Assembly: GCF_030506305.1 (NCBI RefSeq) | Contig: NZ_CP119421.1 | Location: 5,100,501 to 5,164,500 of the forward strand | DNA length: 64,000 nt | Direction of reading: 5' to 3' | Source: Porifericola rhodea | GTDB taxonomy: Bacteria > Bacteroidota > Bacteroidia > Cytophagales > Cyclobacteriaceae | Program-made: the position numbers and the translations under genes | Notes under the pieces: model-generated | What the model was told of the DNA's origin: nothing | What the model saw: only the letters and a program-made list of their open reading frames with translations | The model's database searches: none | Shown: one piece after another, positions 1 to 64,000 of the stretch | How positions within the stretch are numbered: position 1 is the first letter of the stretch | Layout of the letters: every line of letters begins with the position of its first letter

Positions 1-976
1 CAGTTTCGTCATTATTACCCATGGGCATACCAATCTGAATTTCAGGATCGTTTGAACCATTACCATCTGGCCCCGGCACCTGCTCCGGCCCCGAGGCAGC
101 GCCTACATACGTAACTGCTATTGACCGTAGACGGGGGTCATTATTATTTTTAAGGTAATCTACAAAGGGCGCTGCCAGATAATAATTGTTAGCCTCCGTA
201 GCGTTTAAAGTTCTACCTACGCCATTGACATAATTTGCGTCATGCCTGATGTACGCATTATCGTCATTATCTGTAATAACTCCTGACTGCACCGCAGCCT
301 GTACTACCTCGGCAGCCCTGCTGGGGTCTACTTTACTTAGCCTCATTCCGGCTCTCAACAATAGCGCACTACCAAACTTTTTCCATTTCTCTACATCGCC
401 TCCGTATAGTATATCAGCACCTTCTACTTTTCCGTTTGCATCCAGGGCAGCGGTAGCAGCACTAAGCTCATCTATAATTTCCGGATAAATTTCCTGCTGG
501 GTATCATACGTTGGCAAAAAAACCTGATCTGAAAAAGCCTTTCCTGCTTCAAAATATGGAACATCTCCATAGCTATCAGTTAAGAGCATAAAGGCATAGG
601 CCTGTAGGATACGTGTCATCTGATAGAGGTTATTCCTTTCAGGCTCTCCTTCTACCCTGCGGATAATATCGCGGGTGTTCAGTATCACTTCCCGATAATA
701 GTTGACCCACATGGCTTCAGTAGAGTTACGATTATCCTGGTTAAAGTTGGCCCCGGTAATGACTCCCGAATTGGGGGTAATTATCTGCTGCACAATTCCC
801 ATATCGTACACCAAGACAGAGCCGGGGAAAGAGGTATTAATAATCGCATCATTGAGTTGAAATATCGGATCAATATTCGTGGCATCGGTTTCGTTGGTGT
901 TTAGCTCATCAAAACCATTATCGCAGGCACTAAAAAATATCAGAAGAACAATTAAATATTTATAGGTGATTTTCAT
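1..976 (-). CDS. SusD/RagB-like outer-membrane lipoprotein (partial, C-terminus off the left edge)
   Basis: The minus-strand frame is open from an ATG at 974-976 to the window edge, giving about 325 residues with no stop. The N-terminus (MKITYKYLIVLLIFFSAC) is a lipoprotein signal with the lipobox cysteine at residue 18. The body resembles the SusD-like_2 type of SusD/RagB proteins, for example the stretch GDVEKWKKFGSALLLRAGMR, which is typical of the helical TPR-like core. SusD proteins sit on the outer leaflet over a SusC TonB-dependent channel and capture oligosaccharide or other nutrient ligands. The gene starts 12 bases downstream of the SusC stop codon and is surely co-transcribed with it. 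The C-terminal part that usually contributes to ligand binding lies outside the window, so the substrate cannot be judged. Confidence 0.92.
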   Translation of the reverse strand, partial: MKITYKYLIVLLIFFSACDNGFDELNTNETDATNIDPIFQLNDAIINTSFPGSVLVYDMGIVQQIITPNSGVITGANFNQDNRNSTEAMWVNYYREVILNTRDIIRRVEGEPERNNLYQMTRILQAYAFMLLTDSYGDVPYFEAGKAFSDQVFLPTYDTQQEIYPEIIDELSAATAALDANGKVEGADILYGGDVEKWKKFGSALLLRAGMRLSKVDPSRAAEVVQAAVQSGVITDNDDNAYIRHDANYVNGVGRTLNATEANNYYLAAPFVDYLKNNNDPRLRSIAVTYVGAASGPEQVPGPDGNGSNDPEIQIGMPMGNNDET

Positions 977-988
977 GGTCAATGCTTT

Positions 989-3900
989 TTAGAATTTCAC
1001 ATTAAGATTGAATCCCAGTCCTCTTGTAGTAGGCACCCCGGTAGACTCCAGCCCCACCAGGTTGTCAGAGGTAAAGCCAAATGACTCAGGGTCAATATTA
1101 GGTACCCATTTCTTGAGGATAGCTACGTTGTTTGCTACAAAGTTAAGTCTAAGCCCACGGAAAGGCAGATTATCAGGTAAGAAGCGAGTAAAGTCGTAGC
1201 CCAGAGATATCTGGCGAAGCTTCCAGTAACCTCCGTCATATACGGCAGGCTCTACTAACTGCTTGGAGCGAACAACCTCCCAATAAGTTTGCGCATCGGT
1301 AGCTACATTATTAATTTCTCCACTTTCGGTAACCCCTTCACCTACTACACCACCTTCTCTGCCTTCCAAAGTCATTTTATGCAAACCATGACGAATCGCG
1401 TTGAAGTTGGTACCCGATAACATGGTATTACCCAGCTTAAAATCTATAAGGAAAGAGAAATTGATTCCTCTGTAGTTAAAAGAGTTGGTAAAGCCTCCTA
1501 CCCAATTGGGCAGTGCACTCCCGAAGGTGATCAGATCATCGGTACGGAGGGCTACGCCATTACCTCCGTAAATAATTCGGCCCTGCTCATCCCTTTTGTA
1601 ACCAAAACCCGCCACCTGCGCCATTTCCTGACCTACAATGTGCTGCAAAAAGCCATTAAATACGTGCCTGCCCGCCGTAATAGTCTCTCCCTGAGTGTCG
1701 GTCTGCAAACTCAGTACTTCAGTTTTATTATATGAGCCGTTGAATGTGAAATTCCACTGGAAATTATCAGTCTCTACAGGTACAATATTAACCAGCATCT
1801 CTATTCCTCGTGTTTCACTTTCCCCGCTATTGATCAAGGTGTTCACAAAACCTGAGGCATCAGATATTTGAGCCTGCACAATCTGGTCTTCGGTATTCTT
1901 CTGATACACTGCTACATCAACGCCCAAACGGTCGTTAAACATACGGGTTTCCAGACCGACCTCTATTTCAGAGGAGCGCATAGGTCTCAGGTTCGGATTT
2001 GGCACTGTAGTTCCACTAATACTGCCTACGGGCTGCAAGGCGCCAGAGGGAGAAGGGAAGAGGTTAGCATTAATATCGTAAAAGAGCACGTCTGAATAAG
2101 GAGGAACATCTGTATCGCTACCTACTTCGGCATATGCTGCTCTTAACTTACCAAAGCTGAGCCATTCAGGGCTGTTGTTCAGGCTTTCGGTAAAGACATA
2201 GCTGGCAGAAACTGATGGATACATAATGCTACGGTTTTCTGCGGATAAGGTAGAGAACCAGTCATTTCTAAGTGTACCGGTAAGGAACAGCATATCCCGG
2301 AAGGATACTTCTGCTGAACCGTAAAGGGAGTTGACCCCTCGTTCACTCAGCCCGTAAATAGGATCTTTTACCCTGCCATTTTGGACGGTATACAAATCTC
2401 TGATCACAAAGTCGGTGACGGTAACATAATTCCTGTCCATACGGCGATACATCATATTCCCACCCAGATTAAGGTTGAAACCTATATCTCCGAACTCACG
2501 ATAACCTGATACCAAAAAGTCTCCGTTGATTTCTCTGAAACGACGCGACTCCTGAGAGTACATACCATTGACAAAACCTTCTGGCGCAGGAGGGCGAGAA
2601 GCCTGTCCGGTAGGAAAGTTGTTAGCATCATAGTCTCTTGACCAATAGTCCTGTCCTACCCGTCCCTGTACAAACAGCCAGTCTGTAAGATCGTAACGTA
2701 GTGCCAGATTTCCGAAAATACGATCGCGCCTTACATTCTGAAATTGCTCCGCTAGGGTAAAATACGGATTGGTACGATTACGGAAACGAGAGTACACAAA
2801 CTCATTACCATTAGCATCGTACTTTTTCTCATCCAGCAGATCAAGGGGCATAGAGTTCGCCAGATTATAGACTGCTACCGGAATGGTATTATCCTGCTCT
2901 CCAACGTTAGGCGGATTTTCGTTATGCTCACTAGAGTAATTGACACTACCGCTAACCTTAAGTTTATCTGACAGATCGTAATCAAAACCCAGGTTAATGG
3001 TATTACGCTGATACTCATTATTTGGCACTACTCCCTGACTACTCAAGTTAGATATAGATAGATTGAAACCTCCATTTTCTCCTCCACTGGCAAGGGATAT
3101 GGTATTGGTCAGGTTCTGGCCGTTTCTAAAAAACTTGTCTATTCTATCTCTTACTGGTACATAAGGCACCTCTACCCCATCAAAAAGAATTTGTGTCATA
3201 CCGGGTTCAAAGCGCTCACCAAAAGACCACTGCCCTGAGGTAGGATTAGGTGTGGTAGGTCGTACTCCATTTTCTCCCTGCCCGTATTCATACTGATAAT
3301 CTGTAAAGTCCAATGGGCTTTCATGGGTATAGTTGAGATTGTAGGTAACGCCTATTCCCTGTCGCTCGCCTCTTTTCTTGGTGGTAATCATAATTACCCC
3401 ATCTTTGGCACGAGAACCATAAAGTGCTGCCGCGGCAGCTCCTTTGAGTATGGTCATGCTCTCTACATCGTCGGGGTTGATGCTGCTAAGACCGTCGCCA
3501 CCATCTGAGGTAATACCACTACCTGTGGGGCCAAGCGCATTGGGGTCTTCTCCCCGGGGGTTAGTACCAAAATTAGAGTTATCTATAGGCACTCCATTAA
3601 CCACTATCAGCGGATTGTTCTGACCAGAAATAGAAGATTGACCCCGGATACGAATTTTAGAGGTTCCTCCCGGTCCGGTACCTAAAGATGATATATTAAC
3701 ACCTGGCACTTTGCCCTGCAAAGCATTCATCAGGTTGGGCGTACGGTTTACCGTTAACTCTTCGGGAGCTACAGTAGCAGTAGCATAACCCAGCGTACGC
3801 GAATCTTTCTCCAAACCTAGTGCCGTTACCACTACTTCTCCGAGTTCCTGCACATTTACGGGCATATCAATGTTTACTGTTGACCTGCCATTAATTTCCA

Positions 3901-4561
3901 CCTCTCTGCTGAGGTAACCTACCAGCGAAAAAATAAGCGTAGTAGCATCATCAGGAGCTACCAGTACATAATTACCATCAATGTCTGTTACTGTACCTAT
4001 GGTTGTTCCTTTTACCAGTACATTTACTCCTGGCAGCGGCGCCTGACTTTCCTCATCTACCACTTTTCCGGAAATATTCTGCTCCACTTCTTTTTGGTTA
4101 AGCGAAGCCGCCATAGTAGCTAGAGAAGCGATGAGCTCAGGCTTAGCTATATCTTTACGAACCTGCCCTTCTTCAGTCTTTTTCTGGTTTAACTTTTTTA
4201 GTTTCTGAGCTTTTTCTTCTTCGCTCAATATAATGTAGGTCTGGTCATCTATCCTTTCAAAAGTAAGGTGCGATGTCTGCAATATCTTTTTGAGGTTAAC
4301 TTCCAGCTCATCATTGAAGTTAAGTAGCACATTGACCGTTTTGCCTTTCACATTCTTCTTTTCGTACAAAAAAGAAGCGTCGTATTTCTGTTGTAGTAAT
4401 TCAATAAGCTGTTCCAGCTGTTTGCTGGAATCTTCTGCCTGTCGGTTGTGACTGACCGGCTGATGGGAGGCCAGGGCCTGAGCTATGCTACCGCCTGCAG
4501 GAAAAAGTAAGAGCAGGGCCAGCCACCAGCACAGTTTTGTGTTGTAGAAGGTTGTTTTCAT
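989..4561 (-). CDS. SusC/RagA-family TonB-dependent outer-membrane receptor with N-terminal signalling domain
   Basis: This 1190-residue protein has a signal peptide (about residues 1-28), an STN secretin/TonB short domain (about 50-115), a carboxypeptidase-D regulatory-like domain (about 163-235), a plug with SusC-type signatures (about 250-400; RIRGQSSISGQNNPLIVVNG) and a long beta-barrel ending in aromatic Phe (GLGFNLNVKF). SusC transporters import ligands delivered by SusD using TonB energy. The STN domain is characteristic of transducers that contact a FecR anti-sigma protein, and a FecR gene lies 11 bases upstream with an ECF sigma gene beyond it. I infer ligand-induced, FecA/FecR-style autoregulation. 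The substrate is unknown; no glycoside hydrolase is fused or directly adjacent. Confidence 0.96.
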   Translation of the reverse strand: MKTTFYNTKLCWWLALLLLFPAGGSIAQALASHQPVSHNRQAEDSSKQLEQLIELLQQKYDASFLYEKKNVKGKTVNVLLNFNDELEVNLKKILQTSHLTFERIDDQTYIILSEEEKAQKLKKLNQKKTEEGQVRKDIAKPELIASLATMAASLNQKEVEQNISGKVVDEESQAPLPGVNVLVKGTTIGTVTDIDGNYVLVAPDDATTLIFSLVGYLSREVEINGRSTVNIDMPVNVQELGEVVVTALGLEKDSRTLGYATATVAPEELTVNRTPNLMNALQGKVPGVNISSLGTGPGGTSKIRIRGQSSISGQNNPLIVVNGVPIDNSNFGTNPRGEDPNALGPTGSGITSDGGDGLSSINPDDVESMTILKGAAAAALYGSRAKDGVIMITTKKRGERQGIGVTYNLNYTHESPLDFTDYQYEYGQGENGVRPTTPNPTSGQWSFGERFEPGMTQILFDGVEVPYVPVRDRIDKFFRNGQNLTNTISLASGGENGGFNLSISNLSSQGVVPNNEYQRNTINLGFDYDLSDKLKVSGSVNYSSEHNENPPNVGEQDNTIPVAVYNLANSMPLDLLDEKKYDANGNEFVYSRFRNRTNPYFTLAEQFQNVRRDRIFGNLALRYDLTDWLFVQGRVGQDYWSRDYDANNFPTGQASRPPAPEGFVNGMYSQESRRFREINGDFLVSGYREFGDIGFNLNLGGNMMYRRMDRNYVTVTDFVIRDLYTVQNGRVKDPIYGLSERGVNSLYGSAEVSFRDMLFLTGTLRNDWFSTLSAENRSIMYPSVSASYVFTESLNNSPEWLSFGKLRAAYAEVGSDTDVPPYSDVLFYDINANLFPSPSGALQPVGSISGTTVPNPNLRPMRSSEIEVGLETRMFNDRLGVDVAVYQKNTEDQIVQAQISDASGFVNTLINSGESETRGIEMLVNIVPVETDNFQWNFTFNGSYNKTEVLSLQTDTQGETITAGRHVFNGFLQHIVGQEMAQVAGFGYKRDEQGRIIYGGNGVALRTDDLITFGSALPNWVGGFTNSFNYRGINFSFLIDFKLGNTMLSGTNFNAIRHGLHKMTLEGREGGVVGEGVTESGEINNVATDAQTYWEVVRSKQLVEPAVYDGGYWKLRQISLGYDFTRFLPDNLPFRGLRLNFVANNVAILKKWVPNIDPESFGFTSDNLVGLESTGVPTTRGLGFNLNVKF

Positions 4562-4572
4562 AGTTTGTGTGT

Positions 4573-5577
4573 TTAAGCATCTGCTGAATAAAAATGTAGC
4601 TTATCATGATCTCGTTTTATGTCAATTTGCAGTAGTCTTTCCAGGGCTTGCAGTAGTACATCCAGATTTCTGGCAGATACGCCACCGCTTATCTTTCTGC
4701 CTTCCAGCTGCTGCTGATGAAATACGACCTGAAGTCCGTAGTTATCTTCCAGAAGGTGAGCAAGCTCCGTTAGGGGGCTGTCGTCAAAGTAGAGCATTTG
4801 CTCTTTCCAGGCACTGAATTTTTCTGCCTGCACCGTCTTTTTAGAAACCTGCCGGGTAGTTTCCGAATACTCCACCATTTCGCCTGGCTGTAGCAGTGTA
4901 GCATCCTGGGCGGTCTTAAACCTTACTTTACCACTTTCAAGTACTACCTGCGTTTTGTTTCTCCGGCTATGCACGTTAAAAGATGTACCCAGTACTTCTA
5001 CCCTACCACCTTCTTCAGTATGCACACTAAACGTATGTCGGTCTCCCTGTATGCTTCGCTCTATCACATGAAAGAAAGCTTCACCGCTGAGCATCACCTG
5101 CCGTTCGGCACTCTGTAGGTTTCTGATGTCGTAGCTGAGTAAAGAGTTTGCATTAAGCGTTACTTCTGACCCGTCGGGAAGCACAAAAGAGCTGGTTTGC
5201 CCATAGTCAGTTTGCAGACGCATATGATAAGAGGCTTCCAGCACCCACCATGCAGCCATAGCAACAATCAATAGGCTTACTGTTGCAGCCAGTCCGTGGT
5301 AGAAGCTTATAATACTACCCCACTTACTTCCTCCCTGATGATCTATCTTACGATTCAAACTTTCCCAGGCATCATCTACCACTTCGGGAGCAAGACTTTG
5401 TTTTTTAAACTTCACACCTACTATCATCTGCCGGGCCTCTTCGGCAAGGGCTTTCTGCTCCGGATGTATCTCCAGCCAGCTTTTCCACTGCTGGTAAGCA
5501 TCTTCATCCTGCTGCCGGGCATATTGCTGAAAAGAGTCATCTTCCAGTAAGTCGTACAATGTATAGCTTGCTTTCAC
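4573..5577 (-). CDS. FecR-family anti-sigma factor
   Basis: The 334-residue protein has an N-terminal cytoplasmic helical region (1-90), one membrane segment (about 94-113), a periplasmic FecR domain (about 121-225, including TSSFVLPDGSEVTLNANS) and a C-terminal DUF4974-like domain (about 260-331), the part expected to meet the STN domain of the receptor. This order is standard for Bacteroidota FecR proteins. It should hold the ECF sigma factor encoded at 6138-6755 inactive until the SusC receptor signals. It precedes susC by 11 bases in the same direction. A small opposite-strand gene separates it from the sigma gene, which is less common than a direct sigma-fecR pair. Confidence 0.95.
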   Translation of the reverse strand: MKASYTLYDLLEDDSFQQYARQQDEDAYQQWKSWLEIHPEQKALAEEARQMIVGVKFKKQSLAPEVVDDAWESLNRKIDHQGGSKWGSIISFYHGLAATVSLLIVAMAAWWVLEASYHMRLQTDYGQTSSFVLPDGSEVTLNANSLLSYDIRNLQSAERQVMLSGEAFFHVIERSIQGDRHTFSVHTEEGGRVEVLGTSFNVHSRRNKTQVVLESGKVRFKTAQDATLLQPGEMVEYSETTRQVSKKTVQAEKFSAWKEQMLYFDDSPLTELAHLLEDNYGLQVVFHQQQLEGRKISGGVSARNLDVLLQALERLLQIDIKRDHDKLHFYSADA

Positions 5578-5903
5578 ATCCTGAGAATTAGTGGTGCTTT
5601 ATAGGGAGGAGCATCCTGACTAATTTTTATACTCACTTTGCAGGTAAAATTTTTAACATCGCACACTTATTTAATTAATCAAAATGTAAAAAAGTCACCT
5701 TTTGCTAATGATATATCTAAAGAAGTAGCATAAAAACCTTTCTCATTACACTAAAAAGCTCATTATTTTATTCAAAAAATATATTTCAACTTTATACTTA
5801 CCCCTTAGTATTTAAGCGTCAAGCACTTAGCTTAGCACAAGAATTGTAAAACTACTTATTCATTTGCCTCGTATTTTTGAGCAGCGAACGACTAAACAAC
5901 TGC
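5578..5903. other. AT-rich intergenic region between fecR and the small plus-strand gene
   Basis: About 325 bases lie between the divergent starts of fecR (minus) and the small gene at 5904 (plus). Both promoters must lie here. I see a TAnnTTTG-type element for the plus-strand gene (5872-5879) but no convincing match for the fecR side. No repeat or RNA gene was seen. Confidence 0.5.
5872..5879 (+). promoter_or_regulatory. Candidate Bacteroidota -7 promoter element for the small gene at 5904
   Basis: TATTTTTG fits the Bacteroidota -7 consensus TAnnTTTG exactly and ends 24 bases before the ATG at 5904. No TTG at the ideal 19-21 base spacing was found; the nearest is about 25 bases upstream, at 5844-5846. 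The element overlaps a possible TTG start at 5877, which argues for the ATG at 5904 instead. Confidence 0.4.
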
Positions 5904-6122
5904 ATGGGTATATTTAAAAGAATCAGACAGCTACTACAAAAAAAAGAAAGGCCAGCTACTACCTCTGCCAGCTGGAAGGTAGACTGGGTAGACCAGGAAG
6001 GAGAGAAAGGGACGTATGATACTCAGCTTACAGATATGGTAGAGGCTGAATGGAAATTTAACTACCTCTTTGACGAAGAAAGACGTATCATCAAGATGCA
6101 CAGAGATGAACCACAAGGCTAA
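5904..6122 (+). CDS. Small hypothetical protein (72 aa) lodged between the ECF sigma and fecR genes
   Basis: Starting at the ATG at 5904 gives 72 residues, MGIFKRIRQLLQKK followed by an acidic, aromatic C-terminal part (KVDWVDQEG, AEWKFNYLFDEERR). An upstream TTG at 5877 would add nine residues but lies inside a likely promoter element. The N-terminus is a basic amphipathic helix, with no signal peptide or membrane segment. I recognise no family. It is on the opposite strand to its neighbours and converges on the sigma factor gene with a 15-base gap. It may be a small cytosolic protein, and a role in the sigma/anti-sigma circuit is only a guess from position. Confidence 0.6.
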   Translation: MGIFKRIRQLLQKKERPATTSASWKVDWVDQEGEKGTYDTQLTDMVEAEWKFNYLFDEERRIIKMHRDEPQG

Positions 6123-6137
6123 ATACTCTGATCCCTC

Positions 6138-6755
6138 CTAAATTATTAACAAATAACTTATCAGGGCTAAAGAGAGTAGCAATGACAATAGTACGAGCGA
6201 ACGTAGCTCATCTTCCTCTCTGAGTTTTTGGATGGCCCTGTGTATCAGGTTTACTACCGATTGGTAATTCATGTCCAGCACCTGAGCAATCTGCTGATAG
6301 CTCAGTTCTTCATAATATTTAAGATAGATAACCTCACGCTGGCGCCTGGGCAGGCCGTTCAGTACCTGGCTCATCTTCTTTTTGCGTAGCTCATCAGCCT
6401 CTTCTTCCAACAGCAGGTCTTCCTGAGAGAAGCACATCTCACGGGTGTTGATTTTCTCTAGCTGCTGAAAACGTTGATGATATTTTTTCTCCTTATAAAG
6501 AGTAGATCTCAGCGCTTTAAAAAGATAGGCTTTTACGTTATGTGCTTCCGAAATAGTTGCCCTGCTATTCCATAACTGAAAAAATAGCTGCTGTACACAC
6601 TCATGAGCCACCTCTTCATCCTGGCTTTGCCGGTAAGCATATTGAAACAAAGAGTTATAATATTTTTTAAAGAGCACTGAAAAAGCATGCCTATCCCCTT
6701 CCAGAAAACTTTTCCAGTAGTGTTGATCTACTATACATGCATCTGCCTGTGCCAT
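6138..6755 (-). CDS. ECF-type RNA polymerase sigma factor (FecI-like)
   Basis: The 205-residue protein shows sigma-70 region 2 (about residues 15-90, DEEVAHECVQQLFFQLW) and region 4 with a helix-turn-helix (about 130-180, LPRRQREVIYLKYYEELSYQ then IAQVLDMNYQSVVNLIHRAI). The spacing and lack of region 3 are typical of extracytoplasmic-function sigma factors. A hydrophobic C-terminal tail (about 186-205) could anchor it to the membrane, as seen in many Bacteroidota relatives. It probably drives the fecR-susC-susD genes at 1-5577 and is held by the FecR protein. The start is the ATG at 6755; no better internal start is apparent. Confidence 0.95.
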   Translation of the reverse strand: MAQADACIVDQHYWKSFLEGDRHAFSVLFKKYYNSLFQYAYRQSQDEEVAHECVQQLFFQLWNSRATISEAHNVKAYLFKALRSTLYKEKKYHQRFQQLEKINTREMCFSQEDLLLEEEADELRKKKMSQVLNGLPRRQREVIYLKYYEELSYQQIAQVLDMNYQSVVNLIHRAIQKLREEDELRSLVLLSLLLSLALISYLLII

Positions 6756-6909
6756 GGGTAAATTAAGAGAAGCGCAAAACGATTACTAATCTTAAGTAAT
6801 TTTTGAAATAAATACAATAAGTAAAGCCCTCACTTTTAAAAACACTATTCTGCACAAACACTGTATTTTTCACCCTAAACTATCTGTGCTAAGCTCATAC
6901 TTATGCATA

Positions 6910-6939
6910 TTGCTTTTAGGTAAGCATTTCTTAGATTTA
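6910..6939 (+). promoter_or_regulatory. Candidate promoter of the amidase gene
   Basis: TTG at 6910-6912, a 19-base spacer, then TAGATTTA at 6932-6939 matches the Bacteroidota consensus TTG-N19-TAnnTTTG at all but the last base. Transcription would start about 20 bases before the ATG at 6968. Confidence 0.5.
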
Positions 6940-6967
6940 TCAGGTCAACATAAGCCAGACTTAACCT

Positions 6968-8599
6968 ATGAATCGCAGAAAGTTTATACAACATAGCAGC
7001 CTTACGGCTATCGCTTTGCCTGTTTTTAGTATTACCGCATGTAATACGTCTTCTTCAACCGACAAGAAGGCCTCAACCGATACCTCCAATGCTGGTAAGG
7101 ATGAATTTGAACTGGCGGAAGTTAGCATAGATGAGCTTCAGCAAAGTATGGAAAGAGGTGAGCGCACTGCCGAAAGTATTACACAGCTTTATCTGGATCG
7201 TATACAGGCTATAGATCAGGAAGGCCCGCAGCTTAACGCTATTATTGAGGTAAACCCCGACGCGCTTTCAATCGCCAGGGAGCTTGACCGGGAAAGAGCC
7301 GATGGCAAAGTTCGAGGGCCGCTGCATGGTATTCCAATTGTGCTTAAAGATAATATAGATACTGCGGATAAAATGCAGACCACTGCCGGAGCACTGGCAA
7401 TGGAAGGTAATATTGCCCCGGAAGATGCCAGCATAGTAGCTCAGCTGAGAGCCGCGGGTGCGCTTATTATTGGCAAGGCAAACCTTAGCGAGTGGGCAAA
7501 CTTCCGCTCTACCCGATCATCCAGCGGATGGAGCAGCCGTGGCGGACAAACCAAAAACCCTTATGTACTGAGCCGTAACCCCTGTGGCAGCAGTTCGGGC
7601 TCTGGAGTAGCCGTTTCTGCTAACCTCTGTGTACTGGCTATAGGCACCGAAACCAATGGCTCTATCGTCTGCCCCTCTTCTACCAATGGCATCGTAGGGA
7701 TTAAGCCTACCATCGGCCTGCTGAGCCGTAGCGGCATCATACCTATTGCCCACAGCCAGGATACCGCCGGCCCTATGGCACGCACAGTAAAAGACGCTAC
7801 AATTATGCTGGGTACCATGACTCAGGTAGACGAAAAAGATGAGGCTATGCAGCAGTCTGAAAGAAAGGCTCACCAGGACTATACCCCTTACCTAAAGACA
7901 GATGGCCTGCAAAACAAACGCATAGGTATCTGGCGGGGGGCTATGGGCTTCCATGAAGGTGTAGACGCGCTGATGGAAGCTGCTTTTGAGCAGATGAAAC
8001 GGCAGGGTGCTACATTGCTGGACATAGAAAAAATTCGTCCTGAAGAATCTATGGGCAGCGCTGGCTTTGATGTTCTGCTTTATGAGTTTAAGGCCGACCT
8101 CAACAAATATTTACAGCAACACCCCGACGCGCCACTGAAATCGCTAGAAGAAATCATCGCTTACAACAAAGAAAATGATAGTACTGCCATGCCTTTCTTT
8201 AAGCAGGAGATACTGGAGATGGCGCAGGAGAAAGAAGGACTGGACTCCAAAGCTTATCAGGAAGCTCTGGACAAGGTAAAACGGCTGAATGGCGCAGAAG
8301 GTATAGACAGAATTATGGCTGAGCACAAGCTAGACGCGATACTGGCCCCTACCGGAGGGCCGGCATGGCCTACCGATGTGGTAACAGGAGATCACTTTCT
8401 GGGTGGCAGCTCTTCTCCTGCCGCGCAGGCTGGCTACCCTAATATAACAGTGCCAGTCGGCTTTTTGCACGGGCTGCCTGTAGGCATTTCTATCTTTGGT
8501 AAAGCCTGGTCGGAGCCGCAACTTATTAGTATAGCATACGCTTATGAGCAGATTAGTCAGCACCGACAGGCTCCCCGATTTTTATCCGACATCTCTTAA
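6968..8599 (+). CDS. Exported amidase-signature (AS) family hydrolase
   Basis: The 543-residue protein begins with a twin-arginine-like export signal (MNRRKFIQ, then a hydrophobic stretch ending TAC), so it may be a Tat substrate and possibly a lipoprotein with Cys25. The AS fold is clear. The catalytic triad can be placed as Lys127 (IVLKDNID), cis-Ser208 (CGSSSGSG) and nucleophile Ser232 (ETNGSIVCP), with the 24-residue spacing seen in peptide amidase and FAAH. Enzymes of this family hydrolyse amides, C-terminal peptide amides or aryl amides. The exported location and the following S9 peptidase gene (173 bases downstream) favour peptide or amide scavenging rather than the tRNA-dependent GatA role. 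The exact substrate is unknown. Confidence 0.93.
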   Translation: MNRRKFIQHSSLTAIALPVFSITACNTSSSTDKKASTDTSNAGKDEFELAEVSIDELQQSMERGERTAESITQLYLDRIQAIDQEGPQLNAIIEVNPDALSIARELDRERADGKVRGPLHGIPIVLKDNIDTADKMQTTAGALAMEGNIAPEDASIVAQLRAAGALIIGKANLSEWANFRSTRSSSGWSSRGGQTKNPYVLSRNPCGSSSGSGVAVSANLCVLAIGTETNGSIVCPSSTNGIVGIKPTIGLLSRSGIIPIAHSQDTAGPMARTVKDATIMLGTMTQVDEKDEAMQQSERKAHQDYTPYLKTDGLQNKRIGIWRGAMGFHEGVDALMEAAFEQMKRQGATLLDIEKIRPEESMGSAGFDVLLYEFKADLNKYLQQHPDAPLKSLEEIIAYNKENDSTAMPFFKQEILEMAQEKEGLDSKAYQEALDKVKRLNGAEGIDRIMAEHKLDAILAPTGGPAWPTDVVTGDHFLGGSSSPAAQAGYPNITVPVGFLHGLPVGISIFGKAWSEPQLISIAYAYEQISQHRQAPRFLSDIS

Positions 8600-8635
8600 C
8601 AGATTTTTACTTACAAATATGTAAATTCATACTCA

Positions 8636-8680
8636 GGGAGCAGATACTGGTATCACTTCTGTCTGCTCCTATCTGTTTTT
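8636..8680 (+). terminator. Likely rho-independent terminator after the amidase gene
   Basis: Inverted arms GGAGCAGA (8637-8644) and TCTGCTCC (8662-8669) form an 8-base-pair stem with a 17-base loop. A T-rich tract with five Ts at 8676-8680 follows. It lies 37 bases after the amidase stop. Confidence 0.55.
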
Positions 8681-8772
8681 CTCCTAAATTGATACTCCTG
8701 CTTGCTTACTGTTAAGCTAAAACTCAAAAATAGCATTCACATTAACCTATTTTTAACCAAAGTTCATCCATC

Positions 8773-10728
8773 ATGAGAACTACCCAACTTTCCTGTTTGC
8801 TGCTCTCTATGCTACTGCTGGCCTGTGACCGCCCGGCAGATATGGCCGAAGAGCCTAACGAGATAGAAACCTACACCATTGAACAGTTTATGAATACTGA
8901 ACAGATTGGTGGCAGCGCATTCTCTCCTGACGAAAGTAAAATCATGTACTCCAGCAAAAAAACCGGTATCTACAATGCGTATGAGCTAGCTGTAGAAGGG
9001 GGCGAGGCACAGCAACTAACCAACTCAGAGAGTGAGTCGGTATTTGCCTACTCCTACTTTCCGGAAGATGAGCGCATACTTTTCTCCAGCGACAAAGGAG
9101 GTAATGAAATCAACCACCTCTTTGTTAAAAATCTGAATGGTGAGATTACCGATCTTACTCCAGACTCTACTGCGAAGGCCATGTTTATGGGATGGGCAGC
9201 AGATGACCAGAGCCTTTTCTATGCCAACAATAGCCGCAACCCGCAAGCATTTGATGTGTACGAGCTAAACATAGACCAGATAGAAGAAGTAGAAAGCAGT
9301 GTGGCAGCTTATCAGCCCAAAATGCTGTTTGAGAATGATGGACGTTTTTACCCAGGCCCTATCTCCGAAGATAAAAAGTATATGTCTCTCACGGAGAGCA
9401 TTACCCGACAGAAGGTAAATATGTACCTCTATAATATGGAGACTGGCGATACCAAAATGCTGAACGATGCGGAAGATCAGGTAGCCTATGCCCCCCAGTA
9501 TTTTAGTAAAGATGGCAGTAAGCTCTACTTTCTCTCTGACAAAAACAGCGAGTTTACCTACCTCAGTAGCTACGATATTGCCAGTGGAGAAATTAATAAG
9601 GTAGAAGAAGCTGAGTGGGATATTATGTATGCTTACCAATCTAAAAACGGAAAATACCGGGTGGTAGGCATTAATAATGACGCACAGACCGAAATTAAAA
9701 TCTACGAAGAAGCCAGCGGCGCACAGATTAGTTTGCCTGAGATGCCTAGTGGAGAGATTACTTCGGTCAATATTTCTGATAGCGAAAAGCTAATGGCCTT
9801 TTATGTCAATAGTTCTACCTCCCCTAACAATTTGTATGTCTACAATTTTGAGACGGAGGAGTACACTCAGCTTACTGATACCATGAATCCTGAAATTGAC
9901 GAGATGGATCTGGTTAATGGTGAAGTGGTACGCTATGCTTCTTTTGATGGTATGGAGATTCCTGCTATACTCTATAAGCCTAAGGTACTACAGGAAGGCG
10001 ATAAGGCACCCGCCATGCTCTGGATACATGGAGGACCCGGGGGGCAGTCTCGCCTCGGATATAATGCCCTGGTGCAGTATTTAGTTAATCATGGCTACAC
10101 CATTTTTGCGGTAAACAATCGCGGTTCGTCCGGTTATGGCAAAACATTTTTTGCTGCTGATGATCAAAAGCACGGAGAAGATGATCTGCAAGACTGTGTA
10201 GAAGGCAAAAACTACCTGGCTTCGCTGGATTATATAGATTCTACCCGCATCGGTATAATGGGGGGCAGCTATGGGGGATACATGACTTTAGCGGCACTGG
10301 CTTTTGAACCTGAAGAATTTGACGTAGGGGTAGATATATTTGGCGTATCCAACTGGTTGCGTACGCTCAAGAGTATTCCACCCTGGTGGGGTGCAGCTCG
10401 TGAGTCTCTTTTCAACGAAATGGGAAATCCAGAAACTGACTCTGCCAAACTTTATAATAAATCGCCTTTATTTTTTGCTGACCAGATTACTAAACCACTT
10501 TTGGTATTGCAGGGAGCAAACGACCCCAGAGTGCTAAAGGTTGAATCAGACGAGATTGTAGAAAAAGTAGAGGCCAATGGCGTAGCAGTAGAGTATGTTG
10601 TTTTTGAAGATGAAGGACACGGCTTTTTAAAGAAAGATAACCAGATAGAAGGCTATCAGGCCATACTTGAATTTCTGGACAAATATTTAAAAGCAGCAGC
10701 GGAAGAAGAAGTTGAGGCTTCGTTATAA
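8773..10728 (+). CDS. S9-family prolyl oligopeptidase-like peptidase, lipoprotein
   Basis: The 651-residue protein carries a lipoprotein signal (lipobox LLAC, Cys18), then a WD40-like beta-propeller (about 40-385) and a C-terminal alpha/beta-hydrolase peptidase domain (about 395-645). The catalytic triad is visible: Ser499 in GGSYGGY, Asp584 in GANDPRV and His616 in EGHGF. The layout matches dipeptidyl aminopeptidase/acylaminoacyl peptidase-type S9 enzymes, which trim peptides admitted through the propeller pore. As a lipoprotein it should act in the periplasm or at the outer membrane. A strong terminator follows. The upstream amidase may act on similar substrates, but no operon can be claimed because a terminator-like hairpin separates them. 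Confidence 0.94.
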   Translation: MRTTQLSCLLLSMLLLACDRPADMAEEPNEIETYTIEQFMNTEQIGGSAFSPDESKIMYSSKKTGIYNAYELAVEGGEAQQLTNSESESVFAYSYFPEDERILFSSDKGGNEINHLFVKNLNGEITDLTPDSTAKAMFMGWAADDQSLFYANNSRNPQAFDVYELNIDQIEEVESSVAAYQPKMLFENDGRFYPGPISEDKKYMSLTESITRQKVNMYLYNMETGDTKMLNDAEDQVAYAPQYFSKDGSKLYFLSDKNSEFTYLSSYDIASGEINKVEEAEWDIMYAYQSKNGKYRVVGINNDAQTEIKIYEEASGAQISLPEMPSGEITSVNISDSEKLMAFYVNSSTSPNNLYVYNFETEEYTQLTDTMNPEIDEMDLVNGEVVRYASFDGMEIPAILYKPKVLQEGDKAPAMLWIHGGPGGQSRLGYNALVQYLVNHGYTIFAVNNRGSSGYGKTFFAADDQKHGEDDLQDCVEGKNYLASLDYIDSTRIGIMGGSYGGYMTLAALAFEPEEFDVGVDIFGVSNWLRTLKSIPPWWGAARESLFNEMGNPETDSAKLYNKSPLFFADQITKPLLVLQGANDPRVLKVESDEIVEKVEANGVAVEYVVFEDEGHGFLKKDNQIEGYQAILEFLDKYLKAAAEEEVEASL

Positions 10729-10749
10729 AATTGGATGCAGATACAAACG

Positions 10750-10782
10750 AACAGGCTACACTCATGTGGCCTGTTTTTTTTA
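10750..10782 (+). terminator. Strong rho-independent terminator after the S9 peptidase
   Basis: Arms 10751-10760 and 10765-10774 (ACAGGCTACA and TGTGGCCTGT) form a 10-base-pair stem with one G-U pair and a four-base loop. It is followed by an uninterrupted run of eight Ts from 10774. Confidence 0.85.
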
Positions 10783-10813
10783 TGGCTAAAGAAGATAACT
10801 TGTAAAGGCGGGT

Positions 10814-11197
10814 TTACAAACGGTCAAGAGCGCGGCAATTAATTATAGCGATGGGCACCACTCTATCCTCCGAGGAGTCTTGCGAATACAGTTGCAGTTT
10901 AAGTTCCTCATCATCATACTCAATCACCTCAAAATAACTCCTGGACTCGCTGAAGCGAATAATACTTTTGCCAGAATTCTTTTCCAGATAAATCCCTGAG
11001 CTGTCGCTATTACTTTTACTATTAAGCAGACGAAAGTCCAGAATGTCATTTGGCTCACTTACTAACCATAAGCTTCCTTCCACTAAACCCTGGCTATCTA
11101 CTATTTTCCATTGCTTGTTTAACATAGACAAAGTCTCCTCTGAACTACAGGAGATAAGGCTAACTATTAAGATAAGGCAGAGTAATACAGCTTTCAT
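10814..11197 (-). CDS. Small hypothetical lipoprotein (127 aa)
   Basis: The protein starts with a clear lipoprotein signal (MKAVLLCLILIVSLISC; lipobox cysteine at residue 17, followed by SSEE). The mature part of about 110 residues is rich in charged and beta-prone residues (MLNKQWKIVDSQGLVEG, YFEVIEYDDEELKLQLYSQD) and looks like a small lipocalin-like or META-type beta-barrel domain, but this is only an impression. It is convergent with the S9 peptidase gene, with the strong terminator between them. The two unmatched Cys residues of the mature part give no clear motif. Function unknown. Confidence 0.8.
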   Translation of the reverse strand: MKAVLLCLILIVSLISCSSEETLSMLNKQWKIVDSQGLVEGSLWLVSEPNDILDFRLLNSKSNSDSSGIYLEKNSGKSIIRFSESRSYFEVIEYDDEELKLQLYSQDSSEDRVVPIAIINCRALDRL

Positions 11198-11700
11198 AGC
11201 GTGAGTTCATGTGAGTATTACCTAAAAGGTATCAAATAATAATAGTGATCGCAATCAGGTTTGACAAATATTAACCTAAGCAACACTTAAAACTATCGCG
11301 ATGGCTCAAATACCACCTCCTTAAAGACTTTTTGTCGGTAGTAAGCTATGCTTTTCTGGAGATGTGGCATTTATGTTTCTTAAGAAATGCCCCTTCAGCC
11401 CGATTATCTTCCTTCTGTAGTGTCAGCAACCTTATTTCCATCTGGTAAGCAGGTTTCTTAACTCAATGAAATGAGCTGACTGTAAGGTTTTGTCATTTCT
11501 GTACTGTCAGAAATAAGGTTGCCGTAAGGTTTTGCCATTTCCGGAAGTAATGATTTGTGCAAGACCAGTCAAACTAATAGATATAACCCTCTTGTTAACA
11601 GTAGTTTAACAAAAAAACTCATGTAATAACCCCTATACACATTTTCATGAATTACATATAATATCTATTCAAATTTACCTATATATTTAATTGTAATTAT
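11198..11700. other. 503-base intergenic region with clustered repeats
   Basis: No credible gene was seen between the two divergent genes. The stretch 11415-11543 contains interleaved direct and inverted repeats (described separately), and 11570-11700 is strongly AT-rich just ahead of the gene at 11701. A 7-base hairpin (GGCATTT / AAATGCC) also occurs near 11365-11393. Confidence 0.6.
11415..11543. repeat. Interleaved inverted and direct repeats
   Basis: GCAACCTTATTTC (11426-11438) and GAAATAAGGTTGC (11510-11522) are perfect 13-base inverted copies. TCTGTAGTGTCAG (ending 11426) and TCTGTACTGTCAG (ending 11510) are direct copies with one mismatch. GTAAGGTTTTGTCATTTCTG (11482-11501) and GTAAGGTTTTGCCATTTCCG (11524-11543) are direct copies with two mismatches. 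The element is non-coding; it may be a decayed small mobile element or an RNA structure. Confidence 0.7.
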
Positions 11701-12348
11701 ATGAAAAGAAAAAATTATGAGTCAATCTCTGAATTGTTTGCTCAGGCAGAGACCTATCTAAAGAACGGGATGGAGCATGAAGAGATTAAGAAGAAGCTAA
11801 GTCAGAAAGGCTACAAGCAAAACATATTTTTAGAGGGTGAGGCACTTCTTACCGAGTGTAAGCTGCTACATCATCAGAAGAACACTATGTATGGAGAAAA
11901 ATCTGAGCTAAGTAGTCTTTACCAGACTCAGGTGGAAGAAGCCCGTAGTACATTTCTGGATCATGTAGCCATAGTAAAACATGTGTATCGCAAGGACCCT
12001 ATTCGCTTGTCTAAGTTTAATGCCACCAAATTCAGTAAGAAGGTAAGTGAGTGGACTCTACAGGCCATTTACTTTTATGATAAGGTAGAGGAACATGCCG
12101 AAGCCTTAGCTCCTCAGGGACTAAGTAGTGAGGAGACAGCTCAGGCCAAAGCGATGATTGCCGCCATCTCCGACCTGAGACACCGACGTATGCAAAAGAA
12201 AGGTGAAGCGGAAGAGGCTACGAGCAGTCGTAATGCTTCTATTAAAGCTCTAAAGGTGTGGATGAGCGATTTTCGCTATGTGGCTCGGATGGCACTCAGA
12301 GATAACCCACAACTGCTGGAAGCTCTGGGAATGGTGGTGAAGGCATAA
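11701..12348 (+). CDS. Hypothetical helical protein (215 aa)
   Basis: I do not recognise a named family. The protein has no signal peptide or membrane segment and is predicted to be mostly alpha-helical, with many Lys, Glu and Ala residues. The region about 75-150 (QVEEARSTFLDHVAIVKHVY and onward) and the region 155-210 look like a four-helix bundle with coiled-coil character. It ends with LRDNPQLLEALGMVVKA. The ATG at 11701 follows directly after an AT-rich stretch with a TATATTTA element at 11682-11689, which is close to the Bacteroidota -7 consensus but would leave almost no leader. It stands alone, flanked by repeats on one side and hairpins on the other, so context gives no clue to function. 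Confidence 0.75.
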   Translation: MKRKNYESISELFAQAETYLKNGMEHEEIKKKLSQKGYKQNIFLEGEALLTECKLLHHQKNTMYGEKSELSSLYQTQVEEARSTFLDHVAIVKHVYRKDPIRLSKFNATKFSKKVSEWTLQAIYFYDKVEEHAEALAPQGLSSEETAQAKAMIAAISDLRHRRMQKKGEAEEATSSRNASIKALKVWMSDFRYVARMALRDNPQLLEALGMVVKA

Positions 12349-12372
12349 TGATTCACCTTCTGTATCATTCGC

Positions 12373-12400
12373 AAAAAAACACCTACAATTTTTGTGTAGG
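12373..12400 (-). terminator. Probable terminator for the metallophosphoesterase gene
   Basis: Read on the minus strand, CCTACA (12400-12395) pairs with TGTAGG (12387-12382) around a seven-base loop. A run of seven Ts (12379-12373) follows. The stem is short (6 base pairs) but the T-tract is strong. Confidence 0.5.
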
Positions 12401-12410
12401 GCATATAGCT

Positions 12411-12484
12411 CAGGCTTTCTATAATGCTAACAGTTGCACAGAAAGCCTGTGGCTTATACCCTGGCAATCAGGGCAGCATTTTTT
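12411..12484. repeat. Two hairpins between convergent genes
   Basis: CAGGCTTTCT (12411-12420) and AGAAAGCCTG (12440-12449) form a perfect 10-base-pair stem with a 19-base loop. Just after it, CCCTG (12459-12463) and CAGGG (12469-12473) form a 5-base-pair stem followed by six Ts (12479-12484), which may terminate the plus-strand gene at 11701-12348. Confidence 0.5.
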
Positions 12485-12538
12485 CTATTTTCCTTACCCA
12501 TCACTGCTTAAGCCAGCCTGAGTGTACAGGCTTTAGTG

Positions 12539-13552
12539 TCAATTTTCTGCCTTTAGGTTAAGCTCGTAATCAGAGATAATAGGACTATACTGGTTCCCAT
12601 AAACCTGAGCAGGGATACCTGCCTCTTCCGGTGAAGGAGGCACCCACTGGCTCTTTACACCTTCTATAAGTAGCTTCTTGCCTGGCTCAATATGCACAGT
12701 GGCAAATAAAGGATCCTGATAGGGAGCAATATGCTCTAACCACTTATACTCGATCAGCTGCTCCTCAGAATACTGCCCTTTTTTAAAATTATCTCCTATC
12801 CATTGGTAAGACATACTGTTGATCTCAAAATAGTCTATCCCATTCTGATGATGATGAAAATCTATATGGTTGTGGCCGTTCAGGCAGCAGATAATCTTTT
12901 CCTTATGTTTCTCCATATGTTTTTGCAGGCTCAGCCGGTTTTTAACGCCCCACTGATAGTGCCACAGGCTCTGATGAGATACTACTATGGTGGGTAGGAC
13001 TGAAGCTGATAGCTCGGAGGCAAACCATTCTATCTGCTCTTCATCTATATAGGTTCTGAGATTGCTATCTACGTAGAAGTTGGCGTGGGCATAGTCTATG
13101 AATTTACCTTCCGTATACAGAAAGTTAGCATCCAGCACAATAAAGCGAATTCCTTTTTCTACAAATGAATAATAGCTCTGAGGCATTTCCCAGAACTCCA
13201 TGATCTCTTTTTTGTCCGACAAATCCATATCATGATTGCCCAGCACATGATATTTATTACCCTTAAACTGCTGCCAGGTATTGAGAAAAGTCTTGCTTTT
13301 GGGCTCTTTGTGGCAGAAGTCTCCCAGTTGGATAATAAAGTCTACTTCTTTGCGCTGCGCCTCCGCAATAAATTTTTCCAGCCGCTGATTAGTATCAGGC
13401 AGCATACCATGATGCGCATCACTCACAATACCAAAACTTAAATCCTCTTGCCTCTTTACCATCGTTTTGTCGGCCAAAGAGATAGCGGTAAATGGCAATA
13501 GTAAAGATGCGGTGGTTGCAGTAGTTTTCTGAAGGAAACTTCTTCTTTCCAT
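12539..13552 (-). CDS. Exported calcineurin-like metallophosphoesterase
   Basis: The 337-residue protein has an N-terminal signal with a twin-arginine-like start (MERRSFLQKT plus a hydrophobic stretch). The metallophosphoesterase motifs are in order: DAHHG (Asp45, His47), GDFCH (Asp78), GNHD (Asn106, His107), a histidine in VVSHQS and the final GHNH pair, giving the di-metal centre of this superfamily. Members hydrolyse phosphomonoesters or phosphodiesters; the substrate cannot be deduced. The export signal suggests a periplasmic or secreted role, such as phosphate release from organic phosphoesters. It stands alone, with a minus-strand terminator at 12373-12400. Confidence 0.92.
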   Translation of the reverse strand: MERRSFLQKTTATTASLLLPFTAISLADKTMVKRQEDLSFGIVSDAHHGMLPDTNQRLEKFIAEAQRKEVDFIIQLGDFCHKEPKSKTFLNTWQQFKGNKYHVLGNHDMDLSDKKEIMEFWEMPQSYYSFVEKGIRFIVLDANFLYTEGKFIDYAHANFYVDSNLRTYIDEEQIEWFASELSASVLPTIVVSHQSLWHYQWGVKNRLSLQKHMEKHKEKIICCLNGHNHIDFHHHQNGIDYFEINSMSYQWIGDNFKKGQYSEEQLIEYKWLEHIAPYQDPLFATVHIEPGKKLLIEGVKSQWVPPSPEEAGIPAQVYGNQYSPIISDYELNLKAEN

Positions 13553-13643
13553 AGCTTAAGAGTTATGCAGCTAAAATAGGGAGGATGCCAGTTAGATAGT
13601 AATAGCAACTTTACTAATTATGGTATATAATTTACCTGAAAGC

Positions 13644-13712
13644 AAAAGACCTGTTCCGAAAAGCCATAAGACAGATAATACTGACCTTATGGCCTGCCCA
13701 CAAGTCTTTTTT
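13644..13712. terminator. Nested inverted repeat, possible bidirectional terminator
   Basis: Inner arms GCCATAAG (13663-13670) and CTTATGGC (13686-13693) are enclosed by outer arms AAAAGAC (13644-13650) and GTCTTTT (13704-13710). T-rich sequence follows on both strands. It lies 67 bases past the stop of the heparinase-like gene (minus strand). Confidence 0.5.
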
Positions 13713-13778
13713 CTATACACAATTGCTATACCTTTACAATGTTCTTCCTGAATATATCAGCGGCATTTTAAATTAATG

Positions 13779-15821
13779 CTACTGTATGTTTAAGTCTGCT
13801 CTGCTGCTGTCCATAAAGGGGATGGTCAGCTGCCACTGCTTCTGGCCTGATTTTACTTCTACCACAACTTCTTTCTCATTCTCACGCAGAACCTGGGCTT
13901 CCAGCGTAGGCAGCTCTTTAGCAGAAGAGGGTTGCAGCAGCCAAACCAGGGTGCTATTACCATCAATATTGGTTCGGTAAGTACTACTGATGTTAGGCTC
14001 ATATAGGTTGTACTCCGGACTATACCACCCCTGTAGTTCGGGGTTCTCCTGCCCTTTTATGAACTCTACCTCAAACGATTGCTGACTAAGAGGTATAACT
14101 GCCAGGTTACCTTTCTCATTTGCCGTTTTGCTAATGTTACCCTCCCGCACTACGGTATTCTCAGGGTGCCAGTGCCATAGCGCTTCTACCTGACGAGCTT
14201 CATCACTAATGATTCTGTCTACTACCAGCCAGAACTCTCCCCTTACATACATCAAAGAGCGTATATGTTGCACTTTGCCCTTGATATCTGAAAAGGGTTC
14301 AGAGGTATGGGAGGCATAGTCAAAGCTATCCGTTATTTTATAAAAACTATCTGCCATAGGCTCTTTTGCGTGTGTTGGTCCGGCTGTTTGTCCCTGACCA
14401 TCTATCAGAAACAGATTATGCCCGGCACTCCCTCTTGCGTAGCTTCTGAATTTGTCCGCTACCTCACCGGTATAGGCAAACCTACCGGCATCTACCAGTA
14501 AGTCTCGTCCGTAGGCTGTAATGGAGAGGTGCAGCTTATCATTATGCTGATGCCCACTCCCCCAGGGGCCGATGTCAAAAAATGACCAGTGAGCATCTTC
14601 TTCAAAACCACTTCTGGAGATCAGGTGCCCAGCCCAGGGAAAGAAGTAGGAAGGCCCCTCTGAAGGTTTACTCCCCAACTTGGCGTTAGAAGCAATATAT
14701 TTCCAGTGTGGATTATTAAATTTTTCAGCTCCTTCTAATATGATTTCTCGGTCGCTGCCTTTGTCTCCATCGTTGTTGAGTATGCGGTAGCCCGTAGGGC
14801 GCATAGCGCTGGCAATGTAGTTGTACATCTGTGCGATCGTATTGGTAAAATAGTCCGGAAGCTCTTTATTTGCCAGATCACATATCTCCTGAAATAGTTC
14901 AAAGTTGAACATAGAGACATTATGGTAGTGTGAGGTAAGCTCTGTCTGCACCCCATCAGGATAGACCTGGTCTTGCATACTTTCACCCATTACCTCAATG
15001 GCATAACTCAACCACTCATCAGTATGCTTGTATTCGGGAAAGTAAGCGGCAACGGTAGCCAGTGCAGATATCTCCATAGTGAGCCAGTTATTAGCGGCAT
15101 GGAAATTTCTGTTGTAATGTGCATGGTCGGGCAGGCTACTCAGAATAAGCAGACGTGAGGCTTCTGAAAGATATTCACTGTCTATCAGACCATAAAAAAT
15201 AATTGTCCATTTTTTGGCGCGGGCAGCTACTTCCAGTCCTCTCCAGATAGACTCATAACTTTTAACTGCCGGGTAAGGCATACTTTTGATGATAAAATCT
15301 CTTAAGAAAAGATCTATATACTCCGCATATTTAGGATTACCCGTTTCCAGGTAGGCATTGTACACAAAGTAAAGCTGAGAGTGCCGATTAGACAACCATG
15401 CCCACTCTCTATCGTTATTAGGTCCTTTATAGTACCAGTCGCGGTGTCCATCATCTCCATAAGGTACCTGACCTCTAACGTTTTGTATGGTAAAAACATT
15501 ATTCAGTATGGTATCAGCTGAGGCAATTATACGATCTGAAGGCTGAGGCAAATCTGCTTTCAGGCGCTCTGCCATAGCGCTAGTCTGGTAATAGTCAAGC
15601 AAGTAAAGTGAGGCAGCTTCTAACTCTCCTTTCTCGTAGGCTCTTTTGACCTTTTCAAGTCCGGGGTAGTCCAGGTTAAAACGATCCAGCGTGTTGCGCA
15701 TCAGTTCGGGATAGGTCTGGCAGAGGTCTTTGGCAGTAATGATCTCTTTCCAGTGTTTCTGGGCATAAGTATGAATCGTAAGTAATACAACAAAGGCAGT
15801 AGTTAGACAAGTTTTAATCAT
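13779..15821 (-). CDS. Heparinase II/III-family polysaccharide lyase
   Basis: The 680-residue protein has a Sec signal peptide (cut near TYA-Q21), an alpha-toroid N-terminal domain of the heparinase II/III superfamily (about 30-340) and a C-terminal beta-sandwich heparinase II/III domain (about 385-640). Recognisable signatures are HAANNWLT (Asn244-245), SHYHN (298-301), WGSGHQHNDK (His424, His426) and LLVDAGRFAYTG (Tyr450). These residues fit the Asn/His/Tyr active site known for PL8, PL12, PL15, PL17 and PL21-type lyases. It would cleave uronic-acid-containing polysaccharides (alginate or glycosaminoglycan-like) by beta-elimination in the periplasm. The family within the superfamily cannot be settled from sequence reading. 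No other polysaccharide-use genes are directly adjacent. Confidence 0.9.
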   Translation of the reverse strand: MIKTCLTTAFVVLLTIHTYAQKHWKEIITAKDLCQTYPELMRNTLDRFNLDYPGLEKVKRAYEKGELEAASLYLLDYYQTSAMAERLKADLPQPSDRIIASADTILNNVFTIQNVRGQVPYGDDGHRDWYYKGPNNDREWAWLSNRHSQLYFVYNAYLETGNPKYAEYIDLFLRDFIIKSMPYPAVKSYESIWRGLEVAARAKKWTIIFYGLIDSEYLSEASRLLILSSLPDHAHYNRNFHAANNWLTMEISALATVAAYFPEYKHTDEWLSYAIEVMGESMQDQVYPDGVQTELTSHYHNVSMFNFELFQEICDLANKELPDYFTNTIAQMYNYIASAMRPTGYRILNNDGDKGSDREIILEGAEKFNNPHWKYIASNAKLGSKPSEGPSYFFPWAGHLISRSGFEEDAHWSFFDIGPWGSGHQHNDKLHLSITAYGRDLLVDAGRFAYTGEVADKFRSYARGSAGHNLFLIDGQGQTAGPTHAKEPMADSFYKITDSFDYASHTSEPFSDIKGKVQHIRSLMYVRGEFWLVVDRIISDEARQVEALWHWHPENTVVREGNISKTANEKGNLAVIPLSQQSFEVEFIKGQENPELQGWYSPEYNLYEPNISSTYRTNIDGNSTLVWLLQPSSAKELPTLEAQVLRENEKEVVVEVKSGQKQWQLTIPFMDSSRADLNIQ

Positions 15822-16055
15822 TAGGTAGGTATGTATTAGTATGAGCTAACTAATCTATAAGAATAAATCTGATCTGCCTAGCAAAAGCAGTCTTTAATAC
15901 CTGTAGAAGGGGTATTTTAGGAAGTAGACACAGTATATGGGCAGTGGAGAGCATGAATACCGGCGGAAATACAAGCTAGAAGCAGAAAAGAAATATAAGC
16001 TTAATTTAAACTGAGGAAGAAGCTAGACAGCAGAGGGAGGGGGGAAGCAGGAAAG

Positions 16056-16451
16056 CTAAGCACTTTCCTGAAATACTTGTTTAAGCTGATCGTAAGTAAT
16101 AGGTTTAATCAGGTAATTACTGGTTAAGTTATAGGAATCCGCTTTTTGCAGGTCTTCTTCTGAGGTAGAACTTGTTAGCAGGTAGATCATAATCTTTTGC
16201 TCTACCGGAATTTTTATAAACTCTTCTAAAAATTGCCATCCATCCCAGACCGGCATATTAAGATCAAGAAGAATAAGTTCGGGTAAGGTCTCCCCTGCCC
16301 CCATGATGGCTTTCATTTTATCATAGGCTTCCTTTCCGTTACTACAGATCATGATGGTTTCTACCATACCAGTCATCAGTACCTGCCTTTTGGTAATGTA
16401 GACATGTGTGGGATCATCGTCTACGATGCAGGCCAGGTTAAATTTTCTCAT
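16056..16451 (-). CDS. Single-domain response regulator (CheY/Rcp1-like)
   Basis: From the ATG at 16451 the protein has 131 residues and is one receiver domain: acidic pocket Asp11-13 (VDDDP), phospho-acceptor Asp63 (LLDLNMP), Thr93/Ser94 and Lys116 (LIKP). A longer reading from 16493 would add 14 residues that overlap the upstream gene further and do not fit the fold. The start overlaps the last 14 bases of the histidine kinase gene, indicating translational coupling. It should take phosphate from that kinase and act by protein-protein contact, as no output domain is present. Confidence 0.92.
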   Translation of the reverse strand: MRKFNLACIVDDDPTHVYITKRQVLMTGMVETIMICSNGKEAYDKMKAIMGAGETLPELILLDLNMPVWDGWQFLEEFIKIPVEQKIMIYLLTSSTSEEDLQKADSYNLTSNYLIKPITYDQLKQVFQESA

Positions 16452-19400
16452 AATGCAAGTAGATTTTGAATAGAGTACCTTTGTCCACTTCACTTTCTAC
16501 TTCGATTTTACCTCCCATAGCTTCTACCTGGTTTTTGGTAATAAATAGACCTATTCCTCTGGCTTCTCTGTGTTCGTGAAACGTTTTATACAAGCCGAAC
16601 AGGCGATTACCATGCTTTTGCAGATCTATACCGAGGCCGTTATCTTCAAAAGAAAGCACAACAAAGTCTTCCTGAATATAAGAAGAAATTTTCACAAAAC
16701 TCTTTCTGTCTTTAGAGCGATATTTAATGCCATTAGTCAAAAAATTTACAATAACACTATCCAGATAAGCGGGTAATGCACGTACTCTTACCTGTGCGTC
16801 TACTTCCTCTTCCAACTTTACTTCAGATTTTTTAGCAAGGGAAGTTATACTGCTCAGATTCTTCAATACGCTTTCGCGCAAAGGTATAATCTGCATTTCC
16901 TCACTGCCCAAAAGGTTGATTTTTACGATCTCAGTGAGATTATCTATAGTTTCTTTCAGGTTTTCTGAAGCTTTTACAAGAAGGTTCATAATCTCTTCCT
17001 CGTAAAGTTCGGGTTTCTCTTCTTTAAAGATCTCCAGCAGGCCTAATATACCTGAAGCATGCGAACGCAGATTATGAGACACGATATGCGCAAAGTTTTT
17101 GAGGCGATCATTCTGATCTTCGGTCACTCTCAAAAGTTCGCTTATCTTTTGTTCTTTATGCTTAATACCAGTAATGTCCAGAATCTGAGAGATAAAATAT
17201 AAAACCTCTCCCTGCTGATCTCTTACTACAGATACAGTGAGTATGATGTAAATTACATGCCCTTTTTTGTGAAAGTAGCGTTTCTCCATACGGTAGCTGT
17301 CCCTGCTGCCCTCAATCACTTCTTGTAAAAGGTTGAGATCGGCATGCAAATCTTCAGGGTGTGTGATATCCTGAAAGGTCAGCTTGTACATTTCGTCTTC
17401 AGTATAGCCAATAATGTCGCATACTGTTTTATTTACCTTAAGCCATTTACCATCTTTATTGAGTAGCGCCATGCCTACAGCAGTATTTTCAAAACTACCT
17501 CTAAAGGCCTGCTCACTCTGACGAAGTGCTTCGTCTGCCTTTTTTCGTTCAGTGATATCGCGCATGGTAACTACCGCCCCCAGTTTGCTACCATCACTAT
17601 CATAAAAAGGAGCGCCATTGGCAAGCAGGTAGCGGGGCTTCGTGCCTTTGGCAATAATACTCATCTCTTCGTCCTGCACATACTCGCCTAAAAAAGCTTT
17701 AACAAGAGGAATATTTTCTGTTTTGAGCGGCGTTCGGGCATCACCTTCAAACAGATCATAATAATCAGCCCAGCGTTCACGAGGTACCGCCAATGCGTCC
17801 ATACCATGCCACTCGCGAGCAGCCCGGTTAAAAAGTACCAGGTTGCCATTTTCGTCGCAGGCTACTACTCCATCATCTACTGCTTCCAGCAGAGCATGTT
17901 TAAACTTCTGCTCTCTCTTGAGTTCTTTTTCAGTTTGCTTTCTCACTGTGATGTCTCTGACCAGTGCCACAAAATATTTTTCATGGTTATCCGCTTCTAT
18001 AAATTGAAGTATAATCTCTACCGGCACTTCGTAACCATCTTTTCTCCGATGAAAAGTTTCAAAGGTTAAGGATGACTGCTCGCCCTTAATAAGTGGGGCA
18101 ATCATCTCTCTGAAAGCTGCTTCGGTAAGGCGACTTTTGATATCTACAGGGGTCATGTGCAATAGCTCAGACTCACTGTAGCCGGTTTGAAGCCTTGCCC
18201 CATTATTAGTGTAAAAGAATTGCAGGGAATCGGGAGTAAACATAAAGATGGCATCCTGGGTGGTATTGATCGCGGAAGTAATTCTTTTGAGTACCCTCTC
18301 GGAGCGCTTGCGAGCACTGATATCTCTGACCAGGGCCACAAAATACCTTTCCCCCTGACTGCCTTTGATATGCTGAAGGATAATCTCTACCGGTATTTCG
18401 TACCCACTTTTTCTCATATGCAGCGTTTCAAAAGAAAATGAGGAGTTATCCTCTCGCAGGAGCGGGGTAATCATTTTGCGAAAGCTTTCTTCCGTAAATA
18501 GACTTTTGATATCTATCGGAGTCATTTGCAGTAGCTCTTCTTCACTATACCCAGTCTGCTGTATCGCGCCACGGTTAACATAGAAAAACTTCAGGCTGTC
18601 TGCGTCAAACATAAAAATACCATCTTCAATTGTGTTGATTGCGGTAGTAATTCGCTTGAGTTCCTTCTCTGAGGCTTTGCGGGCACTAATATCTCTGACC
18701 AGCGCTATAAAATATTTTTCTCCTTCGGATCCCTTAGTGTACTGTAGTATAATTTCTACCGGTACTTCGTGTTTGTCTTTCCTCTGATGCACAGTCTCAA
18801 AAGAAAGAGAAGATTGTTCTTCGTTTAGTAGGGGCTTGATCATTTCGCGGAAGCCAGACTCCGTAAATTTACTTTTGATATCTATGGGAGTCATTTGCAG
18901 TAGTTCTGATTCTGAATAACCCAGTTGCCGAACTGCTCCTTCATTAACGTAGAAAAACTTCAGTTCAATAGGGTCAAACATGAAGATAGCATCTTCTGTG
19001 GTATTGATAGCCGAATTGATCAGCACCAACTCACTTTCGGTCAGTTTCCTTTGCGTTATATCCTGGCGAGTGCCAAACATCATGAGTGGCTTACCGTCTT
19101 CTGTCCAGCTAAATACTTTTCCGCGATCGTGTACCCATACCCAATGTCCATCTTTATGATGTATGCGGGTTTCTATATCATAATACTCAGATTTTCCCCT
19201 AAAACAATTTTCCAGCAATTGCTCTGATGTCTGTTGGTCGTCAGGGTGAGACAGCCTGTGCCAGGTATGTATATCAATCGGTTCAAGTTCTTTTAAAGTA
19301 TAACCTGCTATTTCTGCCCAACGCGCATTAAATATAGTTTCGCCGGTTTGTACATTCCACTCCCAGGTACCTACATTGGTACCACTAAGAATACTGGCGA

Positions 19401-20322
19401 TGCGAGACCGTTCCATTTCCAGATTTTCTTCGTTTTGCCTTTGCTGGGTGATATCCTGAAATGAACCAATCAGTTTATAAGGTTTAACTTCGTCAAAAAG
19501 TGTTTTACCCCTGGCTCTAACCCACTTGGTATTACCGCTATCAGCGATAAGCCTGAAGTTAACATCAAAAGATTGGCCTTTACTTACCGCCAGGTTGAGT
19601 GCTTCGTCCATGATGTGCCTGTCTTCCGGGTGGTAGAAGGCAGCAATATCTTCTTGTTTTGGGTCAAAGTTAGCGGGTACTTCAAAAATATGATAAACAG
19701 CCTCTGTCCAGATGGTTGTATTGTCCGTAAGGTTTATTTCCCATGCACCTACCTTGCTTACGCTCTGGCTTTCGTTAAAAAGAGAGATTAGGTGAGACAA
19801 TTTGTCATTCAGCAGATGATTTTCTTTAGACTTTTTGCGTAGTTCCAGTAGGCCCACTATCTGGCGAGCTATCATTTTCAGACAGGTTAGCTGATCTTTA
19901 TTTAAGCTTTTGGGAGTAGCATGTGTAAGTAATAGGTTGCCCAGTTTTTTGTCAGTTTCGGTAAGGAGAGGAATTTCCGCGTAGAAGCCCAGCTCTTTAT
20001 AGCCATTTCGCAGCCCACTATCTTTTAATGAAGCCTCCTGTCTGGCATCTTCAAGTATAAAAGCATCCTTTTGATCAGCAAGCGTGTCTGCATAGATAGG
20101 AATTTTTTGAGGGAGTTTATGTTTGTCCATACCGTAACAGGCGAGATACCACTGTTGCTCACCATCCTGTAGGCAAATGAGGGCTGTTTTTACTTCGCAA
20201 AGATTAGCCGCCATCTTGGCATAAAAATCATATTCCCCCTCCTCCATTCCACCAATCATATCGTATGAATATTGTTCAAAAAGCCCTTGATTACCATGAA
20301 CGTGCTTTTCAGACTTTTCCAT
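16438..20322 (-). CDS. Multi-PAS sensor histidine kinase with three near-identical tandem PAS repeats
   Basis: The 1294-residue protein has no membrane segment. I see an N-terminal GAF-like domain (about 20-180), two PAS_3-type domains (about 190-430), three tandem PAS domains with an exact 123-residue period (about 430-800), and two more PAS domains (about 805-1060). A dimerisation helix with phospho-acceptor His1083 (IVSHNLRSHASG) and an HATPase domain follow (N box NFLTNGIKY, DNGLGI, ARGIGLF). Seven PAS domains plus a GAF suggest it integrates several soluble cues or redox/light signals; no ligand is evident. It is translationally coupled to the response regulator at 16056-16451. The 369-base DNA period of the tandem PAS block indicates recent internal duplication. 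Confidence 0.93.
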   Translation of the reverse strand: MEKSEKHVHGNQGLFEQYSYDMIGGMEEGEYDFYAKMAANLCEVKTALICLQDGEQQWYLACYGMDKHKLPQKIPIYADTLADQKDAFILEDARQEASLKDSGLRNGYKELGFYAEIPLLTETDKKLGNLLLTHATPKSLNKDQLTCLKMIARQIVGLLELRKKSKENHLLNDKLSHLISLFNESQSVSKVGAWEINLTDNTTIWTEAVYHIFEVPANFDPKQEDIAAFYHPEDRHIMDEALNLAVSKGQSFDVNFRLIADSGNTKWVRARGKTLFDEVKPYKLIGSFQDITQQRQNEENLEMERSRIASILSGTNVGTWEWNVQTGETIFNARWAEIAGYTLKELEPIDIHTWHRLSHPDDQQTSEQLLENCFRGKSEYYDIETRIHHKDGHWVWVHDRGKVFSWTEDGKPLMMFGTRQDITQRKLTESELVLINSAINTTEDAIFMFDPIELKFFYVNEGAVRQLGYSESELLQMTPIDIKSKFTESGFREMIKPLLNEEQSSLSFETVHQRKDKHEVPVEIILQYTKGSEGEKYFIALVRDISARKASEKELKRITTAINTIEDGIFMFDADSLKFFYVNRGAIQQTGYSEEELLQMTPIDIKSLFTEESFRKMITPLLREDNSSFSFETLHMRKSGYEIPVEIILQHIKGSQGERYFVALVRDISARKRSERVLKRITSAINTTQDAIFMFTPDSLQFFYTNNGARLQTGYSESELLHMTPVDIKSRLTEAAFREMIAPLIKGEQSSLTFETFHRRKDGYEVPVEIILQFIEADNHEKYFVALVRDITVRKQTEKELKREQKFKHALLEAVDDGVVACDENGNLVLFNRAAREWHGMDALAVPRERWADYYDLFEGDARTPLKTENIPLVKAFLGEYVQDEEMSIIAKGTKPRYLLANGAPFYDSDGSKLGAVVTMRDITERKKADEALRQSEQAFRGSFENTAVGMALLNKDGKWLKVNKTVCDIIGYTEDEMYKLTFQDITHPEDLHADLNLLQEVIEGSRDSYRMEKRYFHKKGHVIYIILTVSVVRDQQGEVLYFISQILDITGIKHKEQKISELLRVTEDQNDRLKNFAHIVSHNLRSHASGILGLLEIFKEEKPELYEEEIMNLLVKASENLKETIDNLTEIVKINLLGSEEMQIIPLRESVLKNLSSITSLAKKSEVKLEEEVDAQVRVRALPAYLDSVIVNFLTNGIKYRSKDRKSFVKISSYIQEDFVVLSFEDNGLGIDLQKHGNRLFGLYKTFHEHREARGIGLFITKNQVEAMGGKIEVESEVDKGTLFKIYLHYEKI
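17941..19035 (-). repeat. Three tandem 369-base repeats encoding PAS domains
   Basis: The marker sequence ACTTTTGATATCTA recurs at 18133, 18502 and 18871, exactly 369 bases apart. At protein level each unit contains a version of AINTxxDxIFMF, then FFYxNxGAxxQxGYSExELL and MTPxDIKS, ending in YFxALVRDI. Unit limits are approximate. Confidence 0.85.
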
Positions 20323-20932
20323 AAATTTATTTTTTTGTGTCTGGCCATTTGAGTTTGTATTGCATGATTTAAAGGTGCATACCTAATAGCATAGGGTTTC
20401 AGGTATGGTAAGCACAATACAATCTGTAAGCATAGGTTAGGTGGGGCGCTGGTTTAAAAAGCAAAAACACACATATAAACTCATGTATATTCACTTATTA
20501 TTTTTGGGTTATCATGTGTTACAAAGACAAAAGACTCAATGGTTTATACACAAGCAATATAATTTTAAAATTGCAGAAATACATATTTTTATATTCTGTA
20601 TTTCGGTAGATAACCTGAATTTTAATAAGTCATTTAAAGATAATATAGAATATTTATTCTATTATTTATCAATTATTATATATAAATATTTACTACATCA
20701 TGTTGCATACACATAAGTTGCAATAAACACTAAATATTTCGCACGAAAGGTTTCTGATTTCTTAAAGCAAAAGACAGAAATCATCTATTTTACGATGCTA
20801 TTTTGTATTGAATCAAGAAATTAAGTTCAGATGTTATCAATTGAACTCTTAGGGTATGGTAATCAGCAATTTACGGAACTTTACACCTGCTTATTTTAAC
20901 ATGAGTTAGCTCTAATGTAGTATTAGTAAGCT
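20323..20932. other. 610-base AT-rich intergenic region
   Basis: No convincing gene was seen. A weak 7-base inverted repeat (CATACCT 20378-20384, AGGTATG 20401-20407) lies near the kinase start. The part 20560-20720 is extremely AT-rich. The promoter of the kinase gene should be here but no clear consensus was found. Confidence 0.5.
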
Positions 20933-22309
20933 TTAATCCTTCTCTAGGTAGACCTCAGGAATATACCATTGCCCTTTTTCCAGATCAATGCCACCCTTCA
21001 TTTGCTCCTGCACTACTCTGTCTATAATATAAATTCCAGTTTGTGACATATCTTCAAAATTGTCTATGCCTCCATTAGGGAAGTTTTGGCGAGTACGGTG
21101 AATATTGTATTGACTGGCAAACTGCCGACCAAAAGCTTTTTCTACGCCCTCTTTGCCTAACATAAAACCCAGCAAACCACCCCAGGTAGCGGTTGGATTA
21201 TCCGAATCCCATCCGCAGAGGCTACCGACCTTAATAGTTTCTTTGATATCCCCTTCTCCATAAAAAAGGCTAATCAGGCTGGCAGCAAAGTTTATCCCAG
21301 CCGCAAAACAGGCATTACAATATATGTTCTGTTCTGTAAGCCGGTATCCATCCTGCTGTTCCACCTGATAACGCTGATAGATATCGTCTCTTGCCTGCTC
21401 CCAAGGAACCCGGGCCTTGTATTTGCTTTTAACATAAGTATACATTTTGGCAGCATACGATGTATCGGGAAGTTGCTTACTTGCTTCTTCAGCCATCCAC
21501 ATAAGTTGTTCTTTCATGGTTATATTGGACTTTTCCAGAGCTGCCAGTGCGTGCATAACTACATAAAACTGAGATATCCACGCAGCATTATAATTAGCCG
21601 TTGTACGTATGGGCAAATCTGCCATTTTGAGGGCAATATCCGGCCTGCCAGGGGCAAAAAGTCCAAAAATTTCGGTAGTAAGCTGAGCATCAATCATTTC
21701 ATATTCTTTGTTATTAGCTGGATTACTCGTTTCAGGAGGTAGCATTCCCTGCTGCATTAGGTCAAAAGCTCGCTGGTTTGATACCCACAGATAATTTTCT
21801 TCCTCTGGTTTGATATGTTTTAGCCAACCTTCCCTAATCTGCTCAGGACTTAGTATACTAGTCTGATTGGTATAAAGCAGGTGCTGATACATATACTCAA
21901 TATCTGTATCGTCATCGGCACCCCACAGCTCACCTTCTTCTTCAAAAACAAAATCTATACGCTCAGAAAGATGACTAGGCATGTTATCTTCACTAAAAAT
22001 GCTGGGCTGATCCATAGCGCCCCAGTCTTCACGCGTGTAAAAATCACCTGTTTTAATTTCTCCTATATTTCCAATCTTGTCCATTTCCGTAACCAGTCCT
22101 GTCCAGTTAGCGATGCACTGGCCCAACCAAAAACCATAGAGCTTATCTTTGTAAGCATTGCGGTCAATGGTAATGTCATTTTTCTGAGGCTCATAATCCT
22201 GATACACAAGCTGAGGGTTTTTTAAAGTACCTTCTGCAAGAGGTTGAGTACAGGCTGCAACAAAGAGTAGAGAGATTGACATAATACTAATTGAAAACTG
22301 AGTAGCCAT
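20933..22309 (-). CDS. ADP-ribosylglycohydrolase-family lipoprotein
   Basis: The 458-residue protein begins with a lipoprotein signal (FVAAC, Cys20). The ADP-ribosylglycohydrolase fold is indicated by KLYGFWLGQCIANWTG near residue 56, the acidic cluster DDDTDIEY (132-138) and GWDSDNPTATWGGLLGFMLG (366-385), which corresponds to the second metal-binding motif. Characterised members remove ADP-ribose from proteins or related molecules in the cytosol. This one is exported, so the substrate may be different, for example a glycoside or N-ribosyl compound. It lies next to a GHL10 glycoside hydrolase gene but is separated from it by a terminator. Family assignment is firm; substrate is not. Confidence 0.87.
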   Translation of the reverse strand: MATQFSISIMSISLLFVAACTQPLAEGTLKNPQLVYQDYEPQKNDITIDRNAYKDKLYGFWLGQCIANWTGLVTEMDKIGNIGEIKTGDFYTREDWGAMDQPSIFSEDNMPSHLSERIDFVFEEEGELWGADDDTDIEYMYQHLLYTNQTSILSPEQIREGWLKHIKPEEENYLWVSNQRAFDLMQQGMLPPETSNPANNKEYEMIDAQLTTEIFGLFAPGRPDIALKMADLPIRTTANYNAAWISQFYVVMHALAALEKSNITMKEQLMWMAEEASKQLPDTSYAAKMYTYVKSKYKARVPWEQARDDIYQRYQVEQQDGYRLTEQNIYCNACFAAGINFAASLISLFYGEGDIKETIKVGSLCGWDSDNPTATWGGLLGFMLGKEGVEKAFGRQFASQYNIHRTRQNFPNGGIDNFEDMSQTGIYIIDRVVQEQMKGGIDLEKGQWYIPEVYLEKD

Positions 22310-22355
22310 GGTAATGTGAGTTTAGGTTGATCCAGGTTGAATATACTCATACATC

Positions 22356-22393
22356 AGAAAAAAAATGAGGCTACTATGTTGCAGCCTCATTTT
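22356..22393 (-). terminator. Rho-independent terminator of the GHL10 hydrolase gene
   Basis: Arms 22362-22372 and 22383-22393 (AAAATGAGGCT and AGCCTCATTTT) form an 11-base-pair perfect stem with a 10-base loop. On the minus strand it runs into an unbroken T tract. It ends the transcript of the gene at 22399-23940. Confidence 0.85.
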
Positions 22394-22398
22394 AGAAT

Positions 22399-23940
22399 CT
22401 AATCTTTTAAAGAATGAAGCTTTAGCCGAATGGGGCGGCTAGGAATACTCTCCTGATGCTGTCGGTCTACAGCAGTTACTACAATGGTGTGCTTCTTTCT
22501 AAATAGCCCCCTACCTTTCTCTTTAAATGACAGGTGGGGGCTGTAAGTTCTGCCGATGATCGTCTTGCTATCGCTAAGGTTAGGCTCGCTCTCCCCTTCC
22601 TCAGCATAGACGATATAATAGCGCACATCCTGATGGATATCTTCGTTCCACTGAACCAGTACTTCATGACGGTCTCTAGCTGCCTTAACTTCTAATGGTG
22701 GTTGTAGCTCACTTTTAGGTAACCAACTCATCTGCGGAATAAGGGCAGGATAACGATAATGGTTACGCCTGAGCGTATCTGCCAACCCCAAAGGATTTTT
22801 GTTGAATGAGCGTGCGCTAAAGTAGATACTACCGTCTACCTGAAAATTTCGGCGGTTCATATCAATCTGCTTTCCAATCTGGGTAGGCTCTAGCCAGGAT
22901 CTATCATGATTGTTATTTACTTTATAAGCTGCTTGTCCAATATACAGTTGTCGGCCGTAGGTGTTTCGGCTCCACCAGTCCAGTAGCTTCTCATAGTCGG
23001 CTGGTGGGTAGCCTATGCTAAAATATATCTGAGGCACAACATAGTCAATCCATCCATTCTTAAGCCAGGTTAACACATCGGCGTAAAGATCATCATAGCT
23101 GGTCTGTCCGGCCTTACTATCAGACCCGGTAGGGTCTACGTCCTGATTCCTCCAGACACCAAAAGGGCTAACACCAAACTTTACGTGGGGCTTAACTGAC
23201 TGTATGCTATCGTAGACTGATTTTACCAACATATTGATATTGTTTCGTCGCCAGTCCTCAATATTTCCAAAACCTTCGTTGTACCGTTGAAAAGTAGTAC
23301 TATCAGAAAACTGAAGTGTATCTATTTTATAGGGGTAAAAGTAGTCGTCAAAGTGTACTCCATCAATTTCGTAGCGGTTCACTACGTCCATTATAACATT
23401 GACTACATGCTCTCTTGCCCCTGGTATGCCAGGATCCAGATAAGCATGTTTTCCGTAGGTGACTATCCACTCCGGATGATCAAAAAAGACATGGCTAACA
23501 GAATCAATTTCTGCTTTGTTGAAATCAAAAATAGCCCGGTAAGGATTAAACCAGGCATGAAACTCCATACCTTGCTGACGACACTCCTTTATCATAAATG
23601 CCAGCGGATCATAATATGGCTCTGGAGCCTTACCCTCTTTGCCGGTTAACCAACGCGACCAGGGCTCATAAGATGAGTCGTATAGTGCATCTGCATTTGG
23701 CCTGACCTGTACGATAAGAGCATTGAGCCCGTTGTTCTTATGAAAAGTAACCAGTTCTTTGAACTCGTTCCTTTGTTCTTCTGGAGTAAGCCCCTGAGAA
23801 GACGGCCAGTCAATATTGGCGACTGAAGCTACCCATACCCCCCTAAACTCACGTTTTGGAGGATAGCTTTGAGCAATTAAAACAGCAGGTATTAAGGTTA
23901 AAAAAATAGCAAAAAAACATACTGGTAGAGTCTTCTTCAT
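22399..23940 (-). CDS. GHL10/DUF187-family glycoside hydrolase
   Basis: The 513-residue protein has a Sec signal peptide (about 1-23) and a GHL10 catalytic TIM barrel (about 28-370) with family signatures REFRGVWVASVANIDWPS, LNALIVQVRPNADALY, EFHAWFNPYRA, DGVHFDDYFYPY and VKFGVSPFGVWRN. A fibronectin-III-like beta domain follows (about 415-505). DUF187/GHL10 proteins are secreted hydrolases thought to act on peptidoglycan or bacterial polysaccharide; characterised relatives are few. The Asp pair in FDDYF is a good candidate for catalysis. It is monocistronic by its own terminator. Confidence 0.92.
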   Translation of the reverse strand: MKKTLPVCFFAIFLTLIPAVLIAQSYPPKREFRGVWVASVANIDWPSSQGLTPEEQRNEFKELVTFHKNNGLNALIVQVRPNADALYDSSYEPWSRWLTGKEGKAPEPYYDPLAFMIKECRQQGMEFHAWFNPYRAIFDFNKAEIDSVSHVFFDHPEWIVTYGKHAYLDPGIPGAREHVVNVIMDVVNRYEIDGVHFDDYFYPYKIDTLQFSDSTTFQRYNEGFGNIEDWRRNNINMLVKSVYDSIQSVKPHVKFGVSPFGVWRNQDVDPTGSDSKAGQTSYDDLYADVLTWLKNGWIDYVVPQIYFSIGYPPADYEKLLDWWSRNTYGRQLYIGQAAYKVNNNHDRSWLEPTQIGKQIDMNRRNFQVDGSIYFSARSFNKNPLGLADTLRRNHYRYPALIPQMSWLPKSELQPPLEVKAARDRHEVLVQWNEDIHQDVRYYIVYAEEGESEPNLSDSKTIIGRTYSPHLSFKEKGRGLFRKKHTIVVTAVDRQHQESIPSRPIRLKLHSLKD

Positions 23941-24095
23941 ATTTGGGTAAGAGTTTGGTTAGGAAAAAACTAAGCAAGAACACTGAATATAAGTAAAATG
24001 AGCATGACCTAAAGAAAGAAGTATATCCTAAAGATTAAACTTTTAATACATAATCATTTATCTTTTCTCGCAGCATGCTAACTTCGCTGCCTATC

Positions 24096-24103
24096 TAAAT
24101 TTG
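24096..24103 (+). promoter_or_regulatory. Candidate -7 element for the glycan cluster
   Basis: TAAATTTG matches TAnnTTTG exactly and ends 18 bases before the ATG at 24122. It overlaps the alternative TTG start at 24101, which favours the later ATG. No clear -33 TTG was found. Confidence 0.4.
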
Positions 24104-24121
24104 CATATAATCATTTTTCAC

Positions 24122-26590
24122 ATGCTTAAAATTGATTTTAAGAAGCAGGTACTTCCTCATGTTGTGGCCATTGTTATCTTTTTGGTTGTCACTATCGTCT
24201 TTTTTAGCCCTATGTTTTTTGAGAATAAAAGCATACAGCAGAACGATGTCATTATGGGCTTATCTTCCGGACAGGAAATCAAAGAATACCGTGAGCGAAC
24301 CGGAGAAGAAGCCTTATGGACCAATGCTATGTTTTCAGGTATGCCTGCTTATCTGATAAGCATTCGCTATGAAGGCGAAGCTATTATTGATTTTATGCAA
24401 AACCTATATTCCTTCTGGCTACCCCGGCAGGCAGAAGTTATCTTTAAGTGCTTCCTGAGCTTTTACATTATGCTCTTGATCTTTGGCGTTAGGCCCTATC
24501 TAGCCATTGCAGGAGCAATAGCCTATGGCCTGGGCACATTTAATATTGTTAGCCTGGAGGCCGGACACATCTGGAAGATAGAAGCTATCGCTTACATGCC
24601 ATTGGTACTTGCCGGTATACATCTTACTTATCGGGGCAAACTGCTATGGGGCTTTACGCTAACTGCTTTGGCCCTAGCGTTAGAAATTGATAGTAACCAC
24701 CTTCAAATCACCTATTATCTATTACTTATTGTGCTTATTTATGGTATCACGATGCTGGTAGATGCCATTAAGAAAAAAGACCTCAAACCTTTTATAACTA
24801 AATCTCTAATACTCATACTTGCCGCAGCATTGGGTGCCGGCACTAATCTGGGTAGGCTATGGAACACCTACCAGTATGGTCAGTATTCTACCCGTGGCCC
24901 TTCTCCACTAACAGAAAGCGCCAGTACCGGAGACGATAAAGGTCTGGACAGAGACTATGTATTTAGTTACAGTATTGGCATTGCCGAGACATTTACACTG
25001 ATGATTCCGGATTTTTCCGGCGGAGCCAGCAATCGTAATATTGGCATGGATTCTAATTTAGGAGAGATGCTTCAGAGAGCAAACGTAAGTCCACAGCAGG
25101 CCCAAAGCTTTGTAAATAATGCTCCTACCTACTGGGGTAGTAAGCCCAGTACCGCTGGCCCTACCTATGCCGGGGCTGTCATAGCGCTTCTTTTCTTTGT
25201 AGGATGCTTTTTTGCGCCCAAAGTACATCGTACATGGCTGATCATAGCAACAGTATTTTCTATCATGCTAAGTTGGGGGCACAACTTCAGCGCATTTAAT
25301 TATTTGGTGTATGATATTTTGCCCGGCTACAACAAGTTCCGGGTAGTAGAGATGGCATTAGTTATAGCGCTGCTTTGTATTCCATTTCTAGGAATGTTAG
25401 GGATTGAATACCTACTTAGAAGTGAATGGAACAATGCTACTAAAAAACGCTTCTACACGGCGGTAGGCATACCGGCCGGACTATTGCTGCTTATACTAAT
25501 TTTTGGAGGCAGCATGAGCTTTGAAAGTCCTCAGGACAGCCGTCTAATGCAGATGGGCAATCAAACTCTGGTAGATGCAGTAATAGAAGACCGTGAGGCT
25601 TTATTGAGAAGTGATACCATTCGTTCTTTAATATTTACCCTATTAGCAGCAGCCTTAATGTTCTTCTACAAAGGAAAGAGCGTTCCGTATGCAGGTTTAG
25701 CTATTGGTGTTATTGCCTTATCAACACTGGATTTATGGACAGTTGGAGCGCGCTTTCTGGACGAAGGCAGCTACGTAAGAGACCGTAATAAATACGACCT
25801 CATGTCTGCATCGGAGGCTGATAACTTTATACTGGAACAAAATGAAGATAGAGCCAGAGTACTAAACTTAAGGAATCCCTGGAACGATGGAATTACCTCT
25901 TATTACCATTCCTCTATTGGCGGATATCATGGGGCTAAAATCGGTCGTTATCAGGATCTGATTAATTATTATTTAAATGATGAGTTGGTAAGTATTATAC
26001 AGAACCTTCAGAATGGAAATACAAACTTCACCAACATATCGGTGCTTAATATGCTTAACGCACGTTATTTCAAGGCAGGTGATGTAAAGAACGCTGTAAT
26101 TGTAAATGAGCAGGCTCTGGGTAATGCCTGGCTGGTAAATCAGGTAAATCCAGTATCTAATGCTGATGAAGCAATCAATGCATTGGGGAATACAGACTTA
26201 TCTAATACTGCTATCATTAACACTTCAGATTTTCAGTTGGACAACACTAGTTTTAGCAGTGAGGGTAGTATACAAATGACAAACTACGCGCCCAACGCCA
26301 TTAGCTATAAAGTAGATGCAGCTAAAGAAAGCTTTGCTGTATTCTCAGAAATCTATTATCCGGAAGGCTGGCAGGCCTATATTGACGATGAAGCCGTAGA
26401 ACATGTACGAGTAAACTACATACTACGTGGGCTAGCCATACCTGCCGGACAGCACAGCATTAGGTTTGAGTTTAAACCTCAGTCCTATTTTATAGGAAGC
26501 AAAGTATCATTGGTATGTACAATATTAGTAAGCCTGCTCTTGCTTGCTAGCATCGGAGTGAGTGTAAAAGAAAATAAGCAAAAAGCTTAA
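24122..26590 (+). CDS. YfhO-like multi-spanning membrane protein (GT-C type)
   Basis: From the ATG at 24122 the protein has 822 residues with about a dozen membrane segments in the first two thirds, an extracytoplasmic domain (about residues 560-790) and a final membrane segment near the C-terminus. The layout and sequence, including GMPAYLI and later YPEGWQAYIDDE and LRGLAIPAGQHSI, match the YfhO family, which is linked to glycosylation of lipoteichoic acid in Gram-positives and is common in Bacteroidota glycan loci. It may transfer sugars from a lipid carrier on the outer face of the membrane. It heads a same-strand run of glycan genes, with the next gene 11 bases downstream. Confidence 0.88.
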   Translation: MLKIDFKKQVLPHVVAIVIFLVVTIVFFSPMFFENKSIQQNDVIMGLSSGQEIKEYRERTGEEALWTNAMFSGMPAYLISIRYEGEAIIDFMQNLYSFWLPRQAEVIFKCFLSFYIMLLIFGVRPYLAIAGAIAYGLGTFNIVSLEAGHIWKIEAIAYMPLVLAGIHLTYRGKLLWGFTLTALALALEIDSNHLQITYYLLLIVLIYGITMLVDAIKKKDLKPFITKSLILILAAALGAGTNLGRLWNTYQYGQYSTRGPSPLTESASTGDDKGLDRDYVFSYSIGIAETFTLMIPDFSGGASNRNIGMDSNLGEMLQRANVSPQQAQSFVNNAPTYWGSKPSTAGPTYAGAVIALLFFVGCFFAPKVHRTWLIIATVFSIMLSWGHNFSAFNYLVYDILPGYNKFRVVEMALVIALLCIPFLGMLGIEYLLRSEWNNATKKRFYTAVGIPAGLLLLILIFGGSMSFESPQDSRLMQMGNQTLVDAVIEDREALLRSDTIRSLIFTLLAAALMFFYKGKSVPYAGLAIGVIALSTLDLWTVGARFLDEGSYVRDRNKYDLMSASEADNFILEQNEDRARVLNLRNPWNDGITSYYHSSIGGYHGAKIGRYQDLINYYLNDELVSIIQNLQNGNTNFTNISVLNMLNARYFKAGDVKNAVIVNEQALGNAWLVNQVNPVSNADEAINALGNTDLSNTAIINTSDFQLDNTSFSSEGSIQMTNYAPNAISYKVDAAKESFAVFSEIYYPEGWQAYIDDEAVEHVRVNYILRGLAIPAGQHSIRFEFKPQSYFIGSKVSLVCTILVSLLLLASIGVSVKENKQKA

Positions 26591-26601
26591 GTAAGTAGAA
26601 A

Positions 26602-27516
26602 ATGGAGACTGCTGCACCTGTACTATCTATTGTAATCTGCACATACAATCGGGAGGAATTTATTGGAAAAACGCTGGATCACCTAAGCCGTCAAACACTT
26701 GATAATGATCAGTTTGAAGTAATTGTTGTTAATAACAACAGTACAGATAATACCGAGAAAATCTGTCAGGAGTTTATCAGTCAACATCCGGAAATGAGGA
26801 TTAAATACTGTCTGGAGATGCAACAAGGCCATTCCTATGCCAGAAACAGAGGAGTAAACGAATCTGAGGGTAGCCTGATTGCTTATATTGATGATGATGC
26901 CTTTGTACACCCTGAATTTGGGAGTAATATTATTAAGTTCTTTAATAAGCGAAATGATGTAAAGGCTATAGGTGGAAAAATTATACCCGCATATCTGGAA
27001 AAGAAGCCAAAATGGATGTCGCATTATTTACTACCATTAGTTTCCGCATTAGATATGGGCAAGCACCCCAAAGCTTTTACTGGCAGAAAATTTCCTGTAG
27101 GAGCAAATGTAACTTTTCGCAAATCTGTTTTTGAGCGCTATGGACTTTTTAATGTCAAACTGGGGCGCATAGGAAGTGGACTGATGGGCGGTGATGAAAA
27201 AGAAATGATTTACCGGCTTAAGAAAAATAATGAAGCAGTCTACTATGTGCCTGATGTGATTGTAGAGCATGTGATTCCCCCAAAACGCCTGAAAATGGAA
27301 TATATACAGGGGCTGGCAGAAGGTGTCGGGCAAAGTGAAAAAAGAAGGTTGAAAAACGAAAATGGAACCGAAAAAGTAAAAAGAGCTTTAGAAGAACTCA
27401 TTAAAATCGGAGGTACTTTCATTTTGTTTATCCTTTATACACTAAAAGGAGAGTTAGCCAAAGGTTGGATGCTCATGAAGTTCAGGTATTGGGTGCTGCT
27501 GGGCTTTTTCCGATAA
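26602..27516 (+). CDS. Family 2 glycosyltransferase
   Basis: The 304-residue protein begins directly with a GT-A fold: VLSIVICTYNREEFIGKTLD, then VVNNNSTDNTE for nucleotide-sugar binding and AYIDDDAF as the DXD metal motif. A conserved acidic region follows (GGDEKEMIYRL). A hydrophobic stretch at about 270-300 suggests membrane association. It should transfer a sugar from an activated donor to a lipid-linked or surface glycan. It follows the YfhO-like gene by 11 bases and precedes an unknown Rossmann-type protein, so it is part of the same transcript. Confidence 0.92.
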   Translation: METAAPVLSIVICTYNREEFIGKTLDHLSRQTLDNDQFEVIVVNNNSTDNTEKICQEFISQHPEMRIKYCLEMQQGHSYARNRGVNESEGSLIAYIDDDAFVHPEFGSNIIKFFNKRNDVKAIGGKIIPAYLEKKPKWMSHYLLPLVSALDMGKHPKAFTGRKFPVGANVTFRKSVFERYGLFNVKLGRIGSGLMGGDEKEMIYRLKKNNEAVYYVPDVIVEHVIPPKRLKMEYIQGLAEGVGQSEKRRLKNENGTEKVKRALEELIKIGGTFILFILYTLKGELAKGWMLMKFRYWVLLGFFR

Positions 27517-27553
27517 GATTGAGAATATAAACCTTTAGCAATACGGCTACCAC

Positions 27554-28459
27554 ATGAAACCAAAACATATCACCTTTTTAGATAATATTTTAGCATCTTT
27601 GCTTACTACTTTTAAAGTGCTGCTGCTAAGTAAATTCTTTCTAAAAAGGATAAAAAACCAAAGCCCTTACCAAGACTGTGTAATCCTGGGTAATGGACCT
27701 TCTCTAAAAAAATTTTTAAAAGAGGATTTGTCTTTTCTGGAAAACAAAGTAGTTTTTTGCGTTAACAATTTTGTAAGAACTCATGCCTATCAGATTGTAA
27801 AACCGAACTACTATGTTATTGTTGCTCCAGATTTTTGGGCAAAGGAAGAGAAACCAGGCTGGAAAGAAGAGAGGTATAAAATATTTTATGAGTTGGTAGA
27901 GAAGACTGAATGGGAACTAACCCTTTTTGTACCAGTACTAGCCAGGAAACACCAAAGCTGGAAGAATATTCTAAGCAAGAACGCTAAAATTAATATTGCA
28001 TATTTTAACAACACACCTGTAGAGGGGCTCACCTGTTTGAGCCATTGGTACTTCCGTCAGTGGTTAGGCATGCCACGTCCGCATAATGTACTGGTAGGCA
28101 CCCTGACCCTTGCCCTGAATATGGGATTTAAGAACTGTTTTATTACTGGTGCGGATCACTCCTGGCTACAAGAAATTATCGTTTCAGACGATAATAAAGT
28201 ATACCTAAGCCAAAAACATTTTTATGACGACCACCTTAAATCAAAAACCTATACCGATGAGGCTAGGCCCATGTATGTAGGGAGTACCCGTAAAGAGCGC
28301 AGGCTTCATGAAATTCTGCATAAGTTTTACTATTCTTTCCGATCGTACTGGGAATTAAAAGAATACGCAAAAGCACAAAAAACAAATATTTACAACCTGA
28401 CACCGGGTTCCTATATTGATGCGTTTGACCGGCTAACACTTAAAGAAACTAATGGCTAA
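27554..28459 (+). CDS. GNGPSL-motif Rossmann-type protein, candidate nonulosonate (sialyl) transferase
   Basis: The 301-residue protein has CVILGNGPSLKKFL near residue 36, NNFVRTHAYQIVKPNYYVI after it, and TLALNMGFKNCFITGADHSW with a following HFYDDH in the second half. This combination resembles the MptE/MAF_flag10 (DUF115) group and the bacterial GT42 sialyltransferases, both of which share GNGPSL near the N-terminus and a G-x-D/H segment later. The gene sits in a cluster that also has NeuB- and NeuA-like enzymes, so a glycosyltransferase using CMP-nonulosonate is attractive. That is inference; the family is often annotated only as pterin-kinase-like. It overlaps the next gene by 8 bases. 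Confidence 0.65.
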   Translation: MKPKHITFLDNILASLLTTFKVLLLSKFFLKRIKNQSPYQDCVILGNGPSLKKFLKEDLSFLENKVVFCVNNFVRTHAYQIVKPNYYVIVAPDFWAKEEKPGWKEERYKIFYELVEKTEWELTLFVPVLARKHQSWKNILSKNAKINIAYFNNTPVEGLTCLSHWYFRQWLGMPRPHNVLVGTLTLALNMGFKNCFITGADHSWLQEIIVSDDNKVYLSQKHFYDDHLKSKTYTDEARPMYVGSTRKERRLHEILHKFYYSFRSYWELKEYAKAQKTNIYNLTPGSYIDAFDRLTLKETNG

Positions 28460-29003
28460 CCTGCAACTTCGTAAGCATATTAAGCCGACTATTAAAGATA
28501 AACTTCGTATCTGGAATATAAAGAAGCGGCTGGGTAGATGTGGAAAGGGGGTGTTTTTTGAAAAAAATGCATCCTTTATGCGATACCCAAAACTGATTAG
28601 CATCGGTGATCATGTAATTGTTAAAGAAGGGGCAAAAATATGTCCCTGCAACGAACAATCTTCTGTTAGCATTGGTGATAATACAACGATTGGGTATCAT
28701 ACTTACATCTTTGCCTCTCAGCAAATAAGTATTGGTAATAATTGTCAGATTGCTCCCTTTGTATACCTAGTTGATAGTGACCATGGTATAGCTAAAGATA
28801 CCCTTATGAATCAGCAGCCCAACATTACGGCTCCAATACATATCGGAAATGATGTGTGGATAGCAACAGGAGCAAAAATTTTAAAGGGTGTTACTATACA
28901 TGATGGAGCAGTAATAGCAGCTGGGGCTGTGGTTAAGGAAGATGTACAGCCTTATGAAATTGTAGGTGGTATACCGGCCAAGCATATTTCTTTCAGAGAA
29001 TAG
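28452..29003 (+). CDS. Hexapeptide-repeat acyltransferase
   Basis: The 183-residue protein is a left-handed beta-helix O- or N-acetyltransferase. Hexapeptide turns are visible from about residue 50 (ISIGDHVIVKEG, VSIGDNTTIGYHTYI, ISIGNNCQIAP) to IHIGNDVWIATGAKILKG and IHDGAVIAAGAVVKED. The end, VGGIPAKHI, is the standard acyl-CoA-binding terminus. His in DSDHGI is the likely catalytic base. It probably acetylates a sugar made in this cluster. It overlaps the preceding gene by 8 bases, so the two are translated together. Confidence 0.93.
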   Translation: MANLQLRKHIKPTIKDKLRIWNIKKRLGRCGKGVFFEKNASFMRYPKLISIGDHVIVKEGAKICPCNEQSSVSIGDNTTIGYHTYIFASQQISIGNNCQIAPFVYLVDSDHGIAKDTLMNQQPNITAPIHIGNDVWIATGAKILKGVTIHDGAVIAAGAVVKEDVQPYEIVGGIPAKHISFRE

Positions 29004-29032
29004 ACACTCACACATCAGTTCGTAGTTTTTTC

Positions 29033-29040
29033 TAACTTTG
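29033..29040 (+). promoter_or_regulatory. Possible internal -7 element before the cytidylyltransferase gene
   Basis: TAACTTTG fits TAnnTTTG and lies 27 bases before the ATG at 29067, in the only gap (63 bases) of this part of the cluster. There is no TTG at the expected -33 distance, so this is weak. Confidence 0.3.
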
Positions 29041-29066
29041 CCCTAGTTCAAATCACAAATAGCTGT

Positions 29067-29771
29067 ATGCGCATTGGTTGCATTATTTTAGCACGGTATA
29101 ATTCTAACAGGCTTCCCGGTAAAGCTCTGATGCAGGTAGGTGCTAAACCGATACTCCTACAAATATATCAGGCCCTTGAGACAATATTTACTAAAGAAAA
29201 AATTGTTGTGGCTACCTCAGACTCTGATACTGACGAGCCTATCGTTTCTTTTTGCAATACACATCAGATCAATTTTTTCCGAGGTAGTCTGGATAATGTG
29301 GCTGAGCGCTTTTATTTGTGCGCTAAATATTATCAGTACGATTTTGCTTTTCGCATTAATGGTGATAACCTGTTTGTAGCCACGGATTGTATACAGGAAA
29401 TGCTTAAGGTAGTTTCTCAAAATCCCTCATATGATTTTTTAAGCAATGTAAAGAACAGAACTTATCCTTTTGGTATGAGTGTAGAATTGGTTAAAATATC
29501 TTTTTATGCGCATTGCCTGCAAAAATTTTTAAATAATTCTCATTACCAGGAGCATGTCACTTTGTATCTGTACGAGCACGAAAACTTGGGTAAACGACAA
29601 TATTTTTACAATCAAACGGTGCCAGAAGCAGAGGGGGCGCACCTGGCTATAGATACTCCTGAAGATTTGAACTTAGCTAAAGCCATTTATTCCCTAATGC
29701 CGGAAGCAGGCAACACACCTGAACTATCAGAACTAATACACTATTATCAGCAAGCAAAAAAAGTAAAATGA
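29067..29771 (+). CDS. SpsF-like cytidylyltransferase-family protein
   Basis: The 234-residue protein has the nucleotidyltransferase start IGCIILARYNSNRLPGKAL, followed by IVVATSDSDTDEPIV, FFRGSLDNVAERFYLCAKYY and FRINGDNLF. These are the marks of the SpsF/CMP-KDO-synthetase-like family. In Bacillus spore-coat and other glycan loci such enzymes sit next to a NeuB/SpsE protein, as here: the stop overlaps the start of the NeuB-like gene by 4 bases. The likely reaction is activation of a keto-sugar acid with CTP. Because a second CMP-synthetase-like domain occurs at 31923-33332, the division of work is unclear. Confidence 0.9.
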   Translation: MRIGCIILARYNSNRLPGKALMQVGAKPILLQIYQALETIFTKEKIVVATSDSDTDEPIVSFCNTHQINFFRGSLDNVAERFYLCAKYYQYDFAFRINGDNLFVATDCIQEMLKVVSQNPSYDFLSNVKNRTYPFGMSVELVKISFYAHCLQKFLNNSHYQEHVTLYLYEHENLGKRQYFYNQTVPEAEGAHLAIDTPEDLNLAKAIYSLMPEAGNTPELSELIHYYQQAKKVK

Positions 29772-30778
29772 ACAGTCCCTGGAACGGAAAATTTGGCCCC
29801 CTACTCATCGCAGAAATTGGTGGAAATCATGAAGGAGATTTTGAGTACGCACTAAAACTTACTGACCTGGCCATAGCGTCAGGTGCCGATTACATCAAGT
29901 ATCAGATGTACAGCGGCGACTCTCTTGTAAGCCGTTTAGAGGGGGCTCAGAGAAATGCTCATTTTAAAAAATTTGAGTTATCTCGGGAGCAGTACATTAG
30001 TCTAGCCAAGAGATGCGAAGCAGCAGGTGCAGGCTTTATGGCTTCTGTCTGGAACCCAGAGTATTTGCATTGGATAGATCCATATATGCCTATTTATAAG
30101 ATAGGCTCAGGTGATCTTACAGCCTATAATGTAATCAAAGCAATAGCAAAGTTAGGGAAGCCTATCATTATATCTACCGGTTTAGCTACTTTACAGGAGG
30201 TTTTAGAAGCAGTAGAATACATACAATCTCTGGATGAACGATATAAGCACCCAGATTACCTGGCCATCTTACAGTGCACTTCCATGTACCCTATCCCCTA
30301 TCAGGATGCTAATCTTTCTGTAATGGAACTCCTTAAACAGTCTACCCAACTTACCGTAGGCTACTCTGATCATACAGAGGGGAGTAAAGCTTTGGAAATA
30401 GCTGCGGCAATGGGAGCAAAAGTATTAGAGTTTCATTTTACAGATAGCAGAGATGGTAAAACTTTTAGAGATCATAAAGTGTCTCTTACCAAAGATGAAG
30501 TGCAGGACTTGGGTAAAAAAATTACTGACATCATATTATTACAGGGTAATGCTCTAAAAAGACCGCTTGAAGTAGAGGGCGACCACAGAACTACATTTCG
30601 TAGAGCAGTATACCCTGCCAGGAATATGGAGGCGGGCACTATCGTTTCGGAGGGTGACCTGATAAGCCTAAGGCCTAACCACGGTATAGATGCTCGCTAT
30701 TTTGATAAAGTAGTTGGTAAAAAGTTAAAAGCAGATGTGCTCGCACATCAAAAATTAGACTGGAACTTATTTGAATAA
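29768..30778 (+). CDS. N-acetylneuraminate synthase-family (NeuB/SpsE-like) enzyme
   Basis: The 336-residue protein has the NeuB TIM barrel (about 1-265), including LLIAEIGGNHEGD, GADYIKYQMYSGDSL, KIGSGDLTAYN, PIIISTGLAT, LQCTSMYP, and VGYSDHTEG with LEFHFT. A C-terminal SAF antifreeze-like domain follows (about 275-336, FRRAVYPARNMEAGTIV). The family condenses phosphoenolpyruvate with a 6-carbon N-acyl aminosugar to give a 9-carbon nonulosonic acid. Metal-binding His and Glu residues are present in the motifs seen. The length is the family norm. It is coupled to the SpsF-like gene by a 4-base overlap. Confidence 0.94.
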   Translation: MNSPWNGKFGPLLIAEIGGNHEGDFEYALKLTDLAIASGADYIKYQMYSGDSLVSRLEGAQRNAHFKKFELSREQYISLAKRCEAAGAGFMASVWNPEYLHWIDPYMPIYKIGSGDLTAYNVIKAIAKLGKPIIISTGLATLQEVLEAVEYIQSLDERYKHPDYLAILQCTSMYPIPYQDANLSVMELLKQSTQLTVGYSDHTEGSKALEIAAAMGAKVLEFHFTDSRDGKTFRDHKVSLTKDEVQDLGKKITDIILLQGNALKRPLEVEGDHRTTFRRAVYPARNMEAGTIVSEGDLISLRPNHGIDARYFDKVVGKKLKADVLAHQKLDWNLFE

Positions 30779-30782
30779 TATT

Positions 30783-31913
30783 ATGGAATGGTTTAGAAAA
30801 GATGCATTAACAATTAAGCATCAGACACAGAGTACTGAGCAGTGGATTAGGGAAAGCAATGGCGAGTTGCAAAGCTTCAAAATAGATACCTATCTGGGGA
30901 AAAAAACAGACCTGCTTTCACTCAAAAAAAACATAGTAGGCAACCTAAAAAAGACCCTGGAATATTTCCAGAAAACTCGTACTGAAGTGTATGCTGAAGC
31001 AGGTGCAGAGATGGTAAAAGAGTGTCCGGTATGCGGTAGCAGTTCAGACAAAGCAGTAAGCCAGCTTAACGTATATGGAGCAAATTACGCGCAGTGCAAG
31101 GCATGCACCCACATCTATGTTTTAAATCGTCCTAACCCTAATGCCATCCATAATTTTTACCTCAGCGATGTAAACTATGCATCTACCTACACAGATAAAA
31201 GTGCTGCTGAATCACGACTTCAGGCAATTGCTGTACCCTGGAGAGACTGGATGGTAAAAGTATTTGAGAAGCAATATGGCCGTAAGCCAGAAAAAATACT
31301 TGATGTAGGCTCGGGTGCAGGACATTTTGTAGAAGCCTGCCGCCGTTCTGGTCTTCAGGCAGATGGCATAGAGCTTAGTGAGTCTAGCCGTAAATTCTCT
31401 AAAGACATTTGGGGTATAGAGTTAGACGGAAATGACTACACTCAGGTATACAATCAATACTCTGGTTATGATGTAGTTACTTTCTGGGGTTTGTTGGAAC
31501 ATACTCCTAACCCTAAAGAGCTTCTAAACGTAAGCCAGTCTATATTTGAAAGTAGCGATGCGGGAATGGTAATTGCCAAATTACCCCGCTGGAACTCCCT
31601 CAGTGGTTTTATTCAGAATATCCTAAACCAAAGCATTGTAAGACACCTGGACCCTATGGGGCATATCAGCTGTTACACAGATGGTTCTGCTGCTGAGGCT
31701 TACTACCAGACAGACTTCTACCCCGTAGCCGCCTGGTACTATGGTATGGATGTTTATGAGCTCTTTATGCAATTAGGACATAAACTGGACCAGTATGAAG
31801 TTCTTACCCAGACCAGTGATGTTCAGTTAAGTCTGCAACAAATGATGGACGAAGCCAAACTATCTGATGGCCTAACTTTAGTAGGGGTTCCCAAAAACAA
31901 ACATAAAGCATAA
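30783..31913 (+). CDS. Zinc-ribbon class I SAM-dependent methyltransferase
   Basis: I take the ATG at 30783, four bases after the NeuB-like stop; an in-frame TTG at 30771 would overlap it. The 376-residue protein has a cysteine motif of the C-methyltransferase type (CPVCG and CKAC about 25 residues later) near residues 80-110, then a Rossmann SAM-binding domain with ILDVGSGAGHFVEACRRSG near residue 175 and an acidic GIELSES loop. TFWGLLEHTPNP is typical of sugar or small-molecule methyltransferases. A role in methylating the glycan or its precursor is inferred from its place in the cluster. Confidence 0.9.
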   Translation: MEWFRKDALTIKHQTQSTEQWIRESNGELQSFKIDTYLGKKTDLLSLKKNIVGNLKKTLEYFQKTRTEVYAEAGAEMVKECPVCGSSSDKAVSQLNVYGANYAQCKACTHIYVLNRPNPNAIHNFYLSDVNYASTYTDKSAAESRLQAIAVPWRDWMVKVFEKQYGRKPEKILDVGSGAGHFVEACRRSGLQADGIELSESSRKFSKDIWGIELDGNDYTQVYNQYSGYDVVTFWGLLEHTPNPKELLNVSQSIFESSDAGMVIAKLPRWNSLSGFIQNILNQSIVRHLDPMGHISCYTDGSAAEAYYQTDFYPVAAWYYGMDVYELFMQLGHKLDQYEVLTQTSDVQLSLQQMMDEAKLSDGLTLVGVPKNKHKA

Positions 31914-31922
31914 TTCATCTCT

Positions 31923-33332
31923 ATGTCAGATGTAGTAAAAGTGATAGACCACGAAGTGCTGGTAACCGTATATATTACCAATTATAATTACGGTAAGTAT
32001 ATCTCCCAGGCAGTAGAAAGTGTGCTTCAACAAACGCTGGATGATTTTGAAATCATTATTATAGACGACGGGTCTACAGACAACTCACGTGAATTAATAG
32101 AAGCTTATGCTGACAACCCTAAAATCAAAGTAATCTTCCAAAAGAATAAAGGGCTTAACGTTACCAATAACATTGCTTTAAGAGTTTCTAACGGCAAGTA
32201 CATCATGCGTTTAGATGCTGATGACTTTCTTGACCATAATGCGTTATTAGTGATGTCCAACGCTTTGGAGCGTGATGATGAGCTAGGTTTGGTATTCCCT
32301 GATTACTACATTACTGATGAAAACGGTACTCCTGAATCTATCCATAAAAGGCATGATTTTGACAAAGAAGTATCGCTTTTAGACCAGGCAGCTCATGGGG
32401 CTTGTACGATGATCCGAACTAGTTTTTTAAAAGAGCTGGGAGGCTATAATGAAGATTACAGCTGTCAGGACGGGTATGAACTCTGGGTGAAGTTTACGGC
32501 ACAGCACAAAGTGTCAAACATTAACACTCCTTTGTTTTATTACCGCCAGCACGGCAACAACCTGACCAAGAACGAAAACCGTATTCTTACCACACGAGCT
32601 ACCATCAACAAAGACTACCTGAAAGAAGATAAGGCAAAATATAATACAGTTGCTGTAATTCCTGTTAGGGATGCCAATGCGGTCAATAACAAGCTTGCTT
32701 TTACCTTACTTGATGACAAAACATTTTTGGAGCACAAGATTGATCAGGCACTGCTCGCAGAAAATATCAAACAGGTAGTGGTAAGCTCTCCTGATGAGAA
32801 AGTAAAACAATTTGTACAGCAAAAATATCAGGATAAAGTCTTCTTTGTAAGCCGACCTACTGAGCAGGCAAGATTAAATGTAGGGCTAGTAGGTACTGTC
32901 AACCATATTTTGACACATAAACATATGGAGGCTTTCAACCCTTCTGCTATAGCTGTCCTCTCAATTGAGTTTCCTTTTGTAGATGCTTTAACATTAGATA
33001 ATGCGATAAATACACTTTATCTTTTTGATTCAGATTCTTTAATTTCTGTACGACCAGATACACATTTATTCTTTCAGCATCACGGTCATGGAATGCAGGC
33101 TATACTAAACCAGGACAAGTTTACCAAACTAGAACGCGAGGCTTTGTTTAAATACACAGGGGGTATATCTGTAACCAAATCTGAGATTTTTAAAAAAGAG
33201 CAGCAGTTTATCTGCGGAAAGGTAGGACATGTTGTAATTGACCAACAGGCTAGTTTAGGAATTTTTAGTGAATACGACCTTAAATTAGCTAGACTCCTGG
33301 CGCAGGATAATCAATCTCAACATAAGTCATGA
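31923..33332 (+). CDS. Family 2 glycosyltransferase fused to a CMP-sialate-synthetase-like domain
   Basis: The 469-residue protein has two domains. Residues about 11-220 are a GT2 fold (VTVYITNYNYGKYISQAVES, IIIDDGSTDNS, MRLDADDFLD with the DXD motif, CQDGYELW). Residues about 241-460 match the cytidylyltransferase layout of NeuA: VAVIPVRDANAVNNK, VVVSSPDEKV, FVSRPTEQAR, VLSIEFPFVDALTLDNAI, DSLISVRP, and a final VIDQQASLGIFSEYDLKLA. The usual IPARGGSKG is changed to IPVRDANAV, so catalysis may be altered or lost. A single chain would make and use a CMP-sugar or bind it. It overlaps the next gene by 4 bases. Confidence 0.82.
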   Translation: MSDVVKVIDHEVLVTVYITNYNYGKYISQAVESVLQQTLDDFEIIIIDDGSTDNSRELIEAYADNPKIKVIFQKNKGLNVTNNIALRVSNGKYIMRLDADDFLDHNALLVMSNALERDDELGLVFPDYYITDENGTPESIHKRHDFDKEVSLLDQAAHGACTMIRTSFLKELGGYNEDYSCQDGYELWVKFTAQHKVSNINTPLFYYRQHGNNLTKNENRILTTRATINKDYLKEDKAKYNTVAVIPVRDANAVNNKLAFTLLDDKTFLEHKIDQALLAENIKQVVVSSPDEKVKQFVQQKYQDKVFFVSRPTEQARLNVGLVGTVNHILTHKHMEAFNPSAIAVLSIEFPFVDALTLDNAINTLYLFDSDSLISVRPDTHLFFQHHGHGMQAILNQDKFTKLEREALFKYTGGISVTKSEIFKKEQQFICGKVGHVVIDQQASLGIFSEYDLKLARLLAQDNQSQHKS

Positions 33333-34309
33333 ACAAGCTGACAGGGAAATCAATACTAGTTACTGGGGGAACAGGCTCATTTGGGCAAGCGCTAATTGGA
33401 CACCTGCTTGGTATTAAGCAATCTTTCTCTTCTATCACCGTTTTCTCTCGCGATGAGTACAAGCAGTACCAGATGCGCAGAAAATACAACGAAGTAACCA
33501 ACCTTCGCTTCATCATTGGTGATGTACGTGATGAAAAGGCCTTAACTGAAGCCTGTCGTAATATTGATGTAGTAATTCATGCCGCTGCACTTAAGCAAAA
33601 TATAAGCGGAGAAGTATATCCTGAAGAGTTTATAAAAACCAATATAGATGGCACACGCAACCTTATCAGAGCTGCTGTGCATGAGCAGGTAGAAAAGGTA
33701 ATAGCCTTATCTACTGATAAGGCAGTATACCCAACCACCCTCTACGGAGCATCTAAGCTAAGTGCTGAAAAGCTATTAGTCGGTGCTAATGAGAAGTATG
33801 CAGATCTTACCCAGTTTGCCATAATAAGACTAGGCAATTTATTTGGCTCCCGTGGTTCGGTTCTGTATGCGCTTAACGAAGATAGTGCTCAGCACGAAGT
33901 CAGAATTACGCAACCTAAAATGAGCCGCTTTAGCCTAAGTATGGAAGAAGGTGTACATTCAGCTCTAAAGGTATTGGAGTGTATGAAAGGCGGAGAAGTA
34001 TTTGTACCAAAAATGTCTGCTTACACCCTAGAAAAGCTGGTAAGGGCTATGGGCTTAAAGCTTGCAAAGCAAGATACAGGACCCAGGCTGACAGAAAAAA
34101 TACACGAGCAGGCTTTGTCATCTGAAGAAGTACGATACACTTTTGAGTGGGAGAATTTTTACATATACCTGAATCCTAATACTCAGCAATACCAACATTG
34201 GAAACAGACAGGAAAAAAACTTCCAGAAACTTTTGAATATCGCTCTGACCTTGCCCCACAGATCAGCATTTCCGACCTGCAACAACAAATCAGCTTTTAC
34301 CTTTCTTAA
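33329..34309 (+). CDS. UDP-N-acetylglucosamine 4,6-dehydratase-like (PseB-type) enzyme
   Basis: The 326-residue protein is an extended short-chain dehydrogenase with ILVTGGTGSFGQAL (NAD-binding, residues 9-22), DVRDEKAL, AALKQ, STDKAVYP and catalytic YGASK. This matches the polysaccharide biosynthesis/PseB group that dehydrates UDP-GlcNAc, and often epimerises C5, to make precursors of pseudaminic or legionaminic acid and other 4-amino sugars. It starts within the last 4 bases of the fused GT2 gene. Together with the NeuB-like gene and the aminotransferase at 35806-36921 it outlines a nonulosonic-acid pathway; the UDP-sugar hydrolase step is not seen in the window. Confidence 0.9.
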   Translation: MNKLTGKSILVTGGTGSFGQALIGHLLGIKQSFSSITVFSRDEYKQYQMRRKYNEVTNLRFIIGDVRDEKALTEACRNIDVVIHAAALKQNISGEVYPEEFIKTNIDGTRNLIRAAVHEQVEKVIALSTDKAVYPTTLYGASKLSAEKLLVGANEKYADLTQFAIIRLGNLFGSRGSVLYALNEDSAQHEVRITQPKMSRFSLSMEEGVHSALKVLECMKGGEVFVPKMSAYTLEKLVRAMGLKLAKQDTGPRLTEKIHEQALSSEEVRYTFEWENFYIYLNPNTQQYQHWKQTGKKLPETFEYRSDLAPQISISDLQQQISFYLS

Positions 34310-34318
34310 CTTACCACT

Positions 34319-35809
34319 GTGGGTATAATTCAACGCCAAACCCTTAAGTCTACCATATACATCTATATAGGTGTGCTGATTGGTTTTGTAACCAGTGCCC
34401 TGGTGTATCCCAAATACCTGACTGAATCTCAGATTGGAGTAATTGGCTTGCTGGTGTCATGGAGTTCTGTATTCGCGCAGGCTGCCACATTAGGCTTTGG
34501 CGGTGCCACAATAAAGTTTTTTCCCTACTTCAGAGATAAAGAGAAACAGCATCATGGCTTTTTCTTTTTGCTTGTAATGGTGGTGCTCAGTGGGTATTTA
34601 TTGTTTCTCGCTATCTTTTTTATCATAAAGCCCTGGATGATTGAAGATGCCGGCGTAGACTCTTTGTTTGCAAAACATATCTATCTGATTATTCCTTTTA
34701 CACTTTTTTCTTTGCTCTTTGTCATTCTGGACATCTACAACCGGGCACTCTATAATGCTACCACTGGCTCCCTTCTCAATGAGACCATCTCTCGCTTGTT
34801 TGTATTGGTTTTAGTCTTCCTTTTTATCTGGGATATCTATCAATTTGACGATTATCTCAACTGGTATGTTATTTCTCGCGGTGTACTGGTTCTGCTACTT
34901 TTGCTTTTTCTGTATTGGAAAGGAGAATTAAGTCTCCGTCCGGATTTTAGCCTGTTAACCAAAGAAAGAAGACAAGGCATGTTGAGTCTTAGTTTATTCA
35001 GCTTGGTTACTGGATTTGGAACGCTGGCTATCATCAGGATTGATAGTATTATGATCAACAGCTTTTATTCAGATGCAGAAGTAGGCGTATACCTGACAAC
35101 TTTTTACTTTGGCACACTGGTTTTATTGCCCTCCAGAGCTCTTAGGGGCATCGCCCCTACCATGATTGCTGATGCATTCAAACATAATAATCTTAAAGTT
35201 GTAGCCAGTATTTATACACAAAGTACTATTACCCAACTAGTTGCAGGCTGCTTTTTCTTTCTCGGCATATGGATAAATATTGATAATGTGTTTGAAATAC
35301 TCCCGGAGTCTTATGAAGCCGGTAAATATGTTATTTTATATGTTGGACTCATGAATATTGTGAAGATGGCTGGAGGAGTAAATGACGTAATTATTGGTTA
35401 TTCTGAATACTATCGCACGAATACCTACATTATGCTGGCCTGGGTAGCATTACTGATACTTAGCAATTACTGGCTACTGCCAATTATGGGAATTAGCGGA
35501 GCGGCACTGGCCTCTTTGCTATCAGTTATTATAGTTAATATAGCAAGATATTTTTTTCTGTATGCCAAATTTGGCTTCCAGCCCTACAAATGGGCTCACC
35601 TCTTTATATTAATTATTGCTTTAGTCACTTATGGCCTGGTAATTTTGGTACCTCCTGCTCAGCACTTTATACTGGATATTCTAATAAAAGGAGTATTAGT
35701 TACAATCATTTTTACCTCTGCTATCTACTTCTCTAATACTGATCCACAGATCAACAAATTAATTGAGGGTTACTTAGATAAAGCTAAGGCGCTAATCAAC
35801 AGGTACTAA
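34319..35809 (+). CDS. Wzx-like polysaccharide flippase (MOP superfamily)
   Basis: The 496-residue protein begins at a GTG (34319) nine bases after the dehydratase stop. It has about 12-14 membrane segments over its whole length, with charged loops and a cytoplasmic N-terminus (MGIIQRQTLKSTIYIYIG). FGTLAIIRIDSIMINSFYSD and PSRALRGIAPTMIADAFKHN are typical of oligosaccharide-unit flippases. It would move the lipid-linked repeat unit across the inner membrane. Its 3' end overlaps the 3' end of the opposite-strand aminotransferase gene by 4 bases. Confidence 0.9.
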   Translation: MGIIQRQTLKSTIYIYIGVLIGFVTSALVYPKYLTESQIGVIGLLVSWSSVFAQAATLGFGGATIKFFPYFRDKEKQHHGFFFLLVMVVLSGYLLFLAIFFIIKPWMIEDAGVDSLFAKHIYLIIPFTLFSLLFVILDIYNRALYNATTGSLLNETISRLFVLVLVFLFIWDIYQFDDYLNWYVISRGVLVLLLLLFLYWKGELSLRPDFSLLTKERRQGMLSLSLFSLVTGFGTLAIIRIDSIMINSFYSDAEVGVYLTTFYFGTLVLLPSRALRGIAPTMIADAFKHNNLKVVASIYTQSTITQLVAGCFFFLGIWINIDNVFEILPESYEAGKYVILYVGLMNIVKMAGGVNDVIIGYSEYYRTNTYIMLAWVALLILSNYWLLPIMGISGAALASLLSVIIVNIARYFFLYAKFGFQPYKWAHLFILIIALVTYGLVILVPPAQHFILDILIKGVLVTIIFTSAIYFSNTDPQINKLIEGYLDKAKALINRY

Positions 35810-36921
35810 ACAATTTGTTGGTCCATTTCACTTAAAGCCTCTTTCATAGCCTCAATTATGTACATCTGCTCTTCATCTGTTAGCTGTGGATATAGAGGTA
35901 GTGATAAAAGCTCATGGCATTGTTTACTTGCTACAGGTGTATCGGCAAAGCTATAAGCTTCAAACACCTGCATATCTGCTACCGCTTCTGGATAATGCAC
36001 TGCCGTACCTACACCTTTCTCTCCCAGTAATTTGGTTAACCTTTTTCTATCAGCACAACGAATAACATATAAATGATATACATGAAAATACCCTTCATCT
36101 TCCTGAGGCAGATGCAGATAATAAGGTTGAAGCGCATTGTTATAACGCTGAGCCAGTTCTCGCCTCCTTAAGTTCCATTGATCTAAAAGCCCCAGTTTAT
36201 AAGATAGTACCGCTGCCTGAAAGCTGTCCATCCGGCTATTTCTACCCAGACGGACATGACAGTTTTTTCCTGATTGACCATGATTAGCAATCTGACGGCA
36301 AGTTGTAGACAGTTCTTCATCATTTGTTGCTAACGCGCCTGCATCTCCTATTGCCCCCAAGTTTTTGGTAGGGTAAAAACTAAAAGCGGCAATATCTCCC
36401 CAGCTTCCAGCTTTTTTTCCTTGAATAGTTGCCCCCTGTGCCTGTGCGCAATCTTCAATAACTTTAAGACCATAAGCAGCAGCGATGCCCATAATCCGCT
36501 CCATATCAGCCCCATAGCCGTAAAGGTGAATAGGAATTATTGCTTTGGTACGACTGGTGATTTTCGTTTCTATTTTATCCGGGTCTATAGTATAGCGATC
36601 CACAAGGCTATCTACAAAAACAGGAACAGCTCCAAGCAGACAGACTGCTTCAGCAGCTGACATCCAGCCATTTGCTGGCACTATCACCTCATCTCCTTGT
36701 CCAATTTGCAAGGCCCGAAGGGCAATTTCCAGCGCATCAGTACAATTAGCACAAGCGATTACATATTTTACATTTAGATAGCGGGCGAACTTATCTTCAA
36801 AAGTATGTACTGCTTTACCGCCTAAAAGTATATCTTCAAGCATTGTTTCCGTCAATAGCTTTTGAACGGGCTGAAGCAGCTCTTTTTGCTGTCTTTGTAA
36901 GTTCAGGAAAGGAATTTTCAT
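35806..36921 (-). CDS. DegT/DnrJ/EryC1/StrS-family sugar aminotransferase
   Basis: The 371-residue protein has the PLP-binding lysine Lys186 in AAFSFYPTKNLGA, plus VIEDCAQAQGA (Glu156, Asp157), ANCTDALEIALRAL and SRMDSFQAAVL, all standard for this family. These enzymes add an amino group to a keto-sugar nucleotide. It is the natural partner of the PseB-like dehydratase at 33329-34309, giving a 4-amino sugar. It is encoded on the opposite strand to the rest of the cluster and converges on the flippase gene with a 4-base tail overlap. Its own promoter must lie in 36922-37107, shared with the divergent pfkA gene. Confidence 0.93.
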   Translation of the reverse strand: MKIPFLNLQRQQKELLQPVQKLLTETMLEDILLGGKAVHTFEDKFARYLNVKYVIACANCTDALEIALRALQIGQGDEVIVPANGWMSAAEAVCLLGAVPVFVDSLVDRYTIDPDKIETKITSRTKAIIPIHLYGYGADMERIMGIAAAYGLKVIEDCAQAQGATIQGKKAGSWGDIAAFSFYPTKNLGAIGDAGALATNDEELSTTCRQIANHGQSGKNCHVRLGRNSRMDSFQAAVLSYKLGLLDQWNLRRRELAQRYNNALQPYYLHLPQEDEGYFHVYHLYVIRCADRKRLTKLLGEKGVGTAVHYPEAVADMQVFEAYSFADTPVASKQCHELLSLPLYPQLTDEEQMYIIEAMKEALSEMDQQIV

Positions 36922-37107
36922 GAAAAATGAAGCAATACGTTTTATTTAATGAATTTTTTTTAAAATTTACGGTCAATTATAATGAATACTTCTTATTAGA
37001 AAGAGCGTTATGCCAAAAGTCTATGTTAAAACCAGCATTTAACAGCTACGAGGATGAACGTTTACTTTCACTTTAGTTTTACACTCAAATCTTAGTCATT
37101 TTTTTCT

Positions 37108-38079
37108 ATGAAAAAAATTGCGGTATTGACCTCGGGAGGGGATGCACCAGGTATGAATGCCTGTCTTAGGGCTGTAATCAGAGGAGCTATCTATCATGGG
37201 GTAGAAGCTTACGGTATTAAATATGGATACAACGGACTAATTGAAGGAGATATCTATAAAATGAAATCTTACTCCGTTAGTAACATCATTCAAAAGGGTG
37301 GTACCATCCTCAAATCTGCCAGAAGTACAGAATTTCGTACTAAAGAAGGTAGAAAAAAAGCTTATCAACAATTACAGAGAAGAGGAATTGAAGGTTTAGT
37401 AGTAATTGGTGGTGATGGTACTTTTACCGGTGCCAGCGTTTTCCATGAAGAATATGGTTTCCCTATTGTGGGCGCTCCCGGTACTATAGACAACGACCTT
37501 TACGGAACGGATTACACTATCGGGTTTGACACCGCAGTAAACACTGCCTTAGAAGCCATAGACAAAATTCGTGATACAGCCAACTCACACGATCGTATAT
37601 TCTTTATTGAAGTAATGGGTCGTGATTCCGGTTACATTGCCATACAGTCAGGTATTGGTGGTGGTGCCGAACTTATTATGGTTCCTGAAACCAGTACTTC
37701 TATTGATGACGTAATCTTTGACCTAAACCAGGGAAGAAATACTGAAAAAACTTCTTCAATTGTAGTGGTCGCCGAGGGCGATGAAGAAGGAGGCGCAATG
37801 GAAGTGGTTAATAAAGTAAAATCCAGACTTAAAGGTAAAGACCTGAAAGTATCTATCCTGGGTCATATGCAGCGTGGAGGAGCCCCAACCGCTATGGACC
37901 GCATTATCGGTAGCCGCCTAGGTTTGGCTGCTCTGGAAGGTCTACTAGGAGGTAAAAAGAATATGATGGCCGGTATTATCAATAACAGAGTAGTTTATAC
38001 CAGTTTTAAGGAGTGTATCAATACCGCTAAACCTTTGGAGCAGGACTTACTTAGAATGGTAAAAATACTAAGCATCTAA
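37108..38079 (+). CDS. pfkA: ATP-dependent 6-phosphofructokinase
   Basis: The 323-residue protein has the size and motifs of bacterial PfkA: nucleotide-binding GGDAPGMNACLRA (10-22), GGDGT (101-105), catalytic and Mg-binding Asp128 and Asp130 in APGTIDNDLYGTD, and VMGRDSGYIA. Glycine at the position after GGDG (GGDGT) indicates use of ATP rather than pyrophosphate. It phosphorylates fructose 6-phosphate to fructose 1,6-bisphosphate in glycolysis. The LemA-like gene follows after 9 bases, so they are probably co-transcribed. The start codon ATG at 37108 follows a T-rich leader. Confidence 0.97.
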   Translation: MKKIAVLTSGGDAPGMNACLRAVIRGAIYHGVEAYGIKYGYNGLIEGDIYKMKSYSVSNIIQKGGTILKSARSTEFRTKEGRKKAYQQLQRRGIEGLVVIGGDGTFTGASVFHEEYGFPIVGAPGTIDNDLYGTDYTIGFDTAVNTALEAIDKIRDTANSHDRIFFIEVMGRDSGYIAIQSGIGGGAELIMVPETSTSIDDVIFDLNQGRNTEKTSSIVVVAEGDEEGGAMEVVNKVKSRLKGKDLKVSILGHMQRGGAPTAMDRIIGSRLGLAALEGLLGGKKNMMAGIINNRVVYTSFKECINTAKPLEQDLLRMVKILSI

Positions 38080-38088
38080 ACATTTTGT

Positions 38089-38589
38089 ATGGGCTATTTG
38101 CCAATCATACTAGCCTTGCTTGGCTTTATTTTTCTTTGGGCTATTGTTAATTATAATAGTATTAAACTAAAGAAAGCTGAAGCTGAGCAAGCTTCCAAAC
38201 TGGTCTTTCAGCAGGCAGCTTTACGCAGCACTATAATCAAAAGAATGGCTAATATTAGTCATGAAGATGCTACCCTACTACAAACTGTACAAAGGGTGAA
38301 GAATAGCCTGAACGATTATGAGGAGGGGCAAATAAGCACAGTAGAAAAAATTGAAGCAGAAAAAAAAGTTAATGCTTCAATCAACGACATACCTCAGGAT
38401 TATATCAAGGACTCTCCTTACAGCGAAGCTTATCACCAACTGCAAATTGCTCATAACAACTACCAGCGTGTAGCCGCAGTTTATTTAAGTAAAGTCAAAA
38501 ATTACGAAGAACTTCTTCATCGCTATCCTTCTAAACTAATAGCCTCCGCGGGAGGCTTCAAGCCTCTCAATCAAGAACAAAAGAGCTGA
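38089..38589 (+). CDS. LemA-like membrane protein
   Basis: The 166-residue protein starts with a membrane segment (about 4-22), then a long helical region, ending with YQRVAAVYLSKVKNYEELLHR and YPSKLIASAGGFKPL, which resembles the C-terminal signature of LemA proteins (aromatic-rich helix, Pro, Ala-Gly-Phe). It is a little short (LemA is about 185), and the conserved helix near residue 30 is divergent, so I call it LemA-like. LemA is a small inner-membrane protein of unknown function, with the helical part facing the periplasm or cytosol. It follows pfkA by 9 bases. A 7-base GC hairpin occurs inside the coding end (38541-38557). Confidence 0.75.
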   Translation: MGYLPIILALLGFIFLWAIVNYNSIKLKKAEAEQASKLVFQQAALRSTIIKRMANISHEDATLLQTVQRVKNSLNDYEEGQISTVEKIEAEKKVNASINDIPQDYIKDSPYSEAYHQLQIAHNNYQRVAAVYLSKVKNYEELLHRYPSKLIASAGGFKPLNQEQKS

Positions 38590-38599
38590 AACTACGGCT

Positions 38600-41500
38600 T
38601 TAAGATATTGAGTCTATGGGCTGCGCCTGACTAATAGACGAGATTGGGACAGCATGATTTTCATTTGTATCAATAACTACGGTGAAGCGAGTGCATGTAT
38701 TATCCTGTTCGTAGGTAATTGTTCCATTTAATTTTTCTAATGCCAGGCGCGCAATATAAAGTCCTAGGCCAGTTCCACTTTTAGTCTCATGTCCTCTAAA
38801 AAACATAGAAAATACTTTATCGCGTACACTTTCTACAATACCTTCGCCATTATCCTCAACTACTATCTGTAGTTCATCGTGCACATTCTTTTCTATTTTA
38901 ACCTTTATCCAGGAGTCAGCAGAGGAATGACTGTATTGAATGGCATTATTTAATAAGCTGGTCAACACCTGGGTCATCAGTTCAAGGTCAGTATTGATTT
39001 GAATATCTAGAGTTCCCTCTACCGTAAAGCTGATATTGTGCAGTACATCGTTCAGTTTGCAGCGTTCGGTCTCATAAATTTGAGTAATTAGATCCTGTAG
39101 ACTGACTTGAGTCTGATTAATCTCATGATGGCGGACATGATGTATCTGTAATACTTTTTGAAGTGTAGTTCTAGCCTTCAGGCAATTATCCTGAAGCTTC
39201 TCAAGATATTCCATAGTTTCTGGCTTAGCACCCAGAGTAGCAAGTTGGCATAGCCCCTCTATTCTTGCTATGGGTCCAATAATATCATGGTAGGCACGGT
39301 ATACAAATAAATCCAGTTCTTCATTGGTAGTAAGAAGAGCTTCATTTGTAGCGGCTAATTCCTGTGTTCGTTGCTTTACTCTTTCTTCCAGTGCTTCATT
39401 CAGATGTTGTAAATCATCGTTTTTTTGCTGAATTATAGACTTGGCTTCTTCCAGCTTCTGATTTTGAAGCTGAATATCATGATGCTGTTTTTCTATGTAT
39501 TCATTTTTGTTTGTAAGCTCACGAGTTCGTTCAGCTACCTGAGCTTCTAACACACGATTGTGTTTTTCAACACTGGCAATACGGTAATAATATACTGCGA
39601 CAACAATACCTAGCACCACAAGTATAGCGGATACTCTAAACAGTAAAGTCTGATACCAGGCAGGGTGTACTATGATGATTAATGGCTGGTTAAGATTTGT
39701 GAAGTTACCATAATCAGCACGTGCCCTTATATAAAATTTATAAGTTCCAGGAGATAGATTTGTATAAGATGCCAAAGTACGATGACCTACTGCTTTCCAC
39801 TCATTTTCAAGACCTTCAAGACGATATTCGTACTGATGATTCTTTGTAAACAAATACTGTTGAAGAGCAAAACTAATTTCAATAGCATTGTCGTCGTAAG
39901 ATAGGTGAATAGCTTCCTGAGTATTTTTGCCTCCATTAAAATTCAGGTTTTTCTGTTTAGAGGAAAAGCGAGTAATTAATAAAGGTGCTTGTTTAAATCT
40001 GTTTGTCTTACCTGATAATTCTAACTGTAATACACCTGTTAGTGCTCCATAGTATAATTTATCTTCGTCACCATCAAAACTAAAATGCATAAGCTCTTTA
40101 CCTCCCAGATATTCTTCGCTGGAATAGAGCCTTACATTGCTGTTTTGAGTGTTATATGCGGAAATTCCTTTAACAGAACCCACCCAAATATCATTTCCGT
40201 TTCCTTTAGATAGGCTGGTAACCTGATTGCTGAACAATCCGTCTGACTCATTAATTTGCTCTATCCCCCCAGTTGTAATGTTAAGCCTGCAAACTCCCTT
40301 ATCAAATGTACCAATCCAAAGGTTGTTATTTTTGACTACCAGCCCTGTAATCTGATCACTGGAGAGAACATTTGGATTATCGCTAAGCGTACTATTGTAG
40401 CGTACCACTTGCGCATTACTTTTGTCAAGCTGAATAAGTCCGCGGCTAATAGTCCCTATCCATAAGTAGTTATTATTTTCAGCAAAAACTTTAGGAGTAA
40501 AGGAGCTTCCTAAAGTCGGCGCCAGTTGAGAGGCTGAACGGATACTATCTTGCTCTCTATCCCAGAAAAACAGTCCTTTTTCAAGTACTCCTATCCAAAG
40601 CCGCCCTTGTGAGTCCTGGTATATAGACTCAATAGCATCCCGATTTCCAAAATTTTCACTAGCCGGCAGCTGGTAAGATACCCAGTGCTTTAGCGTTTGA
40701 TCCCAGCGCGCTATTGCACCATTAGATGTTCCTAACCACACCCCTCCTTCATCATCATGTTCCAATGCGGTAATAATATTACTGGTGAGTCCATCTTCTA
40801 GCTCAGAAAACTGATTCGTAGTGTGCTTTATAAGGGTATAGGCACCATTAACCATTGCCCACTGATACAAAGTCGCATTGGCAGTACCTACCCATAAATC
40901 ACCTTTATTATCTTTAGTGAGGGCAGTAATAGGCTGGAATAGATCAGACTCAGAATTTTTGCCAAAAAAAGTGAAAGCGAAACTTTCCGCATGGCCGATA
41001 TTAACTCCTTTTTCTGTAATTACCCACAAGGTGCCATAAGCATCTACAGATACATGACTTACATGATTATCTAATAAAGAATAGGGTTCATTAAGTTTTT
41101 TCTGAAACGCATGTAGTTTTCTGTTCCGACTATCATATGCCCATAAGCCATTATTTTGGGTAGCAATCCACAAATAAGAATGATAGTATTGTATACTTTC
41201 AATAAAGCTACTTTCTAAGTCTGCAAAAGGCATATTGAAAGTTTCATTACGGCGATCATACTGAAGCATACCATGACCATAGGTACCTATCCAGAGTGTC
41301 CCCTCCTCTCCTTCTTCCAGGCAAAAAAGGTCGTTTGTAGGTAAAGAAACACCTTCGCTGTTAGCTGAATATTGCTTGTAGGTATGATAATGAGGATCTA
41401 TCCTGATCAGGCCATTTCCAAAAGTAGCTCCCCAAATAATTCCGTGCCTGTCTTCATGCAGATCCATAACCACTGATGTAGAAAGCACATTAGTAGAATC

Positions 41501-42034
41501 GTTTTTATCTTCAAATGCACGAAATGCAGTCTTGTTTTTATCCAGAAAATAGACTCCTCCACCAAAGGTACCCGCCCAAATTCTTTGACCTTTACCTTCA
41601 CAGAAACTTAAAACTGAAGAGATAGTACGGTTTGCCTGAGAAGTAGATATCAGTTGATACTGCTTAAACTCTGTGTCTGTGATCGAGTAACAAATAGCAC
41701 CATGATTCTCGGTGCCGATCCAAATATCTCCATTAGACACTTGCATTAGCGTCTGTATGTCAATTTCCTCAATAGAAACGCCTGAAGTAGTGGTGTCTTT
41801 TACGGTTAGAATTTCCTGTCCATTGTATAAAAGTAAGCCTTCCTTAGTACCAAACCAGGTAGTACCGTTTTCATGTCTTAATAAACAATTAACCTGTTTT
41901 TGACTTAAACTATCCTGAATCGCATTGGGTAAGCGATCAAACCTGATGCTTTTTTCCCATCTTTCAGGTGTTTGCCCCAGGCATTGCCAAGAAAGCAAGT
42001 ATAATAGACCTAATATCAATAAACTACTCCTCAT
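38600..42034 (-). CDS. Propeller-sensor histidine kinase (Reg_prop/Y_Y_Y type), no receiver or DNA-binding domain
   Basis: The 1144-residue protein has a signal peptide (about 1-20), two periplasmic Reg_prop beta-propellers (about 25-690, with repeats such as TTWFGTKEGLLLYN and DIWIGTENHGAICY), a Y_Y_Y domain (about 700-795), one membrane segment (about 800-820) and a long coiled coil (about 825-905). A kinase core follows with His916 (YRAYHDIIGPIAR), an N-box LLNNAIQYS (near 1028), DNGEGI and GTGLGL. Unlike many polysaccharide sensors of this class it has no receiver or AraC output, so a separate response regulator must exist. It overlaps the OmpA-type gene by 4 bases as last gene of the T9SS-linked operon. 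Confidence 0.93.
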   Translation of the reverse strand: MRSSLLILGLLYLLSWQCLGQTPERWEKSIRFDRLPNAIQDSLSQKQVNCLLRHENGTTWFGTKEGLLLYNGQEILTVKDTTTSGVSIEEIDIQTLMQVSNGDIWIGTENHGAICYSITDTEFKQYQLISTSQANRTISSVLSFCEGKGQRIWAGTFGGGVYFLDKNKTAFRAFEDKNDSTNVLSTSVVMDLHEDRHGIIWGATFGNGLIRIDPHYHTYKQYSANSEGVSLPTNDLFCLEEGEEGTLWIGTYGHGMLQYDRRNETFNMPFADLESSFIESIQYYHSYLWIATQNNGLWAYDSRNRKLHAFQKKLNEPYSLLDNHVSHVSVDAYGTLWVITEKGVNIGHAESFAFTFFGKNSESDLFQPITALTKDNKGDLWVGTANATLYQWAMVNGAYTLIKHTTNQFSELEDGLTSNIITALEHDDEGGVWLGTSNGAIARWDQTLKHWVSYQLPASENFGNRDAIESIYQDSQGRLWIGVLEKGLFFWDREQDSIRSASQLAPTLGSSFTPKVFAENNNYLWIGTISRGLIQLDKSNAQVVRYNSTLSDNPNVLSSDQITGLVVKNNNLWIGTFDKGVCRLNITTGGIEQINESDGLFSNQVTSLSKGNGNDIWVGSVKGISAYNTQNSNVRLYSSEEYLGGKELMHFSFDGDEDKLYYGALTGVLQLELSGKTNRFKQAPLLITRFSSKQKNLNFNGGKNTQEAIHLSYDDNAIEISFALQQYLFTKNHQYEYRLEGLENEWKAVGHRTLASYTNLSPGTYKFYIRARADYGNFTNLNQPLIIIVHPAWYQTLLFRVSAILVVLGIVVAVYYYRIASVEKHNRVLEAQVAERTRELTNKNEYIEKQHHDIQLQNQKLEEAKSIIQQKNDDLQHLNEALEERVKQRTQELAATNEALLTTNEELDLFVYRAYHDIIGPIARIEGLCQLATLGAKPETMEYLEKLQDNCLKARTTLQKVLQIHHVRHHEINQTQVSLQDLITQIYETERCKLNDVLHNISFTVEGTLDIQINTDLELMTQVLTSLLNNAIQYSHSSADSWIKVKIEKNVHDELQIVVEDNGEGIVESVRDKVFSMFFRGHETKSGTGLGLYIARLALEKLNGTITYEQDNTCTRFTVVIDTNENHAVPISSISQAQPIDSIS

Positions 42035-45000
42035 TGTCGTACTATATTAGTCTGGATTTGATAGACCCTATAGGGTGATTCTGCACCAGTAAGTCCCTGC
42101 TTGCTCACACTTACCTGATGAATAGGGACCGTATATTTTTTGGCAATGTTGTGTATATCTGTATCGGTGCTTAGTAGATAAATAGTTTGTGTAGGATTGT
42201 ATGTGGTATTAACTCCACTTACCTTAAACTCTACTCTTCTGCTATATGATAAAGTCTGATCAGTTTTCAGATTTTCTACACCTCTGGCAAAAACCTCTAA
42301 CTTTTGGGCTTGTACTCCTTTTTCTACCAATGCTGTGTATACTGCCTGACCTCTACGTTCACTTAATGCTAAATTATAAGTTTTGCTACCAATACTATCT
42401 GCATAAGCATGCACTTGTATACTCACGTCAGGAAAAAGTTGATGAAAGCTCAAAATTTTGTTCAGTATAGAATCTGCTTCAACTTTTATTTCTGAGCTAT
42501 TGGTTTCAAAATAGATATTGTCAAAAGAGCTTATAAACTGTGAATCCTGAACTACAGTAAACTCCAGTTCGCTCAGGGATACTGCCAGCATATCAGCCAG
42601 ATTATCTCCCCGTTCGCCTACGCTTAGCTGACGAAGTTTTGAATAATCTACCCGATCAAAAATAAACTCTCCTTCATTTGTATAAGTACTCACCTCTTTA
42701 TTCTGGCTGACTAGAGTAATAAGGCTGGGCTTATCTACTTTTTTCAAGCTTCCGCGGATCTTTACAATATCAGGATTTGAAGCAATGAGGGTACGAAGGC
42801 TGATTTCTCTGGTATCATTATTATTACGAATGCTGAAATCCAAAACCATCCGAGTTGTAAATGTACGATTACTTACAGCACGCTCCAGGCGACTTTTTTC
42901 TTCCAGTGGTAATTCTTCCCATTTTCTCTGCTCACTAGTCTCACTATCATCCTGAAGCTGACTGGCTCTGTACATTACCAATGCTAATAAATTTAACTTT
43001 TCCGCTTCAGAAGCATTATTTAGAAACTCATCGTCGCTGAGTAAAAGTGCCCCATCTTCGCTTTTTTCAAAAACTAAAGCTCTGGCATACTTATCTATTT
43101 TGCTCTTTTCCTCTGAAGGAAGTTGCTCATACTGCACCTGCCACTTCTCGGCAGAAGTTTCATCGGAAATTACTACCTTTTCAAAGTACCTTTGCCTCAG
43201 TTCTTTACCCAGGCTCTCTTTTTCTTCAGGAGGAAGTGACTGCCACTGATAAAGATCTTCAAGTTTTACTGAAGTGTTAGAGGCCTGCTTAAAATGCCTT
43301 AAACCATAGGCAGTAGCCTGGTCTACATATTTTTTTTGTTCTGTTGATAGTTCCTGATAAACATAATTTTCGTTTTGAGCATCTACATCGTTTTGCTCTA
43401 ACAAATTTCTAAATACCAGCAGATCAGCCATTTTATCAATTTTCTGCTTTTGTTCTGAGTCCAGTTCAGAAAACCATTTTTCAAGTTTAGGACTCCATTC
43501 TTCAATCTGAAAAGATTGGTATAAGCTCAACTTGTTTTCTACAAGTTCATCCAGCATTTCTATATCATTACCGCTTATATGCTGTAGATTTTCTATAGCT
43601 TGGGCAAAAGTACTATCTGCCATGAGCGCCTGAAATATTCTGTACTGAGAGCTCCTCTGTAATCTAGCTTTCTCTTCTGGTGGCAGTTGTTCAAAATACT
43701 GGTACAACTCACCCATCTCTTTTTTTCTCTGCTGCGTGTAAAGTTCAGAAACCCAGTCGTCAACAGAGCTTTTACTATTTAAGGTGAGGAGCACTTTAGG
43801 CTTATCATTGTAGCGATATTCATAGATATCAAAACCAGTATTAGCTTCGCTTCTATTGGTCGTGATATAGCCTGAATTTTTGCTAACATAAATATAAGTA
43901 TCATCCTTAGGTGAATTGAATGGTTTGCCTAGATTCATCACCTGAGAAAAAGTATGCTCCCCAACACTGACAGCCATATATAAATCAAAGCCACCCCATC
44001 CAGGCTGCCCATTTGAGGAAAAAAACAGTGACTGCTGCGAGGCATACCAATGAGGGGCCACTTCCTGATAAGCTGTATTTACCTTGTCACCCAGGTTTTT
44101 TGGTTCACTCCATTTTCCGTTTATCTTCACACTCATCCAGATATCGCTTTCTCCATAACCTCCAGGGCGGTTAGACGAAAAGAAAAGTGTGTCTCCACTT
44201 GTAGTAAGTGAAGGGTGCTTGCTGATATACCCCGGAAGATTGACGGCCCCGGATAGAGGCCTGGGATCAGACCATTCACCATTGTGCAGCGTACTCTCAT
44301 AAATATGATAGTCACCCTTATATGTGAATCTGGAAAAATAAAAGGTATTGGAATTTGTATTTAAGCAACCAGGACCCTCATCCAAAAGTGAATTGGTAGA
44401 TGAAAAGTTATTAGCAGAGATAGGATGCCATTTGTTTGAATCTAGCCCAAATATAAAATTGTCACTATAAGATTGTCCATGTTGGTCATGATAATGATGC
44501 CCTTTACTTGCGTGTCGGGTAGAAGTAACGATTAGGCTAAGTGAATCGTAAAAAAGGCCGCCCCCTAAATCATGAAATTCAGTATTAATCGGAGCAGGCA
44601 TTTTTTTTAGATCTATCTCAATTAGCGGAGAAAGTGGTGTTTTATAAAGCTTCTCAATGTTGTTTAGCTCATCCTTGGCTTTAGCTGTCCAATACTCCTT
44701 ATCTTCAAACCTGTAATTATTTACATTATCCAGAAAGGCTTCAAAATACGACTTTGCTTTTTTATAACTTCCCTGTGATTTATACACTAACCCCAGATTA
44801 AGTGATAAAAGAGGATAGCCAGCCGTAGCATTGGGTTGAATCAGTTGATAATGATGTAGTGCTTTATCATACTGAAACAGTTGCTGTAAGCATGAAGCCA
44901 AATAGTAATGAGCTTTATTATTAACTGAGTCAAGGGCTAGCACTTTATCGTAGTAGCGTGTAGCTTCAAAATACTGCCCTTGCAAATAATGCTGATAAGC

Positions 45001-45105
45001 AGACCTTAGTAATTCTTTTATTGGGTCAGGCTTGAATTCGGCTTTGCATGGGCTTGCAACTGCCAAAAAAGAGTTAAGCAATATAAATAATAAAAGCGTT
45101 CTCAT
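42031..45105 (-). CDS. TPR-PD40-OmpA protein with EEK helical repeats and a LysM-like tail
   Basis: The 1024-residue protein has a signal peptide (about 1-22), a TPR region (about 30-155) and a WD40-like PD40 propeller (about 175-430; TLFFSSNRPGGYGESDIWMS). A helical region (about 465-755) holds seven copies of an LPxEEKxxL...F unit. It then has an OmpA C-terminal peptidoglycan-binding domain (about 864-961; YADSIGSKTYN, LSERRGQAV) and a last segment resembling LysM (about 972-1018; DIHNIAKKYTVPIHQV). TPR-PD40-OmpA proteins of this sort (PorE-like) anchor the T9SS outer-membrane machinery to peptidoglycan. It shares 4-base overlaps with both neighbours (PorP/SprF and the kinase). Confidence 0.9.
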   Translation of the reverse strand: MRTLLLFILLNSFLAVASPCKAEFKPDPIKELLRSAYQHYLQGQYFEATRYYDKVLALDSVNNKAHYYLASCLQQLFQYDKALHHYQLIQPNATAGYPLLSLNLGLVYKSQGSYKKAKSYFEAFLDNVNNYRFEDKEYWTAKAKDELNNIEKLYKTPLSPLIEIDLKKMPAPINTEFHDLGGGLFYDSLSLIVTSTRHASKGHHYHDQHGQSYSDNFIFGLDSNKWHPISANNFSSTNSLLDEGPGCLNTNSNTFYFSRFTYKGDYHIYESTLHNGEWSDPRPLSGAVNLPGYISKHPSLTTSGDTLFFSSNRPGGYGESDIWMSVKINGKWSEPKNLGDKVNTAYQEVAPHWYASQQSLFFSSNGQPGWGGFDLYMAVSVGEHTFSQVMNLGKPFNSPKDDTYIYVSKNSGYITTNRSEANTGFDIYEYRYNDKPKVLLTLNSKSSVDDWVSELYTQQRKKEMGELYQYFEQLPPEEKARLQRSSQYRIFQALMADSTFAQAIENLQHISGNDIEMLDELVENKLSLYQSFQIEEWSPKLEKWFSELDSEQKQKIDKMADLLVFRNLLEQNDVDAQNENYVYQELSTEQKKYVDQATAYGLRHFKQASNTSVKLEDLYQWQSLPPEEKESLGKELRQRYFEKVVISDETSAEKWQVQYEQLPSEEKSKIDKYARALVFEKSEDGALLLSDDEFLNNASEAEKLNLLALVMYRASQLQDDSETSEQRKWEELPLEEKSRLERAVSNRTFTTRMVLDFSIRNNNDTREISLRTLIASNPDIVKIRGSLKKVDKPSLITLVSQNKEVSTYTNEGEFIFDRVDYSKLRQLSVGERGDNLADMLAVSLSELEFTVVQDSQFISSFDNIYFETNSSEIKVEADSILNKILSFHQLFPDVSIQVHAYADSIGSKTYNLALSERRGQAVYTALVEKGVQAQKLEVFARGVENLKTDQTLSYSRRVEFKVSGVNTTYNPTQTIYLLSTDTDIHNIAKKYTVPIHQVSVSKQGLTGAESPYRVYQIQTNIVRQ

Positions 45106-46157
45106 ATCAGTGGAGTAAATCTCCTACCTACATTCTGTTTTTTGTTCAAGATGGTGTATACTACTGATGCCTCCCAGGCCTGCCCAGTACTCAGGTAGTC
45201 AATTGTTGGGTGACTGGATAAATCCATGCTCAGAGCAATTTGTATGTTGTGATGCTGGATTCCACCAGAAACTGCTATGGCATCATTCCAGCGGTACCAC
45301 AAACCGCCGATCAAATTAGTGCTGCTTCCCTTATAATCAGAATAGCTCACTCTGTACTGAGCATAGGCACCCAAATTAAAGTGATAGCTTTTACCTCTCC
45401 ACATCACTAAGGTTTGTGGATGTAGCTTCCAGTTATTTTTTGAATACGACACTCCGGCATACCATTTTAAAAGCATAGGTATTACTTCTTCACTATTGGT
45501 AAAAGATACATTGGGTTGGTTAATATTAGATACGGAAATACCGCTCTGGGCCTGCCAGGGGCTCAATAGTCTGTTTTTAAAAGTATTATAGGTCCATACA
45601 ATGCCTGCCTCTGCAGAAAAATATCCTAAGCGTGTTTGATCTAAACTGATAGAAGGTGTAATATCCGAGGAATATCCATGCTCCTGATCGTACTGCGACC
45701 CCCATTTGAGGCCTTCGGCTTGTATATTTTTTTGTGTATATGCGGCACCCACCCCTAAGGAGATCACATGCTTGTATTTATAATCCAATGGCAGATTGTA
45801 AGCACCTGCAAAATGAACACCTGTGTTTTTAAGCCAACCCTGCATACCAGCAACTTCACGAATGAGCTGTAGTCCGACACCTCCTTTGTAAGTTTTTTTA
45901 GGGTACTTCTGAACGATAGGGTATACGATAGATGCTATGTTGATGGGATAACTATTAGAAAAACTGTTCCATTGAGAGCGATGATGGAAAGAAATAAAAG
46001 GACGAGTACTACATCCGACTAACGCAGGATTCATATTTAATGGAGATACATAATACTGACTCAGAGGTACTTGTTGAGCCTCTACCTTAAGCTCCAGGAC
46101 GAGCAAAATTAAGATAGATAAAACTAATTTTAATATGGTGTATACCTTCCACTGCAT
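45102..46157 (-). CDS. PorP/SprF-family outer-membrane protein of the type IX secretion system
   Basis: The 351-residue protein has a signal peptide (about 1-27) and the typical opening PLSQYYVSPLNMNPALVGC followed by HHRSQWNSF, the signature of PorP/SprF outer-membrane beta-barrels. The rest alternates in hydrophobic strands and aromatic residues. PorP/SprF proteins help anchor T9SS cargo carrying type B C-terminal domains at the cell surface; SprF is needed for SprB adhesin. A protein with a type B-like domain is encoded one base upstream (46159-47271), and an OmpA-type gene overlaps downstream, which is the familiar pairing. Confidence 0.95.
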   Translation of the reverse strand: MQWKVYTILKLVLSILILLVLELKVEAQQVPLSQYYVSPLNMNPALVGCSTRPFISFHHRSQWNSFSNSYPINIASIVYPIVQKYPKKTYKGGVGLQLIREVAGMQGWLKNTGVHFAGAYNLPLDYKYKHVISLGVGAAYTQKNIQAEGLKWGSQYDQEHGYSSDITPSISLDQTRLGYFSAEAGIVWTYNTFKNRLLSPWQAQSGISVSNINQPNVSFTNSEEVIPMLLKWYAGVSYSKNNWKLHPQTLVMWRGKSYHFNLGAYAQYRVSYSDYKGSSTNLIGGLWYRWNDAIAVSGGIQHHNIQIALSMDLSSHPTIDYLSTGQAWEASVVYTILNKKQNVGRRFTPLI

Positions 46158-46158
46158 A

Positions 46159-47271
46159 TCAAAACCTCATAATTACATCTGACTGTTGAAATGAAGCACC
46201 TGAGATGTAGCTTCCGCTCAATACATACCTATAGGTGTTGTTTGACGATGAATAATCAAACCAGCCCTCACCCATAGCTTTTTCTAATGAATTAGTTTCG
46301 TACACCCATTTACCCCAGGCATCCTGAATACCAAAATGGAAGTTTCTGAATGAAATAAGGTTGCCGTATACCTTAATTACCTGATCTTCTACATTACTAG
46401 CCTGGGAAGAAAATGCAGTGGGCACATACACTCTCTCCATAGCCTCATTGGCTATAAAACCAATTGTAAGCCATGAGAGATTTGTTTTTTCTTTACTTGT
46501 AATACTAATGTTATTGGAAGTAGTATACACACTACTCGCTCCAAGTGAGGTATCTGTTGCGTTTTGGTTAAGGCCAGCTTTTAGCTGAAGGTAATCCTGA
46601 TAATAGATTTGATCTTCATCCTGACTTGGAAACGATACTTCAACTAGTGCTCCATTGTATGTACCCTCTTTTTCTATCTGACGCCAATAAGGTTGTTTGC
46701 CTTTTAAAGAATAGGCTATGCCTACAGTAGGTGTTTCACCTTCAAGATCATACAAAGTAACCGGTGCGTAGGTATTCTGGTCACCAACTGGAAAAAATTT
46801 ATCTCCTATACCACGATGGAAAATATTGCCAATTACATAGGAATTTTCATTGGCATATACTGCTACCCCATTTTCTAGAGTAATCTGACCATCTTCTTGG
46901 TTAATTATTACTTTACCATCGTTTAGCTGGAGTACGTTAGTAATTTCAACTTCTCCCTCAATCGTTTTTATATGGCCATTATTGATAATCAGATTTTGAA
47001 CGCTCAATTTGTTTGATTGTATTTTCTGATTTTCTCCATTTAGAATGATTGTAGCCTCACTCGCATCAAAATTTTGTAGATTAGACAGATCGCCTCCCAG
47101 CACTAATGTTCCCCTTTGTTTGATATTTCCATTATTGTTGAATGATTGATTTACGCTAATTACTGCGTTTGGCTGATCTACATTCATAGTGCCATCCTGT
47201 ACCACAAATTGCGCTTGCAGATTTGCAAAGAAGATTACACAAAACAATATGGTAGAAATGAAACTGCTCAT
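46159..47271 (-). CDS. Secreted protein with a divergent type B T9SS C-terminal domain
   Basis: I use the ATG at 47271 (370 residues), two bases after the upstream stop; an ATG at 47289 adds six residues and would overlap it. The signal peptide ends near FANLQAQ. The middle holds beta-helix-like repeats (residues about 30-160, e.g. NLIINNGHIKTIEGEVEITN). The end, about residues 280-370, resembles the gliding-motility-associated C-terminal domain: VYVPTAFSSQ in place of PNAFTPNGDG, FHFGIQDAWGKWVYETN in place of IYNRWGELVFET, then GW and YRYVLSGSY. It is therefore a likely T9SS cargo displayed with help from the adjacent PorP/SprF. Its role is unknown. Confidence 0.75.
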   Translation of the reverse strand: MSSFISTILFCVIFFANLQAQFVVQDGTMNVDQPNAVISVNQSFNNNGNIKQRGTLVLGGDLSNLQNFDASEATIILNGENQKIQSNKLSVQNLIINNGHIKTIEGEVEITNVLQLNDGKVIINQEDGQITLENGVAVYANENSYVIGNIFHRGIGDKFFPVGDQNTYAPVTLYDLEGETPTVGIAYSLKGKQPYWRQIEKEGTYNGALVEVSFPSQDEDQIYYQDYLQLKAGLNQNATDTSLGASSVYTTSNNISITSKEKTNLSWLTIGFIANEAMERVYVPTAFSSQASNVEDQVIKVYGNLISFRNFHFGIQDAWGKWVYETNSLEKAMGEGWFDYSSSNNTYRYVLSGSYISGASFQQSDVIMRF

Positions 47272-47273
47272 AA

Positions 47274-49325
47274 TTATAACCCTTTCCACTTAATATCTCC
47301 ATTATCCAGATATCGGTAATACAACTTCTTCTCATCTACGCTGTAATAGAAATCCCCTATATTTCCAATATTATCCCCCTCTACAGGTTTTTCATCACCC
47401 ATGTAAAGTATAGGTGTACGGTAGGAATCTGCTATTCCCCCAGTATTAATAGGTGCGGGAGCAGCTGTGTTATACCCTCCCAACAAAATCCAGCTTCCAC
47501 CAGACTTACGGTATACCCTATTATCATTTGTGTCGTAATAATAATCACCATTATCTGCTTCAATAGGATTTAAGGAAGTGGGAGTAATCGTTCCGGAATA
47601 CCATTGCTGGTCGCCAAACAGGCTACTATTTACTGCAGCAGGCTCCCAGGAACTTCCGTTCCAGGTAAGCACATCGTCCAGTCCAGGAGCATCGGTGCTC
47701 ACATTTCTTCCCTGAATAGCAGTAACTTGTGTATTTCCATTATTCGCAAGTGACACATCTCCACTGATACTCCTCGCATTTACCTGCGATCCATCTCCAA
47801 TCAAGATCTGACCATTTGACGTATTGCTTAGCTGAAGTTGGTCAGCATTGAGTTGAAGGCCTCCACCTCCAATATTTAACTCAAGACTTCCATCAGCATT
47901 TTGTGCTAAACCTTCGCCTGCTACATCCGCATTAATTTTGTCTTTAGTTACAGCCTGGTTAGCAATTTTAGCCGTAGTAACGGCCTGATCAAGAATCTTG
48001 GCTGTAGTGATAGCATCCAGTGTGATGGTCATTGTACCATCGCTATTGAGCTGAATGTCACCCGATATATTTACAGAACTTGCTTTGCCCGCTGAGTTAC
48101 CCACCAGCACCTGCCCTTCAGGTAAATCATTCTTCTGGAAAGAAGAGAAATCTACTTCATGCGTATTACCTGCTTCTACAATCTTAAGACGATCAGCCGT
48201 TTTCCAAGAAAAATCACTTACAGTTTCGTTAGTGGCATCAGAATCATCATCTTCCACCGAAAAGCTGGTACCACCCCCATTGGTAATTCCTATCGTAATA
48301 TCATTACCTGTTCTGCTACCAATTAGATTCTGATTGTCTGTACCTGTACCATCCTGTAGGGAGCTTAAATCAACACTTGAACCACTACCGCTAATTGATA
48401 GTGTATTTCCACTTAACGCAAGGCTCTGAGAGTCTGTATTAAGACTAGTAAGATTTATGCTATTACCATTACTTATGCTTAACGTACTCCCTGAGAGGTT
48501 AAGCGTTTGGTTATCTGTATTATCCAGATAAGGACTTAAATCAATACTAGTGGCTGATGGATTGTCCGTAACTTTTAATTGATTAGCATTAAGGCTAAGA
48601 TCCTGCTGATAGAATTTATCCTTAGAAAGGGTAACACTATTACCGCCTTCCAGACTTAATACTCTTAAAGTACTATCGTAAGTTAAAGCAGGAGTTTCTG
48701 CCGCGGCAATCTGGGATAGCACAAAACTTCGCGTAGCTGCGTCCTGAGCATCCACAGGTTCTCCAATATTTTTTATTCTTAAACCATTTGCATTAGCTCC
48801 CCTACTAAGCACTGAGTTAAGATCCTGCAATTCATTCGTATTATCTAAATCACCTACGTTATTGATCAGGTTATTGCTAATTTCAATTCCTTCGCCTGCC
48901 TTTAAGGCCGTATTTTCATTGCTATTTCCAGGTAGTGTTATCAGTTCTTCCTGAGGCTGGCTCTCATTATTTTCTGGCAATAATGCATACCATTTATTTA
49001 TCCACCAGTAATAAAACTTACCTTCATTCTCTACAAAAACCAATAGTCCATTATCATTTTCAGTAAGCTTTTGTTGTAGTTGTGCTATTTCTGAGGAGTT
49101 TAATCGGGGCACTAGTAAACCTTGATTTTTTTCTTTTGAAACTAGTTCAAGTACTGCGTTTGGGTTAGGTTGATCCGTTCCCATACCTACTACTGTTTGT
49201 CCAAAGAGCTTTGTAATAGGTGCAAAGCATAAAAATAAGGCTAATACCAGTAAAACCATATTGTAGTAATACTGTGACCCTTTTGCTAAAAAAAGTAAAG
49301 AAGAATACAAATAGCTCATGTTCAA
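47274..49325 (-). CDS. Fibre-like repeat protein, first gene of the T9SS-linked operon
   Basis: The 683-residue protein has a hydrophobic N-terminus; the ATG at 49259 (residue 23) gives a neater signal peptide cut near LFGQ, so either start is possible. The first part (residues about 45-130) resembles the opening of many Bacteroidota fibre proteins (PNPNAVLELVSKEKNQGLLV). The middle carries Ser/Leu/Asp-rich repeats (QTLNLSGSTLSISNGNSINL) and a heptad-like stretch with AVTTAKIANQAVTKDKI, as in phage-tail-fibre-type trimeric proteins. The C-terminus has two GDYYYD...VYRK-type units. No sorting domain was recognised. It is probably an exported fibre or adhesin working with the following genes. 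Exact function unknown. Confidence 0.75.
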   Translation of the reverse strand: MNMSYLYSSLLFLAKGSQYYYNMVLLVLALFLCFAPITKLFGQTVVGMGTDQPNPNAVLELVSKEKNQGLLVPRLNSSEIAQLQQKLTENDNGLLVFVENEGKFYYWWINKWYALLPENNESQPQEELITLPGNSNENTALKAGEGIEISNNLINNVGDLDNTNELQDLNSVLSRGANANGLRIKNIGEPVDAQDAATRSFVLSQIAAAETPALTYDSTLRVLSLEGGNSVTLSKDKFYQQDLSLNANQLKVTDNPSATSIDLSPYLDNTDNQTLNLSGSTLSISNGNSINLTSLNTDSQSLALSGNTLSISGSGSSVDLSSLQDGTGTDNQNLIGSRTGNDITIGITNGGGTSFSVEDDDSDATNETVSDFSWKTADRLKIVEAGNTHEVDFSSFQKNDLPEGQVLVGNSAGKASSVNISGDIQLNSDGTMTITLDAITTAKILDQAVTTAKIANQAVTKDKINADVAGEGLAQNADGSLELNIGGGGLQLNADQLQLSNTSNGQILIGDGSQVNARSISGDVSLANNGNTQVTAIQGRNVSTDAPGLDDVLTWNGSSWEPAAVNSSLFGDQQWYSGTITPTSLNPIEADNGDYYYDTNDNRVYRKSGGSWILLGGYNTAAPAPINTGGIADSYRTPILYMGDEKPVEGDNIGNIGDFYYSVDEKKLYYRYLDNGDIKWKGL

Positions 49326-49622
49326 AATCCGTCTTTCCTTATAATTTTAAACTTACTACTTATATTTATATAAAATATTGCATAAATACAATTAAAACTT
49401 ACATGAGCTCCGCTTTTGTGTTTTGGTATATTTTTTATTGGAAGTAGACCTATTTTACGATGAACAATGCTTCACTAAGCAGCTAAGCTCTCAATGAAAA
49501 AGACACTTTTTAACACCATATTTTTTTAGAAATTTGGAGAGCATAAAAAACTCCATTAGCTATAGCATAAACTAATGGAGTTCAGCAGATGAAGTAGTTT
49601 ACCAAAGTATAAGTTGCTTAAC
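49326..49622. other. Intergenic region between the T9SS-linked operon and the ThuA-fusion gene
   Basis: The promoter for the T9SS-linked operon should lie in 49326-49450, which is AT-rich, but no TAnnTTTG element was found. The other half holds the terminator at 49545-49582. Confidence 0.5.
49545..49582 (-). terminator. Rho-independent terminator of the ThuA-propeller-azurin gene
   Basis: Arms AACTCCATTAG (49549-49559) and CTAATGGAGTT (49572-49582) form an 11-base-pair perfect stem with a 12-base loop. On the minus strand the stem leads into six Ts. Confidence 0.8.
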
Positions 49623-52600
49623 CTATGCCGGGCTACTACTAACAACCTTCATTATACCTTGCATAATTCTCCAGTGGCCAGGAAATGTACATACAAAGGG
49701 GTATTCACCTGCTTTTTGCGGAGCTTGAAAAATAAGTTCTGCACTTGCCTCCGGATCTATGAGCGGGGTACTAAACAAAACTTCTATCATATCCGGCACA
49801 TAATTTTTCTCAGCACCATTAGGATCGGTAGCCATTTTATCAGCGGCTTTACCCACTTTTTCTAAAGTACCAGGCTGGATGATAAGCAGATTATGCTGCA
49901 TAAAATCAGGGTTATCAAACACTATTTTAACAGGCTTACCAGCTTCTACTACAAATTCGCTCACATCGTACTTCATCGCGTTTTTAACAGTCTTAATATG
50001 GATTACCTGTACATCGGCCATTTCTACTCCCTCATCTGTATTAGGTTTAGTGATAGGCTTGTTCCAGTAGTTATCCATAAAAAAAGCTGCCAGCCCTTGT
50101 TCAGAGAAAGGGAGCTTTACGCTATTAAACTCTTTCTCAACCTGATACTTCCAATCGCCCGCTAAAGAAATAAGGCTATTTTTAGCTTTGATGTGCATTT
50201 CATCCTGAGTTCCACTAAAGCCCCCACCTCCCTGGTAATCTTCTACTCTTACAACTACCAGGTTGTTACCAGCCTTAAGTACACCATCAGGTATAGTATA
50301 AGATCTAGGTGCCTGATAATCGTTTTTAATCCCTCCTACTCTAATTCCATTGATCCAGACCTCATCGGTATCATCTACGGCACCTAAGGAAATAATAGCT
50401 TTATTACTCACAGCTGAAGATGGAATGCTTATAGTTTTTCTGAACCATATAATACCATCTATATCTAAACCGGCATCTTCTATTAATGTAGGCAAAGCCA
50501 TGCTTTTCCAGGAAGTATCCTTAAAGTCAGGGGATTCTCGGGTAGGCGTCATCATGTCCTGAACAGCAGCATCAGAGTAGCTGGGATTATCTTCTATAAA
50601 AGCACTGATAAACCCTTCCCTATGTTTACCTGCGGCCAAATAGGTAGCCTGAGCCAGCCAGTTATCTTGTTGGATGGTATTATCCTGTGCTCTACTGTAT
50701 AAAGTTGCTCCTAAGCCATTAGATGGGGCATAATGGGCAAGATTTAGGGTAGCCGCCAGTTGGTTAGTAGGTTCTTCATCATTCAGTAGGTCAGCTCTTA
50801 ATATAGCTTCTTTACTCCAGGGCTCTGAAGGTAAAATCTGCATTGCTGCTCTTCGTACTCCAGCCGCTGGGTGCTTAAGTGCCTTTACCACATGATCATA
50901 AGCTTCTTCGTTTTCTAATGCACCTAAACCATGAATGGTCCATAGAGCATGTAGAGCTGCGGTATTCATTCCTAAGTCATCTGTTGTTCTATCTGACAGA
51001 ATTTGATAAAGATCTGGTAATACCTCTTTATTTCCCTTTTCTACCAATAAACGCTGGGCAGTAAGACGCCAAAACATATTATCGTGCGTTAGTGCTTCTA
51101 ATAGCTGCTCATTGTCTTCAGCATCAAGCTGTAGCTTAGAATAGGGCTCCGCATCTTTGTAGACAATACGCCAGATTCTACCGTGCTTTCTATCTCTTAA
51201 AGGGTTGACATAAGCATTTCCGTCGCCTGTTTCTGCTTCATAACCACCACGGTCAGGCGTAGGTGTCGGATTATGTTGAACAATAAAATTATACCAGTCT
51301 GCTACCCATACTGCACCGTCAGGACCAACTTTAGCCTCAACTGGTGACACCCATTCATCAGCACTAGCCATTAGGTTTCCTCCATTTTTTTCTATAAAGC
51401 CTGCGCCTTGTTTCTCAATGATAGCTGTATGCAATATGTTTCCAGTTGGTTCGCAAACTAGTGCTGCCCTGCTCCAGTAGTTTCGCGGAAAGCTACGTGC
51501 GGTATAAAAGCTATGCCCTGAAGCTGCTGTGTACCCTCCCCAAACATCAACCTGACGTATATTTGGGGTAAGTGTTTGCATGGCATAATGCCCATCAATT
51601 TTACTACTACCTTGTAGACTTAAGCCCTCTACTCCTTCATAATACGAATTAGGAATTCCTACATATACACTATGTGTATTATTTGCAGTAGACGCAAAAA
51701 CATCAAAATTTTCAGTAAAGCCCAAACCCCAGGTGTTATTGCTGGTACGTGTAATGTATTCAAACTTTTCTAAATCCGGTGTAAAGCGGTATACCCCCTG
51801 TCCAAACTCAAATTCCTGATTAGCAATTCTACCTTTAAACCCCGAATAGCCTACTACTCCCCATATATTATTATCTACCCCGTACCTTAAATTTGAAGGC
51901 CCAGCATGAGTATCAAAAGTACCCCAACCTTCCATAATTACTTCTCTTACATCAGCTTTATCATCGCCATCGGTATCTTTTAGAAAGAGAAAATTAGGTA
52001 CCTGCGATACAATTATTCCCCCTTGAGAAAATACCAGGCTGGTTGGAATATTTAGCTGATCTGCAAAAATGGTAAATTTATCAGCTTTTCCATCTCCATC
52101 CGTATCTTCACATATTTTGATACGATCATCCCCTTTACCATTGTCATTTCGTACAGTGTTGGGATAATCTACTGTTTCAATCACCCAGAGACGGCCTTTT
52201 TCATCCCAATCCATGGCAATTGGATTAATAATGTCTGGTTCGGCAGCAAATAGCTCTAACTCAAATTCTGGAGGCACCTGTATCAGTTTTTTTGACTCTT
52301 CCGGAGAAAGAGGTAACTGATACCGTGGAGCAGGGTCTCTCTTTTCATAATTAGGAATACTATCTTTATCAACATATTGTAGCTGAGGCATGTCCTGAAC
52401 ATAAGCCTGCCATTTTTCTTTTGTTTGATCATCAACTGCCCATAGTATACCTTTTTCAATAAGTTTATGGAACTCAGGATGACTCCATACTCTCTCATCA
52501 TGTCCATAAGCAGTATAGAACACCTTACCCTTACCCTGCTCTCTTACCCAGGTCCAGGGTTCAGCCTCACCATCCTTACCTTTTCTTTCCATCAATACGA

Positions 52601-53135
52601 CACGATCATCATTATGCTTATGATGTACATATGTTTCATCCCACACAGAAAACTCTTCCACACCTTCTATAGCAGCATGTTCTCCATTAATAATATTTGC
52701 TACAAAAGTACCTGTTTCATGTTTGAGGAACTGAGCTCCTACCATATCAATAAACTTATCTGAGTTATGAAAACAGTAGCTGGCGCAATGAACCGGGATA
52801 AACGCTTTACCACCTTCAACGAAATTCATTAAAGCCTTCTCCTGTGCAGCTGAGATAGTTTCGTGGTTTGCATAGAGCAAAAGGCCATCGTAATAGCTTA
52901 GTTTTTCAGCATTTAAATCATTTAAATCTTCGGTATAGGTAAAGTTGATCCCGCTTTGAAACAAAGCGGAAGATAGTAGAGGCATGTAAGCTTCAGAATT
53001 GTGATGCTCACTATCATGCCCTAAAAACAGTATTTCTATGGGCTTTGGATTGTTATCGGCACTTTTTTTCTCTTGAGAGCAAGCAAGCAATGTAAAGCTA
53101 AACAAGAGAATGTACCAGTAGTTGATCGTCTTCAT
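49623..53135 (-). CDS. ThuA - PVC-type propeller dehydrogenase - HEAT - azurin-like multidomain lipoprotein
   Basis: The 1170-residue protein has a lipoprotein signal (LLAC, Cys19), a ThuA-like class-I-glutamine-amidotransferase-fold domain (about 32-237), a PVC-type membrane-bound dehydrogenase-like propeller (about 285-660) with calcium-binding-like DTDGDGKAD (345-353) and DTDGDDKAD (387-395), HEAT-like helices (about 670-850), and a galactose-binding-type jelly roll (about 870-1000). It ends with a cupredoxin domain (about 1040-1165). Copper ligands fit azurin: His1081, Cys1149, His1154, Met1158 (C-T-F-P-G-H-x3-M). Such proteins are thought to oxidise sugars or polyols; here copper replaces the usual haem CxxCH. 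It lies in a sugar-catabolism locus, downstream of a Gfo/Idh/MocA gene. Confidence 0.9.
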   Translation of the reverse strand: MKTINYWYILLFSFTLLACSQEKKSADNNPKPIEILFLGHDSEHHNSEAYMPLLSSALFQSGINFTYTEDLNDLNAEKLSYYDGLLLYANHETISAAQEKALMNFVEGGKAFIPVHCASYCFHNSDKFIDMVGAQFLKHETGTFVANIINGEHAAIEGVEEFSVWDETYVHHKHNDDRVVLMERKGKDGEAEPWTWVREQGKGKVFYTAYGHDERVWSHPEFHKLIEKGILWAVDDQTKEKWQAYVQDMPQLQYVDKDSIPNYEKRDPAPRYQLPLSPEESKKLIQVPPEFELELFAAEPDIINPIAMDWDEKGRLWVIETVDYPNTVRNDNGKGDDRIKICEDTDGDGKADKFTIFADQLNIPTSLVFSQGGIIVSQVPNFLFLKDTDGDDKADVREVIMEGWGTFDTHAGPSNLRYGVDNNIWGVVGYSGFKGRIANQEFEFGQGVYRFTPDLEKFEYITRTSNNTWGLGFTENFDVFASTANNTHSVYVGIPNSYYEGVEGLSLQGSSKIDGHYAMQTLTPNIRQVDVWGGYTAASGHSFYTARSFPRNYWSRAALVCEPTGNILHTAIIEKQGAGFIEKNGGNLMASADEWVSPVEAKVGPDGAVWVADWYNFIVQHNPTPTPDRGGYEAETGDGNAYVNPLRDRKHGRIWRIVYKDAEPYSKLQLDAEDNEQLLEALTHDNMFWRLTAQRLLVEKGNKEVLPDLYQILSDRTTDDLGMNTAALHALWTIHGLGALENEEAYDHVVKALKHPAAGVRRAAMQILPSEPWSKEAILRADLLNDEEPTNQLAATLNLAHYAPSNGLGATLYSRAQDNTIQQDNWLAQATYLAAGKHREGFISAFIEDNPSYSDAAVQDMMTPTRESPDFKDTSWKSMALPTLIEDAGLDIDGIIWFRKTISIPSSAVSNKAIISLGAVDDTDEVWINGIRVGGIKNDYQAPRSYTIPDGVLKAGNNLVVVRVEDYQGGGGFSGTQDEMHIKAKNSLISLAGDWKYQVEKEFNSVKLPFSEQGLAAFFMDNYWNKPITKPNTDEGVEMADVQVIHIKTVKNAMKYDVSEFVVEAGKPVKIVFDNPDFMQHNLLIIQPGTLEKVGKAADKMATDPNGAEKNYVPDMIEVLFSTPLIDPEASAELIFQAPQKAGEYPFVCTFPGHWRIMQGIMKVVSSSPA

Positions 53136-53167
53136 GACTAATGGGGTGTAGCATTAATAAAGCAAAA

Positions 53168-53201
53168 GCAAGCCTGTGTGACTAACAGCGGACAGGCTTG
53201 C
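53168..53201 (-). terminator. Probable terminator after the Gfo/Idh/MocA gene
   Basis: Arms GCAAGCCTGT (53168-53177) and ACAGGCTTGC (53192-53201) form a perfect 10-base-pair stem with a 14-base loop. On the minus strand it is followed by TTTTGCTTTATT. It separates the gene at 53220 from the ThuA-fusion gene, though read-through is possible. Confidence 0.6.
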
Positions 53202-53219
53202 ATATGAGGATAATGTTTA

Positions 53220-54350
53220 CTATGACGGTAGTGTAAAATCAGGCATTTTCATCACTTCTCCGTTCTTTTGCGCTGATTCATGGGCTATAATGCCTACGCA
53301 GGTAATATTAGCTGATTGTACTGCATTTGGATATGGATCTTTATTATTAACCAAGGCATCTAAAAACGCATGAACCAAATGAGGATGCGAACCACCATGA
53401 CCCGCACCTTGAGTAAAGGAGAGATGTTGGTTGTCATCTTCATCATAAACCCCTTTGGTAGTAAAATGCTGAATTTCTTTAGGAAGAAGTTTCGCGAAAT
53501 CTGGGCATTCTACTTCTTGAGGAATCTCTGGCTCAGGTTTTTTAGCAGTATGTACTACCAATGGATTACCTTCTATGAGAGGCCACTCCACTCCTTTTTT
53601 TGAGCCATATACTTCAAAACTTTCTCTGTACTGTCGGGCAACATCAAAAAGTGAACGATAGATATGTGCACTCAAATCCGAATTACGAAATTTGATATGG
53701 GTTGTCTCTACTGCATATGGAGAATTGTAATGATGATGAAGCTCCTCCCTTATAGTACCTGACCCAAAACAGGATACATACTCTGCCTCTGCTCTGGTTA
53801 ATCCAAGTACCGGACCTACACAATGCGTAGCGTAATACATAGGAGGTAAACCTGGCCAGTAATTAGGCCAGCCGTCCATATCCTGCTGATGGCTTGCTTT
53901 TAGAAACTGTACTTTCCCTAGTTCACCATTTTCATACAACTCCCTCATGTACAAAAATTCACGAGCATAGACTACAGTTTCCATCATCATATAGGTGAGC
54001 CCTGTTTCCTGAGTAAGTTTGACGATTTGCTCACATTCTTCAACCGTAGTAGCCATAGGCACAGTACAGGCTACATGCTTTCCTGCCTTGAGCGCCTTTA
54101 TGGATTGTGATGCATGGTCGGGAATAGGTGTATTGATATGTACTGCATCAACATCTGGATCTTGAAGTAGCTCATCATATGAGGTATACCTTTTTTCTAT
54201 ACCAAAAGCATCTCCTACTTCATCCAGTTTAGATTGTGTTCTCTGGCAAATGGCATACATATTGGCATTTGGATGTTTTTGATAAATAGGTATAAACTCC
54301 GCCCCAAAGCCTAAACCAACAATGGCTATGTTTATTTTATTTTTAGTCAT
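53220..54350 (-). CDS. Gfo/Idh/MocA-family oxidoreductase-like protein with altered EKP motif
   Basis: The 376-residue protein has an N-terminal Rossmann fold (IAIVGLGFGAEFIP; dinucleotide motif at residues 8-16) and a C-terminal alpha/beta domain typical of the family. The canonical catalytic Glu-Lys-Pro is replaced by Thr96-Val97-Pro98 (GKHVACTVPMATT), so the usual catalytic lysine is absent. Known members oxidise or reduce sugars with NAD(P). This variant may use another mechanism or be non-canonical. It lies 10 bases downstream of the isomerase-like gene at 54361-55221, so both are on one transcript, and a terminator follows. Confidence 0.9.
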   Translation of the reverse strand: MTKNKINIAIVGLGFGAEFIPIYQKHPNANMYAICQRTQSKLDEVGDAFGIEKRYTSYDELLQDPDVDAVHINTPIPDHASQSIKALKAGKHVACTVPMATTVEECEQIVKLTQETGLTYMMMETVVYAREFLYMRELYENGELGKVQFLKASHQQDMDGWPNYWPGLPPMYYATHCVGPVLGLTRAEAEYVSCFGSGTIREELHHHYNSPYAVETTHIKFRNSDLSAHIYRSLFDVARQYRESFEVYGSKKGVEWPLIEGNPLVVHTAKKPEPEIPQEVECPDFAKLLPKEIQHFTTKGVYDEDDNQHLSFTQGAGHGGSHPHLVHAFLDALVNNKDPYPNAVQSANITCVGIIAHESAQKNGEVMKMPDFTLPS

Positions 54351-54360
54351 CGGTATTGTA

Positions 54361-55221
54361 TTAATAATTAAACGTCTTCTTCATAAAAGCGAGCCCATCA
54401 GATGCGAATGCATCCTGGTCAGGTACCAGATGCCTCCATATACACACAGCTTCAGCCAGTTCTTTTATGTCTGGTGTAAAGCTTTCTATACTAATAGCAC
54501 CTTCATACTTATTGGCTGCTAATGCTTTGCTGAGCACATCCCAACGTACACTTCCGGTACCTGGAGTACCTCTGTAATTGTCAGCTATTTGTACATGTAT
54601 TAGCTTATTCCCTGCTTGTTCTATTGCCTTGGCAAGGTCAGGTTCTTCAATATTCATGTGAAAAACATCCACCATAATTTTTGCTGCCGGGTGGTTAATG
54701 TCCTGAATCAGTTTTTCCACGTCTTCCACAGTGTTTACCATGTCAGACTCAAATCGGTTCAGAGGTTCCAACGCAATAGAAAGTCCTTCTGCTGCCGCAT
54801 GCTCACAAACCACGCGCAGGTTGTGGACCGCTCTATCCCATTCTACTTTTCTTTCTTCAGGACTAAGCATACGCGCATTACCTACAGCAGCATACATTGG
54901 CCCTGCTAAAAATTTGGTTTCCCAATGCTGGCAGAGCTTAAAGCATTCCAGAATATATTGGTGGCAATTCTGCTGTACTTTAGTATCAGTATGAGTAAAA
55001 TCCCGACTGGGACCGAAGGCACCGCAAACTACAGCTTTCAACTCGTAATCATCCAGTGCTTTTTTTACCTGCCTGGCATCTATTTGCTCAGGATACTCTA
55101 CAGGTATTTCCACCAGATCGTAGCCCATATTTTTGATCCTGGGAAAAAGCTCAAAGGCTGTTTCAGTAGTAAAAGGGGATGTCCAGAGCCAGGTACTGAC
55201 TCCAAATTGAGGATTTATCAT
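54361..55221 (-). CDS. Sugar isomerase/epimerase-type TIM-barrel protein
   Basis: The 286-residue protein belongs to the xylose-isomerase-like TIM-barrel superfamily. Predicted metal ligands are Glu152 (ALEPLNRFE), Asp185 (MVDVFHM), Gln211 (HVQIAD, in place of His) and Glu246 (ISIESF). The spacing equals that of D-tagatose 3-epimerase, with a hydroxypyruvate-isomerase-like Gln. It likely isomerises or epimerises a keto-sugar. It opens the operon containing the Gfo/Idh/MocA gene and is divergent from an AraC-family regulator gene that may control it. Confidence 0.9.
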   Translation of the reverse strand: MINPQFGVSTWLWTSPFTTETAFELFPRIKNMGYDLVEIPVEYPEQIDARQVKKALDDYELKAVVCGAFGPSRDFTHTDTKVQQNCHQYILECFKLCQHWETKFLAGPMYAAVGNARMLSPEERKVEWDRAVHNLRVVCEHAAAEGLSIALEPLNRFESDMVNTVEDVEKLIQDINHPAAKIMVDVFHMNIEEPDLAKAIEQAGNKLIHVQIADNYRGTPGTGSVRWDVLSKALAANKYEGAISIESFTPDIKELAEAVCIWRHLVPDQDAFASDGLAFMKKTFNY

Positions 55222-55259
55222 TATTAGGTTGTCTTTAAAATCTGCTATTCTGCTAGTGC

Positions 55260-55271
55260 CTACAATTGTAG
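55260..55271. promoter_or_regulatory. 12-base palindrome in the divergent isomerase/AraC control region
   Basis: CTACAATTGTAG is a perfect palindrome 39 bases upstream of the isomerase ATG. It could be a regulator-binding site. AraC proteins usually bind direct repeats, so a second regulator or chance is also possible. Confidence 0.3.
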
Positions 55272-55446
55272 ACTAACAATAAGCTCATTCTAATCAGTAT
55301 ACATGAGATGAGCTTTACCGATGCAACTATTATTTACAATAATGAGTAATTATGTTTATAAATTCTTACTGTTTATTAGCACTTACCAGCACTATTATAT
55401 CTTAATTTGTTGTATACATGTGTTAATATGATATATTAGTGTAAAT

Positions 55447-56334
55447 ATGCCCCTAGCTCTAAGAAAATCTCCAATACCTGATAGTCAGACATTCGTCATT
55501 AAAGCTTTAAAGGAAGCTAACTTTGACCCCAACTGGCATTTTCATCAGGAATATCAACTTTTTGTGGTGCTTAAAGGAAGCGGTACCCGCTTTGTTGGTG
55601 ACCATATAAAGTCTTTTGATGCCGGTGACCTGGTGTTTACCGGCCCTAACCTCCCCCACTTGTGGCGCAGCGATCGCAAATTTTTTGACGGAAATAAAGA
55701 TATACAATCCGAGGGTATCGTTATTTATCTTCAGGAACACTTTCCGGGAAAAGACTTTATTTTTAAAGAAGAAAGTATCAAGCTAAAGAACCTATTAGAA
55801 CGCTCTCGCAGAGGGCTAGAGTTTTATGGAAATACAGCAAAAAAGGTTCGTGGAATGATGCAGAAACTTTTACACAAGTCAGGGCTTGAAAGTATTATAT
55901 ATCTTTTAGAAATCCTGAACCTAATGATTCATTCAGATGATGTTCATGAGCTATCCAGCCCGGGTTATACCAACTCGCTTAAAGAAGGAGACACAGAAGT
56001 AATGAATCGCATACATGCCTACGTTATGGACCACTTTAAACAGCAAATCCAGCTTAATGATGTAGCTACTCTCGCCAATATGACGCCGACATCATTTAGC
56101 CGTTACTTTAAAGTACATGCTAATAAGACTTTTTCGGAATTTGTAAGTGAGGTACGTATTGGTCATGCCTGTCGCTTATTGATTGAAGATAAAATGAATG
56201 TTGCACAAGCCTGTTATGAAAGTGGCTTTCAAACTCTGACCAACTTTAATCGTCAATTTAAAGCCAGAACGAACAGAACACCCTTACAGTACAAAAAGGA
56301 GTATGAAGGAAGGCTTACACATGGTACTTTATAA
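55447..56334 (+). CDS. AraC-family transcriptional regulator with N-terminal cupin
   Basis: The 295-residue protein has an N-terminal cupin (about 20-110, HFHQEYQLFVVLKGSGTRF, FDAGDLVFTGPNLPHLWR) that would bind a sugar or related effector, a linker and a C-terminal AraC double helix-turn-helix (about 190-290, DVATLANMTPTSFSRYFK, VAQACYESGFQTLTNFNRQF). It is transcribed divergently from the isomerase/Gfo operon, a standard place for its activator. A near-consensus element, TTAATTTG, lies at 55402-55409. A bidirectional terminator follows. Confidence 0.93.
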   Translation: MPLALRKSPIPDSQTFVIKALKEANFDPNWHFHQEYQLFVVLKGSGTRFVGDHIKSFDAGDLVFTGPNLPHLWRSDRKFFDGNKDIQSEGIVIYLQEHFPGKDFIFKEESIKLKNLLERSRRGLEFYGNTAKKVRGMMQKLLHKSGLESIIYLLEILNLMIHSDDVHELSSPGYTNSLKEGDTEVMNRIHAYVMDHFKQQIQLNDVATLANMTPTSFSRYFKVHANKTFSEFVSEVRIGHACRLLIEDKMNVAQACYESGFQTLTNFNRQFKARTNRTPLQYKKEYEGRLTHGTL

Positions 56335-56335
56335 A

Positions 56336-56378
56336 AAAAGTCAGCCCGCTTTAATTTTTGAAGGCGAGCTGACTTTTC
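56336..56378. terminator. Bidirectional terminator between AraC and hybrid kinase genes
   Basis: AAAGTCAGC..CGC (56337-56349) and GCG..GCTGACTTT (56364-56376) form a stem of about 12 base pairs with one mismatch and a 14-base loop. A-rich and T-rich flanks give a T-tract on each strand. It sits between the convergent genes ending at 56334 and 56399. Confidence 0.8.
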
Positions 56379-56398
56379 GTATCTAATAAATTAATTGA

Positions 56399-59300
56399 TT
56401 ACTTCAACTTAACAGTTTCAAGCACCTCACTCACATTATTAATCTCACGACTAAGTGCTGTAATGGTATCATTGATGTTATTAATATCAAACACTGATTG
56501 ATCTTCTAAAAAAGCAGCTAAAACTGCCAGTTTAGGCATGCTAGCTGAGGAAGTACTTCCTTTGATCTTATGACCAATTTTTTTGATAGATACTATATCC
56601 TGCTGTAAAAAGGCGGTATTCAAACTTTTCAATGAGTCTTCCAACTGAAGAAGTAGTTCTTCAACTAATTCTGTAGCAGTGGCATCATCAAAACCGGTTT
56701 TATCCTTAAACCCTTCATAATCAAAATGATCTACGTGTTTCAACCTAGGCTTCTTTACTTCCATATTTTCCGGCTCGTTATTTTCATTCAATAACCATTC
56801 ATTAAATTTTTGCTCCAGACTTTCTAACACAAAAGGCTTACTCATATAATCATCCATACCAGCTTCTATACATCTTTCGTATTCTCCCTTTACAGTACCG
56901 GCAGTAAGTGCTATAATTACTACATTATTACCAGTTTCTTTCTCCCGTATCTGCTGGGTAGCTTCATAACCACTTACCTCTGGCATCTGAATATCCATTA
57001 GTATCAAATCTGGTGAGTGTATAGAAAATTGTTCAACCGCCTCTCTTCCATTTTTAGCCTCCAATATATTCGCATTTGGCAAGACTTCTTTCACCATATT
57101 TTTCGCTAAAAGGATATTGAAGGGAACATCATCCACAATCAGAATATTGTAGACTGTAGTATCATTTTCCACCTTTTCAGGAATACTAATCTTAGAACTA
57201 TCAGTATTTGTACTTTTAATATTGGTGATTGTATTGAACAACTGCTGAATAGTAATTGGTTTACTCAACTGGCTATGTACATTCAGTTCTTTACAGTGCT
57301 TTTGTATGGTCGTCTCTTCCGAAGAACTATGTAGTAGAATTATTGGCAACTCACCTTCAGTAAGCTGAAGCACATTTCTGATTTGACGTATCACTTCAAT
57401 ACCATCCATAAATGGCATATTAAAATCTATGATAGCTAAGTCGTAATCATTATTAGTCTTAATTTTTTCCAGAGCGCTTATCCCATTATCCGCGATGTCT
57501 GACTCAATACTTCGCAAAGAAAGCATCTCTTTTAGAATAAAGCTGTTGTTTTGGTTATCATCAACTACCAGTACTTTTTTGATAGCCTTAAGTGTATCCC
57601 ACTCAGAGAGATCACTATTTTCGCTATTCACACAGATATTAAAGAAGAACCTGGATCCCTTTCCGGACTCACTTTCTAACTGTAGCTGAGATCCCATTAG
57701 AGATAATAACTTATTTGAAATTGTAAGCCCTAACCCTGTACCACCGTACTTACGTGTAGTAGAACTATCCTCCTGCCCAAAAGCTTCAAATATTTGCTTC
57801 TGCTTTTCTTTTGAAATACCTATACCCGTATCACGTACAGAGAACTCAATATTGACCTCGCCATTAGTACAGGGGTTGGCTGTACACTTTATACGGAGCT
57901 CTATCTCACCTTGATGGGTAAACTTAGATGCATTACCTAACAGGTTAATTAAAATTTGCCTGATCCTTACCGGGTCCACCCAAACGAACCTGGGTAGTTC
58001 CGGGGAAATATGCAGTAATAGCTCCAGCCCCTGCTCATCAGCTTTGTATTTAACAATTTCTGCTACCTGAGCGGAAAGCTCCCATAGATCTGTTTTCTCT
58101 ACTGAAATTTCCAGTTTACCAGCTTCAATTTTAGAAAAATCTAAAATATCATTTATAAGATCTAGTAAAGAATTCGCCGACTGATGTACCGCCTGCATAT
58201 ATTGCTTTTGTGAACTGTTAAGTTCAGATTTCATCAACAGCTCACTAAAGCCAATAACACTATTAAGGGGGGTTCTGATTTCGTGACTCATATTCGCCAG
58301 AAATTCAGATTTTGCTTTACTAGCTGCTTCTGCATGTTCTTTAGCGTAAAGTGCAGACTTCTCGGCGTTTTTTCTGTCGGTAATATCGTTAATCTGAGAA
58401 ACAAAATGTAAAGGATTGCCAAGGCTATCTCTGATCAAAGATACAGAGATTAGTCCCCAGAGTAGTTCACCGTCTTTTCTGTAATACCTTTTTTCTATTT
58501 GGTAATTATCCTGCTTGCCTGCGAACAAATCTGCGATCTGTGACGTGTCAATTTTATGATCATCCGGATGGGTAATCTCCTTTAATGATTTAGATTGCAA
58601 CTCCGCATTACCATAGCCAAGCATTTTACAGAGACTCTGATTTACTTTCAACCAGCTACCATTAATTCCAATCAGGGCAATGCCATTGGCAGAATGTTCA
58701 AACGCACCTTTAAACCTTTCTTCACTAACTAATAATTGTTGCTCTTTGGCTTTATCAATGTCTATGTCCTGAAACATGCCATAGAGCTTCATACACTTGC
58801 CGTCTTCAAACTGAGGAAGACCTATAGCTCTGACCCATCTGCTATTTCCCCTTGCTGTACTAATCTGAACCTCTAGATCAAACGACCTACCATTTTCTAT
58901 AGCTTCATTAACTGAATTAAGTATTTTGTCTTTACTTTTTCCCTGATAGAAGCTAACTGCACTCTCCATAGTAGGCTCAAAGTCATCATCAACCTCGTGG
59001 ATCTCACGAGTTACGGTACTCCAGACTGGTAGGTTTGTCTCTAAATCTACTTCCCAGAAACCAATACGAGCTACATGGTTTGTTCTCTCCAGCAATTCTT
59101 TATAATGCTGTAGCTGCATTTCATTGTTTTTGCGGTCTGTAATTTCTAAAGCAGATCCAGAAACCCATAAGGTCTGATTATCCAACTTAATGGCTTTTCC
59201 TTTGTTTAATACCCATACCCAGCTCCCATTTTTATGCTGCATTCTCATTTCGCATTCATAAAAATCTGTTTTTCCTCCTAGGTGTGCTTCTAGTTTTTCC

Positions 59301-60376
59301 TCAGAACGTTTTTGGTCGTCAGGATGAATAAATTTAAGCCAGGTATCAATAGATATAGGCTCAAGCTCCTCTAAAGTGTAGCCTATAATTTCTGCCCAAC
59401 GCTCATTTAAAATAGTCTCTCCAGAGTGGATATTCCACTCCCAGCTTCCGGCATCTGTCCCTTTAATAATTTGATCAAAACGTTGACGCTCAATTTTGAT
59501 CTCGTCATCCATTTTGTTTTTATCAGTAATATCTCGGGCAATCGCATATAGTTTTCCCGTAGATAATTCAGGCGAAGCCACCCACTGTAAATCTTTATAC
59601 TGACCAGACTTTATACGAAAGCGATGTGTAAAATTAAGCGTATTAATACCAGATGCCAACTTAGCAATTTCATCTTTTGTAACTTGTAGATCGTCAGGAT
59701 GAATAAATTTATAAAAAGACTCGCCCAACAACTCATCTTCTTCCCAGCCAAGAACACTCGTAAAAGTAGGATTCACTTTTTTGAAAAACCCATCTGTACC
59801 AGCGACACAAATCAAATCTATTGATAATTGAAATAACCTTTCATAGTTGTCAAGCTCACTTTTTTTCTTTCTTGCTACGATTTGATCTACAATTTCTTCG
59901 GCCAAAACTTTAAGAACTTCCTTTTGACTTTCGGAAAGTTTTTTTGGCTTTTTATCTAATACACATATTGTTCCTAGTGCATAGCCATCTGCGTCTATCA
60001 AAGGGCAACCCGCATAAAATCTAATTTTCGGTCCGCCCACAACCATAGGGTTATTTTTAAAACGATCATCTGTGGTAGCATCTTCTACCTCAAGAAGCTC
60101 ATTTTCCATGAGCGCATATTTACAAAATGAATCATTTCTATGAGTTTCTTCCAGGTCTACTCCTACCTTAGACTTAAACCACTGACGATCTTTATCAATT
60201 AAGCTTACAAGTGCTATCGGCACCTCGCAAGTTGTAGCCGCGAGTTTTGTAAGACGATCAAATGCTTTCTCCGGGGGAGTATCTAAAATAAAGTAATTGT
60301 GCAACGCTTTTAAGCGATCCTTTTCATTTGCTGGTATATCGCACCTCATGCTCATTCGTTCTATTTTTTTGAACAC
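56399..60376 (-). CDS. GAF-PAS4 hybrid sensor histidine kinase with two receivers and an Hpt domain
   Basis: The 1325-residue protein is soluble. Domains in order are GAF (about 22-168), four PAS (about 175-290, 300-420, 430-545, 552-670), HisKA with His698 (NMSHEIRTPLN), HATPase (NLLGNASKF, DTGIGI, GGTGLGL; to about 915), receiver 1 (Asp984, IIDFNMP), receiver 2 (Asp1128, LMDIQMP) and Hpt (His1269, IGHKIKG). It is a complete phosphorelay in one chain. The start could also be the ATG eight or ten codons in (60355 or 60349); the GAF family usually begins close to the second. Its partners are not evident; it converges with the AraC gene. The sigma-54 activator gene upstream could be a target but they are not coupled. 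Confidence 0.94.
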   Translation of the reverse strand: MFKKIERMSMRCDIPANEKDRLKALHNYFILDTPPEKAFDRLTKLAATTCEVPIALVSLIDKDRQWFKSKVGVDLEETHRNDSFCKYALMENELLEVEDATTDDRFKNNPMVVGGPKIRFYAGCPLIDADGYALGTICVLDKKPKKLSESQKEVLKVLAEEIVDQIVARKKKSELDNYERLFQLSIDLICVAGTDGFFKKVNPTFTSVLGWEEDELLGESFYKFIHPDDLQVTKDEIAKLASGINTLNFTHRFRIKSGQYKDLQWVASPELSTGKLYAIARDITDKNKMDDEIKIERQRFDQIIKGTDAGSWEWNIHSGETILNERWAEIIGYTLEELEPISIDTWLKFIHPDDQKRSEEKLEAHLGGKTDFYECEMRMQHKNGSWVWVLNKGKAIKLDNQTLWVSGSALEITDRKNNEMQLQHYKELLERTNHVARIGFWEVDLETNLPVWSTVTREIHEVDDDFEPTMESAVSFYQGKSKDKILNSVNEAIENGRSFDLEVQISTARGNSRWVRAIGLPQFEDGKCMKLYGMFQDIDIDKAKEQQLLVSEERFKGAFEHSANGIALIGINGSWLKVNQSLCKMLGYGNAELQSKSLKEITHPDDHKIDTSQIADLFAGKQDNYQIEKRYYRKDGELLWGLISVSLIRDSLGNPLHFVSQINDITDRKNAEKSALYAKEHAEAASKAKSEFLANMSHEIRTPLNSVIGFSELLMKSELNSSQKQYMQAVHQSANSLLDLINDILDFSKIEAGKLEISVEKTDLWELSAQVAEIVKYKADEQGLELLLHISPELPRFVWVDPVRIRQILINLLGNASKFTHQGEIELRIKCTANPCTNGEVNIEFSVRDTGIGISKEKQKQIFEAFGQEDSSTTRKYGGTGLGLTISNKLLSLMGSQLQLESESGKGSRFFFNICVNSENSDLSEWDTLKAIKKVLVVDDNQNNSFILKEMLSLRSIESDIADNGISALEKIKTNNDYDLAIIDFNMPFMDGIEVIRQIRNVLQLTEGELPIILLHSSSEETTIQKHCKELNVHSQLSKPITIQQLFNTITNIKSTNTDSSKISIPEKVENDTTVYNILIVDDVPFNILLAKNMVKEVLPNANILEAKNGREAVEQFSIHSPDLILMDIQMPEVSGYEATQQIREKETGNNVVIIALTAGTVKGEYERCIEAGMDDYMSKPFVLESLEQKFNEWLLNENNEPENMEVKKPRLKHVDHFDYEGFKDKTGFDDATATELVEELLLQLEDSLKSLNTAFLQQDIVSIKKIGHKIKGSTSSASMPKLAVLAAFLEDQSVFDINNINDTITALSREINNVSEVLETVKLK

Positions 60377-60539
60377 ATGTCCTTTTCAGACTTTAATCTG
60401 AACTTCTCACACTGTTTTTTCACGAGTACTACTCTCTTCAGCAGTAGCACTAAAAATATATATTCTATCTGTTAATAGAGGCTATAATAACTTGAGTGTA
60501 CTTTGTCTATGAAGTAGGCTTGTGTAAACTACAGCTTCT

Positions 60540-61781
60540 TCACTTTGACACTATTTCACTTTCAATTTTACCAAGTTTGGTAAGACGGAGGTTATTGGAC
60601 TGGTAGCCATTTGTTTTTAAGCTCAGGAGGTAAGTTCCGGGCTCCAAATCTAATTGGTCTTCATAGTTTATTTGATTTACGCCATCAGTTACGTCACTTT
60701 TTAGTGTAGCTAATGTTTTTCCTTCTAAATCTTTAACAGAAAGCTCAACTTCACCAGCTTGAGCCATTTTAAATTCCACATTAAAAGAGTTGTTAAATGG
60801 ATTTGGACTTACCAAAATATTGCTGATTAATTGATTAGCTTCATAGTTATCGTTTCTAACTGCTGCTACATCAAAAAATTCCTGCTTTCCGTTAGGGGCA
60901 GTATGCTTAAGTCGGTAAAAACTCACACCAGACAATGGATTAGCATCAATAGCTGAGTACATACCTTCAGTTGATGTTCTTTCAGGGTTTGATTCAGTAG
61001 CTACTGCTTGAAAATTAATTCCGTCAATACTTCTTTCTATAGTAAAGTTCTCTCCAAGCAATGACTCATCCGTAGACCAGTTGATTAGAACCTTTGCATT
61101 TATCATATCTACATCAAATGAAGTTAGTGCGCTCTGTTCCAACTCAACTAACCTATATAACATAGGATGCTGCACTTTCAATGAAGATAGCCCCTGCTTG
61201 TATTGCGAAAGCGACGTTGATACTTTGTCATCTCTCAACACATATAACTGTCCTTGCTCGGCCTTATAACTGTTTTGACGTTCTTCATCAAATGCCAGGT
61301 TATCCGAAACGATAATTACTCCTTCATTATCAATACTGTTCTTTTTGTCAGTAAAAATACTACCTCCTACCATCAGCACTCCTTCTTCAGCTACTCTAAT
61401 TTTATTTTCTTTACCAAGAATTAGATCTCCGAGTATGTTAAGTGTATCTATAACAGTAAGTGTCTTTTCACCTCCTTTTTTAAAGCTTAAGCTACCTGCA
61501 CGAGTCACATAACTATAAATCTCTATGCTTGCTTTTACTTTGGAAGCATCAGGAGCTACTCCATCATTCCAAATGGAATCACTCTCCCATAGGCCTTTTT
61601 TTATGGTAAAATTAAATGTGTTAGCTGCTCTACCGTCAGAGCTGTTACCTAAGTTCAAATAAAAGAACACTCCACCACTCACCAACAACGCCAATGCTAT
61701 ACCATAAGAAGCATAGACTAATGTTTGCTTCTGTTTGGTAGAAGTAGATACATTTTGTCTCAGATTTCTTCTGTTTTTCAT
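60540..61781 (-). CDS. Membrane-anchored-type T9SS type A cargo protein
   Basis: The 413-residue protein has a basic N-terminus (MKNRRNLRQNVSTSTKQKQ) followed by a hydrophobic segment (about 22-44), which may be an uncleaved signal anchor or a long signal. The central region (about 55-180) is beta-rich and resembles a G8-like beta-helix (LTVIDTLNILGDLILGKENK). A second beta domain follows (about 210-320, LINWSTDESLLGENFTIERS). The C-terminus (about 325-400) is a T9SS type A sorting domain: VSPNPFNNSFNVEF, VELSVKDLEGKTLATL, LEPGTYLLSLKTNG. It is encoded 11 bases downstream of the sigma-54 activator gene, which suggests joint control. Confidence 0.85.
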   Translation of the reverse strand: MKNRRNLRQNVSTSTKQKQTLVYASYGIALALLVSGGVFFYLNLGNSSDGRAANTFNFTIKKGLWESDSIWNDGVAPDASKVKASIEIYSYVTRAGSLSFKKGGEKTLTVIDTLNILGDLILGKENKIRVAEEGVLMVGGSIFTDKKNSIDNEGVIIVSDNLAFDEERQNSYKAEQGQLYVLRDDKVSTSLSQYKQGLSSLKVQHPMLYRLVELEQSALTSFDVDMINAKVLINWSTDESLLGENFTIERSIDGINFQAVATESNPERTSTEGMYSAIDANPLSGVSFYRLKHTAPNGKQEFFDVAAVRNDNYEANQLISNILVSPNPFNNSFNVEFKMAQAGEVELSVKDLEGKTLATLKSDVTDGVNQINYEDQLDLEPGTYLLSLKTNGYQSNNLRLTKLGKIESEIVSK

Positions 61782-61792
61782 AATGAGATTTT

Positions 61793-62977
61793 TTAAGCTA
61801 TGGAAGGAGAAAACATCAGATCTTCTACCTCAATTTTGTCGCCATCGCAGATCAGCGCAGCACGTTCAACAAAAGACTTAAGTTCACGAATATTACCAGG
61901 CCAGTTGTGATGTAGCATGGCCTCCAGGGCATCTCTGGAAAAGGATTTAGGCGTAATCTTGCTTTGTGTACAAAACTCTTGTAGAAAGTTTCTGGCAAGT
62001 AAGAGTACATCATTACCTCTATCACGCAAAGGGGAAAGTTCTATAATGTAACCCTGTAGCCTATAATATAGATCTTCACGAAACTTACCTTCTTTTACTC
62101 TTTGAGCAAGGTTTTTATTGGTGGCTGCAATAACACGAGCATCAATTTTAATTTCTTTGTTGCTTCCTATTCTGCAAACTGATTCTTCCTGAAGTACCCT
62201 AAGCAATTTAGTCTGAAGACTGATATCCATTTCACCAATTTCATCTAACAGTATGGTTCCCCCACTTGCCTCTTCAAATTTGCCTATGCGCTTACTGTTG
62301 GCACCCGTAAATGCCCCTTTCTCGTGCCCGAAAAGCTCACTCTCAATGAGGTCTTCTGGAATGGCTGCTACATTTACAGCTACAAAAGGCTTTCTTTTAC
62401 GAGGAGAATTATAGTGGATAGCTCGAGAAATAACTTCTTTACCCGTTCCACTTTCACCAGTAACCAGCACCTGAATATTAGTGTGCTCTATCTTTTGCAG
62501 TAAGCTTATAGTTTTTAAAACAGATTGACTTTCTCCTATAATTGAAGAGTATTTATGTCTATCTATAATCTGGTCTTTAAGGTTATCTACTTCTCGTCTC
62601 AGTTGTATGTGACTGGTCAATTTGCCTACACATTGCTCTAGTTCAGCAAAGGTATTCGGATTTTTAATGATGTAGTAGTTAGCTCCTTCTCTATAACACT
62701 CTACTGCCACACTCACTTCCTCCTGGCCAGAAACAATAATTGTGGATATCTCGGGGTTATACTTTTGCACCCTCCTTAGAACATCCAGCCCACTTAAACC
62801 AGGAAGGTTATAGTCTATGGTAATGATGTCTGGGTTCTCGCCAAGATTGTTGAATAGTTCTTCACCGGATGAAAATACCTTTACCTCATAATCGCTATTT
62901 TTCTCAAGGGTAAGCTTGATCATTTTGCTATACATGAGATCATCCTCTACGCAAAATATTTTTATAATCTTTCTCAT
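61793..62977 (-). CDS. Sigma-54 activator-type response regulator lacking a DNA-binding domain
   Basis: The 394-residue protein has a receiver domain with Asp55 (ITIDYNLPG, residues 1-120) and a full AAA+ sigma-54 interaction domain (about 145-385): Walker A GESGTGKE (174-181), GAFTGA (221-226) and Walker B LLDEIGEM (243-250). The protein stops 15 residues after the [12 protein letters not shown] segment, so the usual C-terminal Fis-type helix-turn-helix is missing. It must either act without specific DNA binding or depend on another protein. A type A T9SS protein gene follows 11 bases downstream. Confidence 0.93.
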
Positions 62978-63717
62978 TATTAAAAAGTAGATTCTTGTCG
63001 TTGAGACAAATATAATTTTAGAGATAGACTAAAAAACTTCTCTCTTAAGCTACACCTAAGTATGTAAGAAAATAAATAGCTATTCGTAAGTAGTATGTAG
63101 AAATGGCTTTGTAACTATTTTTGACGTCTTTTTAGACCTTTAAATGCATGCATATGGGTTCCCTGTTGATGTAATAGTTCATTATGAGTGATGAAGTAGA
63201 ATACAATCACCCTATAACTTGCATGAAAATACTTATAGGAAAAGTGCTATAGCACAAAAAATATAGAAGGATGCTCTTGCGTTAGCAGCTATTTGAAGCT
63301 TACTAAATTCAATAAAGATGGAAGTTTGTAAACTCAAAACACTTAAGTGGTATGATTTATATAAATACATAAATATTTAAGATTCATTCCTTAATATATA
63401 AACTGAAAATAATTTAAGTATATAATCAATATTACATAAGTATTTATTAAGCTTAATCAAATTTATCCAATTTACCGCCTTTTAAAATCCCTCTAAACGT
63501 ATTGATTATAGCACATTTAATTTTCTTGTATTTAATAGTGGTTTATGAGACTCTAATTTTTACATAAACTCTGTGGTAATTAGATTTATTATACCACACC
63601 TTATACGATATAGGTATGCTATTGCTCCTCGTTATTTATACTACGATTTATATAGATTTAAGTAGTAATTGCTTATAAATAGCTATTTCTTAAACCCTCA
63701 TTGTAATTTTTCATAAA
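62978..63717. other. 740-base AT-rich intergenic region
   Basis: No gene-like frame was seen. Divergent promoters for the sigma-54 activator (minus) and the exported protein at 63718 (plus) should be here. I found a good -7 element for the former (63007-63014) and no GG-N10-GC sigma-54 site on either strand. Confidence 0.5.
63007..63014 (-). promoter_or_regulatory. Candidate -7 element for the sigma-54 activator gene
   Basis: On the minus strand TATATTTG fits TAnnTTTG exactly, 30 bases before the ATG at 62977. The -33 element is not obvious. Confidence 0.4.
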
Positions 63718-64000
63718 ATGAGAAAATTATTGAAAATCAAAATAGGACTTCTATTTATGATGACAATTATGTCATCTAACGATAGTTTTGCGCAACTTTC
63801 TTCAGAGAACTCATTCCAATATCATGTTTTAAGCCCCACACCTATTAATCATCTACAGGCAGGTAAAATACTTGGGGTGGCAAATCAAAAAGTAGTGTCT
63901 ACTAAGGTAGTTAAAGGAGAGTTACCTGAGGGATTTATGCTTTTTGATGACGGTACACTCGCGCTAACAAAACCAAGTGAGAAAATAAAAGCAGGAAAGC
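63718..64000 (+). CDS. Exported protein (partial, C-terminus off the right edge)
   Basis: From the ATG at 63718-63720 the frame is open to the window edge (94 codons). It starts with a Sec signal peptide, MRKLLKIKIGLLFMMTIMSS and then NDSFAQ, with a probable cut after DSFA. The following residues (HVLSPTPINHLQAGKILGVA and onward) include KGELPEGFMLFDDGTLALT, which has the look of a putative Ig/cadherin-like beta domain (ELPEGF..DG) as in large Bacteroidota surface proteins. No more can be said. It is divergent from the sigma-54 activator gene across 740 bases. Confidence 0.75.
   Translation, partial: MRKLLKIKIGLLFMMTIMSSNDSFAQLSSENSFQYHVLSPTPINHLQAGKILGVANQKVVSTKVVKGELPEGFMLFDDGTLALTKPSEKIKAGK

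Follow-up and report, generated by a model that had tools for sequence, protein, structure and literature searches.

The gene at 31923-33332 of the window, the 64,000-nucleotide stretch of Porifericola rhodea DNA analysed here, encodes a single chain in which a GT2-fold glycosyltransferase is followed by a NeuA-type nucleotidyltransferase fold whose catalytic residues are lost, and it belongs to a conserved cassette with an intact SpsF-type cytidylyltransferase and a NeuB-family nonulosonate synthase. We see about an even chance that the carboxy-terminal half (C-domain) is a NeuA-derived pseudoenzyme that holds a ligand for the glycosyltransferase within an SpsF/NeuB nonulosonic-acid (NulO) pathway. 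The gene and its two domains are arranged as follows.

31923..33332, + strand: fusion gene of GT2 and degenerate NeuA-fold domain, ATG start, 469 aa
31962..32573, + strand: GT2 catalytic domain, about residues 14-217 (PF00535, family alignment, Foldseek to GT2 structures)
32643..33299, + strand: NeuA-fold domain, residues 241-459 (TIGR03584, family profile, AlphaFold2 models, VIA-align, hhalign)

The initial annotation had described the protein as a single-chain fusion of a GT2 glycosyltransferase with a CMP-sialate-synthetase-like domain, and this description holds for both halves. In the amino-terminal half PF00535 matches residues 15-172 (E 5.9e-31, 108.1 bits, above the cut-off of 23.3), and the motifs DDGSTDNS, LDADD and QDGYELW are kept across the family alignment; score, DDGS and DxD together place it in GT2. 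A role in transferring sugar from a nucleotide donor is predicted for this half. Profile comparison gave E 1.2e-48 to the chondroitin synthase K4CP and 1.7e-40 to the Leptospira entry 6p61, with which the GT2 half is held in common; no NeuA-fold domain was seen among the matches listed.

Assignment of the second half is less straightforward by Pfam, as PF02348 stays below its cut-off of 22.6 bits both on the full protein (16.4 bits) and on the C-domain alone (19.3 bits). The initial annotation had named the lack of a PF02348 match as evidence against its proposal, and by the Pfam threshold this situation very nearly applies; it is overturned, however, by profile and fold comparison. Among the C-domains of the family 17 of 18 members match PF02348 at E <= 0.1 (best 3.3e-6), and that of locus L040 exceeds the cut-off with 23.3 bits. 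The NCBIfam PseF model TIGR03584 spans residues 243-459 (model positions 1-219 of 222) with E 4.5e-6, its score of 26.4 bits being far under the model cut-off of 205.7. From sequence alone, a profile of 18 C-domain relatives reached the solved NeuA structures 9t4z (1.1e-8) and 6ifd (8.4e-7), and hhalign aligned the fused C-domains with 40 stand-alone NeuA-type proteins over 228 columns (99.9%, E 1.2e-33). AlphaFold2 gave a mean pLDDT of 83.0 and a pTM of 0.81 for the whole chain (18-row family alignment), the corresponding values for the C-domain modelled alone being 79.3 and 0.79; the least confident C-domain stretch in both models, residues ~380-410, is also the one with most of the new invariant residues described below. 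When the predicted C-domain was superimposed with VIA-align, it matched V. cholerae NeuA 6ifd (with CDP and Mg) at Z 25.2 and an rmsd of 2.8 over 208 residues, the CMP-Kdn synthetase 9t4z at Z 24.6 and N. meningitidis NeuA 1eyr at Z 24.1. The second domain is a NeuA-type nucleotidyltransferase fold along its whole length, and the two-domain layout is real. In a midpoint-rooted tree the 19 fused domains form one clade (100/99) among the NeuA-type rows, and the SpsF rows form a separate clade (100/100). An SpsF ancestry of the second domain was rejected on this separation and on the hhalign value of 78% against the SpsF group, as compared with 99.9% for NeuA. Within this relationship the second half of the fusion is divergent.

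When positions with a known role in NeuA are compared, it becomes clear that the catalytic set has been dismantled. For the residue counts 19 fused domains, with L043 and L120 outside, were aligned to 40 stand-alone NeuA-type domains; L039, omitted from alignments A1 and A2 for ambiguous bases, is part of the 19-row counts. Residue roles follow excerpts of PMC6580227 (V. cholerae) and PMC2901514 (N. meningitidis). The positions concerned are these.

32658..32699, + strand: decayed nucleotide loop, residues 246-259, IPVRDANAVNNKLA against IPARGGSKGxxxKN (family alignment, hhalign register)
32853..32855, + strand: R311, corresponding to the cytosine-reading Arg71 of NeuA (role from an excerpt of PMC6580227)
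33078..33095, + strand: family-specific motif HxGxG[ML], residues 386-391, with H386, G388 and G390 in 19/19
33126..33140, + strand: motif [KR]LERE, residues 402-406, K402 aligning with the carboxylate-binding Arg165 (register by hhalign)
33225..33230, + strand: family motif GH, residues 435-436, in 19/19
33258..33266, + strand: GIF, residues 446-448, replacing the metal-binding [DEN]-I-D (Asp209/Asp211), with Gly446 and Phe448 at the Asp positions

Where the NeuA signature reads IPARGGSKG, residues 246-254 read IPVRDANAV, just as the initial annotation had noticed, and of the P-loop set Arg12, Ser15, Lys16, Lys21 and Asn22 solely Arg12 is retained (R249; the window protein has R-D-A-N-A...L-A). 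This loss runs through the family: Lys16 occurs in 0/19 fused vs 38/40 stand-alone domains, Lys21 in 1/19 vs 40/40, Asn22 in 0/19 vs 39/40, Gln104 in 0/19 vs 38/40 and Asp211 in 1/19 vs 39/40. Asp209, absent from all 19 fused domains (Glu in two), is a weak marker, since the stand-alone domains themselves vary at this position (Asp 12, Glu 16, Asn 12 of 40). An independent alignment by hhalign agrees in register at each of these positions, and at Arg12, Arg71 and Arg165 as well. According to excerpts of PMC6580227/PMC2901514, the exchange K21A left the E. coli enzyme inactive, and D211A lowered the kcat of the N. meningitidis enzyme 15,000-fold; taken together with these effects, the residue loss argues that the C-domain has very likely lost CTP chemistry. 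The three marks of an active enzyme, namely a PF02348 score above cut-off, the P-loop and the metal Asp209/Asp211, are all missing from the second domain. The earlier suggestion of altered catalysis or a binding role for this domain proved apt as regards the catalytic residues, which are lost family-wide; binding itself we infer.

Not everything of the old site has disappeared. The phosphate-binding Arg12 and the cytosine-reading Arg71 are each retained in 19/19 fused and 40/40 stand-alone domains, and the Arg165 position is Lys or Arg in 18 of the 19 fused domains, a pattern suggestive of part of the cytosine and carboxylate site having been kept. Arg12 and Arg71 could instead be retained for folding. 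Two observations count against a ligand pocket: the positions Gln104, Asn175 and Tyr179, which shape the sugar site in NeuA, are altered in the fused domains, and the divergent member L120 has Lys at the Arg12 position and an Arg71 region that is only loosely alignable. The family has also acquired invariants of its own, H386, G388, G390, E404, R405, G414, G435 and H436, with E404 and R405 again in 19/19. Compared with NeuA (V. cholerae 6ifd, CMP-Kdn synthetase 9t4z, N. meningitidis 1eyr; PF02348/PseF), the fused domain shares the whole-domain fold, Arg12 and Arg71, but it lacks the catalytic Lys, the ribose Asn, Gln104 and the metal Asp, carries HxGxGM, LERE and GH, and sits behind a GT2 domain.

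The fusion is not a chance event, since 20 distinct loci encode a protein with both domains. A survey of databases, which the initial annotation had proposed, yielded mostly Bacteroidota (15 of the 20 loci), together with one locus each from Bdellovibrionales, Marinimicrobia, Pelagibacteraceae and Rhodobacteraceae and one, L031, from another bacterium. The scan of the genome collection gave 21 loci, of which 12 have both domains and seven (L044-L050) match in GT2 only; L042, the sole shortened copy, was dropped as it ends at a contig edge, and L043, with a canonical loop and a shortened domain, was set apart. The L037 protein is identical to L014/L053 (the G026 copy) and was counted once, and with a divergent member from G496 (L120/L176; E 6.9e-86 to the model of the full family) the total is 20. 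Full-length copies occur in eight of 59 related genomes, own included. Broader draws, which may overlap, found the fusion in the own genome only at the order level (291 genomes, E <= 1e-60, five candidates scored per listed genome) and at the class level (295 genomes, E <= 1e-30), thresholds too strict for members that have diverged as far as the one in G496. At the phylum level (395 genomes, E <= 1e-12) it was found in the own genome and G496; 92 genomes matched, the best 30 loci (own included) and G496 were examined, and the other matches are listed open frames of at most 351 aa, too short for a GT2-NeuA fusion. Spread by phages or plasmids was rejected: tblastn of the C-domain gave no match in either the phage or the plasmid collection, a scan of viral contigs with 55 query-related loci gave no ORF of at least 80 aa matching the C-domain model at E <= 1e-5, and PHROGs gave no match.

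In the window the fusion is embedded in the order acetyltransferase (28452), SpsF (29067), NeuB (29768), methyltransferase (30771), fusion (31923), PseB-like dehydratase (33329) and a gene at 34319 that we take to encode a flippase-like protein. The neighbouring features are the following.

27554..28459, + strand: MptE/PseD-like protein, candidate nonulosonate transferase (PF01973, 34.3 bits, just under the cut-off of 34.6)
28452..29003, + strand: hexapeptide acetyltransferase (PF00132, E 5.3e-19), adjoining SpsF/NeuB at many loci
29067..29771, + strand: SpsF-type cytidylyltransferase with intact P-loop signature (PF02348, E 2.3e-25, 90.1 bits)
29768..30778, + strand: NeuB-family nonulosonate synthase (PF03102, E 1.4e-61; TIGR03569, 252 bits, under the cut-off of 399.65)
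30771..31913, + strand: methyltransferase between NeuB and the fusion (PF13489, E 3.3e-14)
33329-34309: PseB-like dehydratase (TIGR03589, 320.7 bits, under the cut-off of 407.75)

The separate SpsF-like cytidylyltransferase at 29067-29771, already pointed out by the initial annotation, combines a PF02348 match with an intact P-loop. All 15 complete rows retain its signature (R..S....K), the L039 row being shortened by a contig edge. At 17 of the 20 loci the retrieved flank contains an SpsF-type gene (29-66% identical to that of the window at the other loci), and for two flanks without it the gene was found elsewhere in the genome, in L034 (43%) and, at the end of another contig, in L035 (49%). 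The search for SpsF in the L040 genome gave only a 29% match at 4.2e-8, which counts against the pseudoenzyme reading favoured below. NeuB of at least 51% identity is likewise in the flank at 17 of 20 loci; in addition, the L035 contig opens with the tail of a NeuB, in L040 a relative with 30-32% identity lies ~3 kb upstream of the fusion, and L041 has a copy with 45% identity on the contig of its SpsF, ~11 kb away from it. Among the 59 relatives, a close NeuB (E <= 9.6e-122) and a close SpsF (E <= 4.1e-53) are present in all eight genomes with the fusion and in no other, the best matches elsewhere being 2.6e-53 for NeuB and 6.9e-26 for SpsF. These eight genomes share one family and therefore do not represent eight independent events. 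In the own genome PF02348 has three matches at E <= 0.001: L118, the SpsF of the window and L119. Reading their sequences, we regard L118 as KdsB-like and L119 as MobA-like; with this inventory and the intact signature, SpsF and not the fused domain is likely the natural candidate for the CMP-sugar (nonulosonate) synthetase.

At the locus of the divergent member, SpsF and NeuB are one 571-aa protein (L176:10768-12483, - strand) directly upstream of the fusion. This maker-maker fusion is a better candidate for channelling than the GT2-NeuA fusion.

The remainder of the cassette is more variable. The slot between NeuB and the fusion holds a methyltransferase at many loci and a hexapeptide acetyltransferase at L036:7363-7986, L039:1491-2117 and L057:9353-9988, as if sugar decoration were swapped as a module between clusters. 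At the Rhodobacteraceae locus an HAD hydrolase (L041:6637-7961) directly precedes SpsF and the fusion, and NeuB is farther off on the same contig. No match to the PseB-like dehydratase was found by blastp in the flanks of L031, L032, L033, L054, L055, L056 and L057, and the sugar precursor may therefore differ between clusters. MptE/PseD-like genes were detected by blastp at 10 of the 20 loci, window included; the match of the window protein to the PseD model NF050051 is weak. It starts with VILGNGPSLK, which in our view resembles GT42 sialyltransferases and Maf proteins. Further candidate transferases appeared in a Pfam scan of some neighbours, namely polysialyltransferase PF07388 in L036 and L039 and Capsule_synth PF05159 in L057. 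With such other candidates nearby, the GT2 half may be a user of the CMP-sugar or may work on a NulO-bearing chain.

Among the known systems that come close is that of Campylobacter jejuni, where the cgtA/neuA1 product is a single fused chain. An excerpt of PMC7248181 gives cgtA/neuA1 (orf5/10) of the LOS locus as transferase and CMP-sialate synthetase in one gene, and counts Campylobacter NeuA among the genes making sialic acid for LOS. Going by that description, our family differs from this precedent in having a degenerate NeuA half and a separate SpsF that, in the window, lies near the fusion. In a Vibrionaceae/Moritella cluster without NeuA, an excerpt of PMC7371886 proposes an SpsF-type cytidylyltransferase as substitute, and in the window, too, SpsF is the intact enzyme; that of the Vibrionaceae/Moritella cluster is fused to an aldo-keto reductase, whereas the SpsF of the window is free and that of L176 is fused to NeuB. 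Fusions of a NeuA-type domain with an HAD phosphatase were also seen in Bacteroidota (L068:1498-2682, L079:1522-2682 and L088:1507-2658); they share the NeuA-type building block, but their P-loop is largely canonical and they have no GT2 domain. No description of a GT2-pseudo-NeuA family was found in open-licence PubMed Central papers.

From family membership and gene association, NeuB would make an ulosonic acid, which SpsF would activate with CTP to CMP-NulO, and decorating methyl- or acetyltransferases would modify the sugar. The C-domain, very likely devoid of CTP chemistry, has probably retained some of the ancestral ligand pocket, that is the cytosine-reading Arg, one phosphate Arg and a basic residue at the sugar-carboxylate site, and might present the GT2 domain with CMP-NulO or with a chain held at its NulO end. 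The latter would use NulO as donor or work on a NulO-bearing chain; donor and acceptor, like ligand binding by the C-domain, are put forward here as presumptions. We favour this pseudo-cytidylyltransferase because the NeuA fold, the catalytic loss, the remnants at Arg12, Arg71 and the Arg165 position, the new invariants, the intact SpsF, the co-occurrence and the SpsF-NeuB protein of L176 all fit it.

It is possible, though on balance unlikely, that the C-domain acts purely as a scaffold through which the protein dimerises or docks to SpsF, NeuB or the glycan machinery, with no ligand and with channelling through inter-chain contacts. NeuA forms dimers in which the subunits share the active site (excerpt of PMC2901514), divergence is faster in the C-domain, with 25-80% identity to the window protein among 18 other aligned members, than in the GT2 half with 49-90%, and the SpsF-NeuB protein of L176 implies that physical coupling is favoured in the cassette. 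On the other hand, the invariant polar residues H386, E404, R405 and H436 and the kept Arg12 and Arg71 look pocket-like and not like an interface alone. A more specific form of the preferred pseudoenzyme reading, in which the domain is a CMP-nonulosonate docking module that catches the SpsF product and hands it over, making the fusion a GT2-type nonulosonate transferase, seems to us rather doubtful. Equally, we think it improbable that the C-domain has turned to a new reaction through H386, E404, R405 and H436, for example on activated or free NulO. Such a change would account for new residues being invariant in 19/19 while the old catalytic ones are scrambled, and the variable decorating enzymes make a further chemical step plausible; however, among solved structures the structure and profile searches gave no NeuA-fold enzyme with such residues, and the model is weak precisely in the 380-410 stretch.

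The channelling design of the initial annotation, in which one chain would combine a working CMP-sugar synthetase with the enzyme that uses its product, did not find support, and we consider it very improbable. The NeuA fold is correct, Arg12 and Arg71 are kept, and cgtA/neuA1 offers a natural precedent (excerpt of PMC7248181), but with Lys16, Lys21, Asn22, Gln104 and the metal Asp lost from the family, the NeuA half is not competent by motif as a maker-user of that kind would be, and a SpsF with intact P-loop stands next door. A Pelagibacteraceae GT2 fusion, L043:8001-9260, does have a canonical IPARGGSKR (PF02348, 76.7 bits), which speaks for this alternative; yet it lies outside the main clade on a long branch, and its shortened C-domain is without the RRQ region and the Asp211 position. 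That the C-domain has no function left and is decaying, as its faster divergence might suggest, is hardly credible for a full-length domain with invariant residues across several phyla, whose sole shortened copy, L042, is cut by a contig edge.

The fold alone is no ground for calling a protein of this type a CMP-sialate synthetase or a bifunctional maker-user. A pseudoenzyme in which some of a donor pocket survives would offer glycosyltransferases a testable route to donor delivery or regulation. Since the degenerate domain and the transferase occur together with NeuB as the synthase and with SpsF as the active replacement, a few neighbouring genes suffice to test this idea.
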